From Acidobacteriota bacterium (GTDB lineage Bacteria > Acidobacteriota > Terriglobia > Bryobacterales > Bryobacteraceae): a DNA stretch of 40,777 nucleotides. A model generated the notes under the pieces. That model was not told the origin of the DNA. It worked only from the letters and a program-made list of their open reading frames with translations, and searched no databases. The stretch's first letter is position 1. Every line of letters begins with the position of its first letter. Positions 1 through 40,777 of the stretch are shown piece by piece. Location of the stretch: NCBI GenBank assembly GCA_016213775.1, contig JACQZR010000270.1:1-40777 (forward strand). Direction: 5' to 3'. A program made the translations under genes and the position numbers.

Positions 1-42
1 CACTCCATCTCACTCCAGTTCAGCTACATGTCGAACGAGCAA

Positions 43-103
43 TTCACATGGTGAACTCCTTTCAGTTCACAAGATCAGATAGGCTTGGCTTGGTGAGCCA
101 AGC
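43..103. repeat. Cluster of short inverted repeats upstream of the first gene
   Basis: The first 228 bases hold no gene that I can support. They contain TTCAC-ATG-GTGAA (43-55), GTGAACT (51-57) pairing with AGTTCAC (64-70), and GCTTGGCT (83-90) pairing with AGCCAAGC (96-103) around a 5-base loop. The word TTGGTGAG then recurs just downstream. These could be operators, an RNA leader or remnants of a dispersed repeat; no function can be assigned from this copy alone. Confidence 0.4.
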
Positions 104-228
104 TTGGTGAGTCAGGCTTAGCCTGGTGTACCAAAAACGCAGAAGGCGGACGCAGAAGCGCAAATAGGACTGAGGGAATACGACGGCGGAATGGCCAAGC
201 TCGAAGCCGCCAGGTTCTCCTAGAATGA

Positions 229-1749
229 ATGATGGCTGCTGTCATGAAGCTTCTGCTGGCGACTCTGTTGGTCCTCCGCGTCCACGCCGGAACCTTGGAA
301 ATCCGCCTTACCTCCGGTGGCCGACCGACCGCCGCACGCGTCTATATCACCAACGCGGCGGGGGAACCGGTGAAGGTAGCAGGAGTGGTGAGCTACCTCC
401 GCCGGCAGGAAACACACCTCGTGGTGGACGGTCTGCTGCGTGCCGATCTGCCGCCGGGAATCTACCACATCCGCGCCGAGAAGGGCCATGAATACGGTGT
501 CGCCAAGCGGACCGTGGAAGCCGGCGCGACCGACGTTGTTGTCTCGCTGGAAATCCCGCGGCTTCATGATATGAACCGCCGCGGATGGTATTCCGGCGAC
601 ACGCACACGCACCGCGATCCGGCGGGGATGGCGCTACTGGCGCGCGCCGAGGGACTGAACGTGGCTCCAGTCATCACTCGTCACGTCGGCGATTCGCGTC
701 CTGCCGCGACGCCGTTTCCTTCCTCGCACCTTATCGCGATCGACGCATCGCATGTGGTGACTCAGCAGAACCAGGAAGTGGAACGGCTCGCCGGCGGTTT
801 CGGCGCGGTATTGCTGCTCAACATGGCGGAGGCTGTGGAGAAGCCGCTGGCCTCGCTCCATCCTTTAGATGTGGAGTTCTGCCGGAGGGCGCGGGCGGCG
901 GGCGCCTTCATCGATGGCGAAAAGCCCATCTGGAAAAACATGCCGGTGCTGGTGGCCTTGGGATTGGTGGACAGTATCGGGATCGTGAACAATCATTTCC
1001 ACCCGAACGGGATGCTGCTGGACGCGGAGCGCTACGGGTCGATGGAGAGGGACAAGCCCGTGTACCACACGGTGTCCGGCTTCGCTCAGTGGATGATGGA
1101 CATTTACTACAGCTTCCTCGATTGCGGGTTCCGGCTGCCGGTGTCGGCGGGGTCCGCCTCAGGTGTGATGCCGAGCTGGCCGGGCTATGAACGCGTCTAC
1201 GTGAAGCTGGATGGCGCATTCTCCCATACAGAATGGTTCCGGCGTTTGAAGGCCGGTGCAAGCATCGCTACGAACGGCCCGTTGCTCGATGTGGCCATTG
1301 GCGGTAAACCTCCAGGGGCGGAGTTTCCGATCGACAAACCGCGCGAGGTTGCGGTGTCTGTAGAGGTGCATTCGCGTCATCCGGTGGAGCGTGTAGATGT
1401 GGTGTTCAATGGCGAGGTTTTGCACACGGCGCCCGTTCACCAGGCTCGTTGGAAGGGCGTTTTGAAAATCAAACTCACAGGGCCCGGGTGGTTGACAGTG
1501 CGCTGCTTCGAGCCTACCGGCAATACGATCCGCTACGCCCATTCCTCGCCTTACTACTTCACGCGCAATCAGAAGCTGCCGGTGAACGCCTCCGCCGCCC
1601 TCCGATGGGCGGATTATATTGACAAACTCGGTGTGGAAGCCTCGCCGGGGAAGTTCCCAACCCCTGAGGCTCACGAGCGTGCCCAACAAATCCTGCGCGC
1701 CGCGGGCCGCATTTACCGCGAGGCTGCTTCCCGTTCAGAAACCCGTTGA
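229..1749 (+). CDS. Secreted CehA/McbA-like metallohydrolase
   Basis: A 506-residue exported protein. Residues 1-20 form a signal peptide (hydrophobic run after Lys7, cleavage likely after Val-His-Ala). Residues 22-110 look like a small beta domain of the carboxypeptidase-regulatory kind. From residue 119 the sequence Trp-Tyr-Ser-Gly-Asp-Thr-His-Thr-His (His126, His128) gives the metal-binding HxH of PHP-like CehA/McbA hydrolases, and a later Asn-Asn-His-Phe-His motif would supply further ligands. Family members hydrolyse esters or phosphoesters, but the substrate here is unknown. ATG codons at 229 and 232 are both possible; neither has a strong ribosome site. It lies 81 bases before the TonB-dependent receptor and may be co-transcribed with it. 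The family call rests on motifs and is moderately firm; the specific activity is not. Confidence 0.72.
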   Translation: MMAAVMKLLLATLLVLRVHAGTLEIRLTSGGRPTAARVYITNAAGEPVKVAGVVSYLRRQETHLVVDGLLRADLPPGIYHIRAEKGHEYGVAKRTVEAGATDVVVSLEIPRLHDMNRRGWYSGDTHTHRDPAGMALLARAEGLNVAPVITRHVGDSRPAATPFPSSHLIAIDASHVVTQQNQEVERLAGGFGAVLLLNMAEAVEKPLASLHPLDVEFCRRARAAGAFIDGEKPIWKNMPVLVALGLVDSIGIVNNHFHPNGMLLDAERYGSMERDKPVYHTVSGFAQWMMDIYYSFLDCGFRLPVSAGSASGVMPSWPGYERVYVKLDGAFSHTEWFRRLKAGASIATNGPLLDVAIGGKPPGAEFPIDKPREVAVSVEVHSRHPVERVDVVFNGEVLHTAPVHQARWKGVLKIKLTGPGWLTVRCFEPTGNTIRYAHSSPYYFTRNQKLPVNASAALRWADYIDKLGVEASPGKFPTPEAHERAQQILRAAGRIYREAASRSETR

Positions 1750-1773
1750 CGCCATTGCCATTTCCCTGATAGT
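1746..1773 (+). promoter_or_regulatory. Weak sigma70-like promoter before the receptor gene
   Basis: TTGACG (1746-1751) and GATAGT (1768-1773) are separated by 16 bases, 58 bases before the ATG of the receptor. The -35 box overlaps the stop codon of the upstream gene. The matches are 5/6 and 4/6, so this is only a suggestion. Confidence 0.25.
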
Positions 1774-1830
1774 CTGCGATTAGACAATAGGGTGTCTTCA
1801 ACTTCGTTTGCTTGAAGGAAAGGGTCTCGT

Positions 1831-4800
1831 ATGAGCTTCTCGTTTTTGCTCAGTAGCATTCTCTCCGTTTGCATCTCCCTGTCAATGTTCGGGCAGGAAT
1901 CCCGTGGCAGCATTTCCGGTCGTGTCAGCGACCCAACAGGCGCGGTGGTTCCAGGCGCCGGCATCGCTATCACGAACACCGCAACAAACAACATCCGCCG
2001 GACCACCACGAACGACACCGGCTATTACGAAATCAACCTGCTTGAGCCATCCGCTTATACAGTGTCCGTTGAGGCGCAGGGCTTCAAGAAAGCGTTGCGC
2101 AGCGGGCTGACTCTGAACGTCTCGGCGAGGCTCGACATCAACTTCGTACTGCAGATCGGCGGCGTCGCCGAAACTATCGAAGTGAATGCCGAGGCTCCGC
2201 TGCTGGAAACCACCACCGCCAGCGGCGGCCGCGTGCTCGATCAGCGGCAGTTGGTGAACCTGCCGTTCTCGGATCTGAACCCGTTCGCGCTGACGGCACT
2301 CGCGCCTGGCATGCAGTGGACCGGCCAGCCCGAGTACCGGCGTCCTTTTGATAACGGCGGCACGTCCTCGTTTAATACGATGGGCGGAGTCGGACAGAAC
2401 GAGTACTCCATCGACGGCATGACGGTGACGGGTACGGGCCGCCGGGTTGGTTACGTACCGCCAGCCGATTCGATCACGGAGTTTAAACTCGAGACCACCA
2501 ACTTCGACGCCAGCCAGGGTTTCACATCGGGCGCGGCGATCAACGTGGTTTCGCGGTCTGGTTCCAACAAGCTTTCCGGCTCATTGTTCGATCAGCACTG
2601 GCAACAGCGCTGGAACGCCACGCCGCACTTTGACCGCCTCAACTGGGAACGGAACGTGCGTGAAGGCAGGCAGTCGCCCGATTCGCAGAAGCAGGCCACC
2701 GGCCGCTCGAACAATTACGGACTCACGGCATCCGGCCCGGTCTGGATTCCGAAACTTTACAACGGCAAGAACAAGTTTTTCTGGACGTTCTCGTGGAACG
2801 GCATCAAACAGTCAAAGGCCGAAACCACCTCTTCGAAGAACGTGACGGTCCCGACGGCGGCGATGAAATCGGGCGATTTCAGTGAACTGCTGCTCGCACC
2901 CAACGGGGCCAGCCTCTATACGGTTTACGATCCCCGCAGTGCGCGGACAGAAGGTGGCCGCGTGGTGCGAACACCGTTCCCCGGCAACAAAGGCATCCCA
3001 ACACTGAACCCGATGGCGCCGTTTTATCTAAAGCTCTTCCCCACGCCGAACAACGTGCCGGGCGTTGTCAGCCCCGAGGGGTTCAACAACTACGTCGGCG
3101 TGGCCATGCCGAAGAACGAAAACTTCAACTCGATCATCAGCCGCTACGACTACGTGCTGAACGACAAGCACCGGTTCAACTTCCGCATGCAGTGGAACGA
3201 TCGTCTGGCGGATGAGTACGACTGGACCTATGAGACCGCGCGCGGACTGCACGCCAACGGCCTCACCCGCATCAACCGCGGTGGTAATTTCAACTACCTC
3301 TACGCGATGAACTCCACCAACATCCTGGACGCCAACATCGGCGTGTCGCGATTTGAAGAAGGTAGCCGCAACACGACGCTTGCCGCCTACGGTCCCAAGG
3401 ATGTCGGTCTTCCCGATTACCTGCAGCAGCGTGCCGGCGCCTACAGCGCACTTCCGCGGCTCGACTTCAACAACATCACCGACGTCAGCGGCGGCTACCC
3501 GGTTATCGGAACCCTCTCCACGTCGGGCGAATTGCGCCTTGGCATGACCACCATCAAGGGGAGCCACTCGTTCAAGTACGGCTGGCAGGAACGGCGCAAT
3601 TACTTCGGCGCACTCGGACCGGGCAGCAGCTCTGGTATCTTCACCTTCCGCAACAGCTTTGTGCGCCGCGCCGATAACGACAACGTGAGTTCGAACCACG
3701 GCCTCGATTTCGCCTCGTTTCTGATGGGCCTGCCCACCGGAATCGGGATTGACACAAACGGGTCGGCGTATTATTCGACTCCCCGGCGCGCGTTTTTCTT
3801 CCAAGATGACTGGCGCATTTCCAACCGCCTGCGCGTTTCTCTCGGTCTGCGCTACGAGCGGGAGAGCGGAAGCAGCGAGCGATACAACCGTGCGATTTCC
3901 CGCGTGTTCATTCCGGATATGAAGCTGCCGATCACCGATGACGCTAAAGCGGCCTATGCCCGCAACCCGATTCCGGAGCTGCCTGCCTCCGCCTTCAACC
4001 CTGTCGGCGGCACGACTTACTTCGGGCAGAACGGCTACGACACCGGCACCAAGGGAACGCACATGTTCCTGCCGAAAGTCGGCGTCGTTTACCAGATCAA
4101 TGACAAGACTGTCATTCGCGCTGGCTGGGGAATGTATATGGATACCTACAACGTATCCAACGACCGTTTCGATACCAACGGCTATAGCCAGTCGACGGGG
4201 ACGCCTATCTCGAACGACCTCGGCCTGACGTTCTGCTGCGGCGTGGGCGCTTCCTCCGGGCTGGCCTCCGGGAACACCCTCTTGAGGGATCCCTTCCCGG
4301 TGCGTTCCACCGGTGCGCGTTTCGATGAGCCTCTGGCAAACGCCCTCGGAGGAATGGTGAGGACCGGCGGCGGCTTTGACGCTCGCCCGTGGGATTACAG
4401 GCCCGACCTGCAGAACCGCTGGAGAGTTGGCTTCCAACGCGAGTTGACCCGCAACGTGCTCTTGGATGTTTCCTACAACGGCTCGCATTCGTCGTTGAGC
4501 CGCAACTACCGCATCAACTTCCTGCCCTCGCAGTATTGGACCACGGGGACGGCGCGCAATCAGGCCAACGACGACTTCATGAATGTGACCTTCCCGAATC
4601 CGTTCAACATTAACAACTTCGCCAGCCTGCGCAGCTCGAATCCGACGTTGTACAACTGGATGGCCGGACAAGGCTTCTATACCGGGACCACAATCCGCCG
4701 CCACCAGTTGTTGCGCGCCTATCCGCAGTTCAGCGGCTCGCTCAACGGGATCCGCCCGGGTGACGATTACGCGGAAAAGCGCGGCAACCTGAACTACCGT

Positions 4801-5529
4801 GATCTGCAGGTGTTGTTGGAGCGGCGCTTCACCAGCGGACTGCAAACAGCTTTCATGTGGACTTGGGCCACGTCGCGGACGAGAGACTGGCTGGCTAACG
4901 AGTTCGATACAAGCCTTACGGAACGCGTCAACAACAACGTGCTGCCGCATCGCATCGCTTTCACGGGCACGTATGAGCTGCCGGTTGGCAAGGGGCGTTC
5001 GCTTGTGAAGTCGGGTTTCCTGAGCCACATCATCGGCAATTGGAATACGGGGTGGGTGTACCAGTGGCAACTCGGTCCCGCGGCCGGCGACTGGGGCAAC
5101 CGCTTCTTCTACGGGGACATCAATAAGCTCGGCGACGTGCTCTCCACCAAGGTCCATGAGAGCGACATCCATCAGTGGTTTGAACCTGCCACTTATCGCA
5201 CCGCGGGCGCGCTGCCTTCCGGATTCGTGGGCTTTGACGGGCGATCGGCCAATCAGCCGGGTTCGTACCACGTGCGCGTGTTTCCGCTCAACAACGACGC
5301 GGTACGTTCGGACGGAATCAGCAACCTCGACCTCAAGGTGGAGCGGATGTTCCCGATCAAGCCGGAGCAAGGCATGCGCGTGCGCTTCTCGGTGGACATG
5401 CTGAACGCGCTGAACCACACGAACTTCAGCGGACCGAACCTCGATCCGACCAACGCCAACTTCGGCAAGGTGACCTCGCAGCGCGGACTCGCCCGCGTCA
5501 TCCAGTTCAACCTTCGCTTCGAGTTCTAA
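1831..5529 (+). CDS. Oar-like TonB-dependent outer-membrane receptor
   Basis: A 1232-residue outer-membrane protein. Residues 1-22 are a signal peptide. Residues about 25-110 form a carboxypeptidase-regulatory-like beta sandwich (Gly-Ser-Ile-Ser-Gly-Arg-Val start), followed by a TonB plug domain (about 115-240, with the Asn-Glu-Tyr-Ser-Ile-Asp-Gly element) and a long beta-barrel that ends in Arg-Phe-Glu-Phe, the aromatic C-terminus expected for BAM-dependent assembly. This architecture is the greatly expanded Oar-like family of Acidobacteriota, usually thought to import large glycans, peptides or other oligomers using TonB energy. No SusD-like partner is adjacent. The ATG has a purine-rich site (GGAAAGGG) about 8 bases upstream. 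The gene ends just before a strong hairpin. The substrate cannot be read from the sequence; the upstream metallohydrolase may process the same ligand. Confidence 0.93.
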   Translation: MSFSFLLSSILSVCISLSMFGQESRGSISGRVSDPTGAVVPGAGIAITNTATNNIRRTTTNDTGYYEINLLEPSAYTVSVEAQGFKKALRSGLTLNVSARLDINFVLQIGGVAETIEVNAEAPLLETTTASGGRVLDQRQLVNLPFSDLNPFALTALAPGMQWTGQPEYRRPFDNGGTSSFNTMGGVGQNEYSIDGMTVTGTGRRVGYVPPADSITEFKLETTNFDASQGFTSGAAINVVSRSGSNKLSGSLFDQHWQQRWNATPHFDRLNWERNVREGRQSPDSQKQATGRSNNYGLTASGPVWIPKLYNGKNKFFWTFSWNGIKQSKAETTSSKNVTVPTAAMKSGDFSELLLAPNGASLYTVYDPRSARTEGGRVVRTPFPGNKGIPTLNPMAPFYLKLFPTPNNVPGVVSPEGFNNYVGVAMPKNENFNSIISRYDYVLNDKHRFNFRMQWNDRLADEYDWTYETARGLHANGLTRINRGGNFNYLYAMNSTNILDANIGVSRFEEGSRNTTLAAYGPKDVGLPDYLQQRAGAYSALPRLDFNNITDVSGGYPVIGTLSTSGELRLGMTTIKGSHSFKYGWQERRNYFGALGPGSSSGIFTFRNSFVRRADNDNVSSNHGLDFASFLMGLPTGIGIDTNGSAYYSTPRRAFFFQDDWRISNRLRVSLGLRYERESGSSERYNRAISRVFIPDMKLPITDDAKAAYARNPIPELPASAFNPVGGTTYFGQNGYDTGTKGTHMFLPKVGVVYQINDKTVIRAGWGMYMDTYNVSNDRFDTNGYSQSTGTPISNDLGLTFCCGVGASSGLASGNTLLRDPFPVRSTGARFDEPLANALGGMVRTGGGFDARPWDYRPDLQNRWRVGFQRELTRNVLLDVSYNGSHSSLSRNYRINFLPSQYWTTGTARNQANDDFMNVTFPNPFNINNFASLRSSNPTLYNWMAGQGFYTGTTIRRHQLLRAYPQFSGSLNGIRPGDDYAEKRGNLNYRDLQVLLERRFTSGLQTAFMWTWATSRTRDWLANEFDTSLTERVNNNVLPHRIAFTGTYELPVGKGRSLVKSGFLSHIIGNWNTGWVYQWQLGPAAGDWGNRFFYGDINKLGDVLSTKVHESDIHQWFEPATYRTAGALPSGFVGFDGRSANQPGSYHVRVFPLNNDAVRSDGISNLDLKVERMFPIKPEQGMRVRFSVDMLNALNHTNFSGPNLDPTNANFGKVTSQRGLARVIQFNLRFEF

Positions 5530-5551
5530 TTAACGGACTCTCGTTTGCTAC

Positions 5552-5590
5552 TAAGCCCCCCGGGCCGCCGGAAAGCGGTTCGGGGGCTTA
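5552..5590 (+). terminator. Hairpin terminator after the receptor gene
   Basis: TAAGCCCCC (5552-5560) pairs perfectly with GGGGGCTTA (5582-5590), and an inner CCGC/GCGG stem extends the structure. It starts 23 bases after the receptor stop codon. There is no T-tract, so termination could need Rho or the hairpin could mainly protect the transcript end. Confidence 0.65.
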
Positions 5591-5599
5591 TGCCAATTG

Positions 5600-5617
5600 C
5601 CATACACTAATGGTATG
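5600..5617. promoter_or_regulatory. Imperfect palindrome over the antitoxin start (possible operator)
   Basis: CATAC (5601-5605) and GTATG (5613-5617) form an inverted repeat with CCAT/ATGG nested inside, covering the ATG of the AbrB-type gene. Antitoxins of this fold commonly repress their own operon by binding such palindromes. The repeat is short, so the assignment is weak. Confidence 0.3.
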
Positions 5618-5875
5618 ACCGTCCAGATTGACAAGGCAGGGCGCATCGTTCTGCCAAAGCCCGTCCGTGACCAGCTTGGATTAGAACCGGGGACGTCACT
5701 GGAACTGCGAGTAGCCGAAAGACAGGTGATTCTCCTGGCGCCGGACACCGGACCTTCACTTGTTCAGGAGGGCGGTTTCCTTGTTTACTCCGGGGAAGTC
5801 CCGGATGGGTTTGAGGTCCGCCGTGCCATCGCCGACGAGCGCGCAGAGCGAATTCGCCGGATATGGGGCGCTTGA
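5615..5875 (+). CDS. AbrB/MazE/SpoVT-type antitoxin (VapB-like)
   Basis: An 86-residue protein. Residues 1-45 have the swapped-hairpin AbrB fold signature (Gln-Ile-Asp-Lys-Ala-Gly-Arg-Ile-Val-Leu-Pro-Lys-Pro-Val-Arg, then Leu-Gly-Leu-Pro/Gly-rich turn). The acidic/basic C-terminal tail (about 55-86) would be the toxin-binding segment. I start at ATG 5615, where the conserved domain begins; an in-frame ATG at 5597 would add six unconserved residues. A PIN-domain gene begins 13 bases downstream, the usual order of a VapBC toxin-antitoxin operon. Antitoxins of this class bind DNA as dimers and neutralise an RNase toxin. Since the toxin gene here is broken, the antitoxin may be an orphan that still acts as a repressor. 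Confidence 0.8.
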   Translation: MTVQIDKAGRIVLPKPVRDQLGLEPGTSLELRVAERQVILLAPDTGPSLVQEGGFLVYSGEVPDGFEVRRAIADERAERIRRIWGA

Positions 5876-5888
5876 TCGAGACTGCGGA

Positions 5889-6065
5889 ATGCAACGTTGC
5901 TACTTCGACACTTCCGTAGTGGTGGCCGCCGCGGTTGCCCAGCATCCGCACCACTATTGCTTCTCTCGCCAGGCGGAAAGACCTGCGGAGGTTTGGCGGC
6001 TATGGGAGAGCATGGTGCTTTCTCAACTGGAATTGCCTGGATTCTCGTGCACTGGCTGGACCTGA
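5889..6065 (+). pseudogene. Truncated PIN-domain (VapC-like) toxin remnant
   Basis: The reading frame starts at ATG 5889 and its first 22 residues match a PIN toxin: Cys-Tyr-Phe-Asp-Thr-Ser-Val-Val-Val-Ala-Ala, followed by Gln-His-Pro-His-His. The acidic residue of Phe-Asp-Thr-Ser is the first metal ligand of PIN RNases. The frame stops after 58 residues, whereas intact VapC toxins have about 130-140, and the similarity is lost after the His-Pro-His-His motif. The remaining acidic catalytic residues are absent. The following 145 bases (6066-6210) continue without a recognisable gene. This is best read as a frameshifted or deleted toxin gene next to a surviving antitoxin. Confidence 0.68.
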
Positions 6066-6210
6066 TCTTTCTCGCGTATCGTCGCCCCTTGAAATGCAGA
6101 ACATGAGTCTCTCCGTCCACGATTACCACCCCCTTACCCTCCTACCCCTCTCCAGTACGTTGGAACCAGCGAAGGCAACGGGACACCTGTGCTAACCTTG
6201 ACCGGGGAAC

Positions 6211-6855
6211 ATGCCTGCACGTCTTCACCTCATCGGGATCTCCGGGCCGTCGTGCGCCGGGAAGGGAACCCTCACAAACTGGCTCGCCGAACGTCTCGAC
6301 GCGGAAGTGCTGCCGCTGGACGCCTACTACCGCCCGCTCGATCATCTGCCTCTGGAAGAGCGCGCGAGGGTCAACTTCGACGATCCGGCGTCGCTCGATG
6401 AGACGCTATTGGAAGCGCAGTTGGAAGCGCTGCAGCGCGGCGAAACCATCGAGCATCCGGTGTACGATTTCGCGCGCCACACGCGCAAGCCCGAGACTGT
6501 CACTCTCGCGCCGCACCGCTTCGTAATCCTGGAAGGTCTGTTCACTCTGCATTGGGAAGGCGTGCGCAATCTACTGGACGCGCGTTTCTACATCACTGCT
6601 CCGGACGATGTCTGCCTCACACGCCGCGTCGATCGCGATCAGCGCGAGCGTGGCCGGTCTGAAGAATCGGTCCGGAAGCAGTACGCCAACACCGTCGAGC
6701 CGATGCGCCACATCTACATTGAGCCTTCGATGCAGTATGCAGATGTGATCCTGGATGGCACCGAGCGGGTGGAAGTGAACGGGCGGCGCGTGATGGACTA
6801 CCTGCTCGCGAACATGTCCGAAGATCTGACTCTCACCATGGCTGCCAGCGTCTGA
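6211..6855 (+). CDS. udk: Uridine kinase family protein
   Basis: A 214-residue cytosolic P-loop kinase that would phosphorylate uridine or cytidine to the monophosphate in pyrimidine salvage. The Walker A loop Gly-Pro-Ser-Cys-Ala-Gly-Lys-Gly-Thr is at residues 12-20. Asp-Ala-Tyr-Tyr (37-40) matches the Asp-x-Tyr-Tyr substrate motif, the Asn-Phe-Asp-Asp-Pro and Pro-x-Tyr-Asp-Phe segments are typical of the family, and an Arg-Arg-Val-Asp-Arg-Asp lid follows. Length and domain order match uridine kinases, although some close relatives in the family act on other small substrates. The ATG is chosen because the first beta strand starts immediately after it. The gene is followed by a LysR regulator in the same direction after 52 bases. 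Confidence 0.88.
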   Translation: MPARLHLIGISGPSCAGKGTLTNWLAERLDAEVLPLDAYYRPLDHLPLEERARVNFDDPASLDETLLEAQLEALQRGETIEHPVYDFARHTRKPETVTLAPHRFVILEGLFTLHWEGVRNLLDARFYITAPDDVCLTRRVDRDQRERGRSEESVRKQYANTVEPMRHIYIEPSMQYADVILDGTERVEVNGRRVMDYLLANMSEDLTLTMAASV

Positions 6856-6907
6856 GCGTCCATTAGCAAAACTGAAACGCGTACGAGTGGCATCATAAGC
6901 CAGTCTA

Positions 6908-7882
6908 ATGATAAACTGGCCCCTGGTGGATCTCTCACACTGCAAACTCTTTCGCGACATTGCCTCCACGGGAAGTATGAGTCGCGGCGCTTCGCTCAAT
7001 CACATCAGCCAGTCGGCGGCCAGCCAGCACATTCAGGAACTGGAGCGGCAGTTGGATGTCGAACTGATCGACCGGTCGGTGCGGCCTCTGCAGCTCACCG
7101 AAGCGGGCGAACTCTACGAGGAGTACTGCCGCGACTTGCTGCGGCGCCGCGAGGAGTTCGATCATGCGCTTGGCGATCTGCGGTCGGGAGTGGTCGGCAC
7201 CGTGCGCGTCGCTTCCATCTTCTCCGTTGGGCTGATCGAAATGGATAGCTTGAAGCGCGAGTTCGTCAAGCGCTATCCGCAGGCCTCGCTCGAAGTGGAG
7301 TACTTGCGGCCCGAGCGAGTGTACGAGCAACTGCGCAACGACCGTGCCGATATCGGTCTGGTGAGTTATCCGCAAGCGGCTAAGGACATTGTGGCGTTGC
7401 CGTGGCGCGAGGAATTGATGTCGGTAGCGGCGTCGCCGGGGCATTCGGTCACGCGGCTGTCCAAGGTCCGTCCGCGCGATCTGCAAGGAGTGGAGTTTAT
7501 CGGATTCGATCCGGAACTGCCAATCCGCCGCGACGTGGACCGGTTCCTGCGCGAACACGGCGTGACCGTCGAGGTAACCATGCAGTTCGATTCCATCCCG
7601 ATGATCAAAGAAGCGCTCACCGCCGGCCATGCCGTAAGCATACTGCCCGAACGGATGATGCGTGCAGAAATCGCGATGGGAACGCTGATCTGCGTGCCGT
7701 TGGAAGCGCCGGGTCTGATTCGTCCACTGGGCATTCTGCGGCTGAAAAAGAAGCGGTTCAACCGCGCCACGCAGCTCTTTCTCAAACTCCTGCAGGAAGC
7801 CGAGAAGCCGGTTACTGGTTTTCCTTCGGTGGGTCCGGTTGCTTCTTCGCCGGCTCGTTTTCAGGCAACTCCTCGGGTTTGA
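6908..7882 (+). CDS. LysR-family transcriptional regulator
   Basis: A 324-residue DNA-binding regulator. Residues 8-67 are the winged helix-turn-helix (Ser-Gln-Ser-Ala-Ala-Ser-Gln-His-Ile recognition helix, then Leu-Thr-Glu-Ala-Gly). Residues about 93-295 are the periplasmic-binding-protein-like effector domain. LysR proteins usually sense a small metabolite and control nearby genes; here no divergent target gene is present, so the target is unknown. The last 25 residues (after the Leu-Leu-Gln-Glu-Ala-Glu helix) are Pro/Ser-rich and overlap the 3' end of the convergent VWFA gene by 71 bases. That tail is probably dispensable and may have arisen by loss of an earlier stop codon. Confidence 0.9.
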   Translation: MINWPLVDLSHCKLFRDIASTGSMSRGASLNHISQSAASQHIQELERQLDVELIDRSVRPLQLTEAGELYEEYCRDLLRRREEFDHALGDLRSGVVGTVRVASIFSVGLIEMDSLKREFVKRYPQASLEVEYLRPERVYEQLRNDRADIGLVSYPQAAKDIVALPWREELMSVAASPGHSVTRLSKVRPRDLQGVEFIGFDPELPIRRDVDRFLREHGVTVEVTMQFDSIPMIKEALTAGHAVSILPERMMRAEIAMGTLICVPLEAPGLIRPLGILRLKKKRFNRATQLFLKLLQEAEKPVTGFPSVGPVASSPARFQATPRV

Positions 7883-9221
7883 CCTTGCGCCAGCCGGGCC
7901 CGGTTCTGGCAGGCCCAGCCGTGGTATCGGCGGGCTTGGCCGCGGGCGTTCCATCCGCGGCGGCGCCGACATTCGGGTTCGGTCCGCGAGTGCCACCACC
8001 GCCTGGCTCGCCAACCGATGTGCGTCGGCTCACGGTTGTCGATCCCCCGCGACGAATCACCGGCCGGTCGGGATCGTCGTCGGTGCGGCGCGGGGAATCG
8101 TCAGAGGTGACGGTATCGCTTGGTCCGGAATCCGCTGGGACGATGTAGGTGCGGCGGTAGCGAAGATCAGCGTCAGGGAATCGCCGTGCCATGGCGTCGG
8201 CAAGCTCCACTGAGATGCTGCGCTGCTGGCCTGCGCGCAAGCCGCCGGGGAGCAGGAAGTGGAGTGCGTACCTGTTCCGGATGCGTTCCAGTATGTCTTC
8301 CAACGCGGAGGCATGTTCCACCGGGAGGCTGTCGCCGCCCGATTCGCGCGCGATCTCCGCTGTGCCGGCAGATTGCGTGCGGCTGGTCCCTCCTTGCGGA
8401 TAACGTGGATAACCGCCACCGCCGCCAGGATAACCGCCTCCCGGATAACCGCCGCCGCCAGGATAGGTCGGGCCAAGGATGATGCCTCCGCGCCGCTGCG
8501 GATACCGCCCGCCGGGATAGTTGCCGCCGCCTGGATAGCCGCGCGGGTCCTGGCTCATGTAGCGCATCGCGTCCGGTGCCAGCAACGCCATCAGCACGGC
8601 GTCCGCGTTAGCCAGCGCGCGGCCCACTCGCTCCTCATCGCGATTGAATTCCGTCTCGTCGTCAGTGACTATGATGATGGCGCGCCGTGCTTCGCGACGC
8701 CCTTTGCGTCCGACATAATCCGCGGCATCGAGCAACGCACGGGTGATGTCGGTGCCTCCGTTGAAACGCTCCTGCCGCATCATGATGCGGAACTCCCGCT
8801 CCGCCGCATCCTTGGGCTGGAACGCCATCCTAGTCCGGGTCGCGCGGTCGAACACCATCACCGCCACGCGGTCCTTCTCATTCAGTATGCGGAAGGCATT
8901 CTGCGCGGCTTCCGTGACGCGACGCACATGCGCGTTCATGCTGCCGCTGACATCAAACAGGAACAGGACATCGAGCGGCATCTCCTCGCGCAGAAAGTTG
9001 CGGATCTCCACCTTGCGCCCGTTTTCCCGCAATATGAAGTCGCGGGCCTGGAGCATGTCGAGTGCGCGGTTGTTGCGGTCGAGCACCTGTACGTCAACGC
9101 GCGCCAACGCTACATCGCTGCGGAAGACCGCGGTTTCCTCCTTCGGGGCAGGGGTCTGCGGCGGCGGATTCTGAGCGGCCATCGCTGTCAGGAACAACAA
9201 GAAAACGACTGCGCTTCGCAT
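7812..9221 (-). CDS. Secreted VWFA-domain protein of the acidobacterial family
   Basis: A 469-residue exported protein. Residues 1-16 are a signal peptide, followed by a Pro-rich spacer. Residues about 35-78 form the N-terminal strand-rich segment common to acidobacterial VWFA-related proteins. The VWA domain (about 83-225) has a complete MIDAS: Asp90-Val-Ser92-Gly-Ser94, Thr157 in Gly-Gly-Thr-Asp, and Asp187/Asp188. Residues about 228-277 are an unusual Tyr-Pro-Gly-Gly-rich linker that interrupts the VWA core, and the last 130 residues are low-complexity and charged. VWA domains bind protein partners through a divalent metal, so a periplasmic or surface scaffold role is likely. The acidobacterial genomes carry many paralogues of unknown function. 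Confidence 0.87.
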   Translation of the reverse strand: MRSAVVFLLFLTAMAAQNPPPQTPAPKEETAVFRSDVALARVDVQVLDRNNRALDMLQARDFILRENGRKVEIRNFLREEMPLDVLFLFDVSGSMNAHVRRVTEAAQNAFRILNEKDRVAVMVFDRATRTRMAFQPKDAAEREFRIMMRQERFNGGTDITRALLDAADYVGRKGRREARRAIIIVTDDETEFNRDEERVGRALANADAVLMALLAPDAMRYMSQDPRGYPGGGNYPGGRYPQRRGGIILGPTYPGGGGYPGGGYPGGGGGYPRYPQGGTSRTQSAGTAEIARESGGDSLPVEHASALEDILERIRNRYALHFLLPGGLRAGQQRSISVELADAMARRFPDADLRYRRTYIVPADSGPSDTVTSDDSPRRTDDDPDRPVIRRGGSTTVSRRTSVGEPGGGGTRGPNPNVGAAADGTPAAKPADTTAGPARTGPGWRKVKPEELPENEPAKKQPDPPKENQ

Positions 9222-9307
9222 AGGAGTTATCGAATCTGACGTGCGGCAAAGATTTTGCGTTTCCTTCTCCGCGGTTCCCTACCGGTTTCCGATACAATTG
9301 ATGAACT

Positions 9308-10564
9308 TTGCCCACACGTATCCGCTTTCGAGTTCTGGCTTTCTGTATTGCCCTAGGCGTGGTCACCTACATGGACCGGGTCTGCATCTCGATAACCTCT
9401 CCGCAGATCGCCAAGGACCTTGGCCTGTCGGACCAGCAGATGGGATTCGTCTTCAGCATTTTCACTTTGGCCTATGGGGCCTTTGAGATTCCGACGGGGT
9501 GGTGGGGCGACCGCATCGGCACGCGATCCGTGCTCACCCGCATCGTCATCTGGTGGTCCTCGTTTACTATCCTCACTGCCACGGCCTTCAACTACGTCAG
9601 CCTGCTGGCGCTGCGGTTTCTGTTTGGTGTGGGCGAAGCGGGCGCATGGCCCAACGCCGCGCGAACATTTTCGCGCTGGTTTCCCATTTCCGAGCGCGGA
9701 CGCGCACAAGGCATCTTCTTTACAGGGGCGCATGGTGGAGGAGCGATCACTCCCATCCTGGTCACCACATTGCTCGGCTACACGAATTGGCGCGGGGTGT
9801 TTGTCGTCTTCGGCTGCATCGGCTTCGTTTGGGCCGTGGCGTGGTATAGCTGGTTTCGCAACGAGCCGCGCGATCATTCGGGCGTAAACGCGGCTGAGTT
9901 GGACCTGATCGAAAAGGGCAGGGGAGAAACGCCATCGCACGATCTGCACGGAGTTCCCTGGCGCCGCATTCTGGCCGACCGCAACGTGCAGCTTCTCTGC
10001 CTCCAATACTTCACGCAATCTTACGGGTTCTATTTCTTCATCACCTGGATGCCGTCCTATCTCGCCCGCGAGCGCGGATTCGCCTCCATGAAACTCGGCC
10101 TGTTCGCCGCCCTACCGTTCATATGCAGTGTGGGGGCTGATATCTTTGGCGGCATCACTACTGACGCCTTCAGCCGCCGCTTTGGCCTACGCAAAGGGAA
10201 GGCCATCGTCGCCGGAATGTCCTTCGTCTTTGCAGCCATCTGCATGCTTGCCGGTACGGCTGCCACTGACGCTAAATCGGCCGCCGTTCTGTTGTCGCTC
10301 GCCGCGGGTTGGGCCTGTTTTCTACTCGGCGCCGCGTGGAGCACGTGCCTCGACATCGCCGGTCCCAACACGGGAGTCGTCAGCGCCTTCATGAACACGG
10401 CTGGACAGGTGGGCGGGATGCTGAGCCCCGTGCTCATCGGATTCGTGCTCAATCAGTGGAAAGACTGGACGATGCCACTCTATCTCACCGGGGTGCTGTT
10501 CCTGGTTGGTGCGGCCTGCTGGCTGTTCATCGATCCGGGCCGCAAGATTCAGACCGGCTCGTAG
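9308..10564 (+). CDS. MFS transporter, anion:cation symporter (ACS) type
   Basis: A 418-residue inner-membrane permease with about 12 transmembrane helices. The first helix ends in Thr-Tyr-Met-Asp-Arg, the Asp-Arg pair typical of ACS-family sugar-acid symporters, and the loop Gly-Trp-Trp-Gly-Asp-Arg-Ile-Gly-Thr-Arg (about 64-73) is the MFS signature between helices 2 and 3. Close families import hexuronates, glucarate or galactonate by proton symport; the exact substrate cannot be decided. The start is a TTG at 9308, since the next ATG (9371) would delete most of helix 1. A TACAAT box at 9293-9298 lies only 10 bases before it. The 3' end overlaps the convergent FmdE-like gene by 16 bases. Confidence 0.88.
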   Translation: MPTRIRFRVLAFCIALGVVTYMDRVCISITSPQIAKDLGLSDQQMGFVFSIFTLAYGAFEIPTGWWGDRIGTRSVLTRIVIWWSSFTILTATAFNYVSLLALRFLFGVGEAGAWPNAARTFSRWFPISERGRAQGIFFTGAHGGGAITPILVTTLLGYTNWRGVFVVFGCIGFVWAVAWYSWFRNEPRDHSGVNAAELDLIEKGRGETPSHDLHGVPWRRILADRNVQLLCLQYFTQSYGFYFFITWMPSYLARERGFASMKLGLFAALPFICSVGADIFGGITTDAFSRRFGLRKGKAIVAGMSFVFAAICMLAGTAATDAKSAAVLLSLAAGWACFLLGAAWSTCLDIAGPNTGVVSAFMNTAGQVGGMLSPVLIGFVLNQWKDWTMPLYLTGVLFLVGAACWLFIDPGRKIQTGS

Positions 10565-11133
10565 TAGCGTTCGCCTGCGCAGGCGCGGCACAACGTGGAG
10601 CCATCGGCTCCCGTGACTTCGCGCTGGAAGGCGATGCCTTCGCCGCATTGCGCGCAGGTGACGCGCGGGCCTTTGTAGCCCGGCATGTCCTGCGGTTCCA
10701 CCGTGACGCGGACCCACTGGTGCGAGAACAGATCGTCCGCACTCATCTCGCGGTACGCCTTCATCTGTTGGGCGTTCTTCGGTTCGATGTGTGGAAACAT
10801 TTCGCGGGCTTTCTGTTTCGACGACTCCAGTGCGACAACCCGTACCGCCCGCCCCGTCGCAAGATCGCAGAACGTAGCCGCCATCTTGCCGAAGTCGCGA
10901 AACTTAAGGGCGCGCTTGCCCATGCGGCATCCCGTCACCACCATCACCGCATCGGTGGCGCAGCGGTCAATCTCGATGTAGGTGACCAGCCGCTTGCGGT
11001 CCTTGCCTGTCGGATCGTCGATGCCGAGAAGCTCGCATCCATGGATGGCGAGGCGCAGTCCCAGGACCTGCCCGGCGCACATGTGGCCATGTGCCTGCTC
11101 CGCGAGTGCAATGTATTCGTCGAATGGCTTCAT
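10549..11133 (-). CDS. FmdE-like protein with C-terminal zinc ribbon
   Basis: A 194-residue soluble protein of the FmdE family. The N-terminal part has the conserved His-Gly-His-Met-Cys-Ala-Gly-Gln-Val-Leu-Gly (residues 15-25) and the Glu-Ile-Asp-Arg-Cys-Ala-Thr-Asp-Ala block with Cys58 and Cys69. The C-terminus has a zinc ribbon, Cys160-x2-Cys163 and Cys182-x2-Cys185. In methanogens the fmdE gene lies in the molybdenum formylmethanofuran dehydrogenase operon, but the protein also occurs widely in non-methanogens, where its role is not settled; metal or cofactor handling is plausible. No formylmethanofuran dehydrogenase gene is nearby. The start codon overlaps the stop of the upstream membrane protein gene by four bases, which implies translational coupling. 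Confidence 0.85.
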   Translation of the reverse strand: MKPFDEYIALAEQAHGHMCAGQVLGLRLAIHGCELLGIDDPTGKDRKRLVTYIEIDRCATDAVMVVTGCRMGKRALKFRDFGKMAATFCDLATGRAVRVVALESSKQKAREMFPHIEPKNAQQMKAYREMSADDLFSHQWVRVTVEPQDMPGYKGPRVTCAQCGEGIAFQREVTGADGSTLCRACAGERYYEPV

Positions 11134-11507
11134 CGGGAAGGTATAGATCTACTATACCGGTCCCGGCGGATGTTGCTCACGGCGGCGGCCGTTAACACTC
11201 CACTCAAAGCGAAGTTGGTGATGGCGGCGTACTTCTCCTGGTGCGGATGTTTCCGCAGCATCAGGTACTGCGCTCCGGCCACGCCTCCCAGGATGACGGC
11301 TTTCAACGCGACGCCTTGTGCGCCGAAGCGGCCATCGCCATTGCGAAGCAGCGGATTAGCTTCGAGGCGTCCCCACGAGGAGCCGGCATCGATGGAGGTG
11401 GACGTTACAAGGGCGACGAGGCTGGCTTTCCACCATGTCTTCCGGCGCACCTCCGCGGCGTTCGCTTCAAGACTGCCCAATAACAGGAACGTGAGAAGAA
11501 GCTTCAT
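11130..11507 (-). CDS. Small predicted membrane protein coupled to the FmdE-like gene
   Basis: A 125-residue protein I do not recognise. Residues 1-18 look like a signal peptide (Leu-rich, cleavage near Ala-Asn-Ala), and about two further hydrophobic stretches (around 66-82 and 96-111) suggest membrane insertion. A motif Leu-Glu-Ala-Asn-Pro-Leu-Leu lies in the middle. It is the first gene of a two-gene minus-strand unit with the FmdE-like gene, sharing four bases with it, so the two are made together. The HrpB gene ends 80 bases downstream in the opposite order of transcription units on the same strand. Function is unknown. Confidence 0.7.
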   Translation of the reverse strand: MKLLLTFLLLGSLEANAAEVRRKTWWKASLVALVTSTSIDAGSSWGRLEANPLLRNGDGRFGAQGVALKAVILGGVAGAQYLMLRKHPHQEKYAAITNFALSGVLTAAAVSNIRRDRYSRSIPSR

Positions 11508-11586
11508 ATCGGAAACCCGATTATCTGCCGCTTCTGCCGCTTTTCAACCCGTCATTTCCGCCGGCTTTGTACCAGAACTGCGGCGG

Positions 11587-13983
11587 CTACTTCGGTACCT
11601 CGGGCCAGGCGTGTTTAGGGTACTTCCGCATCAGTTCTTTGCGCACCTGCGGGTACCACTTCTGCCAGAACCCCGCCAAGTCCGTTGTCGTTTGTACAGG
11701 CCGCATGTTGGGGGCGAGAAGTAACAGCACTAGCGGTACTTGCCCGTTGGCAATACGTGGTGTTTCCGTCATGCCGAAGAATTCCTGCAATCGCGCGGAC
11801 AGGCGCGGCGGCTGGCCGTCGGCGTATTCGATGCGGCCCTGGCGTCCGCTGGGCATTCGCAGGCGAGTGGGCGCGATGTGATCGAGTTGACGCGCGGCGT
11901 CACCGCCTAGCTTCCCCGTGAGGTAGTGGATCAGCCCGCCGTCGCGGCAGGCTTGTTCCAATTCGGCGAAACTGCGTTTGCCCTGGCACAACTCCGCCAG
12001 CCCATCCAGCGCGTCCGCCTCCGGTATCTCGCGCAGCTTGGAATGCTTCGCCGCAAACCGCAGGCGCGTGAGAAACGACTGCAACTCCTCCATGTCGACG
12101 AACCGCACGAGTCCCGCCTCGCGAGCCTTTTCGGAGAGGAGCGCCGCCGCCTGCTCGGCATCAATCCTCCCTCCGCGCGATTCATCAATGATGAGCCCGT
12201 CGTAAAGCAGCGCATGCACGCTCTCCACGCGGGCCCCGCCGCGATGCCATTCCACGCCGTTGCGCTCGGTGACGCGGTCGGGGTCGATGTCGAGCAGCCA
12301 CGATGGGTCGATCCTGCTGGCGATACGTACCAGCGGCATGCCGCGCTCCTGGCGCTCTTCGATGTCGATGGCGACGAGGAATTGCGCGTCGTGGACGGTG
12401 CTGGATGGGGCGATCATGGCGGAGCCGCCTCCGGCAAGCAGCAGTTCCTCGCCCTGCCGCCGCCGTGCCACGCGATCCGGGAAGCCGGCGAGAATCGACT
12501 CGAGCAACGCATTCTCATCGGCGCGCTTCTGTGGCCCGATCCCCATCGCGTTGCGAATGGCGAAGACGAGCCGCCGCGTCATGGGAGGATGCGGCGAGCC
12601 TTCCATCAACGCCAGCACATCGGACGAAGTGCGGTGCCGGACTTCGCGTGGCAGCCGTGCGCCCAGGCTCAGCAGCGCAGCCGCGAGCGCGCCGTCATCG
12701 CCGACATTTCGCGACCTGGCTTCCACCACAACGCGCGCCAGCCGCGGCGGCAGCGGGCACTGCGACATCGCCTTGCCTGTGTGGGTCAGCCTGGCGCTCG
12801 CGTCGATGGCGCCGAGCCGCGTGAGCAACTGAGCAGCCGCTTGCACTGCGCTTTCCGGTGGCGCATCGAGCCATTCCAGCTCTCGCCACTCACCGATCCC
12901 CATCGACTTCACCGTGAGCAGAAGATCACTCAAGTCCAACCGCGCAATCTCCGGTGTGTCGCGCTGCGGCCTTCGCAGCAGGTCCTCTTGCGGGTAGAGC
13001 CGGATCACGGTGCCCGGCGCTTGCCGTGCGGCTCGGCCCGCGCGTTGTGTAGCGGAGGCCTGACTGATGCGGCCAATCTTCAACAGCGGCAGCCCGCTCC
13101 AAGGCGATTGCGAGGCGATGCGCGCCATGCCTGTATCAACCACCGCGCGCACGCCGTCAATCGTCACCGAACTCTCCGCCACGTTGGTGGAGAGAATGAT
13201 CTTCCGTTGCGATGCAGGCTGCACGGCGCGATCCTGTTCTTCCGGTGAAAGGTCGCCATACAACGGCAGCACCAGCCAGTTGCGGAGCGCCGCTGCCGGC
13301 TCCAGTGCGCGCATGGCGCGTTGAATCTCGCCTGCACCGGGAAGGAATACGAGCGCATCGCCATCTGGCGGCAGCGCCTCCACTGCCTGACGAATCTGCT
13401 CTTCCAGCGGATCCGCTGTCAGCGGCCGGTATCGCACCTCCATTGGAAACAGACGGCCTTCACTGCGCAGCACCGGACAATCGCCGAGATACGCTGCAAT
13501 GGGCGAGGCCTCCAACGTGGCCGACATCACCACCAGTTTCAGGTCTGGGCGTTCGGTCCGCTGCAACCGCCGCAGCAGCGCCAGCGCAAGATCGCTATCG
13601 AGGTGCCTTTCGTGGAATTCATCCAGCACCACCACCGACGCATCGCGCAATCGCGGATCGGAAAGGAAGCGGCGCGTCAGCACGCCTTCGGTGAGAAAGC
13701 GCAATCGTGTGCGCGGCCCCGAGGTTTGCTCAAACCGCACCTGGTAGCCGACCGTCTCCCCCAATGCCTCGCCCATCTCCTCCGCCACACGGCGCGCGGC
13801 CAATCGTGCGGCAAGGCGGCGCGGCTCCAACACCCACACCTCCCCGCGCACCATCGGCAGCAGCGCGGGCGGCACGCGAGTAGTTTTTCCCGCGCCCGGT
13901 GGTGCTTCCAATACCAGGGCCGCGCTGCGCCTCAGCGTGGCGCAAATCTCCGGCAACAGCGGGTCTATTGGCAGTTGAGTCAA
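11587..13983 (-). CDS. hrpB: ATP-dependent helicase HrpB (DEAH-type)
   Basis: A 798-residue superfamily 2 helicase. Walker A is Ala-Pro-Pro-Gly-Ala-Gly-Lys-Thr-Thr (about residues 27-35), the DExH box is Asp-Glu-Phe-His (121-124), motif III is Ser-Ala-Thr, and motif VI reads Gln-Arg-Ala-Gly-Arg-Ala-Ala-Arg. An HA2-type region and the HrpB-specific C-terminal domain follow. Length is normal for HrpB. I use the TTG at 13983, which gives Met-Thr-Gln-Leu-Pro-Ile-Asp as in family members; an ATG at 14088 would add 35 unconserved residues and run into the divergent epimerase gene. HrpB is presumed to act on RNA or ribonucleoproteins; in several bacteria its loss has little effect. Codon use matches the neighbours. 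Confidence 0.93.
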   Translation of the reverse strand: MTQLPIDPLLPEICATLRRSAALVLEAPPGAGKTTRVPPALLPMVRGEVWVLEPRRLAARLAARRVAEEMGEALGETVGYQVRFEQTSGPRTRLRFLTEGVLTRRFLSDPRLRDASVVVLDEFHERHLDSDLALALLRRLQRTERPDLKLVVMSATLEASPIAAYLGDCPVLRSEGRLFPMEVRYRPLTADPLEEQIRQAVEALPPDGDALVFLPGAGEIQRAMRALEPAAALRNWLVLPLYGDLSPEEQDRAVQPASQRKIILSTNVAESSVTIDGVRAVVDTGMARIASQSPWSGLPLLKIGRISQASATQRAGRAARQAPGTVIRLYPQEDLLRRPQRDTPEIARLDLSDLLLTVKSMGIGEWRELEWLDAPPESAVQAAAQLLTRLGAIDASARLTHTGKAMSQCPLPPRLARVVVEARSRNVGDDGALAAALLSLGARLPREVRHRTSSDVLALMEGSPHPPMTRRLVFAIRNAMGIGPQKRADENALLESILAGFPDRVARRRQGEELLLAGGGSAMIAPSSTVHDAQFLVAIDIEERQERGMPLVRIASRIDPSWLLDIDPDRVTERNGVEWHRGGARVESVHALLYDGLIIDESRGGRIDAEQAAALLSEKAREAGLVRFVDMEELQSFLTRLRFAAKHSKLREIPEADALDGLAELCQGKRSFAELEQACRDGGLIHYLTGKLGGDAARQLDHIAPTRLRMPSGRQGRIEYADGQPPRLSARLQEFFGMTETPRIANGQVPLVLLLLAPNMRPVQTTTDLAGFWQKWYPQVRKELMRKYPKHAWPEVPK

Positions 13984-14005
13984 CGTAGTATGATAGCTCT
14001 TCGCT

Positions 14006-14953
14006 ATGAACCGCCGAGCTTTTCTTGCCTCTCTGTCCGCATCGATGGCCGCAGCCGCGGGCCGTCTACCTGCCAACAAAAACATCAAGTGGGCGGTAAG
14101 CCTCGGGCTCTGGAACTACTTCCCCCAAGGCCCGCTTACCGACATCTTTGACGTCATGCGCGACACCGGTTTCATCGGCATGCGCATCACCAGTTTTCCG
14201 AGTTTCCTCAAGCGCTATCCGATGTCGATCCCCGAAATCCGCCGCGAGGCCGAGAAGCGCGGCGTCCACATTGTCACCATCTCCTTCGGCGGGCAAACGC
14301 ACATCGCCGCACAGCAGAAGAAGTTGGTTGCCGATGCGCGCGAGGCCATGACGTTCCTCAAGCAGTTCGACGCGAAACACCTAGTGGTGTTTCCTCCGGG
14401 CCGGTTGAAGCCGGGTGAAGATGTGAAGTCGTCGTTCAAGACCATGTGCGACACGTTCAACAAAATCGGCGAAGCGGCAGGCGAAATGGGCTTCCGCGCG
14501 GGCGTGCACAATCACCTCGATGAGATGGTGGAAGGCCCCGAGGAAGTGCATCAGTGCATGGCCATGACCGACCCGAAGCTGTTCGCCTTCTTCCCCGATA
14601 CCGCGCACCTGCACCTCGGCGGCAGCAACGTCCCCGAGATGTTCCGCCGCTACAAAGACCGCATCGAATTCATGGATTACAAGGACGCTCGTTGGACCAC
14701 GCCCACCGAGGACTGGCGTCACGCCACCGGCAACGTGCTGCCCAAGGATTCCAAGACCGCGAAGTTCTTCGCCAGCATCTATGACCTGGGCGACGGCGAC
14801 ATCGATTTTCCCGCCTGCCACCGCGTCCTCAAAGAGAAGAGCTTCAAGGGTTGGATCTGCGTCGATCTCGACACCGCGCGCAAGGGCCCGCGCCATTCCT
14901 ACGAGCGCAGCGGCGCGTACATCACCAGCAAGCTGGAGTCGATCTATGCGTAG
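14006..14953 (+). CDS. Tat-exported sugar phosphate isomerase/epimerase-like TIM barrel
   Basis: A 315-residue protein with an N-terminal twin-arginine signal (Arg-Arg-Ala-Phe-Leu followed by an Ala-rich stretch, residues 3-20). The rest is a xylose-isomerase-like TIM barrel: repeated beta-alpha units, a His-Asn-His-Leu-Asp-Glu metal-site strand near residue 170, a Phe-Pro-Asp-Thr-Ala-His strand near 195, and Phe-Met-Asp-Tyr-Lys-Asp near 222. Relatives isomerise or epimerise sugars, inosose or keto-sugars with a divalent metal. Export suggests action in the periplasm. The gene begins 22 bases from the divergent hrpB start and its last 8 bases overlap the next gene, so the three genes from here to 16435 form one operon, probably degrading a carbohydrate. 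Confidence 0.87.
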   Translation: MNRRAFLASLSASMAAAAGRLPANKNIKWAVSLGLWNYFPQGPLTDIFDVMRDTGFIGMRITSFPSFLKRYPMSIPEIRREAEKRGVHIVTISFGGQTHIAAQQKKLVADAREAMTFLKQFDAKHLVVFPPGRLKPGEDVKSSFKTMCDTFNKIGEAAGEMGFRAGVHNHLDEMVEGPEEVHQCMAMTDPKLFAFFPDTAHLHLGGSNVPEMFRRYKDRIEFMDYKDARWTTPTEDWRHATGNVLPKDSKTAKFFASIYDLGDGDIDFPACHRVLKEKSFKGWICVDLDTARKGPRHSYERSGAYITSKLESIYA

Positions 14954-15824
14954 ACGGGAATTCCTTGCAGCCACCGCTGCATGCGCCGTGCAAGCCGCGC
15001 CCTCGTATCGCATCCTCGATTCGCACGTGCACGTGTGGAAGAAAGACCCGCGCTATCCCTGGGCCAAAGAAACCACGCGCCCGCCCGCCGAAGACGCCTC
15101 AGCGGAAATGCTGCTCGATTTGATGAAGGCCAACAATGTCGAGCGCACGGTGATCATCCAGGTGATCCACTACCGCTGGGACAACTCCTATCTCGCCGAT
15201 GTGCTGAAGCAGTATCCAAGACTATTCCACGGGGTGGCGCGCGTGAACCCCGAAGATCCCGCCGCGCCGGATCATCTTTCGAAGCTCGTCGAGCAACGGT
15301 TTCGCGGAGTGCGTTTGAGCCCTTCAGGCAATGCCGCCGGCGAGTGGATCAACGGTCCGCTGATGCCGCCGCTATGGGCGCGGTGTCAGTCGCTCAAAGT
15401 GCCCATGACACTGCTGTTGCCTGTATCACGCGTGCCCGATGCGCAGAAGCTGATCGAGAAGCATCCGGACCTGACTGTCGTGATCGACCACATGGCCGAC
15501 TCGCCGTTGGACAAGCCCGCGGAACTGGAAAAGCTGATCGCGTTAAAGCGGTACCCAAAAGTGTTCGTGAAGATCTCGCATACCTGGTCGCTGTCGAAGC
15601 AGGAGTTCCCGTGGCGCGATTCACAGGCGCAAGTGAAACGCCTCTACGACGCGTTTGGTCCCAGACGGCTCATGTGGGGCACGGACTGGCCGGTGTCGAA
15701 ATCGCACGCCACATACGCGCAGACGCTGGCTGTGGTGCGGGACGAAATGAGATTCCTCAACGATGAGGACAAGAGCTGGATCCTGTCGAAGACCATCGAG
15801 CAGGTCTGGCCCTTCCCCGCATGA
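14946..15824 (+). CDS. Exported amidohydrolase (Amidohydro_2, COG3618 type)
   Basis: A 292-residue TIM-barrel metal hydrolase. It starts at ATG 14946, giving Met-Arg-Arg-Arg-Glu-Phe-Leu, a twin-arginine-like signal with a short Ala-rich core and cleavage near residue 18. His27-x-His29 in Asp-Ser-His-Val-His-Val is the first metal pair, a Val-Ile-Asp-His-Met strand follows, and Trp-Gly-Thr-Asp-Trp-Pro near residue 240 is the C-terminal catalytic Asp motif of this family. Relatives hydrolyse lactones or decarboxylate aromatic acids; in sugar operons they are often lactonases. It overlaps the upstream epimerase by 8 bases and the downstream hydrolase by 4, which supports joint function in one catabolic path, likely of sugar acids. 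Confidence 0.88.
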   Translation: MRRREFLAATAACAVQAAPSYRILDSHVHVWKKDPRYPWAKETTRPPAEDASAEMLLDLMKANNVERTVIIQVIHYRWDNSYLADVLKQYPRLFHGVARVNPEDPAAPDHLSKLVEQRFRGVRLSPSGNAAGEWINGPLMPPLWARCQSLKVPMTLLLPVSRVPDAQKLIEKHPDLTVVIDHMADSPLDKPAELEKLIALKRYPKVFVKISHTWSLSKQEFPWRDSQAQVKRLYDAFGPRRLMWGTDWPVSKSHATYAQTLAVVRDEMRFLNDEDKSWILSKTIEQVWPFPA

Positions 15825-16435
15825 CGGAGACGCCGCTGCAGGAAGGTGGCGTGCGCGGCATCCTGCACACGCCCGATACGCCAAACGGGACCGCGATGGT
15901 TTTGGCCCACGGCGCGGGATCCAATAAGGATTCGGCGATTCTTGTATCTGCATGCCGCTTCTTCTGCGAGCACGGGTATCTGTGCCTTCGCCTCGATCTG
16001 CCGTTCCGGCAGCGCGGCACCACACCGAATCCGGCCGCGGCGGTGCATGATCGCGCGGGGCTTCGCGAGGCGTGCGTACTCATCCGCACTCACGGCGTCC
16101 AACGTGTGATCCTCGGAGGGCATTCCTACGGGGGCCGGCAGTGCACCATGCTCGCCGCCGAAGACCCCACTGTTGCTGATCGACTGCTGCTGTTCTCCTA
16201 CCCGCTCCATCCTCCGGACAAACCGCAGCAGCTTCGCACGCAACATTTTCCGCAACTCCGCGTGCCGGCGCTGTTCGTGCATGGCCAGAAGGACCCGTTC
16301 GGGAGCATCGAGGAAATGCGCGCCGCGCTGGCGCTGATTCCAGCGGCAACCAGATTACTGGAAGCCCCCGGAGCCCACGATATGCGCCGGCCCCCGTTCC
16401 CCGAGATTCTCCAAACTCTGGACTCCTTGCGATAA
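15821..16435 (+). CDS. Alpha/beta hydrolase of the KANL3/TEX30 type
   Basis: A 204-residue cytosolic alpha/beta hydrolase. The nucleophile elbow is Gly-His-Ser102-Tyr-Gly-Gly; the expected acid is Asp158 in Val-His-Gly-Gln-Lys-Asp and the base is His186 in Gly-Ala-His-Asp, so the catalytic triad is complete. Leu-Ala-His-Gly-Ala-Gly near residue 28 provides the oxyanion region. Size and the Arg-Gln-Arg-Gly block resemble the predicted hydrolases of COG3571. The substrate is unknown. Its ATG overlaps the amidohydrolase stop (ATGA), so it is the third gene of that operon, although this family is found in many other contexts too. Confidence 0.87.
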   Translation: MTETPLQEGGVRGILHTPDTPNGTAMVLAHGAGSNKDSAILVSACRFFCEHGYLCLRLDLPFRQRGTTPNPAAAVHDRAGLREACVLIRTHGVQRVILGGHSYGGRQCTMLAAEDPTVADRLLLFSYPLHPPDKPQQLRTQHFPQLRVPALFVHGQKDPFGSIEEMRAALALIPAATRLLEAPGAHDMRRPPFPEILQTLDSLR

Positions 16436-16445
16436 TGAAGAAAGG

Positions 16446-16682
16446 ATGTCCACCGCTGCCATGAGAACCCTTCGGCTGCGCCTCCCGGAAGAAACCCTGG
16501 CGCAGATACACGAGTTGTCCGAGCGCAAACAGATCCCGGCAACTTCTCTTGTGACGGATGCAATCGAGAAATTCCTGCGCTCCCCGGCGTGCTCAGAATC
16601 GACGGCGCAGCCGCGTCCCAGGAAACCCTCACGAAGGACAAACAACCCTCAACTGACCAGTAGCCACTTCGAACGCTCCTAG
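16446..16682 (+). CDS. Ribbon-helix-helix (CopG-like) DNA-binding protein
   Basis: A 78-residue protein. Residues 6-45 fit a ribbon-helix-helix domain: a basic beta strand (Arg-Thr-Leu-Arg-Leu-Arg-Leu-Pro), helix 1 (Glu-Glu-Thr-Leu-Ala-Gln-Ile-His-Glu-Leu-Ser) and helix 2 (Ser-Leu-Val-Thr-Asp-Ala-Ile-Glu-Lys-Phe-Leu). The tail from residue 46 is polar, Pro/Ser/Arg-rich and probably disordered. A purine-rich GAAGAAAGG abuts the ATG at 16446; an in-frame ATG at 16461 would keep the whole domain and has a more usual distance to that site. Such proteins act as dimeric repressors or as antitoxins. It follows the hydrolase stop by 10 bases and precedes the NYN nuclease, with which it could form a regulatory pair. 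Confidence 0.72.
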   Translation: MSTAAMRTLRLRLPEETLAQIHELSERKQIPATSLVTDAIEKFLRSPACSESTAQPRPRKPSRRTNNPQLTSSHFERS

Positions 16683-16772
16683 CGGATTTGAGCTATTCTG
16701 GAGTTGATCTTGCCCTTGGCAGTACGCTTGCCACCGATCCAGGCAATGCCGAGCCCAAGGGCATTATTTCAT

Positions 16773-17441
16773 ATGCCCACGGCCATACTGGTTGATGGAG
16801 GCTATTTCATCAAACGGTTCCGCAAGGTTGCCATCCCTTCTCACCACTACGATCCAGCAGTCGCTGCCAAGGATCTTTTCACTTGGTGCCTCAAGCACCT
16901 TGATGACAAAGATACGGGCCGGCGCGAACTGTACCGGATCTTCTTCTACGATTGCGCGCCGCTCACCAAGAAGGCGCACAATCCGGTGTCCAAACAAGCG
17001 GTGGATTTTTCGCAGACTCCCGAGGCCAACTTCCGCCTGCAACTCCACTCCGAGTTGCGCAAGCGAAGGAAGCTCCCGCTACGCCTGGGACGGCTGTCCG
17101 ATCAAGCCCATTGGTCGATCAATCCCGAGGTCACCAGGAACCTGCTTGCCGGCAAAGCGACGCTGGCCTCGCTAACCCCCGCGGACGTTCACTACGAAGT
17201 CCGGCAGAAGGGTGTGGACATGCGGATCGGTCTGGACATCGCCTCCCTCGCCTTCAAGCGCCAGGTGGATCAAATCGTCCTCATTGCCGGCGATTCCGAT
17301 TTCGTCCCAGCCGCCAAACTGGCGCGCCGCGAAGGCATCGACTTCATCCTCGACCCCATGTGGCACCCGATTCCCGAAGATCTGCACGAGCACATCGACG
17401 GCCTGCGATCGACGTGTCCGCAGCCGCCCGGGCAGGTTTGA
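16773..17441 (+). CDS. NYN-domain (PIN-like) nuclease, LabA/DUF88 family
   Basis: A 222-residue protein. The N-terminal Ala-Ile-Leu-Val-Asp-Gly-Gly-Tyr-Phe (Asp8 of the first strand) and the later Ile-Ala-Gly-Asp-Ser-Asp-Phe-Val-Pro (near residue 172) are the acidic metal-binding motifs of NYN domains, which cleave RNA. A Lys/Arg-rich stretch near 95-105 may bind RNA. I chose ATG 16773, six bases before the first strand, preceded by AAGGG at about 12 bases; an in-frame ATG at 16746 is possible. Proteins of this family act in RNA processing or as toxins/defence effectors. Its stop is directly adjacent to the stop of the convergent DUF4365 gene, and a DNA-binding RHH gene lies upstream. Confidence 0.82.
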   Translation: MPTAILVDGGYFIKRFRKVAIPSHHYDPAVAAKDLFTWCLKHLDDKDTGRRELYRIFFYDCAPLTKKAHNPVSKQAVDFSQTPEANFRLQLHSELRKRRKLPLRLGRLSDQAHWSINPEVTRNLLAGKATLASLTPADVHYEVRQKGVDMRIGLDIASLAFKRQVDQIVLIAGDSDFVPAAKLARREGIDFILDPMWHPIPEDLHEHIDGLRSTCPQPPGQV

Positions 17442-17906
17442 TTACTTTCCCAGCACCTTATCCCGCCACCGCCGCACGCTCATCGCATCAAACCGCTCAG
17501 CTTCAAACTCAATCTGCTTCACCGGATTCCTGCCGTTGTTGGTGGCTTTGCGCAGCCAGTCGCGGATTTCCATCCACCGGATGACGCCTTCCGAGTTGCG
17601 GTGGACCAGCATGACATGTGAGTCGTGGTCCATCCAATACCGCACATGATCGGGTTTCTTGATGGTGAAAATATCCTTGTCGTCGCGCTCGCGGTGATAC
17701 AGGTACGTGTCGCCGGACTTCAGTTGCAGGTAGATCCGCTTCGCCGCCGCGCGCCCATCAGGGAGTTTGAATTCGATTTCGGCGTCGATGCCGTGGTCGG
17801 CAACGGTGAGTTCGCAGCAGATCTGTCCGGCGAGGGATGCCGTGGCGATCACGTAACCAACCAGTGCACGCTCCTTGCTCTCGTTGTCCAACTTTTCATC
17901 GGACAT
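17442..17906 (-). CDS. DUF4365 protein with PD-(D/E)XK-like motif
   Basis: A 154-residue protein matching DUF4365 in plan. The segment His-Gly-Ile-Asp41-Ala-Glu43-Ile-Glu45 followed by Tyr-Leu-Gln61-Leu-Lys63-Ser-Gly is the Asp...Gln-x-Lys pattern of Mrr-like PD-(D/E)XK nucleases, then comes a Tyr-Trp-Met/Leu-x-His strand typical of DUF4365. This makes a DNA or RNA nuclease possible, though the family has no settled function and some members sit in defence loci. I chose the ATG at 17906; the open frame extends upstream to 18032 but those 42 residues look non-native. It is tail to tail with the NYN gene, with no base between the stops. Confidence 0.75.
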   Translation of the reverse strand: MSDEKLDNESKERALVGYVIATASLAGQICCELTVADHGIDAEIEFKLPDGRAAAKRIYLQLKSGDTYLYHRERDDKDIFTIKKPDHVRYWMDHDSHVMLVHRNSEGVIRWMEIRDWLRKATNNGRNPVKQIEFEAERFDAMSVRRWRDKVLGK

Positions 17907-18049
17907 CTTCTGCCATTCCAGGACGAGCCGGCGATGGCCGCACGGTAGCTGATGTGCAGAAGCGCAAGCCGGCAGCCCCACTGCGCCAGCTAAGGCCGTC
18001 ATCAGATTTAGAACGATTGAGGCGCCTGGCACGATGAAATCCCGACTGA

Positions 18050-18637
18050 CTATCGCGCGGGCGCGAAAGGCCCGAGAGAACGCGCCGGGCCGATGCGGCG
18101 CGCTTCGATCTTCTGGTCTTCCTTGGACCAGGTTTTGCCGCCGTCCATAGAGCGGTCGGCGGTCCAGGAGAAGCGATCGGGCTGGATGTTGTAGTAGCGG
18201 ATCCGCAGGATCGACGTGGTTCCGGTGGCGACGCCGAACTTCTGCTCGATGTGGACTTCACTGCCAACACGCTGCGCCGTGCCCACGTCCTGTAAGCCGC
18301 CGCCCTCGACCATCCCGACGAGTTCCCAGCGATCAAGTCCGGCGTTGTAGGAGCGCAGGGTGGAGGTGACGTACCAGGTTTCGCGGTTGTCGCCGACCAC
18401 GCGGAATTCATCGAGGATTTGTCCTGTGACGAGACGCACGGCCGTCCAATAGCCCTTGCCTGGCCCATGTTCTTTCGAGACGGTAGTGAATCCCCATTCG
18501 CCGAGCAGGTAGTCGAAATCGCCTTTGTGGACGTCGAATGAAGCCTTGAGCTCTTTCGAGGTCTTCTTCTTTGCGGGTGTTTGCGCCGCCAGCATCGCGA
18601 CGACCAGCGCGCTTATCAGCAGACGAAGTGTAGCCAT
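18050..18637 (-). CDS. Secreted lipocalin-like (DUF1579-type) protein
   Basis: A 195-residue protein with a signal peptide (residues 1-19, cleavage near Leu-Ala-Ala-Gln) and a Lys-rich stretch after it. The body is a beta-rich domain: Phe-Asp-Tyr-Leu-Leu-Gly-Glu-Trp (about 41-48) is the classic opening of DUF1579/lipocalin-like secreted proteins of Acidobacteriota, followed by alternating strands such as Trp-Tyr-Val-Thr-Ser-Thr and Arg-Phe-Ser-Trp-Thr-Ala. It probably folds as a small barrel in the periplasm; a ligand is not known. It stands alone, divergent from the next secreted protein with 84 bases between starts. Confidence 0.75.
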   Translation of the reverse strand: MATLRLLISALVVAMLAAQTPAKKKTSKELKASFDVHKGDFDYLLGEWGFTTVSKEHGPGKGYWTAVRLVTGQILDEFRVVGDNRETWYVTSTLRSYNAGLDRWELVGMVEGGGLQDVGTAQRVGSEVHIEQKFGVATGTTSILRIRYYNIQPDRFSWTADRSMDGGKTWSKEDQKIEARRIGPARSLGPFAPAR

Positions 18638-18721
18638 GTTTCGAGGCTAACATTGAAGGGAACGGACGCGGTCCCAGGGCTGGTGGTGAGGGGTCATCTT
18701 GTGCTATTCCGATTAGCGAAT

Positions 18722-19417
18722 ATGCTGCGTATCGTGCTGCTCGTTTGCGCCTCCCCGCTGGCGGCTCAAACCAGTGTAATCCTCAAGGTTCTTGACGAAG
18801 CAGGAGGTCCAATCGCGGAGGCCGTCACGTGGTACGCAGGCGGATGCGCCAAGTGCGTTACCGCAGCCGATGGTTCCGTCGTCATGAATGCCGGCTCCAG
18901 GTGGCTTGCCATTCGAAAGCCCGGATACGAAACTGCAAGACTCCAACTCAGCGGCGCCGCAATGCAAAGCGTGGTACTCAAGGCGCAGGTACCCCGAGTC
19001 ATTCCGAAGTGTTCTCCAAGTGCAAAAATCACACCGGACTTTGCTCGATGGGGAGCGATTCTTCGCTTCCCGCGGATCCCATCGGTGAAAGTGTCTCGTT
19101 TATCCACCGACGCCGATTATGCAATGCGCGGTTACTATGTTCGCATCGCCGGCGGCTATGCTGGAATCCGGCACGGCACGGGAGCGATGTGGACCCACGG
19201 CGTCCCCAATGATAATGACTTCCAGCAATCGATAGAATACCGCGAGGCGGTGTTAACGACAGCGACGAGGGTGTTGGTTGACGCTCGCGGACGGCTTGCT
19301 TCGGGCGAGGTGTGGCGATACGTCGGCATGATCGGCGAAAGCGCCTCCTATAACACCAAGGACCGGCAGGCTGCGGCACTGCTCGACAAGGTTCTCGACG
19401 GCGTCTGTGCCCAGTAG
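18722..19417 (+). CDS. Secreted protein with carboxypeptidase-regulatory-like N-domain
   Basis: A 231-residue protein not assigned to a named family. I start at ATG 18722 because it opens a clear signal peptide (Met-Leu-Arg-Ile then a hydrophobic run to Leu-Ala-Ala-Gln, about residue 16); the frame is open further upstream but unconserved. Residues 18-85 form a beta domain of the carboxypeptidase-regulatory kind (Val-Leu-Asp-Glu-Ala-Gly-Gly-Pro-Ile, Ala-Asp-Gly-Ser-Val, Lys-Pro-Gly-Tyr-Glu). The C-terminal part, about 100-231, contains His-Gly-Val-Pro-Asn-Asp and no motif I know. Two cysteines (Cys34, Cys37) could form a disulfide. It ends 31 bases before the pyruvate carboxylase start. Confidence 0.65.
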   Translation: MLRIVLLVCASPLAAQTSVILKVLDEAGGPIAEAVTWYAGGCAKCVTAADGSVVMNAGSRWLAIRKPGYETARLQLSGAAMQSVVLKAQVPRVIPKCSPSAKITPDFARWGAILRFPRIPSVKVSRLSTDADYAMRGYYVRIAGGYAGIRHGTGAMWTHGVPNDNDFQQSIEYREAVLTTATRVLVDARGRLASGEVWRYVGMIGESASYNTKDRQAAALLDKVLDGVCAQ

Positions 19418-19448
19418 TAGCCGCAACCCCCCGTGTTACCCTCAGAGT

Positions 19449-22400
19449 TTGAAGAAACTGCTTGCACTGAACCGCGGCGAGATTGCCATCCGCATCTTTC
19501 GCGCGGCCAATGAACTCCGCCTCCGCACGGTCGCCGTCTATTCCAAAGAGGACCGCCTCAGCCTCCATCGTTTCAAGGCCGACGAAGCCTATCTGATCGG
19601 AGAAGGGAAGGGTCCTGTTCAGGCCTACCTCGACTTTGATGGCATCGTTGCGCTGGCCGCTGAGAAGGGCGTCGATGCGATCCACCCCGGCTACGGCTTT
19701 CTCTCGGAGAACCCCGCGCTCCCTCGCGCCTGCGAGAAGGCCGGAATCACCTTCATAGGACCAAGCCCCGACTTGCTCGATCTGCTCGGCGACAAGCGCG
19801 CCGCCCGCACACTAGCGGAAAAGGCAGGCATTCCGGTTGTCCCCGGCACCAGCGAGCCCATCTCCAAGCTCGAAACGGCTATGTCGCTCGCTGGTCAAAT
19901 CGGTTTCCCGCTGATCATCAAAGCGGCCTTTGGCGGCGGTGGGCGCGGGATGCGCGTGGTGGAGAACCCCGCCGATTTTCCGTCAAGATTCGAGGAAGCG
20001 CGTCAGGAAGCAGCCAACGCCTTCGGCAACGATGCCTGTTTCCTGGAGCGCTACATCCGCCGCGCCCGGCACATCGAAGTGCAGATCCTCGGCGACCGTC
20101 ACGGCAACATTCTTCACCTCTACGAGCGGGATTGCTCCGTCCAGCGCCGTCATCAAAAGGTAGTGGAAGTCGCGCCTGCTGTCGGTCTCGATGCGCGCAT
20201 CCGCCGTGAGCTCGCCGACGCAGCCGTTGCCCTCGCTCGCGAATCCGGCTATTACAACGCCGGCACCGTCGAATTTCTGGTGGACGTCGACACGGGCGAT
20301 TGGTTCTTCATTGAAGTCAACCCGCGGGTGCAGGTGGAACACACGGTCACTGAAATGGTGACCGGCATCGACATCGTCCGCGCCCAGATCCAGATTGCGC
20401 AAGGCCACGCGCTCCACGGCAGGGAGATGAGCCTGCCCGCGCAGGGTGATGTTCCGCTGCATGGGTTCGCCCTCCAATGCCGCGTTACTACGGAGGATCC
20501 GGGCAACAACTTCATCCCCGATTACGGCAAGATCCACACGTACCGTTCTCCCGCCGGGTTCGGCATTCGTCTCGATGGCGCGTCGGCCTACGGCGGCGCA
20601 GTGATCACGCCCTACTACGATTCGCTGCTCGTCAAGATGACGGCCTGGGGCCGGCAGTTCACCGATGCCTGTCAGCGGATGGATCGCGCACTGCGCGAGT
20701 TCCGCATCCGCGGGGTGAAAACCAACATCCCGTTCCTGGAGAACGTCGTCAATCACAGCAATTTCCAAGCCGGGGAGGTTGCGACCAGCTTCCTGGACGA
20801 ACACAAGGAGCTGTTCCGCTTCACGGTCCGGCGCGATCGTGCCACGCGACTGCTCACCTACCTCGGTGACGTGATCGTCAATGGCAACACGGAAGTCGCG
20901 AAAAAGACGAAGCCGGCGGTGATCCGCGAAGCGCCCGTGCCTCCGCACATTTCCTCCGCGCCGCCGGCGGGAACCAAACAGCTTCTCGATGAACTCGGCG
21001 CGGAAGGCTTCGCCGAGTGGACCCGCCGTCAGAAGCGCCTGCTGCTCACCGACACTACCTTCCGCGATGCTCATCAATCGCTGATGGCCACCCGCATGCG
21101 GACCTACGACATGCTGCGCATCGCCAACTATGTAGCGCACTCACTATACAATCTATACAGTCTCGAAATGTGGGGCGGGGCCACCTTCGACGTGGCTCTC
21201 CGCTTCCTCCATGAAGATCCCTGGATGCGGCTGGCACGCCTCCGCGAGGCCATCCCGAACATATGCTTCCAGATGCTGCTGCGCGCCTCCAACGCCGTAG
21301 GCTATACAGCGTACCCTGACAATGTCGTCAAGGAGTTCATTACCGAATCGGCCACCCATGGCATCGATATTTTCCGTGTCTTTGACTCGCTCAACTGGCT
21401 GCCGAACATGAAAGTTCCGATGGAAGCTGTACGCAAAACGGGCCGCATCTGTGAAGCCGCGGTCTGCTACACCGGCGACATCCTCGATCCCAAACGCGAC
21501 AAGTACCCGCTCACCTACTACGTCAAGATGGCCAAGCAACTGGAGCGCATGGGCGCGCACATCATCGCCATCAAGGACATGGCCGGGCTCGTCAAACCCT
21601 ACGCTGCCGAGAAGTTGGTGAAGGCGCTTCGCGATGAGGTAGCCCTGCCGGTTCACTTCCATACGCATGACACCAGCGGCATCAACGCGTCTTCGATTCT
21701 GAAGGCAGGCGAGGCCGGTGTCGACGCCGCCGATGGCGCGCTTGCTTCGATGTCGGGCACTACCTCGCAGCCGAATCTGAACTCGATCGTTGCCGCGCTC
21801 GCCAACACGAAACGCGATAGCGGCCTCGACCTCGACGCGCTCAACGTTTGCTCCGATTACTGGGAGACGGTCCGCTCCCACTACTCCCCATTTGATTCCG
21901 CGCCGAAGTCCGGGACTGCGGAGGTCTACCTCCACGAAATGCCCGGCGGCCAGTACACCAACCTCAAAGAGCAGGCCAACTCGATGGGCCTCGGCGAGAA
22001 GTGGCCGCAGATCGCCCGCATGTACGCTGACGTGAACATGGCCTTCGGCGACATCGTCAAGGTGACCCCGTCGAGCAAGGTGGTCGGCGACCTCGCGATC
22101 TTCCTGGTCAGCCACGGCATGAGCATCCAGGAGTTCCTCAACCTCGGTCCCGACCATTCGATCACGATTCCGAATTCAGTGGTGGAAATGATCTCCGGAG
22201 ACCTTGGAGAGCCTGACGGCGGCTGGCCGAGGAACGTCGTCGAGGTGGTGCTCAAAGGTGGCAAGCCGCGCAAAGGCCGTCCCGGTGCGCACCTCGCCCC
22301 GGCCGACCTCATCGAGACCGCAGCGCAGGTGGAGAAACGCACCGGTCAGAAGCCCACCCGGACCGACCTGATGAGTTACCTCATGTACCCCGAGGTATTC

Positions 22401-22886
22401 ACTAAGTTCGCAAAGAACCGCCAGATGTGGGGTGACATAGATGTTCTTCCCACTCCGCAGTTCTTCTACGGAATGGACAAAGGCTCGGAGATTACCATCG
22501 AAATCGAACCCGGAAAATTGCTAATCGTTAAGTTCCTCGCTGTCAGTGAACCCCATCCCGACGGTACTCGCACCGTGTTCTTTGAATTGAACGGGCAGCC
22601 CCGCGAAGTGGTGGTACGCGACAAGTCTCTGCAAGTGACAACGGCGGCGCGCGTCAAAGCCGACCCCGCCAACCCCGGTCATGTGGGCGCGCCAATTCCG
22701 GGTGTGGTGAGCAGTATCGCCGTGGAAGTGGGTCAGAAGGTGAAGAAGGGGGACCGGGTGCTGGTGATGGACGCAATGAAGATGCAGACCACCGTCTATG
22801 CCCCCATCGATGGCACTGTCAACAAACTGGAAGTCAAGGTCAGCCAGAGCGTCGAGCCCAAAGACCTGCTCTTAGTGATTAGCTGA
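19449..22886 (+). CDS. pyc: Pyruvate carboxylase
   Basis: A 1145-residue biotin enzyme that carboxylates pyruvate to oxaloacetate, refilling the TCA cycle. Order: biotin carboxylase (about 1-450, with His-Pro-Gly-Tyr-Gly-Phe-Leu-Ser-Glu and the ATP-grasp Gly-rich loop Gly-Gly-Gly-Gly-Arg-Gly-Met-Arg), carboxyltransferase (about 515-800, opening Asp-Thr-Thr-Phe-Arg-Asp-Ala-His-Gln-Ser, with His-Thr-His-Asp metal site), allosteric/tetramer domain, and C-terminal biotinyl domain with Ala-Met-Lys1111-Met carrying biotin. Length is normal. The start is TTG at 19449, giving Met-Lys-Lys-Leu-Leu-Ala-Leu-Asn-Arg-Gly-Glu-Ile; a GTG at 19407 would overlap the upstream gene. The stop is 3 bases from the convergent PEP-CTERM gene. 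Confidence 0.96.
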   Translation: MKKLLALNRGEIAIRIFRAANELRLRTVAVYSKEDRLSLHRFKADEAYLIGEGKGPVQAYLDFDGIVALAAEKGVDAIHPGYGFLSENPALPRACEKAGITFIGPSPDLLDLLGDKRAARTLAEKAGIPVVPGTSEPISKLETAMSLAGQIGFPLIIKAAFGGGGRGMRVVENPADFPSRFEEARQEAANAFGNDACFLERYIRRARHIEVQILGDRHGNILHLYERDCSVQRRHQKVVEVAPAVGLDARIRRELADAAVALARESGYYNAGTVEFLVDVDTGDWFFIEVNPRVQVEHTVTEMVTGIDIVRAQIQIAQGHALHGREMSLPAQGDVPLHGFALQCRVTTEDPGNNFIPDYGKIHTYRSPAGFGIRLDGASAYGGAVITPYYDSLLVKMTAWGRQFTDACQRMDRALREFRIRGVKTNIPFLENVVNHSNFQAGEVATSFLDEHKELFRFTVRRDRATRLLTYLGDVIVNGNTEVAKKTKPAVIREAPVPPHISSAPPAGTKQLLDELGAEGFAEWTRRQKRLLLTDTTFRDAHQSLMATRMRTYDMLRIANYVAHSLYNLYSLEMWGGATFDVALRFLHEDPWMRLARLREAIPNICFQMLLRASNAVGYTAYPDNVVKEFITESATHGIDIFRVFDSLNWLPNMKVPMEAVRKTGRICEAAVCYTGDILDPKRDKYPLTYYVKMAKQLERMGAHIIAIKDMAGLVKPYAAEKLVKALRDEVALPVHFHTHDTSGINASSILKAGEAGVDAADGALASMSGTTSQPNLNSIVAALANTKRDSGLDLDALNVCSDYWETVRSHYSPFDSAPKSGTAEVYLHEMPGGQYTNLKEQANSMGLGEKWPQIARMYADVNMAFGDIVKVTPSSKVVGDLAIFLVSHGMSIQEFLNLGPDHSITIPNSVVEMISGDLGEPDGGWPRNVVEVVLKGGKPRKGRPGAHLAPADLIETAAQVEKRTGQKPTRTDLMSYLMYPEVFTKFAKNRQMWGDIDVLPTPQFFYGMDKGSEITIEIEPGKLLIVKFLAVSEPHPDGTRTVFFELNGQPREVVVRDKSLQVTTAARVKADPANPGHVGAPIPGVVSSIAVEVGQKVKKGDRVLVMDAMKMQTTVYAPIDGTVNKLEVKVSQSVEPKDLLLVIS

Positions 22887-22889
22887 GTA

Positions 22890-23546
22890 CTACCGCCGCG
22901 CACGCCGCAGCAGCCACAATCCGAGAATTGCCGCGCCGGCCAGTCCCGAAGTGGCAGGTTCGGGGATGGCTGTGTCGGCATCCGCCTGAAGCTCAAAATA
23001 CAGGTTCGCGTCCTGGAAGTTCGCCTGGAGGAACCCGTTGGCGTCGCGAGCAATGGCGAAAGTCGGATCGCTAATCCCGATTGTCGGGCCCCCGTAAAGA
23101 TCGGGTCCGACTATGTCGACGCCGTTGCTCTGGTTGGCGATGGAAAGCGTGAAGATAAGATCCGTGGGAACCAGCAGACTCGGCAAAGCGAACGACACAA
23201 CGAAACCTGTGAGACCGCCACCGAGGGGTGCGGCGATTCCGGTCAGAGTGAAATCCCCACCGATTTGCGAGCCGACAGGGTTTGCCACGTTGGGCCCAAC
23301 GTTGAAGAATCGCAGCGTAGTGTCGAAAGTCCCGGCTGCTCCGGCATTATAGAACTCCACCGAGGCGAGAGTGGCCAGACGGTTGGTGCCTGCGAGTTGG
23401 ATCTGGTCGCCGATCTGGGTGTAGCTGCCCTGGAAGTAGGAGAGCGATTGGCCGAGGTCGTTGGTCACGTTGCTGTACACCACGGCCCCGAACGCCTGGC
23501 CAGCCAGAGTGATCGCAAACAGCAAGGATAAGGTAATCCGTTTCAC
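22890..23546 (-). CDS. PEP-CTERM sorting-domain protein
   Basis: A 218-residue exported protein. Residues 1-20 are a signal peptide and the last 25 residues are a PEP-CTERM tag: Ile-Pro-Glu-Pro (194-197), a hydrophobic helix and Arg-Arg-Ala-Arg-Arg at the end. The tag directs the protein to the exosortase/EpsH pathway, linked to exopolysaccharide. The body is a beta-rich domain with Gly/Asn/Thr-rich strands and no named fold. The start is GTG at 23546, preceded by a strong AGGAGGAA site. No exosortase gene is in the window, so the sorting enzyme must be elsewhere. It is divergent from the giant surface protein, with 218 bases between starts. Confidence 0.85.
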   Translation of the reverse strand: MKRITLSLLFAITLAGQAFGAVVYSNVTNDLGQSLSYFQGSYTQIGDQIQLAGTNRLATLASVEFYNAGAAGTFDTTLRFFNVGPNVANPVGSQIGGDFTLTGIAAPLGGGLTGFVVSFALPSLLVPTDLIFTLSIANQSNGVDIVGPDLYGGPTIGISDPTFAIARDANGFLQANFQDANLYFELQADADTAIPEPATSGLAGAAILGLWLLRRARR

Positions 23547-23764
23547 AAAATTCCTCCTGGGACGCCAAGAGCTTGGTTTTCGCTCTTGAGTAGCCCGTGC
23601 ATTGAATCATATCACGCGCGTCAATAGCCAGCAGTACCAGTGGAGCCTATTTTAAGGGGGCCACCAGGAAACCGTTGGAAAATTGCATTATCGGGGCTTC
23701 TTTCGGAGACCTTTATGATAGAATACGGCTCACGGCTGGGACCGGAATTTGCCACGGAGGGACT

Positions 23765-26700
23765 ATGTTTGAACTCAGGAAGCTCGTGTGCGCGGCCATT
23801 GGCATTCATTTTGTGACGCTTGCGTACGGTGCTGCGCCGCAGGTATCGACGGTGCCCGCAAACGCCTTAGACCGTTCGCAGGCCCATGTAACCTACTCTT
23901 CACGCAGCATCACGCTCAAAGGGGCGTCCTCGGCGCAGGGCCGTCACATAAAGGCTACGTGGGACTTCGGTGATCGCAGCCAGCCCGTCAGTTTTTCTTT
24001 GGAACAGGGCTACGATGCGGGCGTCCAGCACACCTATTTTGGAACTGCCGGGACCGAATTTACCGCAATGCTGACCGTTGAGGACACGACAACAGGCGAA
24101 TCCTCTTCGGCTGTGTACCGTGTGGTTCTCCGGGAAAAGAGCCTCGCGGTAGAGTATGCGGTGGCAATCGACGAAGCTCTGTGGTACCTCCACAAGGCCA
24201 TGCGCCGCGATCCGGCCAACGTCACTTCCTGGAACCTTTTGGCGATGGAAAGCCAGGGGTTCGTCGCTTCCGGTGATAGCTCGAATCCTTATACGGAAAC
24301 TGTGGCTGGTGCACTGGCGCAGCTCATGAGCATGCCCGCGGGCAGCCGCGACGACGCCTTCTATGAGGCGATGGCGCGTTCCGGATCCCCGGACGCCGGC
24401 GCTCTACTGGCGCGGTCCGGCAGCAACGTCCGGTCGGCGCGCAAGCGGCTCGGACTCACCAACAAAGAAGACCTGGCATCGCGGCTCCGGGCACTGGCGG
24501 CCGCCGGCACTGGCCGTCCGGATGCGGAGTGGATGCGGCTGGAGGCCCAACTCCGCGATCAGAACAACTTCGATCTGCCCGTTGCCACACTCTATGAACT
24601 GAGCGAGGCCCTGCGCAATCACGCCACCAACGGCGAGCCCAGCCCGTTGAAGACGATCGAGTCCGAGACGATGGGCGCGATTGATTGGTTCAGCGCCGAA
24701 GCCTCGTTGGGCGCATCCACCGATGGCGTGGCGCGAGTGGCACTCAGCCGTCAGCGGGCCGACGGCTCGTTCCCCAATGACCCCGACTCCACGGCGAAAG
24801 TGATCCTGATGGGCGCGGTCCCACCGGGCAACTCGGTAACGAACGTCACTTCGCAGTTGACCATCACCACATCCCCGTACGTCTACTATCGGGCCAACGC
24901 AACCTATCGCACCAACCTTACGATCACCAACAACACGGGATCCGTGATCGTTGGGCCGTTCACCGCGGGCATCCTGAACCTGGCGGTCGGCGCGACTTTC
25001 GTGAACGGCAATGGCACGTTCAACGGATGGCCCTACATAAATATTCCTGGCGCCGCGAACCTCGCTCCCGGCGGATCTGCAGTGGTTCAGTTGCAGTTCA
25101 CTGTTTTGCCGGGCGTGTTGATCACGTTCAACAAGGTGATCTACGCCGGCACGTTCCCCCCGTCCGCGCTCGCTGTAGGTTGTCCGGCCTCCACGGGGAC
25201 CGATGGCGTTGCGTATTCGTCTTCACTGGTGGGCAGTGGCGGATCGCTTGCCTATACCTATTCCATCGGGCCAGGCTCGCTGCCGAGTCCGTTGATTCTG
25301 AATCCCGCTACCGGCGCCATCACGGGCACGCCAACCGGAACGGGGACGGCCAACTTTACGGCCAATATCTCCGATTCGGCGGCGACTGTTCCGCAGACCG
25401 CGAGCACACCCTGCACGATCACGATCTCGGCTGTGTCACAGCCAGACCTGACGATTGCGAAATCGCACACTGGCAACTTCACGCAAGGCTCGTCGGGAAA
25501 CACATATTCGGTGGTGGTAACGAACTCAGGCGCGGGGGATAAGACGGCCGGTCAGGCTGTCTCGGTGACCGATGCACCGCCCACGGGACTGACCGTGACA
25601 GGCATGACGGGGTCCGGCTGGACGTGTACGACGCTGCCCACATGCACGCGCAACGACTTACTGGCCGCGGCTGGTTCCTACCCGGCGATCACTGTAACGG
25701 TCACAGTGGCGTCCAATGCCACCTCGCCGCAAGTGAACTCCATCAGCGTCACCACGGCGCAATCGGAAAGCAATAGCGGGAACAACACAGCCACGGATTC
25801 CACGACCATCGTGCAACCGGACCTGACGATCACGAAGACGCACACTGGCGATTTCGCGCAGAGTTCGACGGGCAACGAGTACACAGTCACGGTGAGCAAC
25901 ACCGGCGCAGGGGACAAACTGTCCGGTCAGGCAGTGTCGGTCACCGATGCGCCGCCGACGGGACTGACGGTGACGGCAATGAGCGGCGCAGGCTGGACTT
26001 GCACGACGCTGCCTACATGTACGCGGTCGGATGCGCTTGCAGCCGCGGCCTCCTATCCGGCGATCACGGTAACGGTTTCGGTGGCTGCTAACGCCACGTC
26101 CCCGCAGGTGAACTCGATCAGTGTCACCACGGCGCAGAGCGAAAGCAATGCCGCGAACAACACGGCAACCGATTCGACGAACATCACGGTAGCCGGACAG
26201 CCCGATTTGACGATCACGAAGACCCATACGGGCAACTTCACCCAGGGCTCTACCGGCAACAATTATACGGTTGTCGTTACCAACTCAGGCGCAGGCGACA
26301 AGACCGCCGGGCAGTCGGTTTCGGTGACGGACGCTCCACCGACGGGACTGACGGTAACGGCGATGAGCGGCCCAGGCTGGACCTGTACCACGCTGCCCAC
26401 TTGCACCCGTACGGACCTGCTGGCTGCCGCCGGCTCTTACCCGGCGCTCACCGTAACAGTGAGCGTGGCATCCAACGCAACGTCCCCTCAGGTGAATTCG
26501 ATCAGTGTCACAACAGCGCAGAGTGAAAGCAACGCAGCCAACAACACGGCCACGGACAGCACCACGATTGTGCAACCGGACTTGACGATCACGAAGACGC
26601 ACAGCGGCAACTTCGTGCAAGGATCCACCGGGAACGACTACACGGTGACGGTCACCAATTCCGGAACCGGCAGCAAGCTCGCGGGCCAGGCGGTGTCAGT

Positions 26701-29700
26701 GACGGACGCTCCGCCGACGGGACTGACGGTAACGGCAATGAACGGCACAGGCTGGACTTGCACGACGCTGCCTACATGTACGCGGTCGGATGCGCTTGCA
26801 GCCGCGGCCTCCTATCCGGCGATCACGGTGACGGTGAGCGTTGCGGCGAATGCGGCCTCGCCGCAGGTGAACTCGATCAGTGTCACGACGGCGCAGAGCG
26901 AAAGCAATGCCGCGAACAACACCGCCACGGACTCTACCGTCATTACACTCGCGGCGCAGCCGGACTTGACGATCACGAAGAGCCATACGGGGAATTTCAC
27001 CCAGGGCTCGACCGGTAACACTTATACGGTTGTCGTCACCAACTCAGGTGCAGGCGACAAGACCGCCGGGCAATCGGTTTCGGTGACGGACGGGCCGCCC
27101 TCCGGGCTGACGGTAACGGGAATGAGCGGCTCAGGATGGACTTGTACGACGCTGCCTACCTGCACGCGCACGGATCTGCTGGCTGCCGCCGGCTCCTACC
27201 CTGCGATCACCGTAACAGTGAGCGTGGCATCCAACGCAACGTCCCCGCAGGTGAATTCGATCACTGTTACCACCGCGCAGACCGAAAGCAACGCCGCTAA
27301 CAATACGGCCACGGACAGCACCACGATTGTGCAACCGGACCTGACAATTACGAAGACGCACACTGGCACCTTCACTCAGGGATCCACGGGCAACACGTAC
27401 ACGGTGACGGTGACCAATTCCGGGGCAGGCATCAAACTAGCCGGCCAATCCGTGTCAGTGACGGACACTCCGCCGTCGGGACTGACGGTGACGGCAATGA
27501 ACGGCACAGGCTGGACTTGCACGACGCTGCCTACATGTACGCGTTCGGACGTGCTGGCTCCCGCGGCCTCCTATCCGGCCCTCACGGTAACGGTTTCAGT
27601 GGCTGCCAACGCCACCTCGCCCCAGGTGAACTCGATCAGTGTTACCACCGCGCAGAGCGAGAGCAACGCGGCCAACAACACGGCTACTGACTCCACAACG
27701 ATTGTGCAACCTGACCTGACCATCACGAAGTCGCACAGTGGCAACTTCCTCCAGGGCTCGGCGGGCAACAACTACACAGTGACGGTGACGAACTCCGGAG
27801 CGGGAGCGAAGAACGCCGGGCAGTCCGTATCGGTGACGGATGCGCCTCCGGCTGGTCTGACGGTAACAGCAATGAGCGGGACGGGCTGGACTTGCACCAC
27901 GTTGCCCACCTGCACACGCAGCGATGTGCTGGCGCCCGCGGCTTCCTATCCGGACTTGACGGTTACGGTGACGGTGGCGGCCAACGCCACCTCTCCAAAG
28001 GTGAACTCGATCAGCGTCACTACGGCGCAGACGGAAAGCAACGCAGCCAACAACACGGACACGGACTCGACGATCATCGAGGCTCCGCCAACCATTACCA
28101 GCGCGAACGGCGTCACCTTCCGGCCGGGCCTTGCCGGGCAGAGCTTCACGGTGACCACCACTGGCTTACCGACGGGTCCGTCGATGGTGATCACGGACGG
28201 GGGCGGCTTCCCGTTGAGTGTGGCGCTGACGAACAACAACAACGGCACGGCGACCATCGCCGGAACCCCCGCGGCTTTGACTCAGAACGGCGGGCCCACG
28301 AACAACGGGATCTATCCGATCGTCATCACGGCAAACAACGGGATCCCGCCGAACGCGACGCAGAACCTCACTCTCACCATCGCCTGCCCGGCGTGGTCCA
28401 TCAGCAGCGGTCCGGCAGCGATCAACGGAGTATTTGGCGTGGCGATCAGCACCGCAACGTACGGTCAGACCGGCAACGCCGGCGTCATCACGTGGTCGGC
28501 GACGGGTCTGCCGACCAACCTTTCCATCAACAGCGGCACTGGCGCGGTCAACGGCACGCCCAATGTTACCGGAACCTTCCCTGTCACTATCACGGCTACC
28601 GACGGCGGCCTGTGTACGGTGACCAAGGCGGTCACGGTTTCCATCGGCCCGAATCTGGTGACCCAGGCTTATACGGGTGTTGGGAACACACAGTTCTTCA
28701 TCGCGGGCGTGGCCAGTGCACCGACGACGCCGGCGGTCTCCTCCGCCAACGGGCTGTTGGTGGGCGCCTCGCCCGCCTTCTCCGCGTCGCTCACAACCGG
28801 TACCCAGCTTACCGGCGCGAGCTGCACGGGTGGAGTGATCAGCAACACTGACACGGCTGGCCGATTCATCTTCACACCGAACGTGAGTGCGACGTCGGCG
28901 ATGTGTACCTATACAGGTGCGAGCAACACGGGCCCCGGCAGCTCAGGTCCGGCGAGCACGACGGCGAATCTCTCGTTCACTTTGAACAACAAGGTGTGGT
29001 ACGTGCGGCACGGCGCCGCCGGCGGCGACGGACGGTCCCATCTGCCGGTCAGCGATTTCGGCGCCGGCGCCAACCTGTTGAATTGCACCGCCACCACCGG
29101 AACGGGGGACTTCATCTACGTGCATCAGGGATCCGGCAATACCACTGGTGCATGCGCGTTGAAGACGAATCAGTCTCTGATCGGCGCCGGAGCCACGTTG
29201 AGCGTCGGTGGGGGCATATTGACGGTTGCGGGCAATGCGGCAAATACGCCAACCATCGCCGGAACCCTTTCGGCCGCTAGTGCCAATGGCCTCACGGTCA
29301 ACGGCGTCAGCATGAACACTGGCACATCGACCGCCGTTGATATTCAGGGCTCCACTGGGTCTACGTTTACCTTCCGGAGCATTTCGGCAAGTGGTGGCGG
29401 CAGAGGAATCGTCCTGACAAACACTACCGGAAGTTTCACGGTAACCGGCGACGGAAGCAACACCTCCGTGGGTGGTAACTCCAGCGGCGGCACCATCTCC
29501 GGCATGACGGGAGGCGACGTCGGCGGAGGATCCCAGTCCGTTCCGTTTAACGGAGTTGGCATCTATCTGAACAACGTGCAGAACATCTCGCTGAGCCGGA
29601 TGACTCTCAACGGCACCAACCAGAACTATGCCATTCGCGGGTTCGCCGTAAACGGCTTTACCCTCCAGTACTCGACGGTAGGTGGCACCAACGGAACAGC

Positions 29701-30805
29701 CACTTCCCTGAGCGCTCCCGAAAACTATGGTGAAGGAAGCATCTTCTTTGGCAACTCCACCGCGACGGGCGTGTCCGGGGGGGGTACCTTCACCAATAAC
29801 AACATCACTGGAGGGGCTGCGCGCAACCTGTCTATCGTCAACACGGCAGCGAGCACCACCACTCTGACAGTCACAGGCAACACCTTCGGCACAATGCAGA
29901 ACCTCAGCGGAGGCAATCAGAGCTTCGCGGTGGAAGCGCGCGTGGCTGACAATGTGATCATCAACTCCACGGTCACCGGGAATACGTTCACCAACGCCGT
30001 TAGTGACCTGGCGAATTTCACGGGCCAGGACAATACAAACATGGATGTCGCCTTCCGGAACAATGTGCTTTCCAACAACAGTGCCGGCAACATTATCGGC
30101 GGCGGATCACTGGTCCTGGCGACAAAGGGCGTGATGACCTTCCACGTGACCGGCAACACGATGCGGGATGCCCACGGGAGTGCGGTTACGTTATTCAAAG
30201 CGGCGCCGTCCCGCGGTGTTCCCTCGATGAACGGTTTCTTTGACAGCAACAGCATCGGGGTTGCGGGCGTCGTCGATTCCGGATCCAAGTCCGGGAACGG
30301 TATATTCGTGTCTGCCGGCGGGATCGGCACGATGTCGTTCACCATCTCCAATAATCAAATCCACCAGATCAAAGGCAACGCGCACATCTACGCCGACAAT
30401 ACCGGTGGCAGCTACACGGCGAACTTCACCATCACGGGAAATACTTTCGACACGCCTGGTACAGGGTGGTTTACGGGGATTGCGATCACGAACGGGTCGC
30501 CGGCTTCCGCGGACACGGTGAATGTGTGCGCGGACATCGGTGGGGCCGGAGCATTGGTGAACACATTCAATTTCGTCAACAATCCAAACTCCGCCCTGTT
30601 CATGTATAATGCCGGCGCCGCAGCCGGGCACACTTTCCGGTTCCCGGGGGCGAACGTCAGCTCCACAGCGAATATTGAAGCCTTCGTCAACGGCCGCAAT
30701 ATCTTCATCGGGAACACCGTTACCACTCACGTGGAGATCCAGCCGAATGCAACATTGGCTGGCTTCAGCAACACCGGTACTAGCTGTCCGACGCCGGCCA
30801 GCTAG
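23765..30805 (+). CDS. Giant exported protein: PKD-like, seven DUF11 repeats, Ig-like modules, beta-helix
   Basis: A 2346-residue surface or secreted protein. Order: signal peptide (1-22); PKD-like domain (about 30-125, Trp-Asp-Phe-Gly-Asp and a Leu-Thr-Val-Glu-Asp strand); an alpha-helical region (about 130-340, with Ile-Asp-Glu-Ala-Leu-Trp-Tyr-Leu); a beta domain and a putative-Ig module (about 350-555); seven DUF11 repeats (559-1439); further Ig-like modules (about 1440-1640); and a long parallel beta-helix (about 1790-2320) rich in Asn-Thr-Gly turns. There is no LPXTG, PEP or porin-like tail. The start is ATG 23765 behind a GGAGG site; an upstream in-frame ATG at 23675 is not backed by a signal peptide. 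Such proteins serve as adhesins or stalk-like surface fibres. Three tail-collar genes follow 257 bases later. The repeat stretch is nearly free of Lys/Arg, unlike the helical part. Confidence 0.88.
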   Translation: MFELRKLVCAAIGIHFVTLAYGAAPQVSTVPANALDRSQAHVTYSSRSITLKGASSAQGRHIKATWDFGDRSQPVSFSLEQGYDAGVQHTYFGTAGTEFTAMLTVEDTTTGESSSAVYRVVLREKSLAVEYAVAIDEALWYLHKAMRRDPANVTSWNLLAMESQGFVASGDSSNPYTETVAGALAQLMSMPAGSRDDAFYEAMARSGSPDAGALLARSGSNVRSARKRLGLTNKEDLASRLRALAAAGTGRPDAEWMRLEAQLRDQNNFDLPVATLYELSEALRNHATNGEPSPLKTIESETMGAIDWFSAEASLGASTDGVARVALSRQRADGSFPNDPDSTAKVILMGAVPPGNSVTNVTSQLTITTSPYVYYRANATYRTNLTITNNTGSVIVGPFTAGILNLAVGATFVNGNGTFNGWPYINIPGAANLAPGGSAVVQLQFTVLPGVLITFNKVIYAGTFPPSALAVGCPASTGTDGVAYSSSLVGSGGSLAYTYSIGPGSLPSPLILNPATGAITGTPTGTGTANFTANISDSAATVPQTASTPCTITISAVSQPDLTIAKSHTGNFTQGSSGNTYSVVVTNSGAGDKTAGQAVSVTDAPPTGLTVTGMTGSGWTCTTLPTCTRNDLLAAAGSYPAITVTVTVASNATSPQVNSISVTTAQSESNSGNNTATDSTTIVQPDLTITKTHTGDFAQSSTGNEYTVTVSNTGAGDKLSGQAVSVTDAPPTGLTVTAMSGAGWTCTTLPTCTRSDALAAAASYPAITVTVSVAANATSPQVNSISVTTAQSESNAANNTATDSTNITVAGQPDLTITKTHTGNFTQGSTGNNYTVVVTNSGAGDKTAGQSVSVTDAPPTGLTVTAMSGPGWTCTTLPTCTRTDLLAAAGSYPALTVTVSVASNATSPQVNSISVTTAQSESNAANNTATDSTTIVQPDLTITKTHSGNFVQGSTGNDYTVTVTNSGTGSKLAGQAVSVTDAPPTGLTVTAMNGTGWTCTTLPTCTRSDALAAAASYPAITVTVSVAANAASPQVNSISVTTAQSESNAANNTATDSTVITLAAQPDLTITKSHTGNFTQGSTGNTYTVVVTNSGAGDKTAGQSVSVTDGPPSGLTVTGMSGSGWTCTTLPTCTRTDLLAAAGSYPAITVTVSVASNATSPQVNSITVTTAQTESNAANNTATDSTTIVQPDLTITKTHTGTFTQGSTGNTYTVTVTNSGAGIKLAGQSVSVTDTPPSGLTVTAMNGTGWTCTTLPTCTRSDVLAPAASYPALTVTVSVAANATSPQVNSISVTTAQSESNAANNTATDSTTIVQPDLTITKSHSGNFLQGSAGNNYTVTVTNSGAGAKNAGQSVSVTDAPPAGLTVTAMSGTGWTCTTLPTCTRSDVLAPAASYPDLTVTVTVAANATSPKVNSISVTTAQTESNAANNTDTDSTIIEAPPTITSANGVTFRPGLAGQSFTVTTTGLPTGPSMVITDGGGFPLSVALTNNNNGTATIAGTPAALTQNGGPTNNGIYPIVITANNGIPPNATQNLTLTIACPAWSISSGPAAINGVFGVAISTATYGQTGNAGVITWSATGLPTNLSINSGTGAVNGTPNVTGTFPVTITATDGGLCTVTKAVTVSIGPNLVTQAYTGVGNTQFFIAGVASAPTTPAVSSANGLLVGASPAFSASLTTGTQLTGASCTGGVISNTDTAGRFIFTPNVSATSAMCTYTGASNTGPGSSGPASTTANLSFTLNNKVWYVRHGAAGGDGRSHLPVSDFGAGANLLNCTATTGTGDFIYVHQGSGNTTGACALKTNQSLIGAGATLSVGGGILTVAGNAANTPTIAGTLSAASANGLTVNGVSMNTGTSTAVDIQGSTGSTFTFRSISASGGGRGIVLTNTTGSFTVTGDGSNTSVGGNSSGGTISGMTGGDVGGGSQSVPFNGVGIYLNNVQNISLSRMTLNGTNQNYAIRGFAVNGFTLQYSTVGGTNGTATSLSAPENYGEGSIFFGNSTATGVSGGGTFTNNNITGGAARNLSIVNTAASTTTLTVTGNTFGTMQNLSGGNQSFAVEARVADNVIINSTVTGNTFTNAVSDLANFTGQDNTNMDVAFRNNVLSNNSAGNIIGGGSLVLATKGVMTFHVTGNTMRDAHGSAVTLFKAAPSRGVPSMNGFFDSNSIGVAGVVDSGSKSGNGIFVSAGGIGTMSFTISNNQIHQIKGNAHIYADNTGGSYTANFTITGNTFDTPGTGWFTGIAITNGSPASADTVNVCADIGGAGALVNTFNFVNNPNSALFMYNAGAAAGHTFRFPGANVSSTANIEAFVNGRNIFIGNTVTTHVEIQPNATLAGFSNTGTSCPTPAS
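25439..28081 (+). repeat. Seven tandem DUF11 repeats with alternating two-repeat periodicity
   Basis: Repeat units start at 25439, 25814, 26198, 26573, 26957, 27332 and 27707. Units 1, 3, 5, 6 and 7 are 375 bases; units 2 and 4 are 384 bases because of a longer linker. Each opens with Gln-Pro-Asp-Leu-Thr-Ile and holds Gly-Trp-Thr-Cys-Thr-Thr-Leu-Pro-Thr-Cys, a cysteine pair likely to form a disulfide. Odd units share Ala-Gly-Asp-Lys-Thr-Ala-Gly-Gln and Leu-Leu-Ala-Ala-Ala-Gly; even units share another version. 25989-26070 is identical base for base to 26748-26829 (82 bases, 759 apart), so recent duplication or conversion of a two-unit block is likely. Confidence 0.9.
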
Positions 30806-30821
30806 CGTGATTCAACCAGTT

Positions 30822-30846
30822 CCAGGGTGGATCGGTTCCACCCTGG
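30822..30846 (+). terminator. Hairpin after the giant protein gene
   Basis: CCAGGGTGGA (30822-30831) pairs perfectly with TCCACCCTGG (30837-30846) around a 5-base loop, beginning 16 bases after the stop codon. No T-tract follows, so it may be a partial terminator or an mRNA-stabilising hairpin between the giant gene and the collar genes. Confidence 0.6.
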
Positions 30847-31062
30847 GGGTGGTGAGCGGGAAGCGAAAGCAAGAAAGGACCATTTTCATATTGCCCATCT
30901 CAAACGGAGGTGATAAGCTGTCGCAAGCACAAGTTTTACTGGCATAAAATTTGAATTGATCCGCGAAGGCGGTCACATTCACTGGGAATTGGCGAGACCC
31001 CCTGCCAATTGAGTTGAAGTCTCACCATCCACCATCAGAACGCTGAGAAAGAGAGAGAGTCC
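30847..31062 (+). promoter_or_regulatory. Long leader of the tail-collar operon
   Basis: No gene is supported here. GGAGGTGAT (30906-30914) is a perfect extended Shine-Dalgarno sequence, but the codon at the right distance is CTG (30918), opening a frame of only nine codons ending TAA at 30945-30947. TAAAAT (30945-30950) resembles a -10 box without a clear -35 box. Just before the first collar gene a purine-rich GAGAAAGAGAGAGAG stretch serves as ribosome site. The region could hold a promoter and a regulatory leader. Confidence 0.35.
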
Positions 31063-31563
31063 ATGGCTGAGCCATTCTTGTCAGAGATCCGGATCATGAG
31101 TTTTGGGTTCGCCCCGAAAGGGTGGGCCCTGTGCAACGGGCAACTGTTGCCGATCAACCAGAATCAGGCGCTGTTTTCGCTGCTGGGGACGACCTACGGC
31201 GGCGACGGGCGCGTCAACTTCGCTTTGCCGAACCTACAGGGACGGGTGCCGATTCACTTCGGGAGCGGGCACATATTAGGGGAGGTTGGCGGCCAACAAG
31301 CACACACACTTTCCATCACTGAGCTGCCGACGCACGTGCACACGCTGATGGGCTCCAATACGTCGGCGACGACGAACACGGCGGACAACACACAGTTCCT
31401 CGCCCAACAGGCGAACACCTATACCGGGCCTAACAATCTGGCGGCGCTGGCGGCTAGTGAGATCGGCAATACCGGCGGCAGCCAGGCGCACTTGAACATG
31501 CAGCCCTTCCTGGTGCTGAATTTCAGCATCGCGCTGCAAGGCATTTTCCCGTCGCAGACCTAA
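31063..31563 (+). CDS. Tail-collar domain protein (MdpB-like), copy 1
   Basis: A 166-residue protein. Residues about 7-57 are the phage tail collar domain (Phe-Gly-Phe-Ala-Pro-Lys-Gly-Trp-Ala-Leu-Cys-Asn-Gly-Gln, then Gly-Thr-Thr-Tyr-Gly-Gly-Asp-Gly and Phe-Ala-Leu-Pro-Asn-Leu-Gln-Gly-Arg). The middle (about 75-130) is Thr/Asn/Ala-rich and the C-terminus returns to a conserved strand (Met-Gln-Pro-Phe-Leu-Val-Leu-Asn-Phe). The family includes microcystin-dependent protein MdpB and tail-fibre tips. There is no signal peptide. It heads a run of three paralogues spaced 12 and 9 bases apart. Such trimeric domains form fibres; absence of other phage genes argues for a host function. Export route is unknown. 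Confidence 0.9.
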   Translation: MAEPFLSEIRIMSFGFAPKGWALCNGQLLPINQNQALFSLLGTTYGGDGRVNFALPNLQGRVPIHFGSGHILGEVGGQQAHTLSITELPTHVHTLMGSNTSATTNTADNTQFLAQQANTYTGPNNLAALAASEIGNTGGSQAHLNMQPFLVLNFSIALQGIFPSQT

Positions 31564-31575
31564 GGAGACAAACAC

Positions 31576-32076
31576 ATGGCACAACCCTACATTGGTGAAA
31601 TTCGAATGTTCGCGGGCAACTTCGCCCCGGCGGGCTGGATGTTTTGCGAAGGGCAACTCGTGCCCATCTCCGAGTATGAAGCTCTCTTCAACCTGATTGG
31701 AACCACCTATGGCGGCGACGGCCAATCTACCTTCGCTCTTCCGGACCTGCGCGGCCGGGTGCCTATGCACTTTGGCGGCGGCTTCACGCAGGGCGAAACC
31801 GGCGGCGCGGAAGAAATCACTTTGACGGTCCAGCAGATTCCGGCTCACAGCCATCCGATGCTGGCCAGCAACGACGTGCCGGCGGGCTCAAATCCGGGAG
31901 GCAGCGTGACGGGACAGGCGGCGGCCAAACTGTACCGCGCCGGGAATCCGACGGTGACGCTCAACCCACAAGCGCTGACGCTGACGGGCGGGTCGCAGCC
32001 TCACACCAACTTCCAGCCGTATCTTTGCGTCGATTTCATTATTTCGCTGTTCGGGATTTTCCCGTCTCAAACATAA
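31576..32076 (+). CDS. Tail-collar domain protein (MdpB-like), copy 2
   Basis: A 166-residue paralogue of the gene just upstream. The collar domain is complete (Phe-Ala-Pro-Ala-Gly-Trp-Met-Phe-Cys-Glu-Gly-Gln; Gly-Thr-Thr-Tyr-Gly-Gly-Asp-Gly; Leu-Pro-Asp-Leu-Arg-Gly-Arg), followed by Gly-Glu-Thr-Gly-Gly-Ala-Glu and a His-Ser-His pair; the middle is divergent and Pro/Gly-rich. The C-terminal strand ends Phe-Pro-Ser-Gln-Thr, the same ending as copy 1. AAGGAG lies 9 bases before the ATG, a much better ribosome site than that of copy 1, so this copy may be made in larger amount. Having different central parts but equal ends suggests subunits of a mixed fibre or tip. Confidence 0.9.
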   Translation: MAQPYIGEIRMFAGNFAPAGWMFCEGQLVPISEYEALFNLIGTTYGGDGQSTFALPDLRGRVPMHFGGGFTQGETGGAEEITLTVQQIPAHSHPMLASNDVPAGSNPGGSVTGQAAAKLYRAGNPTVTLNPQALTLTGGSQPHTNFQPYLCVDFIISLFGIFPSQT

Positions 32077-32085
32077 GGAGAAACC

Positions 32086-32604
32086 ATGGATCCCTTCGTT
32101 GCAGAAATTCGCATCTTCCCTTTCAACTTCGCCCCCAAAGGCTGGGCATTTTGTAATGGGCAGATTATGCCGTTGAGCCAGAACACGGCCCTCTTTTCAC
32201 TCCTTGGCACCACCTACGGTGGAGACGGAAAATCGAACTTCGCTCTTCCGAACATGCAAGGGAATGTGCCGATGCACCCTGGGCAGGGTCCGGGGCTTTC
32301 GTTGCATGACCTGGGTGAGACCGGTGGTAGTCAGACGGTTTCGCTGCTCCAATCGGAAATGCCTTCTCATAACCACAGTGTGGGAGCGCAGACCGTTCCG
32401 CTGGGTGGCCTGGGCACCCCGGCGGGGAATACGCTCAGCCGTCCGGCCAGCGGGAACCTCTACTCGCCGTCGGCTCCGCAAATCGCCATGAATGAGAACG
32501 CCATCGCCCCGGCGGGTGGTGGTCAACCCCACAACAACATGCAGCCGTATCTCACCTTGAACTTCTGCATTGCGTTGCAAGGTGTGTATCCGCCACGCAC
32601 CTGA
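32086..32604 (+). CDS. Tail-collar domain protein (MdpB-like), copy 3
   Basis: A 172-residue third paralogue. Its collar domain (Phe-Ala-Pro-Lys-Gly-Trp-Ala-Phe-Cys-Asn-Gly-Gln; Gly-Thr-Thr-Tyr-Gly-Gly-Asp-Gly; Phe-Ala-Leu-Pro-Asn-Met-Gln-Gly) is closer to copy 1 than to copy 2. It has a short insert after the domain (His-Pro-Gly-Gln-Gly-Pro-Gly-Leu-Ser-Leu) and a His-Asn-His pair. An AAGGAG site precedes the ATG. The three genes and the following acetyltransferase gene are separated by 12, 9 and 12 bases, so one transcript is likely. The triple arrangement with a GNAT gene next to it is seen in various bacteria as far as I recall, without an agreed function. Confidence 0.9.
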   Translation: MDPFVAEIRIFPFNFAPKGWAFCNGQIMPLSQNTALFSLLGTTYGGDGKSNFALPNMQGNVPMHPGQGPGLSLHDLGETGGSQTVSLLQSEMPSHNHSVGAQTVPLGGLGTPAGNTLSRPASGNLYSPSAPQIAMNENAIAPAGGGQPHNNMQPYLTLNFCIALQGVYPPRT

Positions 32605-32616
32605 GGCCTCACAACA

Positions 32617-33108
32617 GTGTCATTGGATAAGATCAGCCTTCGTCCCACTACAGAGGGGGACGAAGGCTTTTTACGTGTTGTCTACGCGGAATCACGCCGC
32701 GAGGAATTGGATCAGGTGGAGTGGCCGGATGGGCAGCGGGAGGCGTTTCTGCGGTCGCAGTTTGATGCGCAGGCGGCGCATTACATCAAGCATTACCCGG
32801 GGGCGGAATTCCAGATTATTGAGGTTGCGGGGCAAGCCGCCGGGCGGTTGTATGTGCGGCGGACTGCGCCGGAGATTCGCATTATGGATATCGCGCTGGT
32901 GCCGGAGTATCGCGGCAAGGGGATCGGGACAGCTCTGCTGGGGCAGTTGATTGACGAGGGGCGCGCGGCGCGACAGATGGTGACGATTCACGTGGAGAAG
33001 TGGAATCCGGCGCTGCGGTTGTATGAGCGGTTAGGGTTTCGGGTGATCGAGGAGCGAGGGGCGTATTGGTTTCTGCAGTGGGCGGCGAGCGAGGCCGCGG
33101 CGGTCTAG
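32617..33108 (+). CDS. GNAT-family N-acetyltransferase
   Basis: A 163-residue acetyl-CoA-dependent transferase. Motif A is Val-Pro-Glu-Tyr-Arg-Gly-Lys-Gly-Ile-Gly-Thr-Ala-Leu-Leu (about residues 93-106), the acetyl-CoA pyrophosphate loop, and the C-terminal Arg-Leu-Tyr-Glu-Arg-Leu-Gly-Phe is motif B. The start is a GTG at 32617, 12 bases after copy 3 of the collar genes, so it belongs to that operon; it could modify the collar proteins or another surface component. The stop shares four bases (CTAG) with the stop of the convergent DUF6916-like gene. The acceptor is unknown. Confidence 0.9.
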   Translation: MSLDKISLRPTTEGDEGFLRVVYAESRREELDQVEWPDGQREAFLRSQFDAQAAHYIKHYPGAEFQIIEVAGQAAGRLYVRRTAPEIRIMDIALVPEYRGKGIGTALLGQLIDEGRAARQMVTIHVEKWNPALRLYERLGFRVIEERGAYWFLQWAASEAAAV

Positions 33109-33407
33109 TTGAAGACCGCTTCGTAGAGGAAGCCGGCAGTGTCGCGGCCTACCGGCACGAGGAAGATCTCGAGCGTTCCGGTGTGCTCGTTGCGTATGGG
33201 ATAGGTGCGCTGCTGCAGGAAGGGATCGAGCGGGCCGCGGAAGACGAGCGAGAAGGGCTCGCGCGGTTCTCCTTCCACCGATTTGAGGCGGCGGCATTCC
33301 ACCAGCTTCAGTTCCACGGTGGTGGATTCGATGAGAAAGGTTTCGTTGAGGCGGGGCTCAAACAGGGCTCGGTCCAGGAGTTCAGGCATGATGGGCGAAT
33401 GCGTCAT
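33105..33407 (-). CDS. DUF6916-like small protein
   Basis: A 100-residue protein. The sequence Leu-Phe-Glu-Pro-Arg-Leu-Asn-Glu-Thr-Phe, Arg-Glu-Pro-Phe-Ser-Leu-Val-Phe-Arg-Gly-Pro and the end Glu-Ile-Phe-Leu-Val-Pro-Val-Gly ... Tyr-Glu-Ala-Val-Phe-Asn match my recollection of DUF6916, a small beta-rich family often encoded beside tail-collar genes. There is no signal peptide. ATG 33407 is used; an in-frame ATG at 33389 starts closer to the conserved part and a TTAAAAT box overlapping 33407 would fit that later start. It is convergent with and overlaps the acetyltransferase gene by four bases, which closes the block. A role with the collar proteins, for example as chaperone or cap, is inference. 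Confidence 0.72.
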   Translation of the reverse strand: MTHSPIMPELLDRALFEPRLNETFLIESTTVELKLVECRRLKSVEGEPREPFSLVFRGPLDPFLQQRTYPIRNEHTGTLEIFLVPVGRDTAGFLYEAVFN

Positions 33408-33424
33408 TTTAACAGAGTGAATCG

Positions 33425-33458
33425 GCGCCCGGCCAACTTTTTACGGAAGGCCGGGCGC
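33425..33458 (-). terminator. GC-rich hairpin between the cysteine-rich gene and the DUF6916-like gene
   Basis: GCGCCCGGCC (33425-33434) pairs perfectly with GGCCGGGCGC (33449-33458) around a 14-base loop. It lies 7 bases beyond the stop of the minus-strand cysteine-rich gene, the position of a terminator, although no T-tract follows. Confidence 0.5.
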
Positions 33459-33465
33459 GGGTGTT

Positions 33466-33612
33466 TCACGCGCCTGCCGGTGCGGGCGCACAGCCGCAGT
33501 TGCAGGAGCATTGCTGGCTCTGGCTTTCGCCGGAGGCGCAGTTGCACGAACAGTCCTGGCACTGGCAGCCGACGCAGCAGGCCGTGTTGTTGTTGGGTGT
33601 TGTGTTGTTCAT
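33466..33612 (-). CDS. 48-residue cysteine-rich, metallothionein-like protein
   Basis: A short frame, ATG at 33612 to TGA at 33466. It has 11 cysteines in 48 residues: Cys12, 13, 16, 18, 21, 23, 25, 35, 37, 39 and 41, mostly as Cys-x-Cys pairs such as Cys-Ser-Cys-Asn-Cys, which occurs twice. The first 10 residues are Asn/Thr-rich and the tail is Ala/Pro-rich. Such Cys-x-Cys clusters bind soft metals (Zn, Cu, Cd) or act as a thiol buffer. It is not clearly related to any bacterial metallothionein I can name. The gene is divergent from an ECF sigma gene whose product also ends in a cysteine cluster, and an ECF-like promoter lies 9 bases before its ATG. The density of cysteine in this frame only supports true coding. 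There is no good ribosome site, so a short-leader transcript is likely. Confidence 0.68.
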   Translation of the reverse strand: MNNTTPNNNTACCVGCQCQDCSCNCASGESQSQQCSCNCGCAPAPAGA

Positions 33613-33621
33613 GCCCCTGAT

Positions 33622-33647
33622 GACGAAGCGGCCCCAAAAACCTTACA
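33622..33647 (-). promoter_or_regulatory. ECF-type promoter for the cysteine-rich gene
   Basis: On the minus strand TGTAAG (33647-33642) is followed by exactly 16 bases and CGTC (33625-33622), the layout of ECF sigma promoters (a -35 box containing TGTAA and a CGTC -10 box). The cysteine-rich ATG begins 9 bases further, so the transcript would have almost no leader. The box is inside the 43-base gap between the two divergent starts, where an autoregulated sigma factor would be expected to act. Confidence 0.45.
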
Positions 33648-33655
33648 GTGGGGTT

Positions 33656-34189
33656 ATGGAAAATTCGGCGGTTATGGAGCAGTTGGTGGAGAGCCACCGG
33701 AAGTTTCTCGCGTTTTTGGAGAAGCGGGTGGAATCGCGCGAGGTGGCCGAGGATATCCTGCAAGCGGCGTTTGTGCGCGGGTTGGAGAGCGGCGCGGAGT
33801 TGCGCGAGGAGGAGAACGCGGTGGCGTGGTTCTATCGGATCCTGCGCAATGCGGTGATTGATCATTACCGGCAGCGCGGGGCGTCGGCGCGTGCGTTGGA
33901 GACCTGGGGCAGGGAATTCGCGGAGAGGCCGGAGGCGGATGTGCGCGGGGAGATTTGCGGGTGTCTCGGTGGATTGATTGACGGGTTGAAGGCGGAGTAT
34001 CGCGAGGCTTTGCAGGTGGTGGATCTCGGTGAGGGTTCATTGCGGGAGCTGGCGGAGAGGGCGTCAATTACGGAGGGGAATGCCGCGGTGCGGGTGCACC
34101 GGGCGCGGGCGGCGTTGAGGGCAGCCATGGTGAAGTGTTGCGGCACCTGCGCCGAGCACGGGTGTGTGGAGTGCGGCTGTTCGCGTTGA
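33656..34189 (+). CDS. ECF sigma factor with C-terminal cysteine cluster
   Basis: A 177-residue RNA polymerase sigma factor. Residues about 8-75 are sigma region 2 (Ala-Glu-Asp-Ile-Leu-Gln-Ala-Ala-Phe and Trp-Phe-Tyr-Arg-Ile-Leu-Arg-Asn-Ala), and about 105-158 are region 4 (Glu-Leu-Ala-Glu-Arg-Ala ... Val-Arg-Val-His-Arg-Ala-Arg helix-turn-helix). The final 17 residues hold Cys161, Cys162, Cys165, His168, Cys170, Cys173 and Cys175, a probable zinc or metal site that could make the factor sense metal or thiol stress without a separate anti-sigma gene, none of which is adjacent. I begin at ATG 33656; the frame is open upstream but that part overlaps the cysteine-rich gene in antisense. Divergent to the cysteine-rich gene. 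Confidence 0.85.
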   Translation: MENSAVMEQLVESHRKFLAFLEKRVESREVAEDILQAAFVRGLESGAELREEENAVAWFYRILRNAVIDHYRQRGASARALETWGREFAERPEADVRGEICGCLGGLIDGLKAEYREALQVVDLGEGSLRELAERASITEGNAAVRVHRARAALRAAMVKCCGTCAEHGCVECGCSR

Positions 34190-34212
34190 GAGGTAAGGCA
34201 ACAGCAAGAATA

Positions 34213-34293
34213 TCTCTCACGGAGGACACGGAGATCACGGAGCCAAACCAACCTGATCTGTCTCCGTGACCTCCGTGCGCTCCGTGTGAAAGA
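34213..34293. repeat. Long imperfect inverted repeat with CACGGAG words
   Basis: The left arm (34213-34242) carries CACGGAG three times in spirit (CACGGAGGA, CACGGAGAT, CACGGAG) and the right arm (34262-34293) carries the complement CTCCGTG in the same spacing. With a 19-base loop this folds into a stem of nearly 30 base pairs. Similar CACGGAG/CTCCGTG palindromes are dispersed in many environmental bacterial genomes. It follows the ECF sigma gene by 23 bases and may serve as a transcript end. Confidence 0.7.
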
Positions 34294-34360
34294 AAAACGC
34301 CCGGACAATATGGAAATCCGAAGGAGGCAGGCGGTGTCCAGATTAGTACTCATCTAAATC

Positions 34361-34386
34361 CATCCGCGAGCATGAAGCCGCGGATG
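34361..34386. repeat. Short hairpin between sigma and patatin genes
   Basis: CATCCGCG (34361-34368) pairs with CGCGGATG (34379-34386) around 10 bases. It lies between the CACGGAG palindrome and the patatin leader. No function is assigned. Confidence 0.4.
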
Positions 34387-34451
34387 AAAACAGTGGACTG
34401 TTTGAGATTGAGACTCAGGCGCAGCGCGGGACGCCCGGACCAGCCGCCCGA

Positions 34452-34482
34452 CCGCCTTTGAGGCCGCCCCACGAAGGCGGCC
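34452..34482 (+). promoter_or_regulatory. Two mutually exclusive hairpins in the patatin leader
   Basis: AAGGCGG (34474-34480) can pair with CCGCCTT (34452-34458), while the overlapping GGCGGCC (34476-34482) can pair with GGCCGCC (34462-34468). The two stems share the right arm and end 34 bases before the patatin ATG. A switch in the mRNA leader is possible but not shown; the segment may also be a fragment of a dispersed repeat. Confidence 0.3.
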
Positions 34483-34516
34483 TATCCAACCTACCGTGTG
34501 ATATTGTGGGGGGCCT

Positions 34517-37099
34517 ATGAGCAACGCGGCTATTCCCTGGACTCGAAGAATCGACACGTTTTTTCGATTTCTCGACTTGACGACGCAGCGTTTTGACGCC
34601 GGCACCCGGCTGGAAGAGTATTTTGGGATTCACCGGCACACGGTGCTGTCGTATCTGTGGCCGGCGGTGGTGTGCACGGCGGTGTTAACGGGGATGCCGG
34701 TGATCTCCGGGTGGCGGCTGTTGGCCGCGGCGGCGACGCTGCTATCGGCGGTGGTGATTCTGTTGCTGGCGGCGAAGTTCACGGGCGAGCGAGGCGTGGG
34801 CTGGGATGCCCTGTTGCAGTGTGGGCTGGTGCTGGTTTGCTGCCTGGTGGTGGTAGTTGGAGGAAGCCGGAAGGTCCCGGAGGAAGGCGGGCTCTATCTG
34901 CACCTGCTCGTGCCCATTGCGGCGATTTTCGCATTGTCGATTGTGGCTGCCGTGTACTTCACTCCGGCATGTTTCCGCAAATACACCGAGACGACGACTT
35001 ATCCGGCGGGGATTGCACAGACGCAACTCTTCCAACGGCGGCCGCCGCCGCAGCGGGCCGGGCTGGGGACGTTGTCACAGGGCGTGGTGCTGGCGCTGAT
35101 CCGGGCGCCGCAGCTTCTCTTTCTCCCGTGCCTGGTGGCGATGATAGTGCCCGCGGAGTTTGTGCCGATGTGCCTCTGGGTAACGTTGGTTCCGCTGGTG
35201 TTACTGGTTATGTCTGGCTTGGATGAGCGAGTGGAACAGATCGTGAATCAAATGTCGAACCGGTTCTTTCAGAACGGCGCGATGCTGATTTCGTTGCTGG
35301 TAATTGCGTTGGGAGCGGCACGTTATTTTGGAGTGAGTTACGTAACCACAGTGCTGGATACCGCGGCGGGCGCGCAGATCTTCCTCTATCTCTGCTTTGC
35401 CTACGCGATGGTGTGGTGGCAGGACTACTGGATTGAGCGGCTCGCCGGGCAGGAGATGCTGCGCATCGCTGGTGGTGCGGCGGTGGATGGAACGGACATG
35501 CGCATGCACTATGACTTCAAAGGCGACAACGGCGATCTCCAGGTACCGGTGGACAACCGCCGCATCCAGTTACACGGCATCGGGCGGTTTCTCATTCTGC
35601 GGCCCGATAGTTTCGAGAGGGCGGTAAAGGGCGAGCAGCCTCCGTTCTGGATCGGCGCAAAGTATCCGGCGTTTCACACGTGGACATTCGCGGAGTTCTT
35701 TGCGCACGTTGCGGGACACACACACCCGGCGGGAGACGCGCAGCCATCGCCACAGCGGATCCGGCAGCGGTTGCTGCAGCATGCGATGATCATTCGCGTG
35801 CTGACCGGTGCGGCGTTTGTCGCGGCGGGTTTGTGGCAGAGCGGCGGCGTGCAGTATGCGGCGGCCAAAGCGGATAACGTGGAAGCGGGGCCGGTGAAAC
35901 TGGCCAAACTGATCGCGGAGCACCCGGCGGACCGGCCGGTGATCCTGCTGGCTGCATCGGGCGGCGGCACACGCGCGGCGGTGTTCACGGCGGCGGTGTT
36001 GGAGGGGCTGGCGAAGAAGGGCGCGCTTGCGGACGTGTTGCTGGGGAGCGGCGTTTCCGGGGGCGGCGCGTCACTGGCGTACTTTGGGGGCCATCGGGAC
36101 AAACTGGATTGGGAGAAGTACTTCGCGGCGATGCAGACGGCGTTTATTCGCGATGTGCTGGAGCGGTCGAGTGAGTGGCGGATGGTTGCGGGGAAACGTC
36201 TGGGCACGCTGCTGGAAGAGAGCTTCGACCGTCATTGGGATTTGACCGGGCGCAAGGCGATCGGGCATGTGACGGACATGGCGCTGATCTTCAACACGAC
36301 GATTGCGGGCCATTATGGGGAACCGGCGCCGCGCGAAGATCTGGAGGAGAGTGCGTCGCGGAATCCGCGGAAACACGAATCGGCAATGGCTGGCGGACGG
36401 TTGATTCTCACCAATCTGGATACGGTGGGTATGTTCGAGGGCGTGAATGGGCCATACCCGATTCGATTGCCCGTGGTGGTGAACGACCCGCGGTTTAAGC
36501 TGACTGCGGCGGCGGCGTTGAACGCGAACTTTCCACCGGTGTTTTCCAATGCTCCGGTGGATGTGAGCAAGGAGGATCGCTACTGGGTGACGGACGGAGG
36601 CGCCGCGGACAATCGTGGCGCGGAGATGCTGCTGTACGCGTTGCGGAAGGCGATTCAGGACGCGCCGGAACTGCAGACCCGCCGCATGCTGGTTCTGATT
36701 GCGGATGCCGGGGCGGCGCCGGGGACGTATTCACAGGACCGGGGGATTGGCAGCGCCATAGGGGCGGGGAAGCAGTTTGCGATGCACCTCGTGGCGGAAT
36801 TGTCGCGCGGGTTAGGCGGCAACATAAAGCTGGTGTATGTGCCGATGCCGCGGATGTTGAGTGAATCCTTCGGCACGCATTGGATGCTGCAAAGCACTAT
36901 CGCGGTGAGCCACGGCGATACGACGGTGAGCGTGGACGGGCCGGAGATGGTGAAGGCGTTGCGCAGTCTTTACGGTCAGGGCGATTGTCAGATGGCGATG
37001 GCGAACGAGGCTCGGACGGTGTGCGAATGGGCGCGTACGGAGGCATTGGAATTCAAAGAGGAGTGGGCGAAGGTTGGGGCGTGGCTGGCGGCGAAGTGA
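34517..37099 (+). CDS. Membrane-anchored patatin-like phospholipase
   Basis: An 860-residue protein. The first about 440 residues contain 8-9 hydrophobic segments (about 45-115, 127-150, 183-235, 250-305 and 420-440). The patatin domain begins near residue 470: oxyanion loop Gly482-Gly-Gly-Thr-Arg486, nucleophile elbow Gly-Val-Ser514-Gly-Gly, and Asp693-Gly-Gly completing the Ser-Asp dyad. It should hydrolyse acyl groups of phospholipids at the membrane. The fusion of a patatin unit to a large polytopic membrane part is less common than the soluble form, and the membrane part is not a domain I can name. There is no secretion signal. The gene stands alone between hairpin-rich leaders and a convergent broken gene. 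Confidence 0.87.
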   Translation: MSNAAIPWTRRIDTFFRFLDLTTQRFDAGTRLEEYFGIHRHTVLSYLWPAVVCTAVLTGMPVISGWRLLAAAATLLSAVVILLLAAKFTGERGVGWDALLQCGLVLVCCLVVVVGGSRKVPEEGGLYLHLLVPIAAIFALSIVAAVYFTPACFRKYTETTTYPAGIAQTQLFQRRPPPQRAGLGTLSQGVVLALIRAPQLLFLPCLVAMIVPAEFVPMCLWVTLVPLVLLVMSGLDERVEQIVNQMSNRFFQNGAMLISLLVIALGAARYFGVSYVTTVLDTAAGAQIFLYLCFAYAMVWWQDYWIERLAGQEMLRIAGGAAVDGTDMRMHYDFKGDNGDLQVPVDNRRIQLHGIGRFLILRPDSFERAVKGEQPPFWIGAKYPAFHTWTFAEFFAHVAGHTHPAGDAQPSPQRIRQRLLQHAMIIRVLTGAAFVAAGLWQSGGVQYAAAKADNVEAGPVKLAKLIAEHPADRPVILLAASGGGTRAAVFTAAVLEGLAKKGALADVLLGSGVSGGGASLAYFGGHRDKLDWEKYFAAMQTAFIRDVLERSSEWRMVAGKRLGTLLEESFDRHWDLTGRKAIGHVTDMALIFNTTIAGHYGEPAPREDLEESASRNPRKHESAMAGGRLILTNLDTVGMFEGVNGPYPIRLPVVVNDPRFKLTAAAALNANFPPVFSNAPVDVSKEDRYWVTDGGAADNRGAEMLLYALRKAIQDAPELQTRRMLVLIADAGAAPGTYSQDRGIGSAIGAGKQFAMHLVAELSRGLGGNIKLVYVPMPRMLSESFGTHWMLQSTIAVSHGDTTVSVDGPEMVKALRSLYGQGDCQMAMANEARTVCEWARTEALEFKEEWAKVGAWLAAK

Positions 37100-37295
37100 T
37101 TAACGGATGCGTTCGTCTTTTGCCGATCCGACGATGAGCAGGAGCGCTCCGTTCCTGGAAGTGAACGCGCAGTGGTCCGTGCCGGGGATGGCGCGAAAGA
37201 AATCGCCGTGGGCCGTGTGGCCGAACAGTAGCCTGCTACCCGGCAGCCAACACGATAGCCACCACCAGTACGATTCGGCTTGCCTTTACTATCAT
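37100..37295 (-). pseudogene. Small membrane/secreted protein gene split by one extra base
   Basis: From ATG 37295 the frame reads Met-Ile-Val-Lys-Ala-Ser-Arg then a hydrophobic stretch to Leu-Ala-Ala-Gly and stops at residue 19. Ignoring one G of the GGG run just before that TAG, the frame continues for 45 more residues (Ser-Arg-Leu-Leu-Phe-Gly-His, Asp-His-Cys-Ala-Phe, Leu-Leu-Leu-Ile-Val-Gly) and ends with TAA at 37100, directly against the patatin stop. The continued part reads as normal protein while the same frame upstream is Trp-rich and implausible. It is a frameshifted 64-residue protein, or a sequencing error, or slippage at GGG. Family not recognised. Confidence 0.45.
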
Positions 37296-37599
37296 TTAAG
37301 ACAACTAGATACTCGTGCCCCAACCATCGAAAACACCATCCTCGGCGTTTACTAGTTTGACAAGTTTCTCCGCTAGAGCTGTGGCTACAACAAATCACAA
37401 CTCCTGACGATGCGGCCGGCTTTGCGCGATGGGGAAATAACACACGATGGCCGTCTGGACGCAACAGTGCCATCTTGGCAGACTTGTCAATCTAAACTCG
37501 TTGAACGGATCCATCACGGTCGCGGCCACTTCCACGGGTTGCCACACGCATCATTGCGGTACGATCTTGTCCTCCTTTGATGGGGAAGTGTTTGCCGGT
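37296..37599. other. Intergenic stretch without a supported gene
   Basis: I see no convincing gene here. TTGACAAGT (37357-37365) recurs inverted as ACTTGTCAA (37482-37490). Short minus-strand fragments (for example Ala-Glu-Lys-Leu-Val-Lys-Leu-Val-Asn at about 37350-37376, ending in a stop) look protein-like but have no start or ribosome site, so a decayed gene is possible. Confidence 0.35.
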
Positions 37600-40500
37600 T
37601 CAGCGCGAACGAACCAGCTCGGCTGCTCCATCCGCCCCTCCGATCATGAGAGATAGAAATCGAGAAAGTCTCCATTTGGGAGACCGTTTTGGCATCGCAG
37701 GACTGCGCGACGTTCCCGACGACAGCGAGGCGATCGACGCGACGACCGCGACGATGAAGGTATTGCTCGGAATACCATCGCGGAAGACCTGGACTGTGGC
37801 CTGGGACGTCACTCCGGGAGGAACCTGGAAAGCGACTCGTGCGGGGTTGACGGAGTATACGAGAGCGGAAGTACCATTCACTCTCACTTCGACGCCTTCG
37901 AGGTTCGCCGGGGCATTGTTCGGATCGGTCCCGGCGGGAGCGTCCTGCCGAGTGAAAGTACCTCCGGCGAGTTGCGCGCCCTGCACCTGCGCCCACCCAC
38001 CGGGAACCAGAGGGCCGGCCGCATATGTCGTGCCGTTATCAGGTGATGGCTTAACAGAAAAAAGCTCCGGACCGAGAGCGTAGGCGCCGCGCCCATAAGT
38101 GAATGCCACGGTCGTGCCGGTGTCCGGATTGATCTTGATGTCATAGACCGAAGCGTTCGGAAGACCCGATTGCAGGTCGTGGTGCACCCAGGTCGTCGCG
38201 CCGTCGGTGCTACGCCACAATCCCGTGTCGCTTCCTGCATAGACCATTTTCGGGTTGCTCGGATCGACTCGGATGACATTGAATGGCTGGTCGAGCGATG
38301 GGCTTACGTTTAACCATGCCGGCGACGTGGCGAGCGCATTCGTGGTTTTGAAGATGTGACCCGGCTTGCCTGGAGACCCATCGTCGAAGCTCGAAAACGC
38401 GGCGTAGAGCACGTTGGGATCTGTTGTGTCGAATGTGAGTCCGTTCACGGGGCGAGGTGGAAGAGTCTTGCTCGGATCCAGATCGCGCCAGGTCTTGCCG
38501 CCGTCGCGCGTCAGTTGCACCTGCCCCAGGCTATTTCCATAAACGTAGGTATTGCAGGTTGTGTCTGATGCGACAAACTCGATTTCAAGAACCGAAGGAG
38601 GAAGCCCAAATACCGGGCCCTTTAGCGAACTCTGCGGGCCGTTGGCAACCCATGTTGGTGGCGGCGAGCCAAAGAAATTGTCGGTACGCCACATTCGGGT
38701 TGTGCCGGTGAGGAAAACATTGTCGTTGCTCGGGCACTTCCTCACGGGAGAGACGAAGGCTGCGTTGGTCTTGTCGATGCCCGCATCCGCCGCAATCCAC
38801 GTTTGGCCGCCATCCATGGTGCGGCTTAGCGCGCCGCGGAGATTGCCCCCCATCCAGTCGGTGTCGGGGTGCATCGAGGAAACCGCCACGTCTCCTTCAC
38901 CGACCGCGATGGCTTGCTTTCCGATGATTTGTTGCCAATCGGCGCTTCCACTTCGCAACACCACGCCTGCTAAATCCCGGACACCGGTAACCATAGTACC
39001 CGGCCTGGACGGATGAGTGACGCCGTTGTAAAAAGTCATCGTGGAAAGTGTCTCCGAGTGCAGCCGCCAGGTCTGGCCGCCGTCCATCGAACTGGAAATC
39101 GTGTGATCGGTGCCACAAATCAGCCGTCTGTCGGACCATACCAGGGCGTGATAATCCCCCGACCCGGGATGCGTGACCATGGCATCGATGTCGGTCCACA
39201 CTGGCGATTTACCGCATTGTGTGCAGCGCCACAGATCGACGCCGCCCGCGAATAGAGTGTCCGGATTGGACGGGTCTACCGATATGACATGCGTATAGCC
39301 GCATTTACCCACTTCAAACGTGATTCCGGTGCCGAGCATGGTTTCCACATTGCAGTACTGCTGATTGACTGCGACCGGAACCTGAATCCAGGTTGGCGTA
39401 GGAGCCCAGGCGTTGTCTGTCCGATAGAGGCCCAGTAGTCCGGTGTCACTGCGGCCGCCATTCGGGGGGACCTGAATGCTGGCGTACAGAGTGTCGGGAT
39501 TGGACGTCGAGATCGCCAGTTCGATCCGCCCCACTGAAGTAGTTGTAACGTTCGTCGTTCCCCATGGACTCGAAATCAAGACCCAGCTTTGACCGCCATC
39601 GGTCGAGCGATAAAGGCCATTGAAAGCGCTGCCTCGTGAATCGTTGTTCAGGCCGTTGGGATAGCGCTGGTCACCAAGCGCCGCGTATTGATTGTTGAAA
39701 TTCCTCCGGTCGATCTCCAGCGCTGTCGCTTGCCCGGTAAGTGTCCGCACCCAGGTCAAGCCGCCGTCCGCTGACTTGAAGATACCGAATGGTGGCGAGC
39801 CTGGCACTCCCTCATGGCTGTCGCGGCCGAACCCGCCCCGCGATGTCGCGGCGAGCACGATACCCGGATTGCTGGGGTGTACGCGTATCCGTTTGAATGC
39901 CGCCCGGGCGAAAGTCGGGGCAGCGATCAGCTCCCATGTGCCGCCACCATCGACCGATTTCATTAACCCGAGGCCTGCCTTCGTCACTCCCGGACCAGCG
40001 GCCTCGCCGGTACCCACGTAGATCGTATGCGGATCGCTGGGTGCGAAGGCGACCGCTCCGATGGCTAATGTTGGCCAGTTATCGCTACGAGGAAGCCAGT
40101 TCGCGCCGCCATCGCGCGTCTCCCACACGCCACCGTTACCGAAACCGGCCAGCCAATGATTTGGATCGGCCGGATCTATAGCGATGGAAGCAACCCTGCC
40201 GTTTTGGACATTGGGCCAGGAGATGTCCGTCCACACCGGCCCTGTTCCCGTTGTGCTGACAGTCATTGTGTATGTCTGCGATGCGATTCCACCACCGGCG
40301 TCTTTCACCAAAACCGTAAAAGTAAACACTCCCGCAGCGAGCGGCGTTCCCAGGATCGCGCCGGAAGGCAGGAGGATTATACCCTGCGGAAGGTTCCCGG
40401 AGACAATGGAGTATGTGTAAGGCGCGGTTCCTCCGGCAGTCAGTGTAGTGGTAAAGGGAGATCCTAGCGTCGCTTGAACTGCGCCGTTTCCGGATAGGCT

Positions 40501-40777
40501 CACTAAAGGACCCGAGGCAGGCGTCGCCTGCGTATCGAGCGTCCAGACTCCACGGCCAAATGTAAAAGCAAAGAGTTGGCCGTTCACGGCACTGAATTTC
40601 AGGTCAAATACCGGAACGTTCAGAAGGCCGCTTAGAGGCCCCAGAAACTGCCAACCCGTTCCGCCATTGGGACTGTACCAGACCGCCGCGTCGGTGCCGA
40701 CGTAGACCGAATCAGGATTGGCGGGGTCCAGCGCCACTACATTGTTGGGCAAGTCCACTGGAGGACTCACATCGATC
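37600..40777 (-). CDS. BNR/Asp-box beta-propeller protein, 5' end missing
   Basis: The C-terminal 1058 or so residues of a larger protein; the frame runs off the right edge without a start. It has at least eight Asp-box motifs of the Ser/Thr-x-Asp-Gly-Gly-x-Thr-Trp kind spread over a sialidase-like or VPS10-like multi-bladed beta-propeller, with a putative-Ig module inside (Ala-Pro-Tyr-Thr-Tyr-Ser-Ile-Val-Ser-Gly-Asn-Leu-Pro). Near the C-terminus is the Solibacter-type domain Pro-Gly-Gly-Trp-Ala-Gln-Val-Gln-Gly ... Val-Asn-Gly ... Phe-Gln-Val-Pro. The last about 45 residues (after Thr-Phe-Ile-Val-Ala-Val-Val) do not resemble that domain and a hairpin terminator lies within them, so the true end may be earlier or the gene is frameshifted. 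Probably secreted; no enzyme activity can be claimed. Confidence 0.83.
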   Translation of the reverse strand, partial: IDVSPPVDLPNNVVALDPANPDSVYVGTDAAVWYSPNGGTGWQFLGPLSGLLNVPVFDLKFSAVNGQLFAFTFGRGVWTLDTQATPASGPLVSLSGNGAVQATLGSPFTTTLTAGGTAPYTYSIVSGNLPQGIILLPSGAILGTPLAAGVFTFTVLVKDAGGGIASQTYTMTVSTTGTGPVWTDISWPNVQNGRVASIAIDPADPNHWLAGFGNGGVWETRDGGANWLPRSDNWPTLAIGAVAFAPSDPHTIYVGTGEAAGPGVTKAGLGLMKSVDGGGTWELIAAPTFARAAFKRIRVHPSNPGIVLAATSRGGFGRDSHEGVPGSPPFGIFKSADGGLTWVRTLTGQATALEIDRRNFNNQYAALGDQRYPNGLNNDSRGSAFNGLYRSTDGGQSWVLISSPWGTTNVTTTSVGRIELAISTSNPDTLYASIQVPPNGGRSDTGLLGLYRTDNAWAPTPTWIQVPVAVNQQYCNVETMLGTGITFEVGKCGYTHVISVDPSNPDTLFAGGVDLWRCTQCGKSPVWTDIDAMVTHPGSGDYHALVWSDRRLICGTDHTISSSMDGGQTWRLHSETLSTMTFYNGVTHPSRPGTMVTGVRDLAGVVLRSGSADWQQIIGKQAIAVGEGDVAVSSMHPDTDWMGGNLRGALSRTMDGGQTWIAADAGIDKTNAAFVSPVRKCPSNDNVFLTGTTRMWRTDNFFGSPPPTWVANGPQSSLKGPVFGLPPSVLEIEFVASDTTCNTYVYGNSLGQVQLTRDGGKTWRDLDPSKTLPPRPVNGLTFDTTDPNVLYAAFSSFDDGSPGKPGHIFKTTNALATSPAWLNVSPSLDQPFNVIRVDPSNPKMVYAGSDTGLWRSTDGATTWVHHDLQSGLPNASVYDIKINPDTGTTVAFTYGRGAYALGPELFSVKPSPDNGTTYAAGPLVPGGWAQVQGAQLAGGTFTRQDAPAGTDPNNAPANLEGVEVRVNGTSALVYSVNPARVAFQVPPGVTSQATVQVFRDGIPSNTFIVAVVASIASLSSGTSRSPAMPKRSPKWRLSRFLSLMIGGADGAAELVRSR
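37668..37684 (-). terminator. Hairpin with T-rich tail near the end of the BNR gene
   Basis: On the minus strand GTCTCC (37684-37679) pairs with GGAGAC (37673-37668) around a 5-base loop, followed by TTTCTCGATTTC. This is the arrangement of an intrinsic terminator for the BNR gene, yet it sits 68 bases inside its open frame. Confidence 0.45.

Follow-up and report, generated by a model that had tools for sequence, protein, structure and literature searches.

In the 40,777-nt stretch of DNA analyzed here (the window), a very short cysteine-rich reading frame faces the gene of an ECF sigma factor. Is the short frame a gene, and is it controlled by the sigma factor next to it? The initial annotation had proposed a self-contained circuit in which the sigma factor senses metal through its own tail, acts without an anti-sigma factor and induces the small gene. 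Judged from the sequence, this proposal is supported by cysteines that align with those of the copper-responsive sigma factor CorE and by an ECF-type promoter between the genes. We therefore consider it highly probable that a CorE-type one-component metal sensor acts on the divergent promoter of a 48-aa metallothionein-like buffer, which in turn would exert feedback on the sigma factor.

Structure of the locus

The following features were assigned; the CorE match is described below.

33425..33458, minus strand: G+C-rich 10-bp hairpin directly 3' of the small-gene stop (z -2.54 for 33408-33480)
33466..33612, minus strand: small Cys-rich, metallothionein-like protein of 48 aa with 11 Cys (ORF translation)
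33622..33647, minus strand: ECF-type promoter of the small gene with -35 TGTAAGGTTT, 12-nt spacer and -10 CGTC
33656..34189, plus strand: CorE-like ECF sigma factor of 177 aa with sigma-70 regions 2 and 4
33956..33964, plus strand: CxC of the sigma2-sigma4 linker (C101-G-C103), whose counterpart in the CorE match is C120-x-C122
34136..34180, plus strand: Cys-rich tail, C161 C162-x2-C165-x4-C170-x2-C173-x-C175, with H168

The start codons of both genes are divergent and separated by a gap of 43 bp (33613-33655). The sigma frame stays open 5' of 33656 and runs across the small gene. Since the homology of the sigma factor to its relatives starts within a few residues of 33656, the two genes do not overlap. 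A GNAT gene (32617), a DUF6916 gene (33105) and a gene for a patatin-like protein (34517) are flanking the pair, and the initial annotation was right that no anti-sigma gene is adjacent. The 48-residue frame with 11 cysteines and the divergent sigma factor with six cysteines and one histidine in its last 17 residues were found as it had described them. The linker CxC and the intergenic promoter are features that it did not contain.

Directly after the sigma gene a dispersed repeat of approximately 106 bp is located (34195-34300, plus strand), which includes a CACGGAG/CTCCGTG imperfect palindrome. At least 28 other matches were found in the genome (40 of 89 candidates scored), many of them 94-98% identical; three of the 28 are the opposite strand of places already counted. 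Near the DUF6916 gene, three tandem genes (31063-32604, plus strand) encode similar proteins of 166-172 aa that by eye resemble what we take to be phage-tail-collar-type proteins.

The small cysteine-rich gene

Translation of the minus-strand frame 33466-33612 gives MNNTTPNNNTACCVGCQCQDCSCNCASGESQSQQCSCNCGCAPAPAGA. Cysteine makes up 11 of its 48 residues (23%), and F, W, Y and H are all absent. The protein thereby shows the traits of the metallothionein functional class: it is small, Cys-rich and free of aromatic residues, and carries CxC clusters.

Fixed criteria were used to define comparable small ORFs (an ATG start codon, a length of 20-90 aa, three or more CxC and seven or more Cys within 32 residues). 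In the 40.8-kb window 33466-33612 was the single ORF of this kind, and 36 control loci comprising 115,149 bp contained none. A profile of the small-ORF family, which included the window sequence, had its sole match in the whole genome at the same place (E 3.9e-10). Searches of Pfam, NCBIfam and PDB gave no useful match for the window small protein. Among 15 family members scanned, one reached Metallothio_2 (E 0.041) and none an NCBIfam model. The frame is a real gene, beyond chance, and its product is best read, from composition and cysteine pattern, as an undescribed metallothionein-like protein. The hairpin behind the small gene has no T run and is thus only a possible terminator; a terminator consensus scan at the 3' end of the small gene found none.

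Relationship of the sigma factor to CorE

Two Pfam models recognized the sigma factor above their cut-offs, Sigma70_r2 with E 3.4e-11 and Sigma70_r4_2 with E 2.4e-7. Its C-terminal tail reads ..VKCCGTCAEHGCVECGCSR. Membership in SigZ (TIGR02959) was rejected, since the score of 106.1 bits is below the curated cut-off of 168.65.

According to sections of a review (PMC8999054), a tail and a linker CxC, both essential, mark CorE and CorE2 of Myxococcus xanthus. For comparison, a CorE match was obtained by searching 39 genomes in the family of an Archangium relative. In one of these (G548) a protein of 211 residues carried Cys at 181, 184, 189, 192, 194 and 206 and additionally the linker C120-x-C122. 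The same six tail positions are given for CorE in part of PMC3107203, and by this pattern we take the protein for CorE itself or a very close copy of it. The genome G548 also encodes a second sigma factor with a CorE2-type tail (CC-x3-C-x2-C-x-C); none of the start codons tried for it yields the published CorE2 numbering.

The window sigma factor shared 53% identity with the CorE match over 173 aa (E 1e-60). C162, C165, C170, C173 and C175 align with C181, C184, C189, C192 and C194 of CorE, respectively, and the linker pair C101-G-C103 corresponds to CQC in the CorE match. In 52 aligned sequences, including that of the window, C101, C103, C162, C165, C173 and C175 were invariant and C170 was at least 90% conserved. 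CorE positions 181, 184, 192 and 194 are described as invariant in the 21 first-described members (PMC3107203, in part); in the window these four are present as C162, C165, C173 and C175. Sections of the same paper demonstrate by tail deletion and point mutation that the CorE tail controls the copper response, which was abolished when most of the tail was deleted, and name C189 as the chief residue for activation.

Like CorE and CorE2, the window protein is an ECF sigma factor without an anti-sigma factor and with a CxC in the linker; five of its tail cysteines match those of CorE in place. In contrast to CorE it ends before C206 and has an additional C161 ahead of the first tail position. By these alignments it is a sigma factor of the CorE type (ECF44, now within ECF238) and hence a known kind of sensor. 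The AlphaFold2 model of the sigma factor (mean pLDDT 83.1, pTM 0.48) does not place the tail confidently (pLDDT 43 in the last block) and is therefore silent on tail and linker sharing one metal site.

Distribution of the gene pair

Loci were collected by sigma alignment alone. The best 80 matches in a collection with one genome per species gave 78 loci, and with the window and a locus of genome G100 a total of 80 was reached. Linker and tail were intact in 72. Among the matches listed, 41 of these 72 CorE-like loci carried a small Cys-rich ORF, and 31 had none by our criteria. In 37 loci the ORF lay upstream of the sigma gene at a distance of at most 400 nt, and in two (L057, L065) it lay at most 350 nt downstream; L059 and L067 have an ORF of the same family farther away. 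Within the 830,362 bp of fetched loci only three other ORFs satisfied the criteria, two of them being the L059 and L067 copies.

By our labels 28 of the 41 small ORFs are divergent from the sigma gene, nine precede it on the same strand and four lie downstream. The divergent form was found in all 13 Nitrospira loci among the 72 and in many Bryobacterales. The same-strand (operon) form encodes a CPC-rich peptide of approximately 23-53 residues, depending on the start chosen, and occurred mainly in Granulicella, Edaphobacter and their kin; L104, L108, L110 and L113 are examples from these two genera. Among the nearest relatives, counted outside the window's own genome, four of 11 sigma loci (L042, L044, L047, L050) had a divergent small ORF and seven had none. 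A close sigma factor of the CorE-like kind (E <1e-50) was present in 10 of the 101 genomes searched, the window's own included.

The Nitrospira-type small protein, of 53 aa in Nitrospira, is under purifying selection. In 15 copies, including L070 (binned as Bryobacterales) and L096 (sigma frame broken), pN was lower than pS in all 105 pairs (medians 0.117 and 0.459, respectively), which is the codon conservation that the initial annotation had suggested looking for. Cysteine was invariant in 12 of 12 columns, and both TGC and TGT were used in nine of them. Small ORFs of other groups share 28-39% identity with that of the window; given their short length and Cys richness, homology across the groups is not provable by sequence.

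In a tree of 74 sigma factors, made by a quick method with 29 of 71 inner branches open, the loci without small ORF clustered (8 changes vs a shuffled mean of 24.5). The initial annotation would have regarded the small gene as an artefact if relatives kept the sigma gene and lost the frame or its cysteines. This pattern holds in part: 31 of the 72 loci are without the ORF, but the 41 others keep the frame, the cysteines and mostly the promoter.

Irregular loci were seen as well. In L070 (MAG SJ717) the sigma factor branches within the Nitrospira clade, and the small ORF is likewise of Nitrospira type, which reflects either a recent transfer or a wrongly binned contig. Broken or cut sigma frames near motif copies were present in L096, L090, L121 and L123; these are due to either decay or assembly error.

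The promoter between the genes

The bases between the start codons contain ACTGTAAGGTTT-N12-CGTC, directed at the small gene. Searches were made with a strict motif, TGTAA[G/T]GTT-N13-CGTC (TGTAAKGTT-N13-CGTC), and a loose motif, TGTAA[G/T/A][G/T]-N15-CGTC, both at the exact span of 26 nt. The loose motif was located at most 170 nt upstream of 35 of the 41 small ORFs, 32 of which had the strict form. Six small ORFs were without it within this distance; three of these (L065, L104, L106) have a near version. The motif with exact spacing was absent from 27 control loci (88,357 bp). TGTAAG..CGTC sites near the CorE match share the 26-nt span of the window promoter.

The 10.96-Mb genome of the window contains one perfect strict site, that at 33622-33647. 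Besides this perfect site there were nine with one mismatch, vs 18 sites for a reversed-pattern control. None of the nine precedes an evident metal gene, and further targets in this genome were rejected. P-type ATPase genes were rejected as targets, too: frames were recovered for six of the seven places in the genome (L200 is missing), and none of the six, the copper-type L196 included, had the motif upstream. The window contains another loose match (9699-9724, minus strand), which was discarded, as it lies inside a 419-codon frame of the opposite strand and before no likely gene.

The strict motif was present in 19 of the 23 genomes reached from the loci (once in 14, twice in four and three times in one), with a total of 25 sites vs four for the reversed pattern. 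The genome of Nitrospira defluvii is among the 14 with one site. Some of the extra sites precede a small ORF or copper-type genes; no evident metal gene follows those at L153, L162 and L163. In 396 genomes across the phylum, a promoter-first search with the DNA motif as query and neither protein used gave two matches vs one for the reversed-pattern control. One is the window site; the other lies in genome G478, ahead of a Cys-rich peptide of 32 aa and, behind this peptide, a CorE-like sigma gene. The motif and its place before the small ORFs indicate that the sigma factor very probably turns on the small gene.

In the window CGTC ends 9 nt before the ATG, compared to approximately 50 nt in most relatives. 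With the -10 element so close, the small-gene mRNA would be nearly leaderless. The promoter of the sigma gene itself has to overlap that of the small gene or to sit inside the small gene, because the 43-bp gap carries the small-gene promoter; scanning 33380-33720 for sigma-70 promoters gave no hit. No plus-strand copy of the motif was found in the window, and autoregulation of the sigma gene by the same motif was rejected. More generally, nothing pointing to autoregulation through this motif was found for the divergent form. In the operon form peptide and sigma gene both lie behind the promoter, and the sigma factor would raise its own level.

Genes behind related promoters

The loose motif was present in 19 of the 31 loci without small ORF and absent from the fetched DNA in 12. 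In 15 of the 31 it precedes copper-type genes, most of which were named by eye. The genes behind the motif were:

P-type ATPase (mostly by eye): L075, L084, L085, L092, L102, L109, L112
Cupredoxin-like protein (mostly by eye): L080, L081, L083, L086, L087, L088, L116
HMA protein (Pfam): L101
24-residue peptide with 6 Cys, slightly under the criteria: L091
No clear copper-type gene: L097, L111, L118

Of 10 proteins encoded behind motif copies and searched against Pfam, three were identified as ATPases with heavy-metal-binding domains (L084, L092, L102), one as a cupredoxin (L080) and one by its HMA domain (L101). Two proteins had no match, and the remaining three matched SnoaL_5, DJ-1/PEMT and DUF4177.

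These loci also bear on the role of the small protein. Instead of being mainly a buffer it might be a partner of the sigma factor, either as a chaperone loading the tail or as a titrator removing metal from the tail and shutting the sigma factor off. The linkage of small gene and sigma gene in several bacterial groups and the position of the peptide before the sigma gene in the operon form would suit such a role, and so would the string CGTC that is common to the Nitrospira-type small proteins and the sigma tail, although this string is short. However, 31 of 72 like sigma factors lack such an ORF in the fetched DNA, with copper-type genes behind the motif in 15 cases; the sigma factor therefore need not depend on it. 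We regard a partner role as unlikely and favor the buffer, which may have a side role of this kind.

The predicted signal

Copper is the likeliest signal, as suggested by the CorE-type spacing of the cysteines and the copper genes behind related promoters. The window sigma factor has C170 at the place of CorE Cys189 and Ala166 at the place of Cys174 of CorE2. Ala at the CorE2-specific Cys place thus predicts a response to copper. A Nitrospira genome that carries the small gene has a further site, behind which an HMA chaperone-like gene and then a gene for a CopA-like ATPase are located. Of the four TGTAAG-N16-CGTC sites close to the CorE match, two (a count without chance control) precede a CopA-like ATPase and an HMA protein. 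This fits the CorE targets in the sections covered of PMC3107203, where the gene of an HMA protein is CorE-dependent and copA probably partly so.

The same circuit could instead answer zinc, cadmium or general thiol/redox stress, with the small protein as a Zn/Cd buffer. CorE-dependent expression is also raised by Cd and Zn, if less strongly (PMC8999054, PMC9023288, PMC3107203, each in part), and parts of PMC9023288 describe CorE2 as a Cd/Zn sensor whose specificity is said to be set by an extra tail Cys. The tail in the window has the CorE spacing, with Ala at just that place, and the related promoters precede copper-type ATPases, cupredoxins and the HMA chaperone-like and CopA-like ATPase genes. 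CxC clusters in general bind Zn and Cd besides Cu(I). On balance a signal other than copper appears improbable.

Proposed circuit

In the copper circuit that we favor, excess cytoplasmic metal, most probably copper, would bind to the cysteines in tail and linker of the sigma factor. The metal-bound sigma factor could then work with RNA polymerase and would start transcription of the divergent small gene at the TGTAAGGTTT-N12-CGTC promoter. The 48-aa metallothionein-like product is predicted to bind metal through clustered thiolates, leaving less free metal to activate the sigma factor. In this way the cell may make its own metal sponge as copper rises.

That the small frame is a chance antisense-like frame without product, for which the lack of a useful family-model or solved-structure match and a window start codon almost at the expected transcript start might speak, is ruled out for all practical purposes by its recurrence (a comparable ORF in 41 of 72 loci), by purifying selection and invariant cysteines in the Nitrospira type and by a promoter of its own in 35 of the 41.

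More speculatively, CorE-type sigma factors might be portable copper modules of one sigma factor and one promoter with a swappable output (pump, cupredoxin or metallothionein). The module would have been reduced, in Nitrospira and Bryobacterales, to the sensor and a single undescribed metallothionein, with the small protein taking metal from the tail of the sigma factor. We put this forward as a tentative and rather doubtful extension.

Comparison with known systems

Divergent genes for a metallothionein and a metal-sensing regulator are presumably also found in SmtA/SmtB of cyanobacteria. SmtB, however, is a repressor and responds to Zn/Cd. A Pfam family exists for bacterial SmtA-type proteins, whereas the small protein of the window matches no Pfam metallothionein family. 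In Mycobacterium tuberculosis the copper metallothionein MymT is under RicR (PMC10141476, in part). As in the window, a copper-protective metallothionein gene is under a copper regulator, but RicR is a CsoR homologue and the window regulator a sigma factor; the two were likened by description. OrbS of Burkholderia cenocepacia is likewise an ECF sigma factor with an on-board Cys tail responding to metal. It differs in that Fe(II) turns it off, in the Cys spacing and in its iron uptake genes (PMC9023288, in part).

CorE is reported to target copper ATPases, a multicopper oxidase and an HMA protein, compared to one detectable target in the window, the metallothionein-like gene. NIDE1902 of Nitrospira defluvii is in the list of tailed sigma factors of the CorE paper (PMC3107203), and our locus L066 from this species is probably the NIDE1902 gene. 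The covered sections of that paper mention copper-handling neighbor genes and no small Cys-rich gene. Those of PMC10141476 mention a CorE-like sigma factor and a metallothionein, in separate passages. A literature search, with most subscription-journal papers outside its scope, found no report pairing a CorE-like sigma factor with a metallothionein. As the sensor is of a known kind, and neither a model match nor a report of the pairing was found, the new part is a CorE-type copper circuit with a metallothionein-like output.

Hereby a metallothionein-like family that is absent from the tested Pfam and NCBIfam models gains a regulator and a likely metal. The locus also illustrates that very small genes can be found via the promoter of an alternative sigma factor, and it offers a clean test case with one sigma factor, one promoter and one detectable target, without an adjacent anti-sigma gene. 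It is predicted that CorE-type regulation extends beyond the pump, oxidase and HMA genes of the CorE paper. Nitrospira oxidise nitrite in water treatment and soil, settings in which copper is needed as well as toxic; for this reason a copper-buffer gene missed by family models is of practical interest.

Further candidate targets

Several proteins of other kinds were encountered behind the motif. L054 (6555-7136, minus strand) encodes a repeat protein that matches DUF4177 and is preceded by a motif copy of its own, and by eye a similar protein follows the small ORF in L072 (215-811, minus strand). This repeat protein is a possible further member of the regulon. In genome G503, proteins alike by eye (..GTLxGxDTR....EGxxNEHYEE..) follow the motif in L161 and L143, one of them after a small ORF; Pfam gave no match for that of L161. 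Finally, in L159 (genome G498, Nitrospira) the motif precedes a protein of 198 aa with a His-rich start and a membrane-bound look, which is a candidate for a further target.
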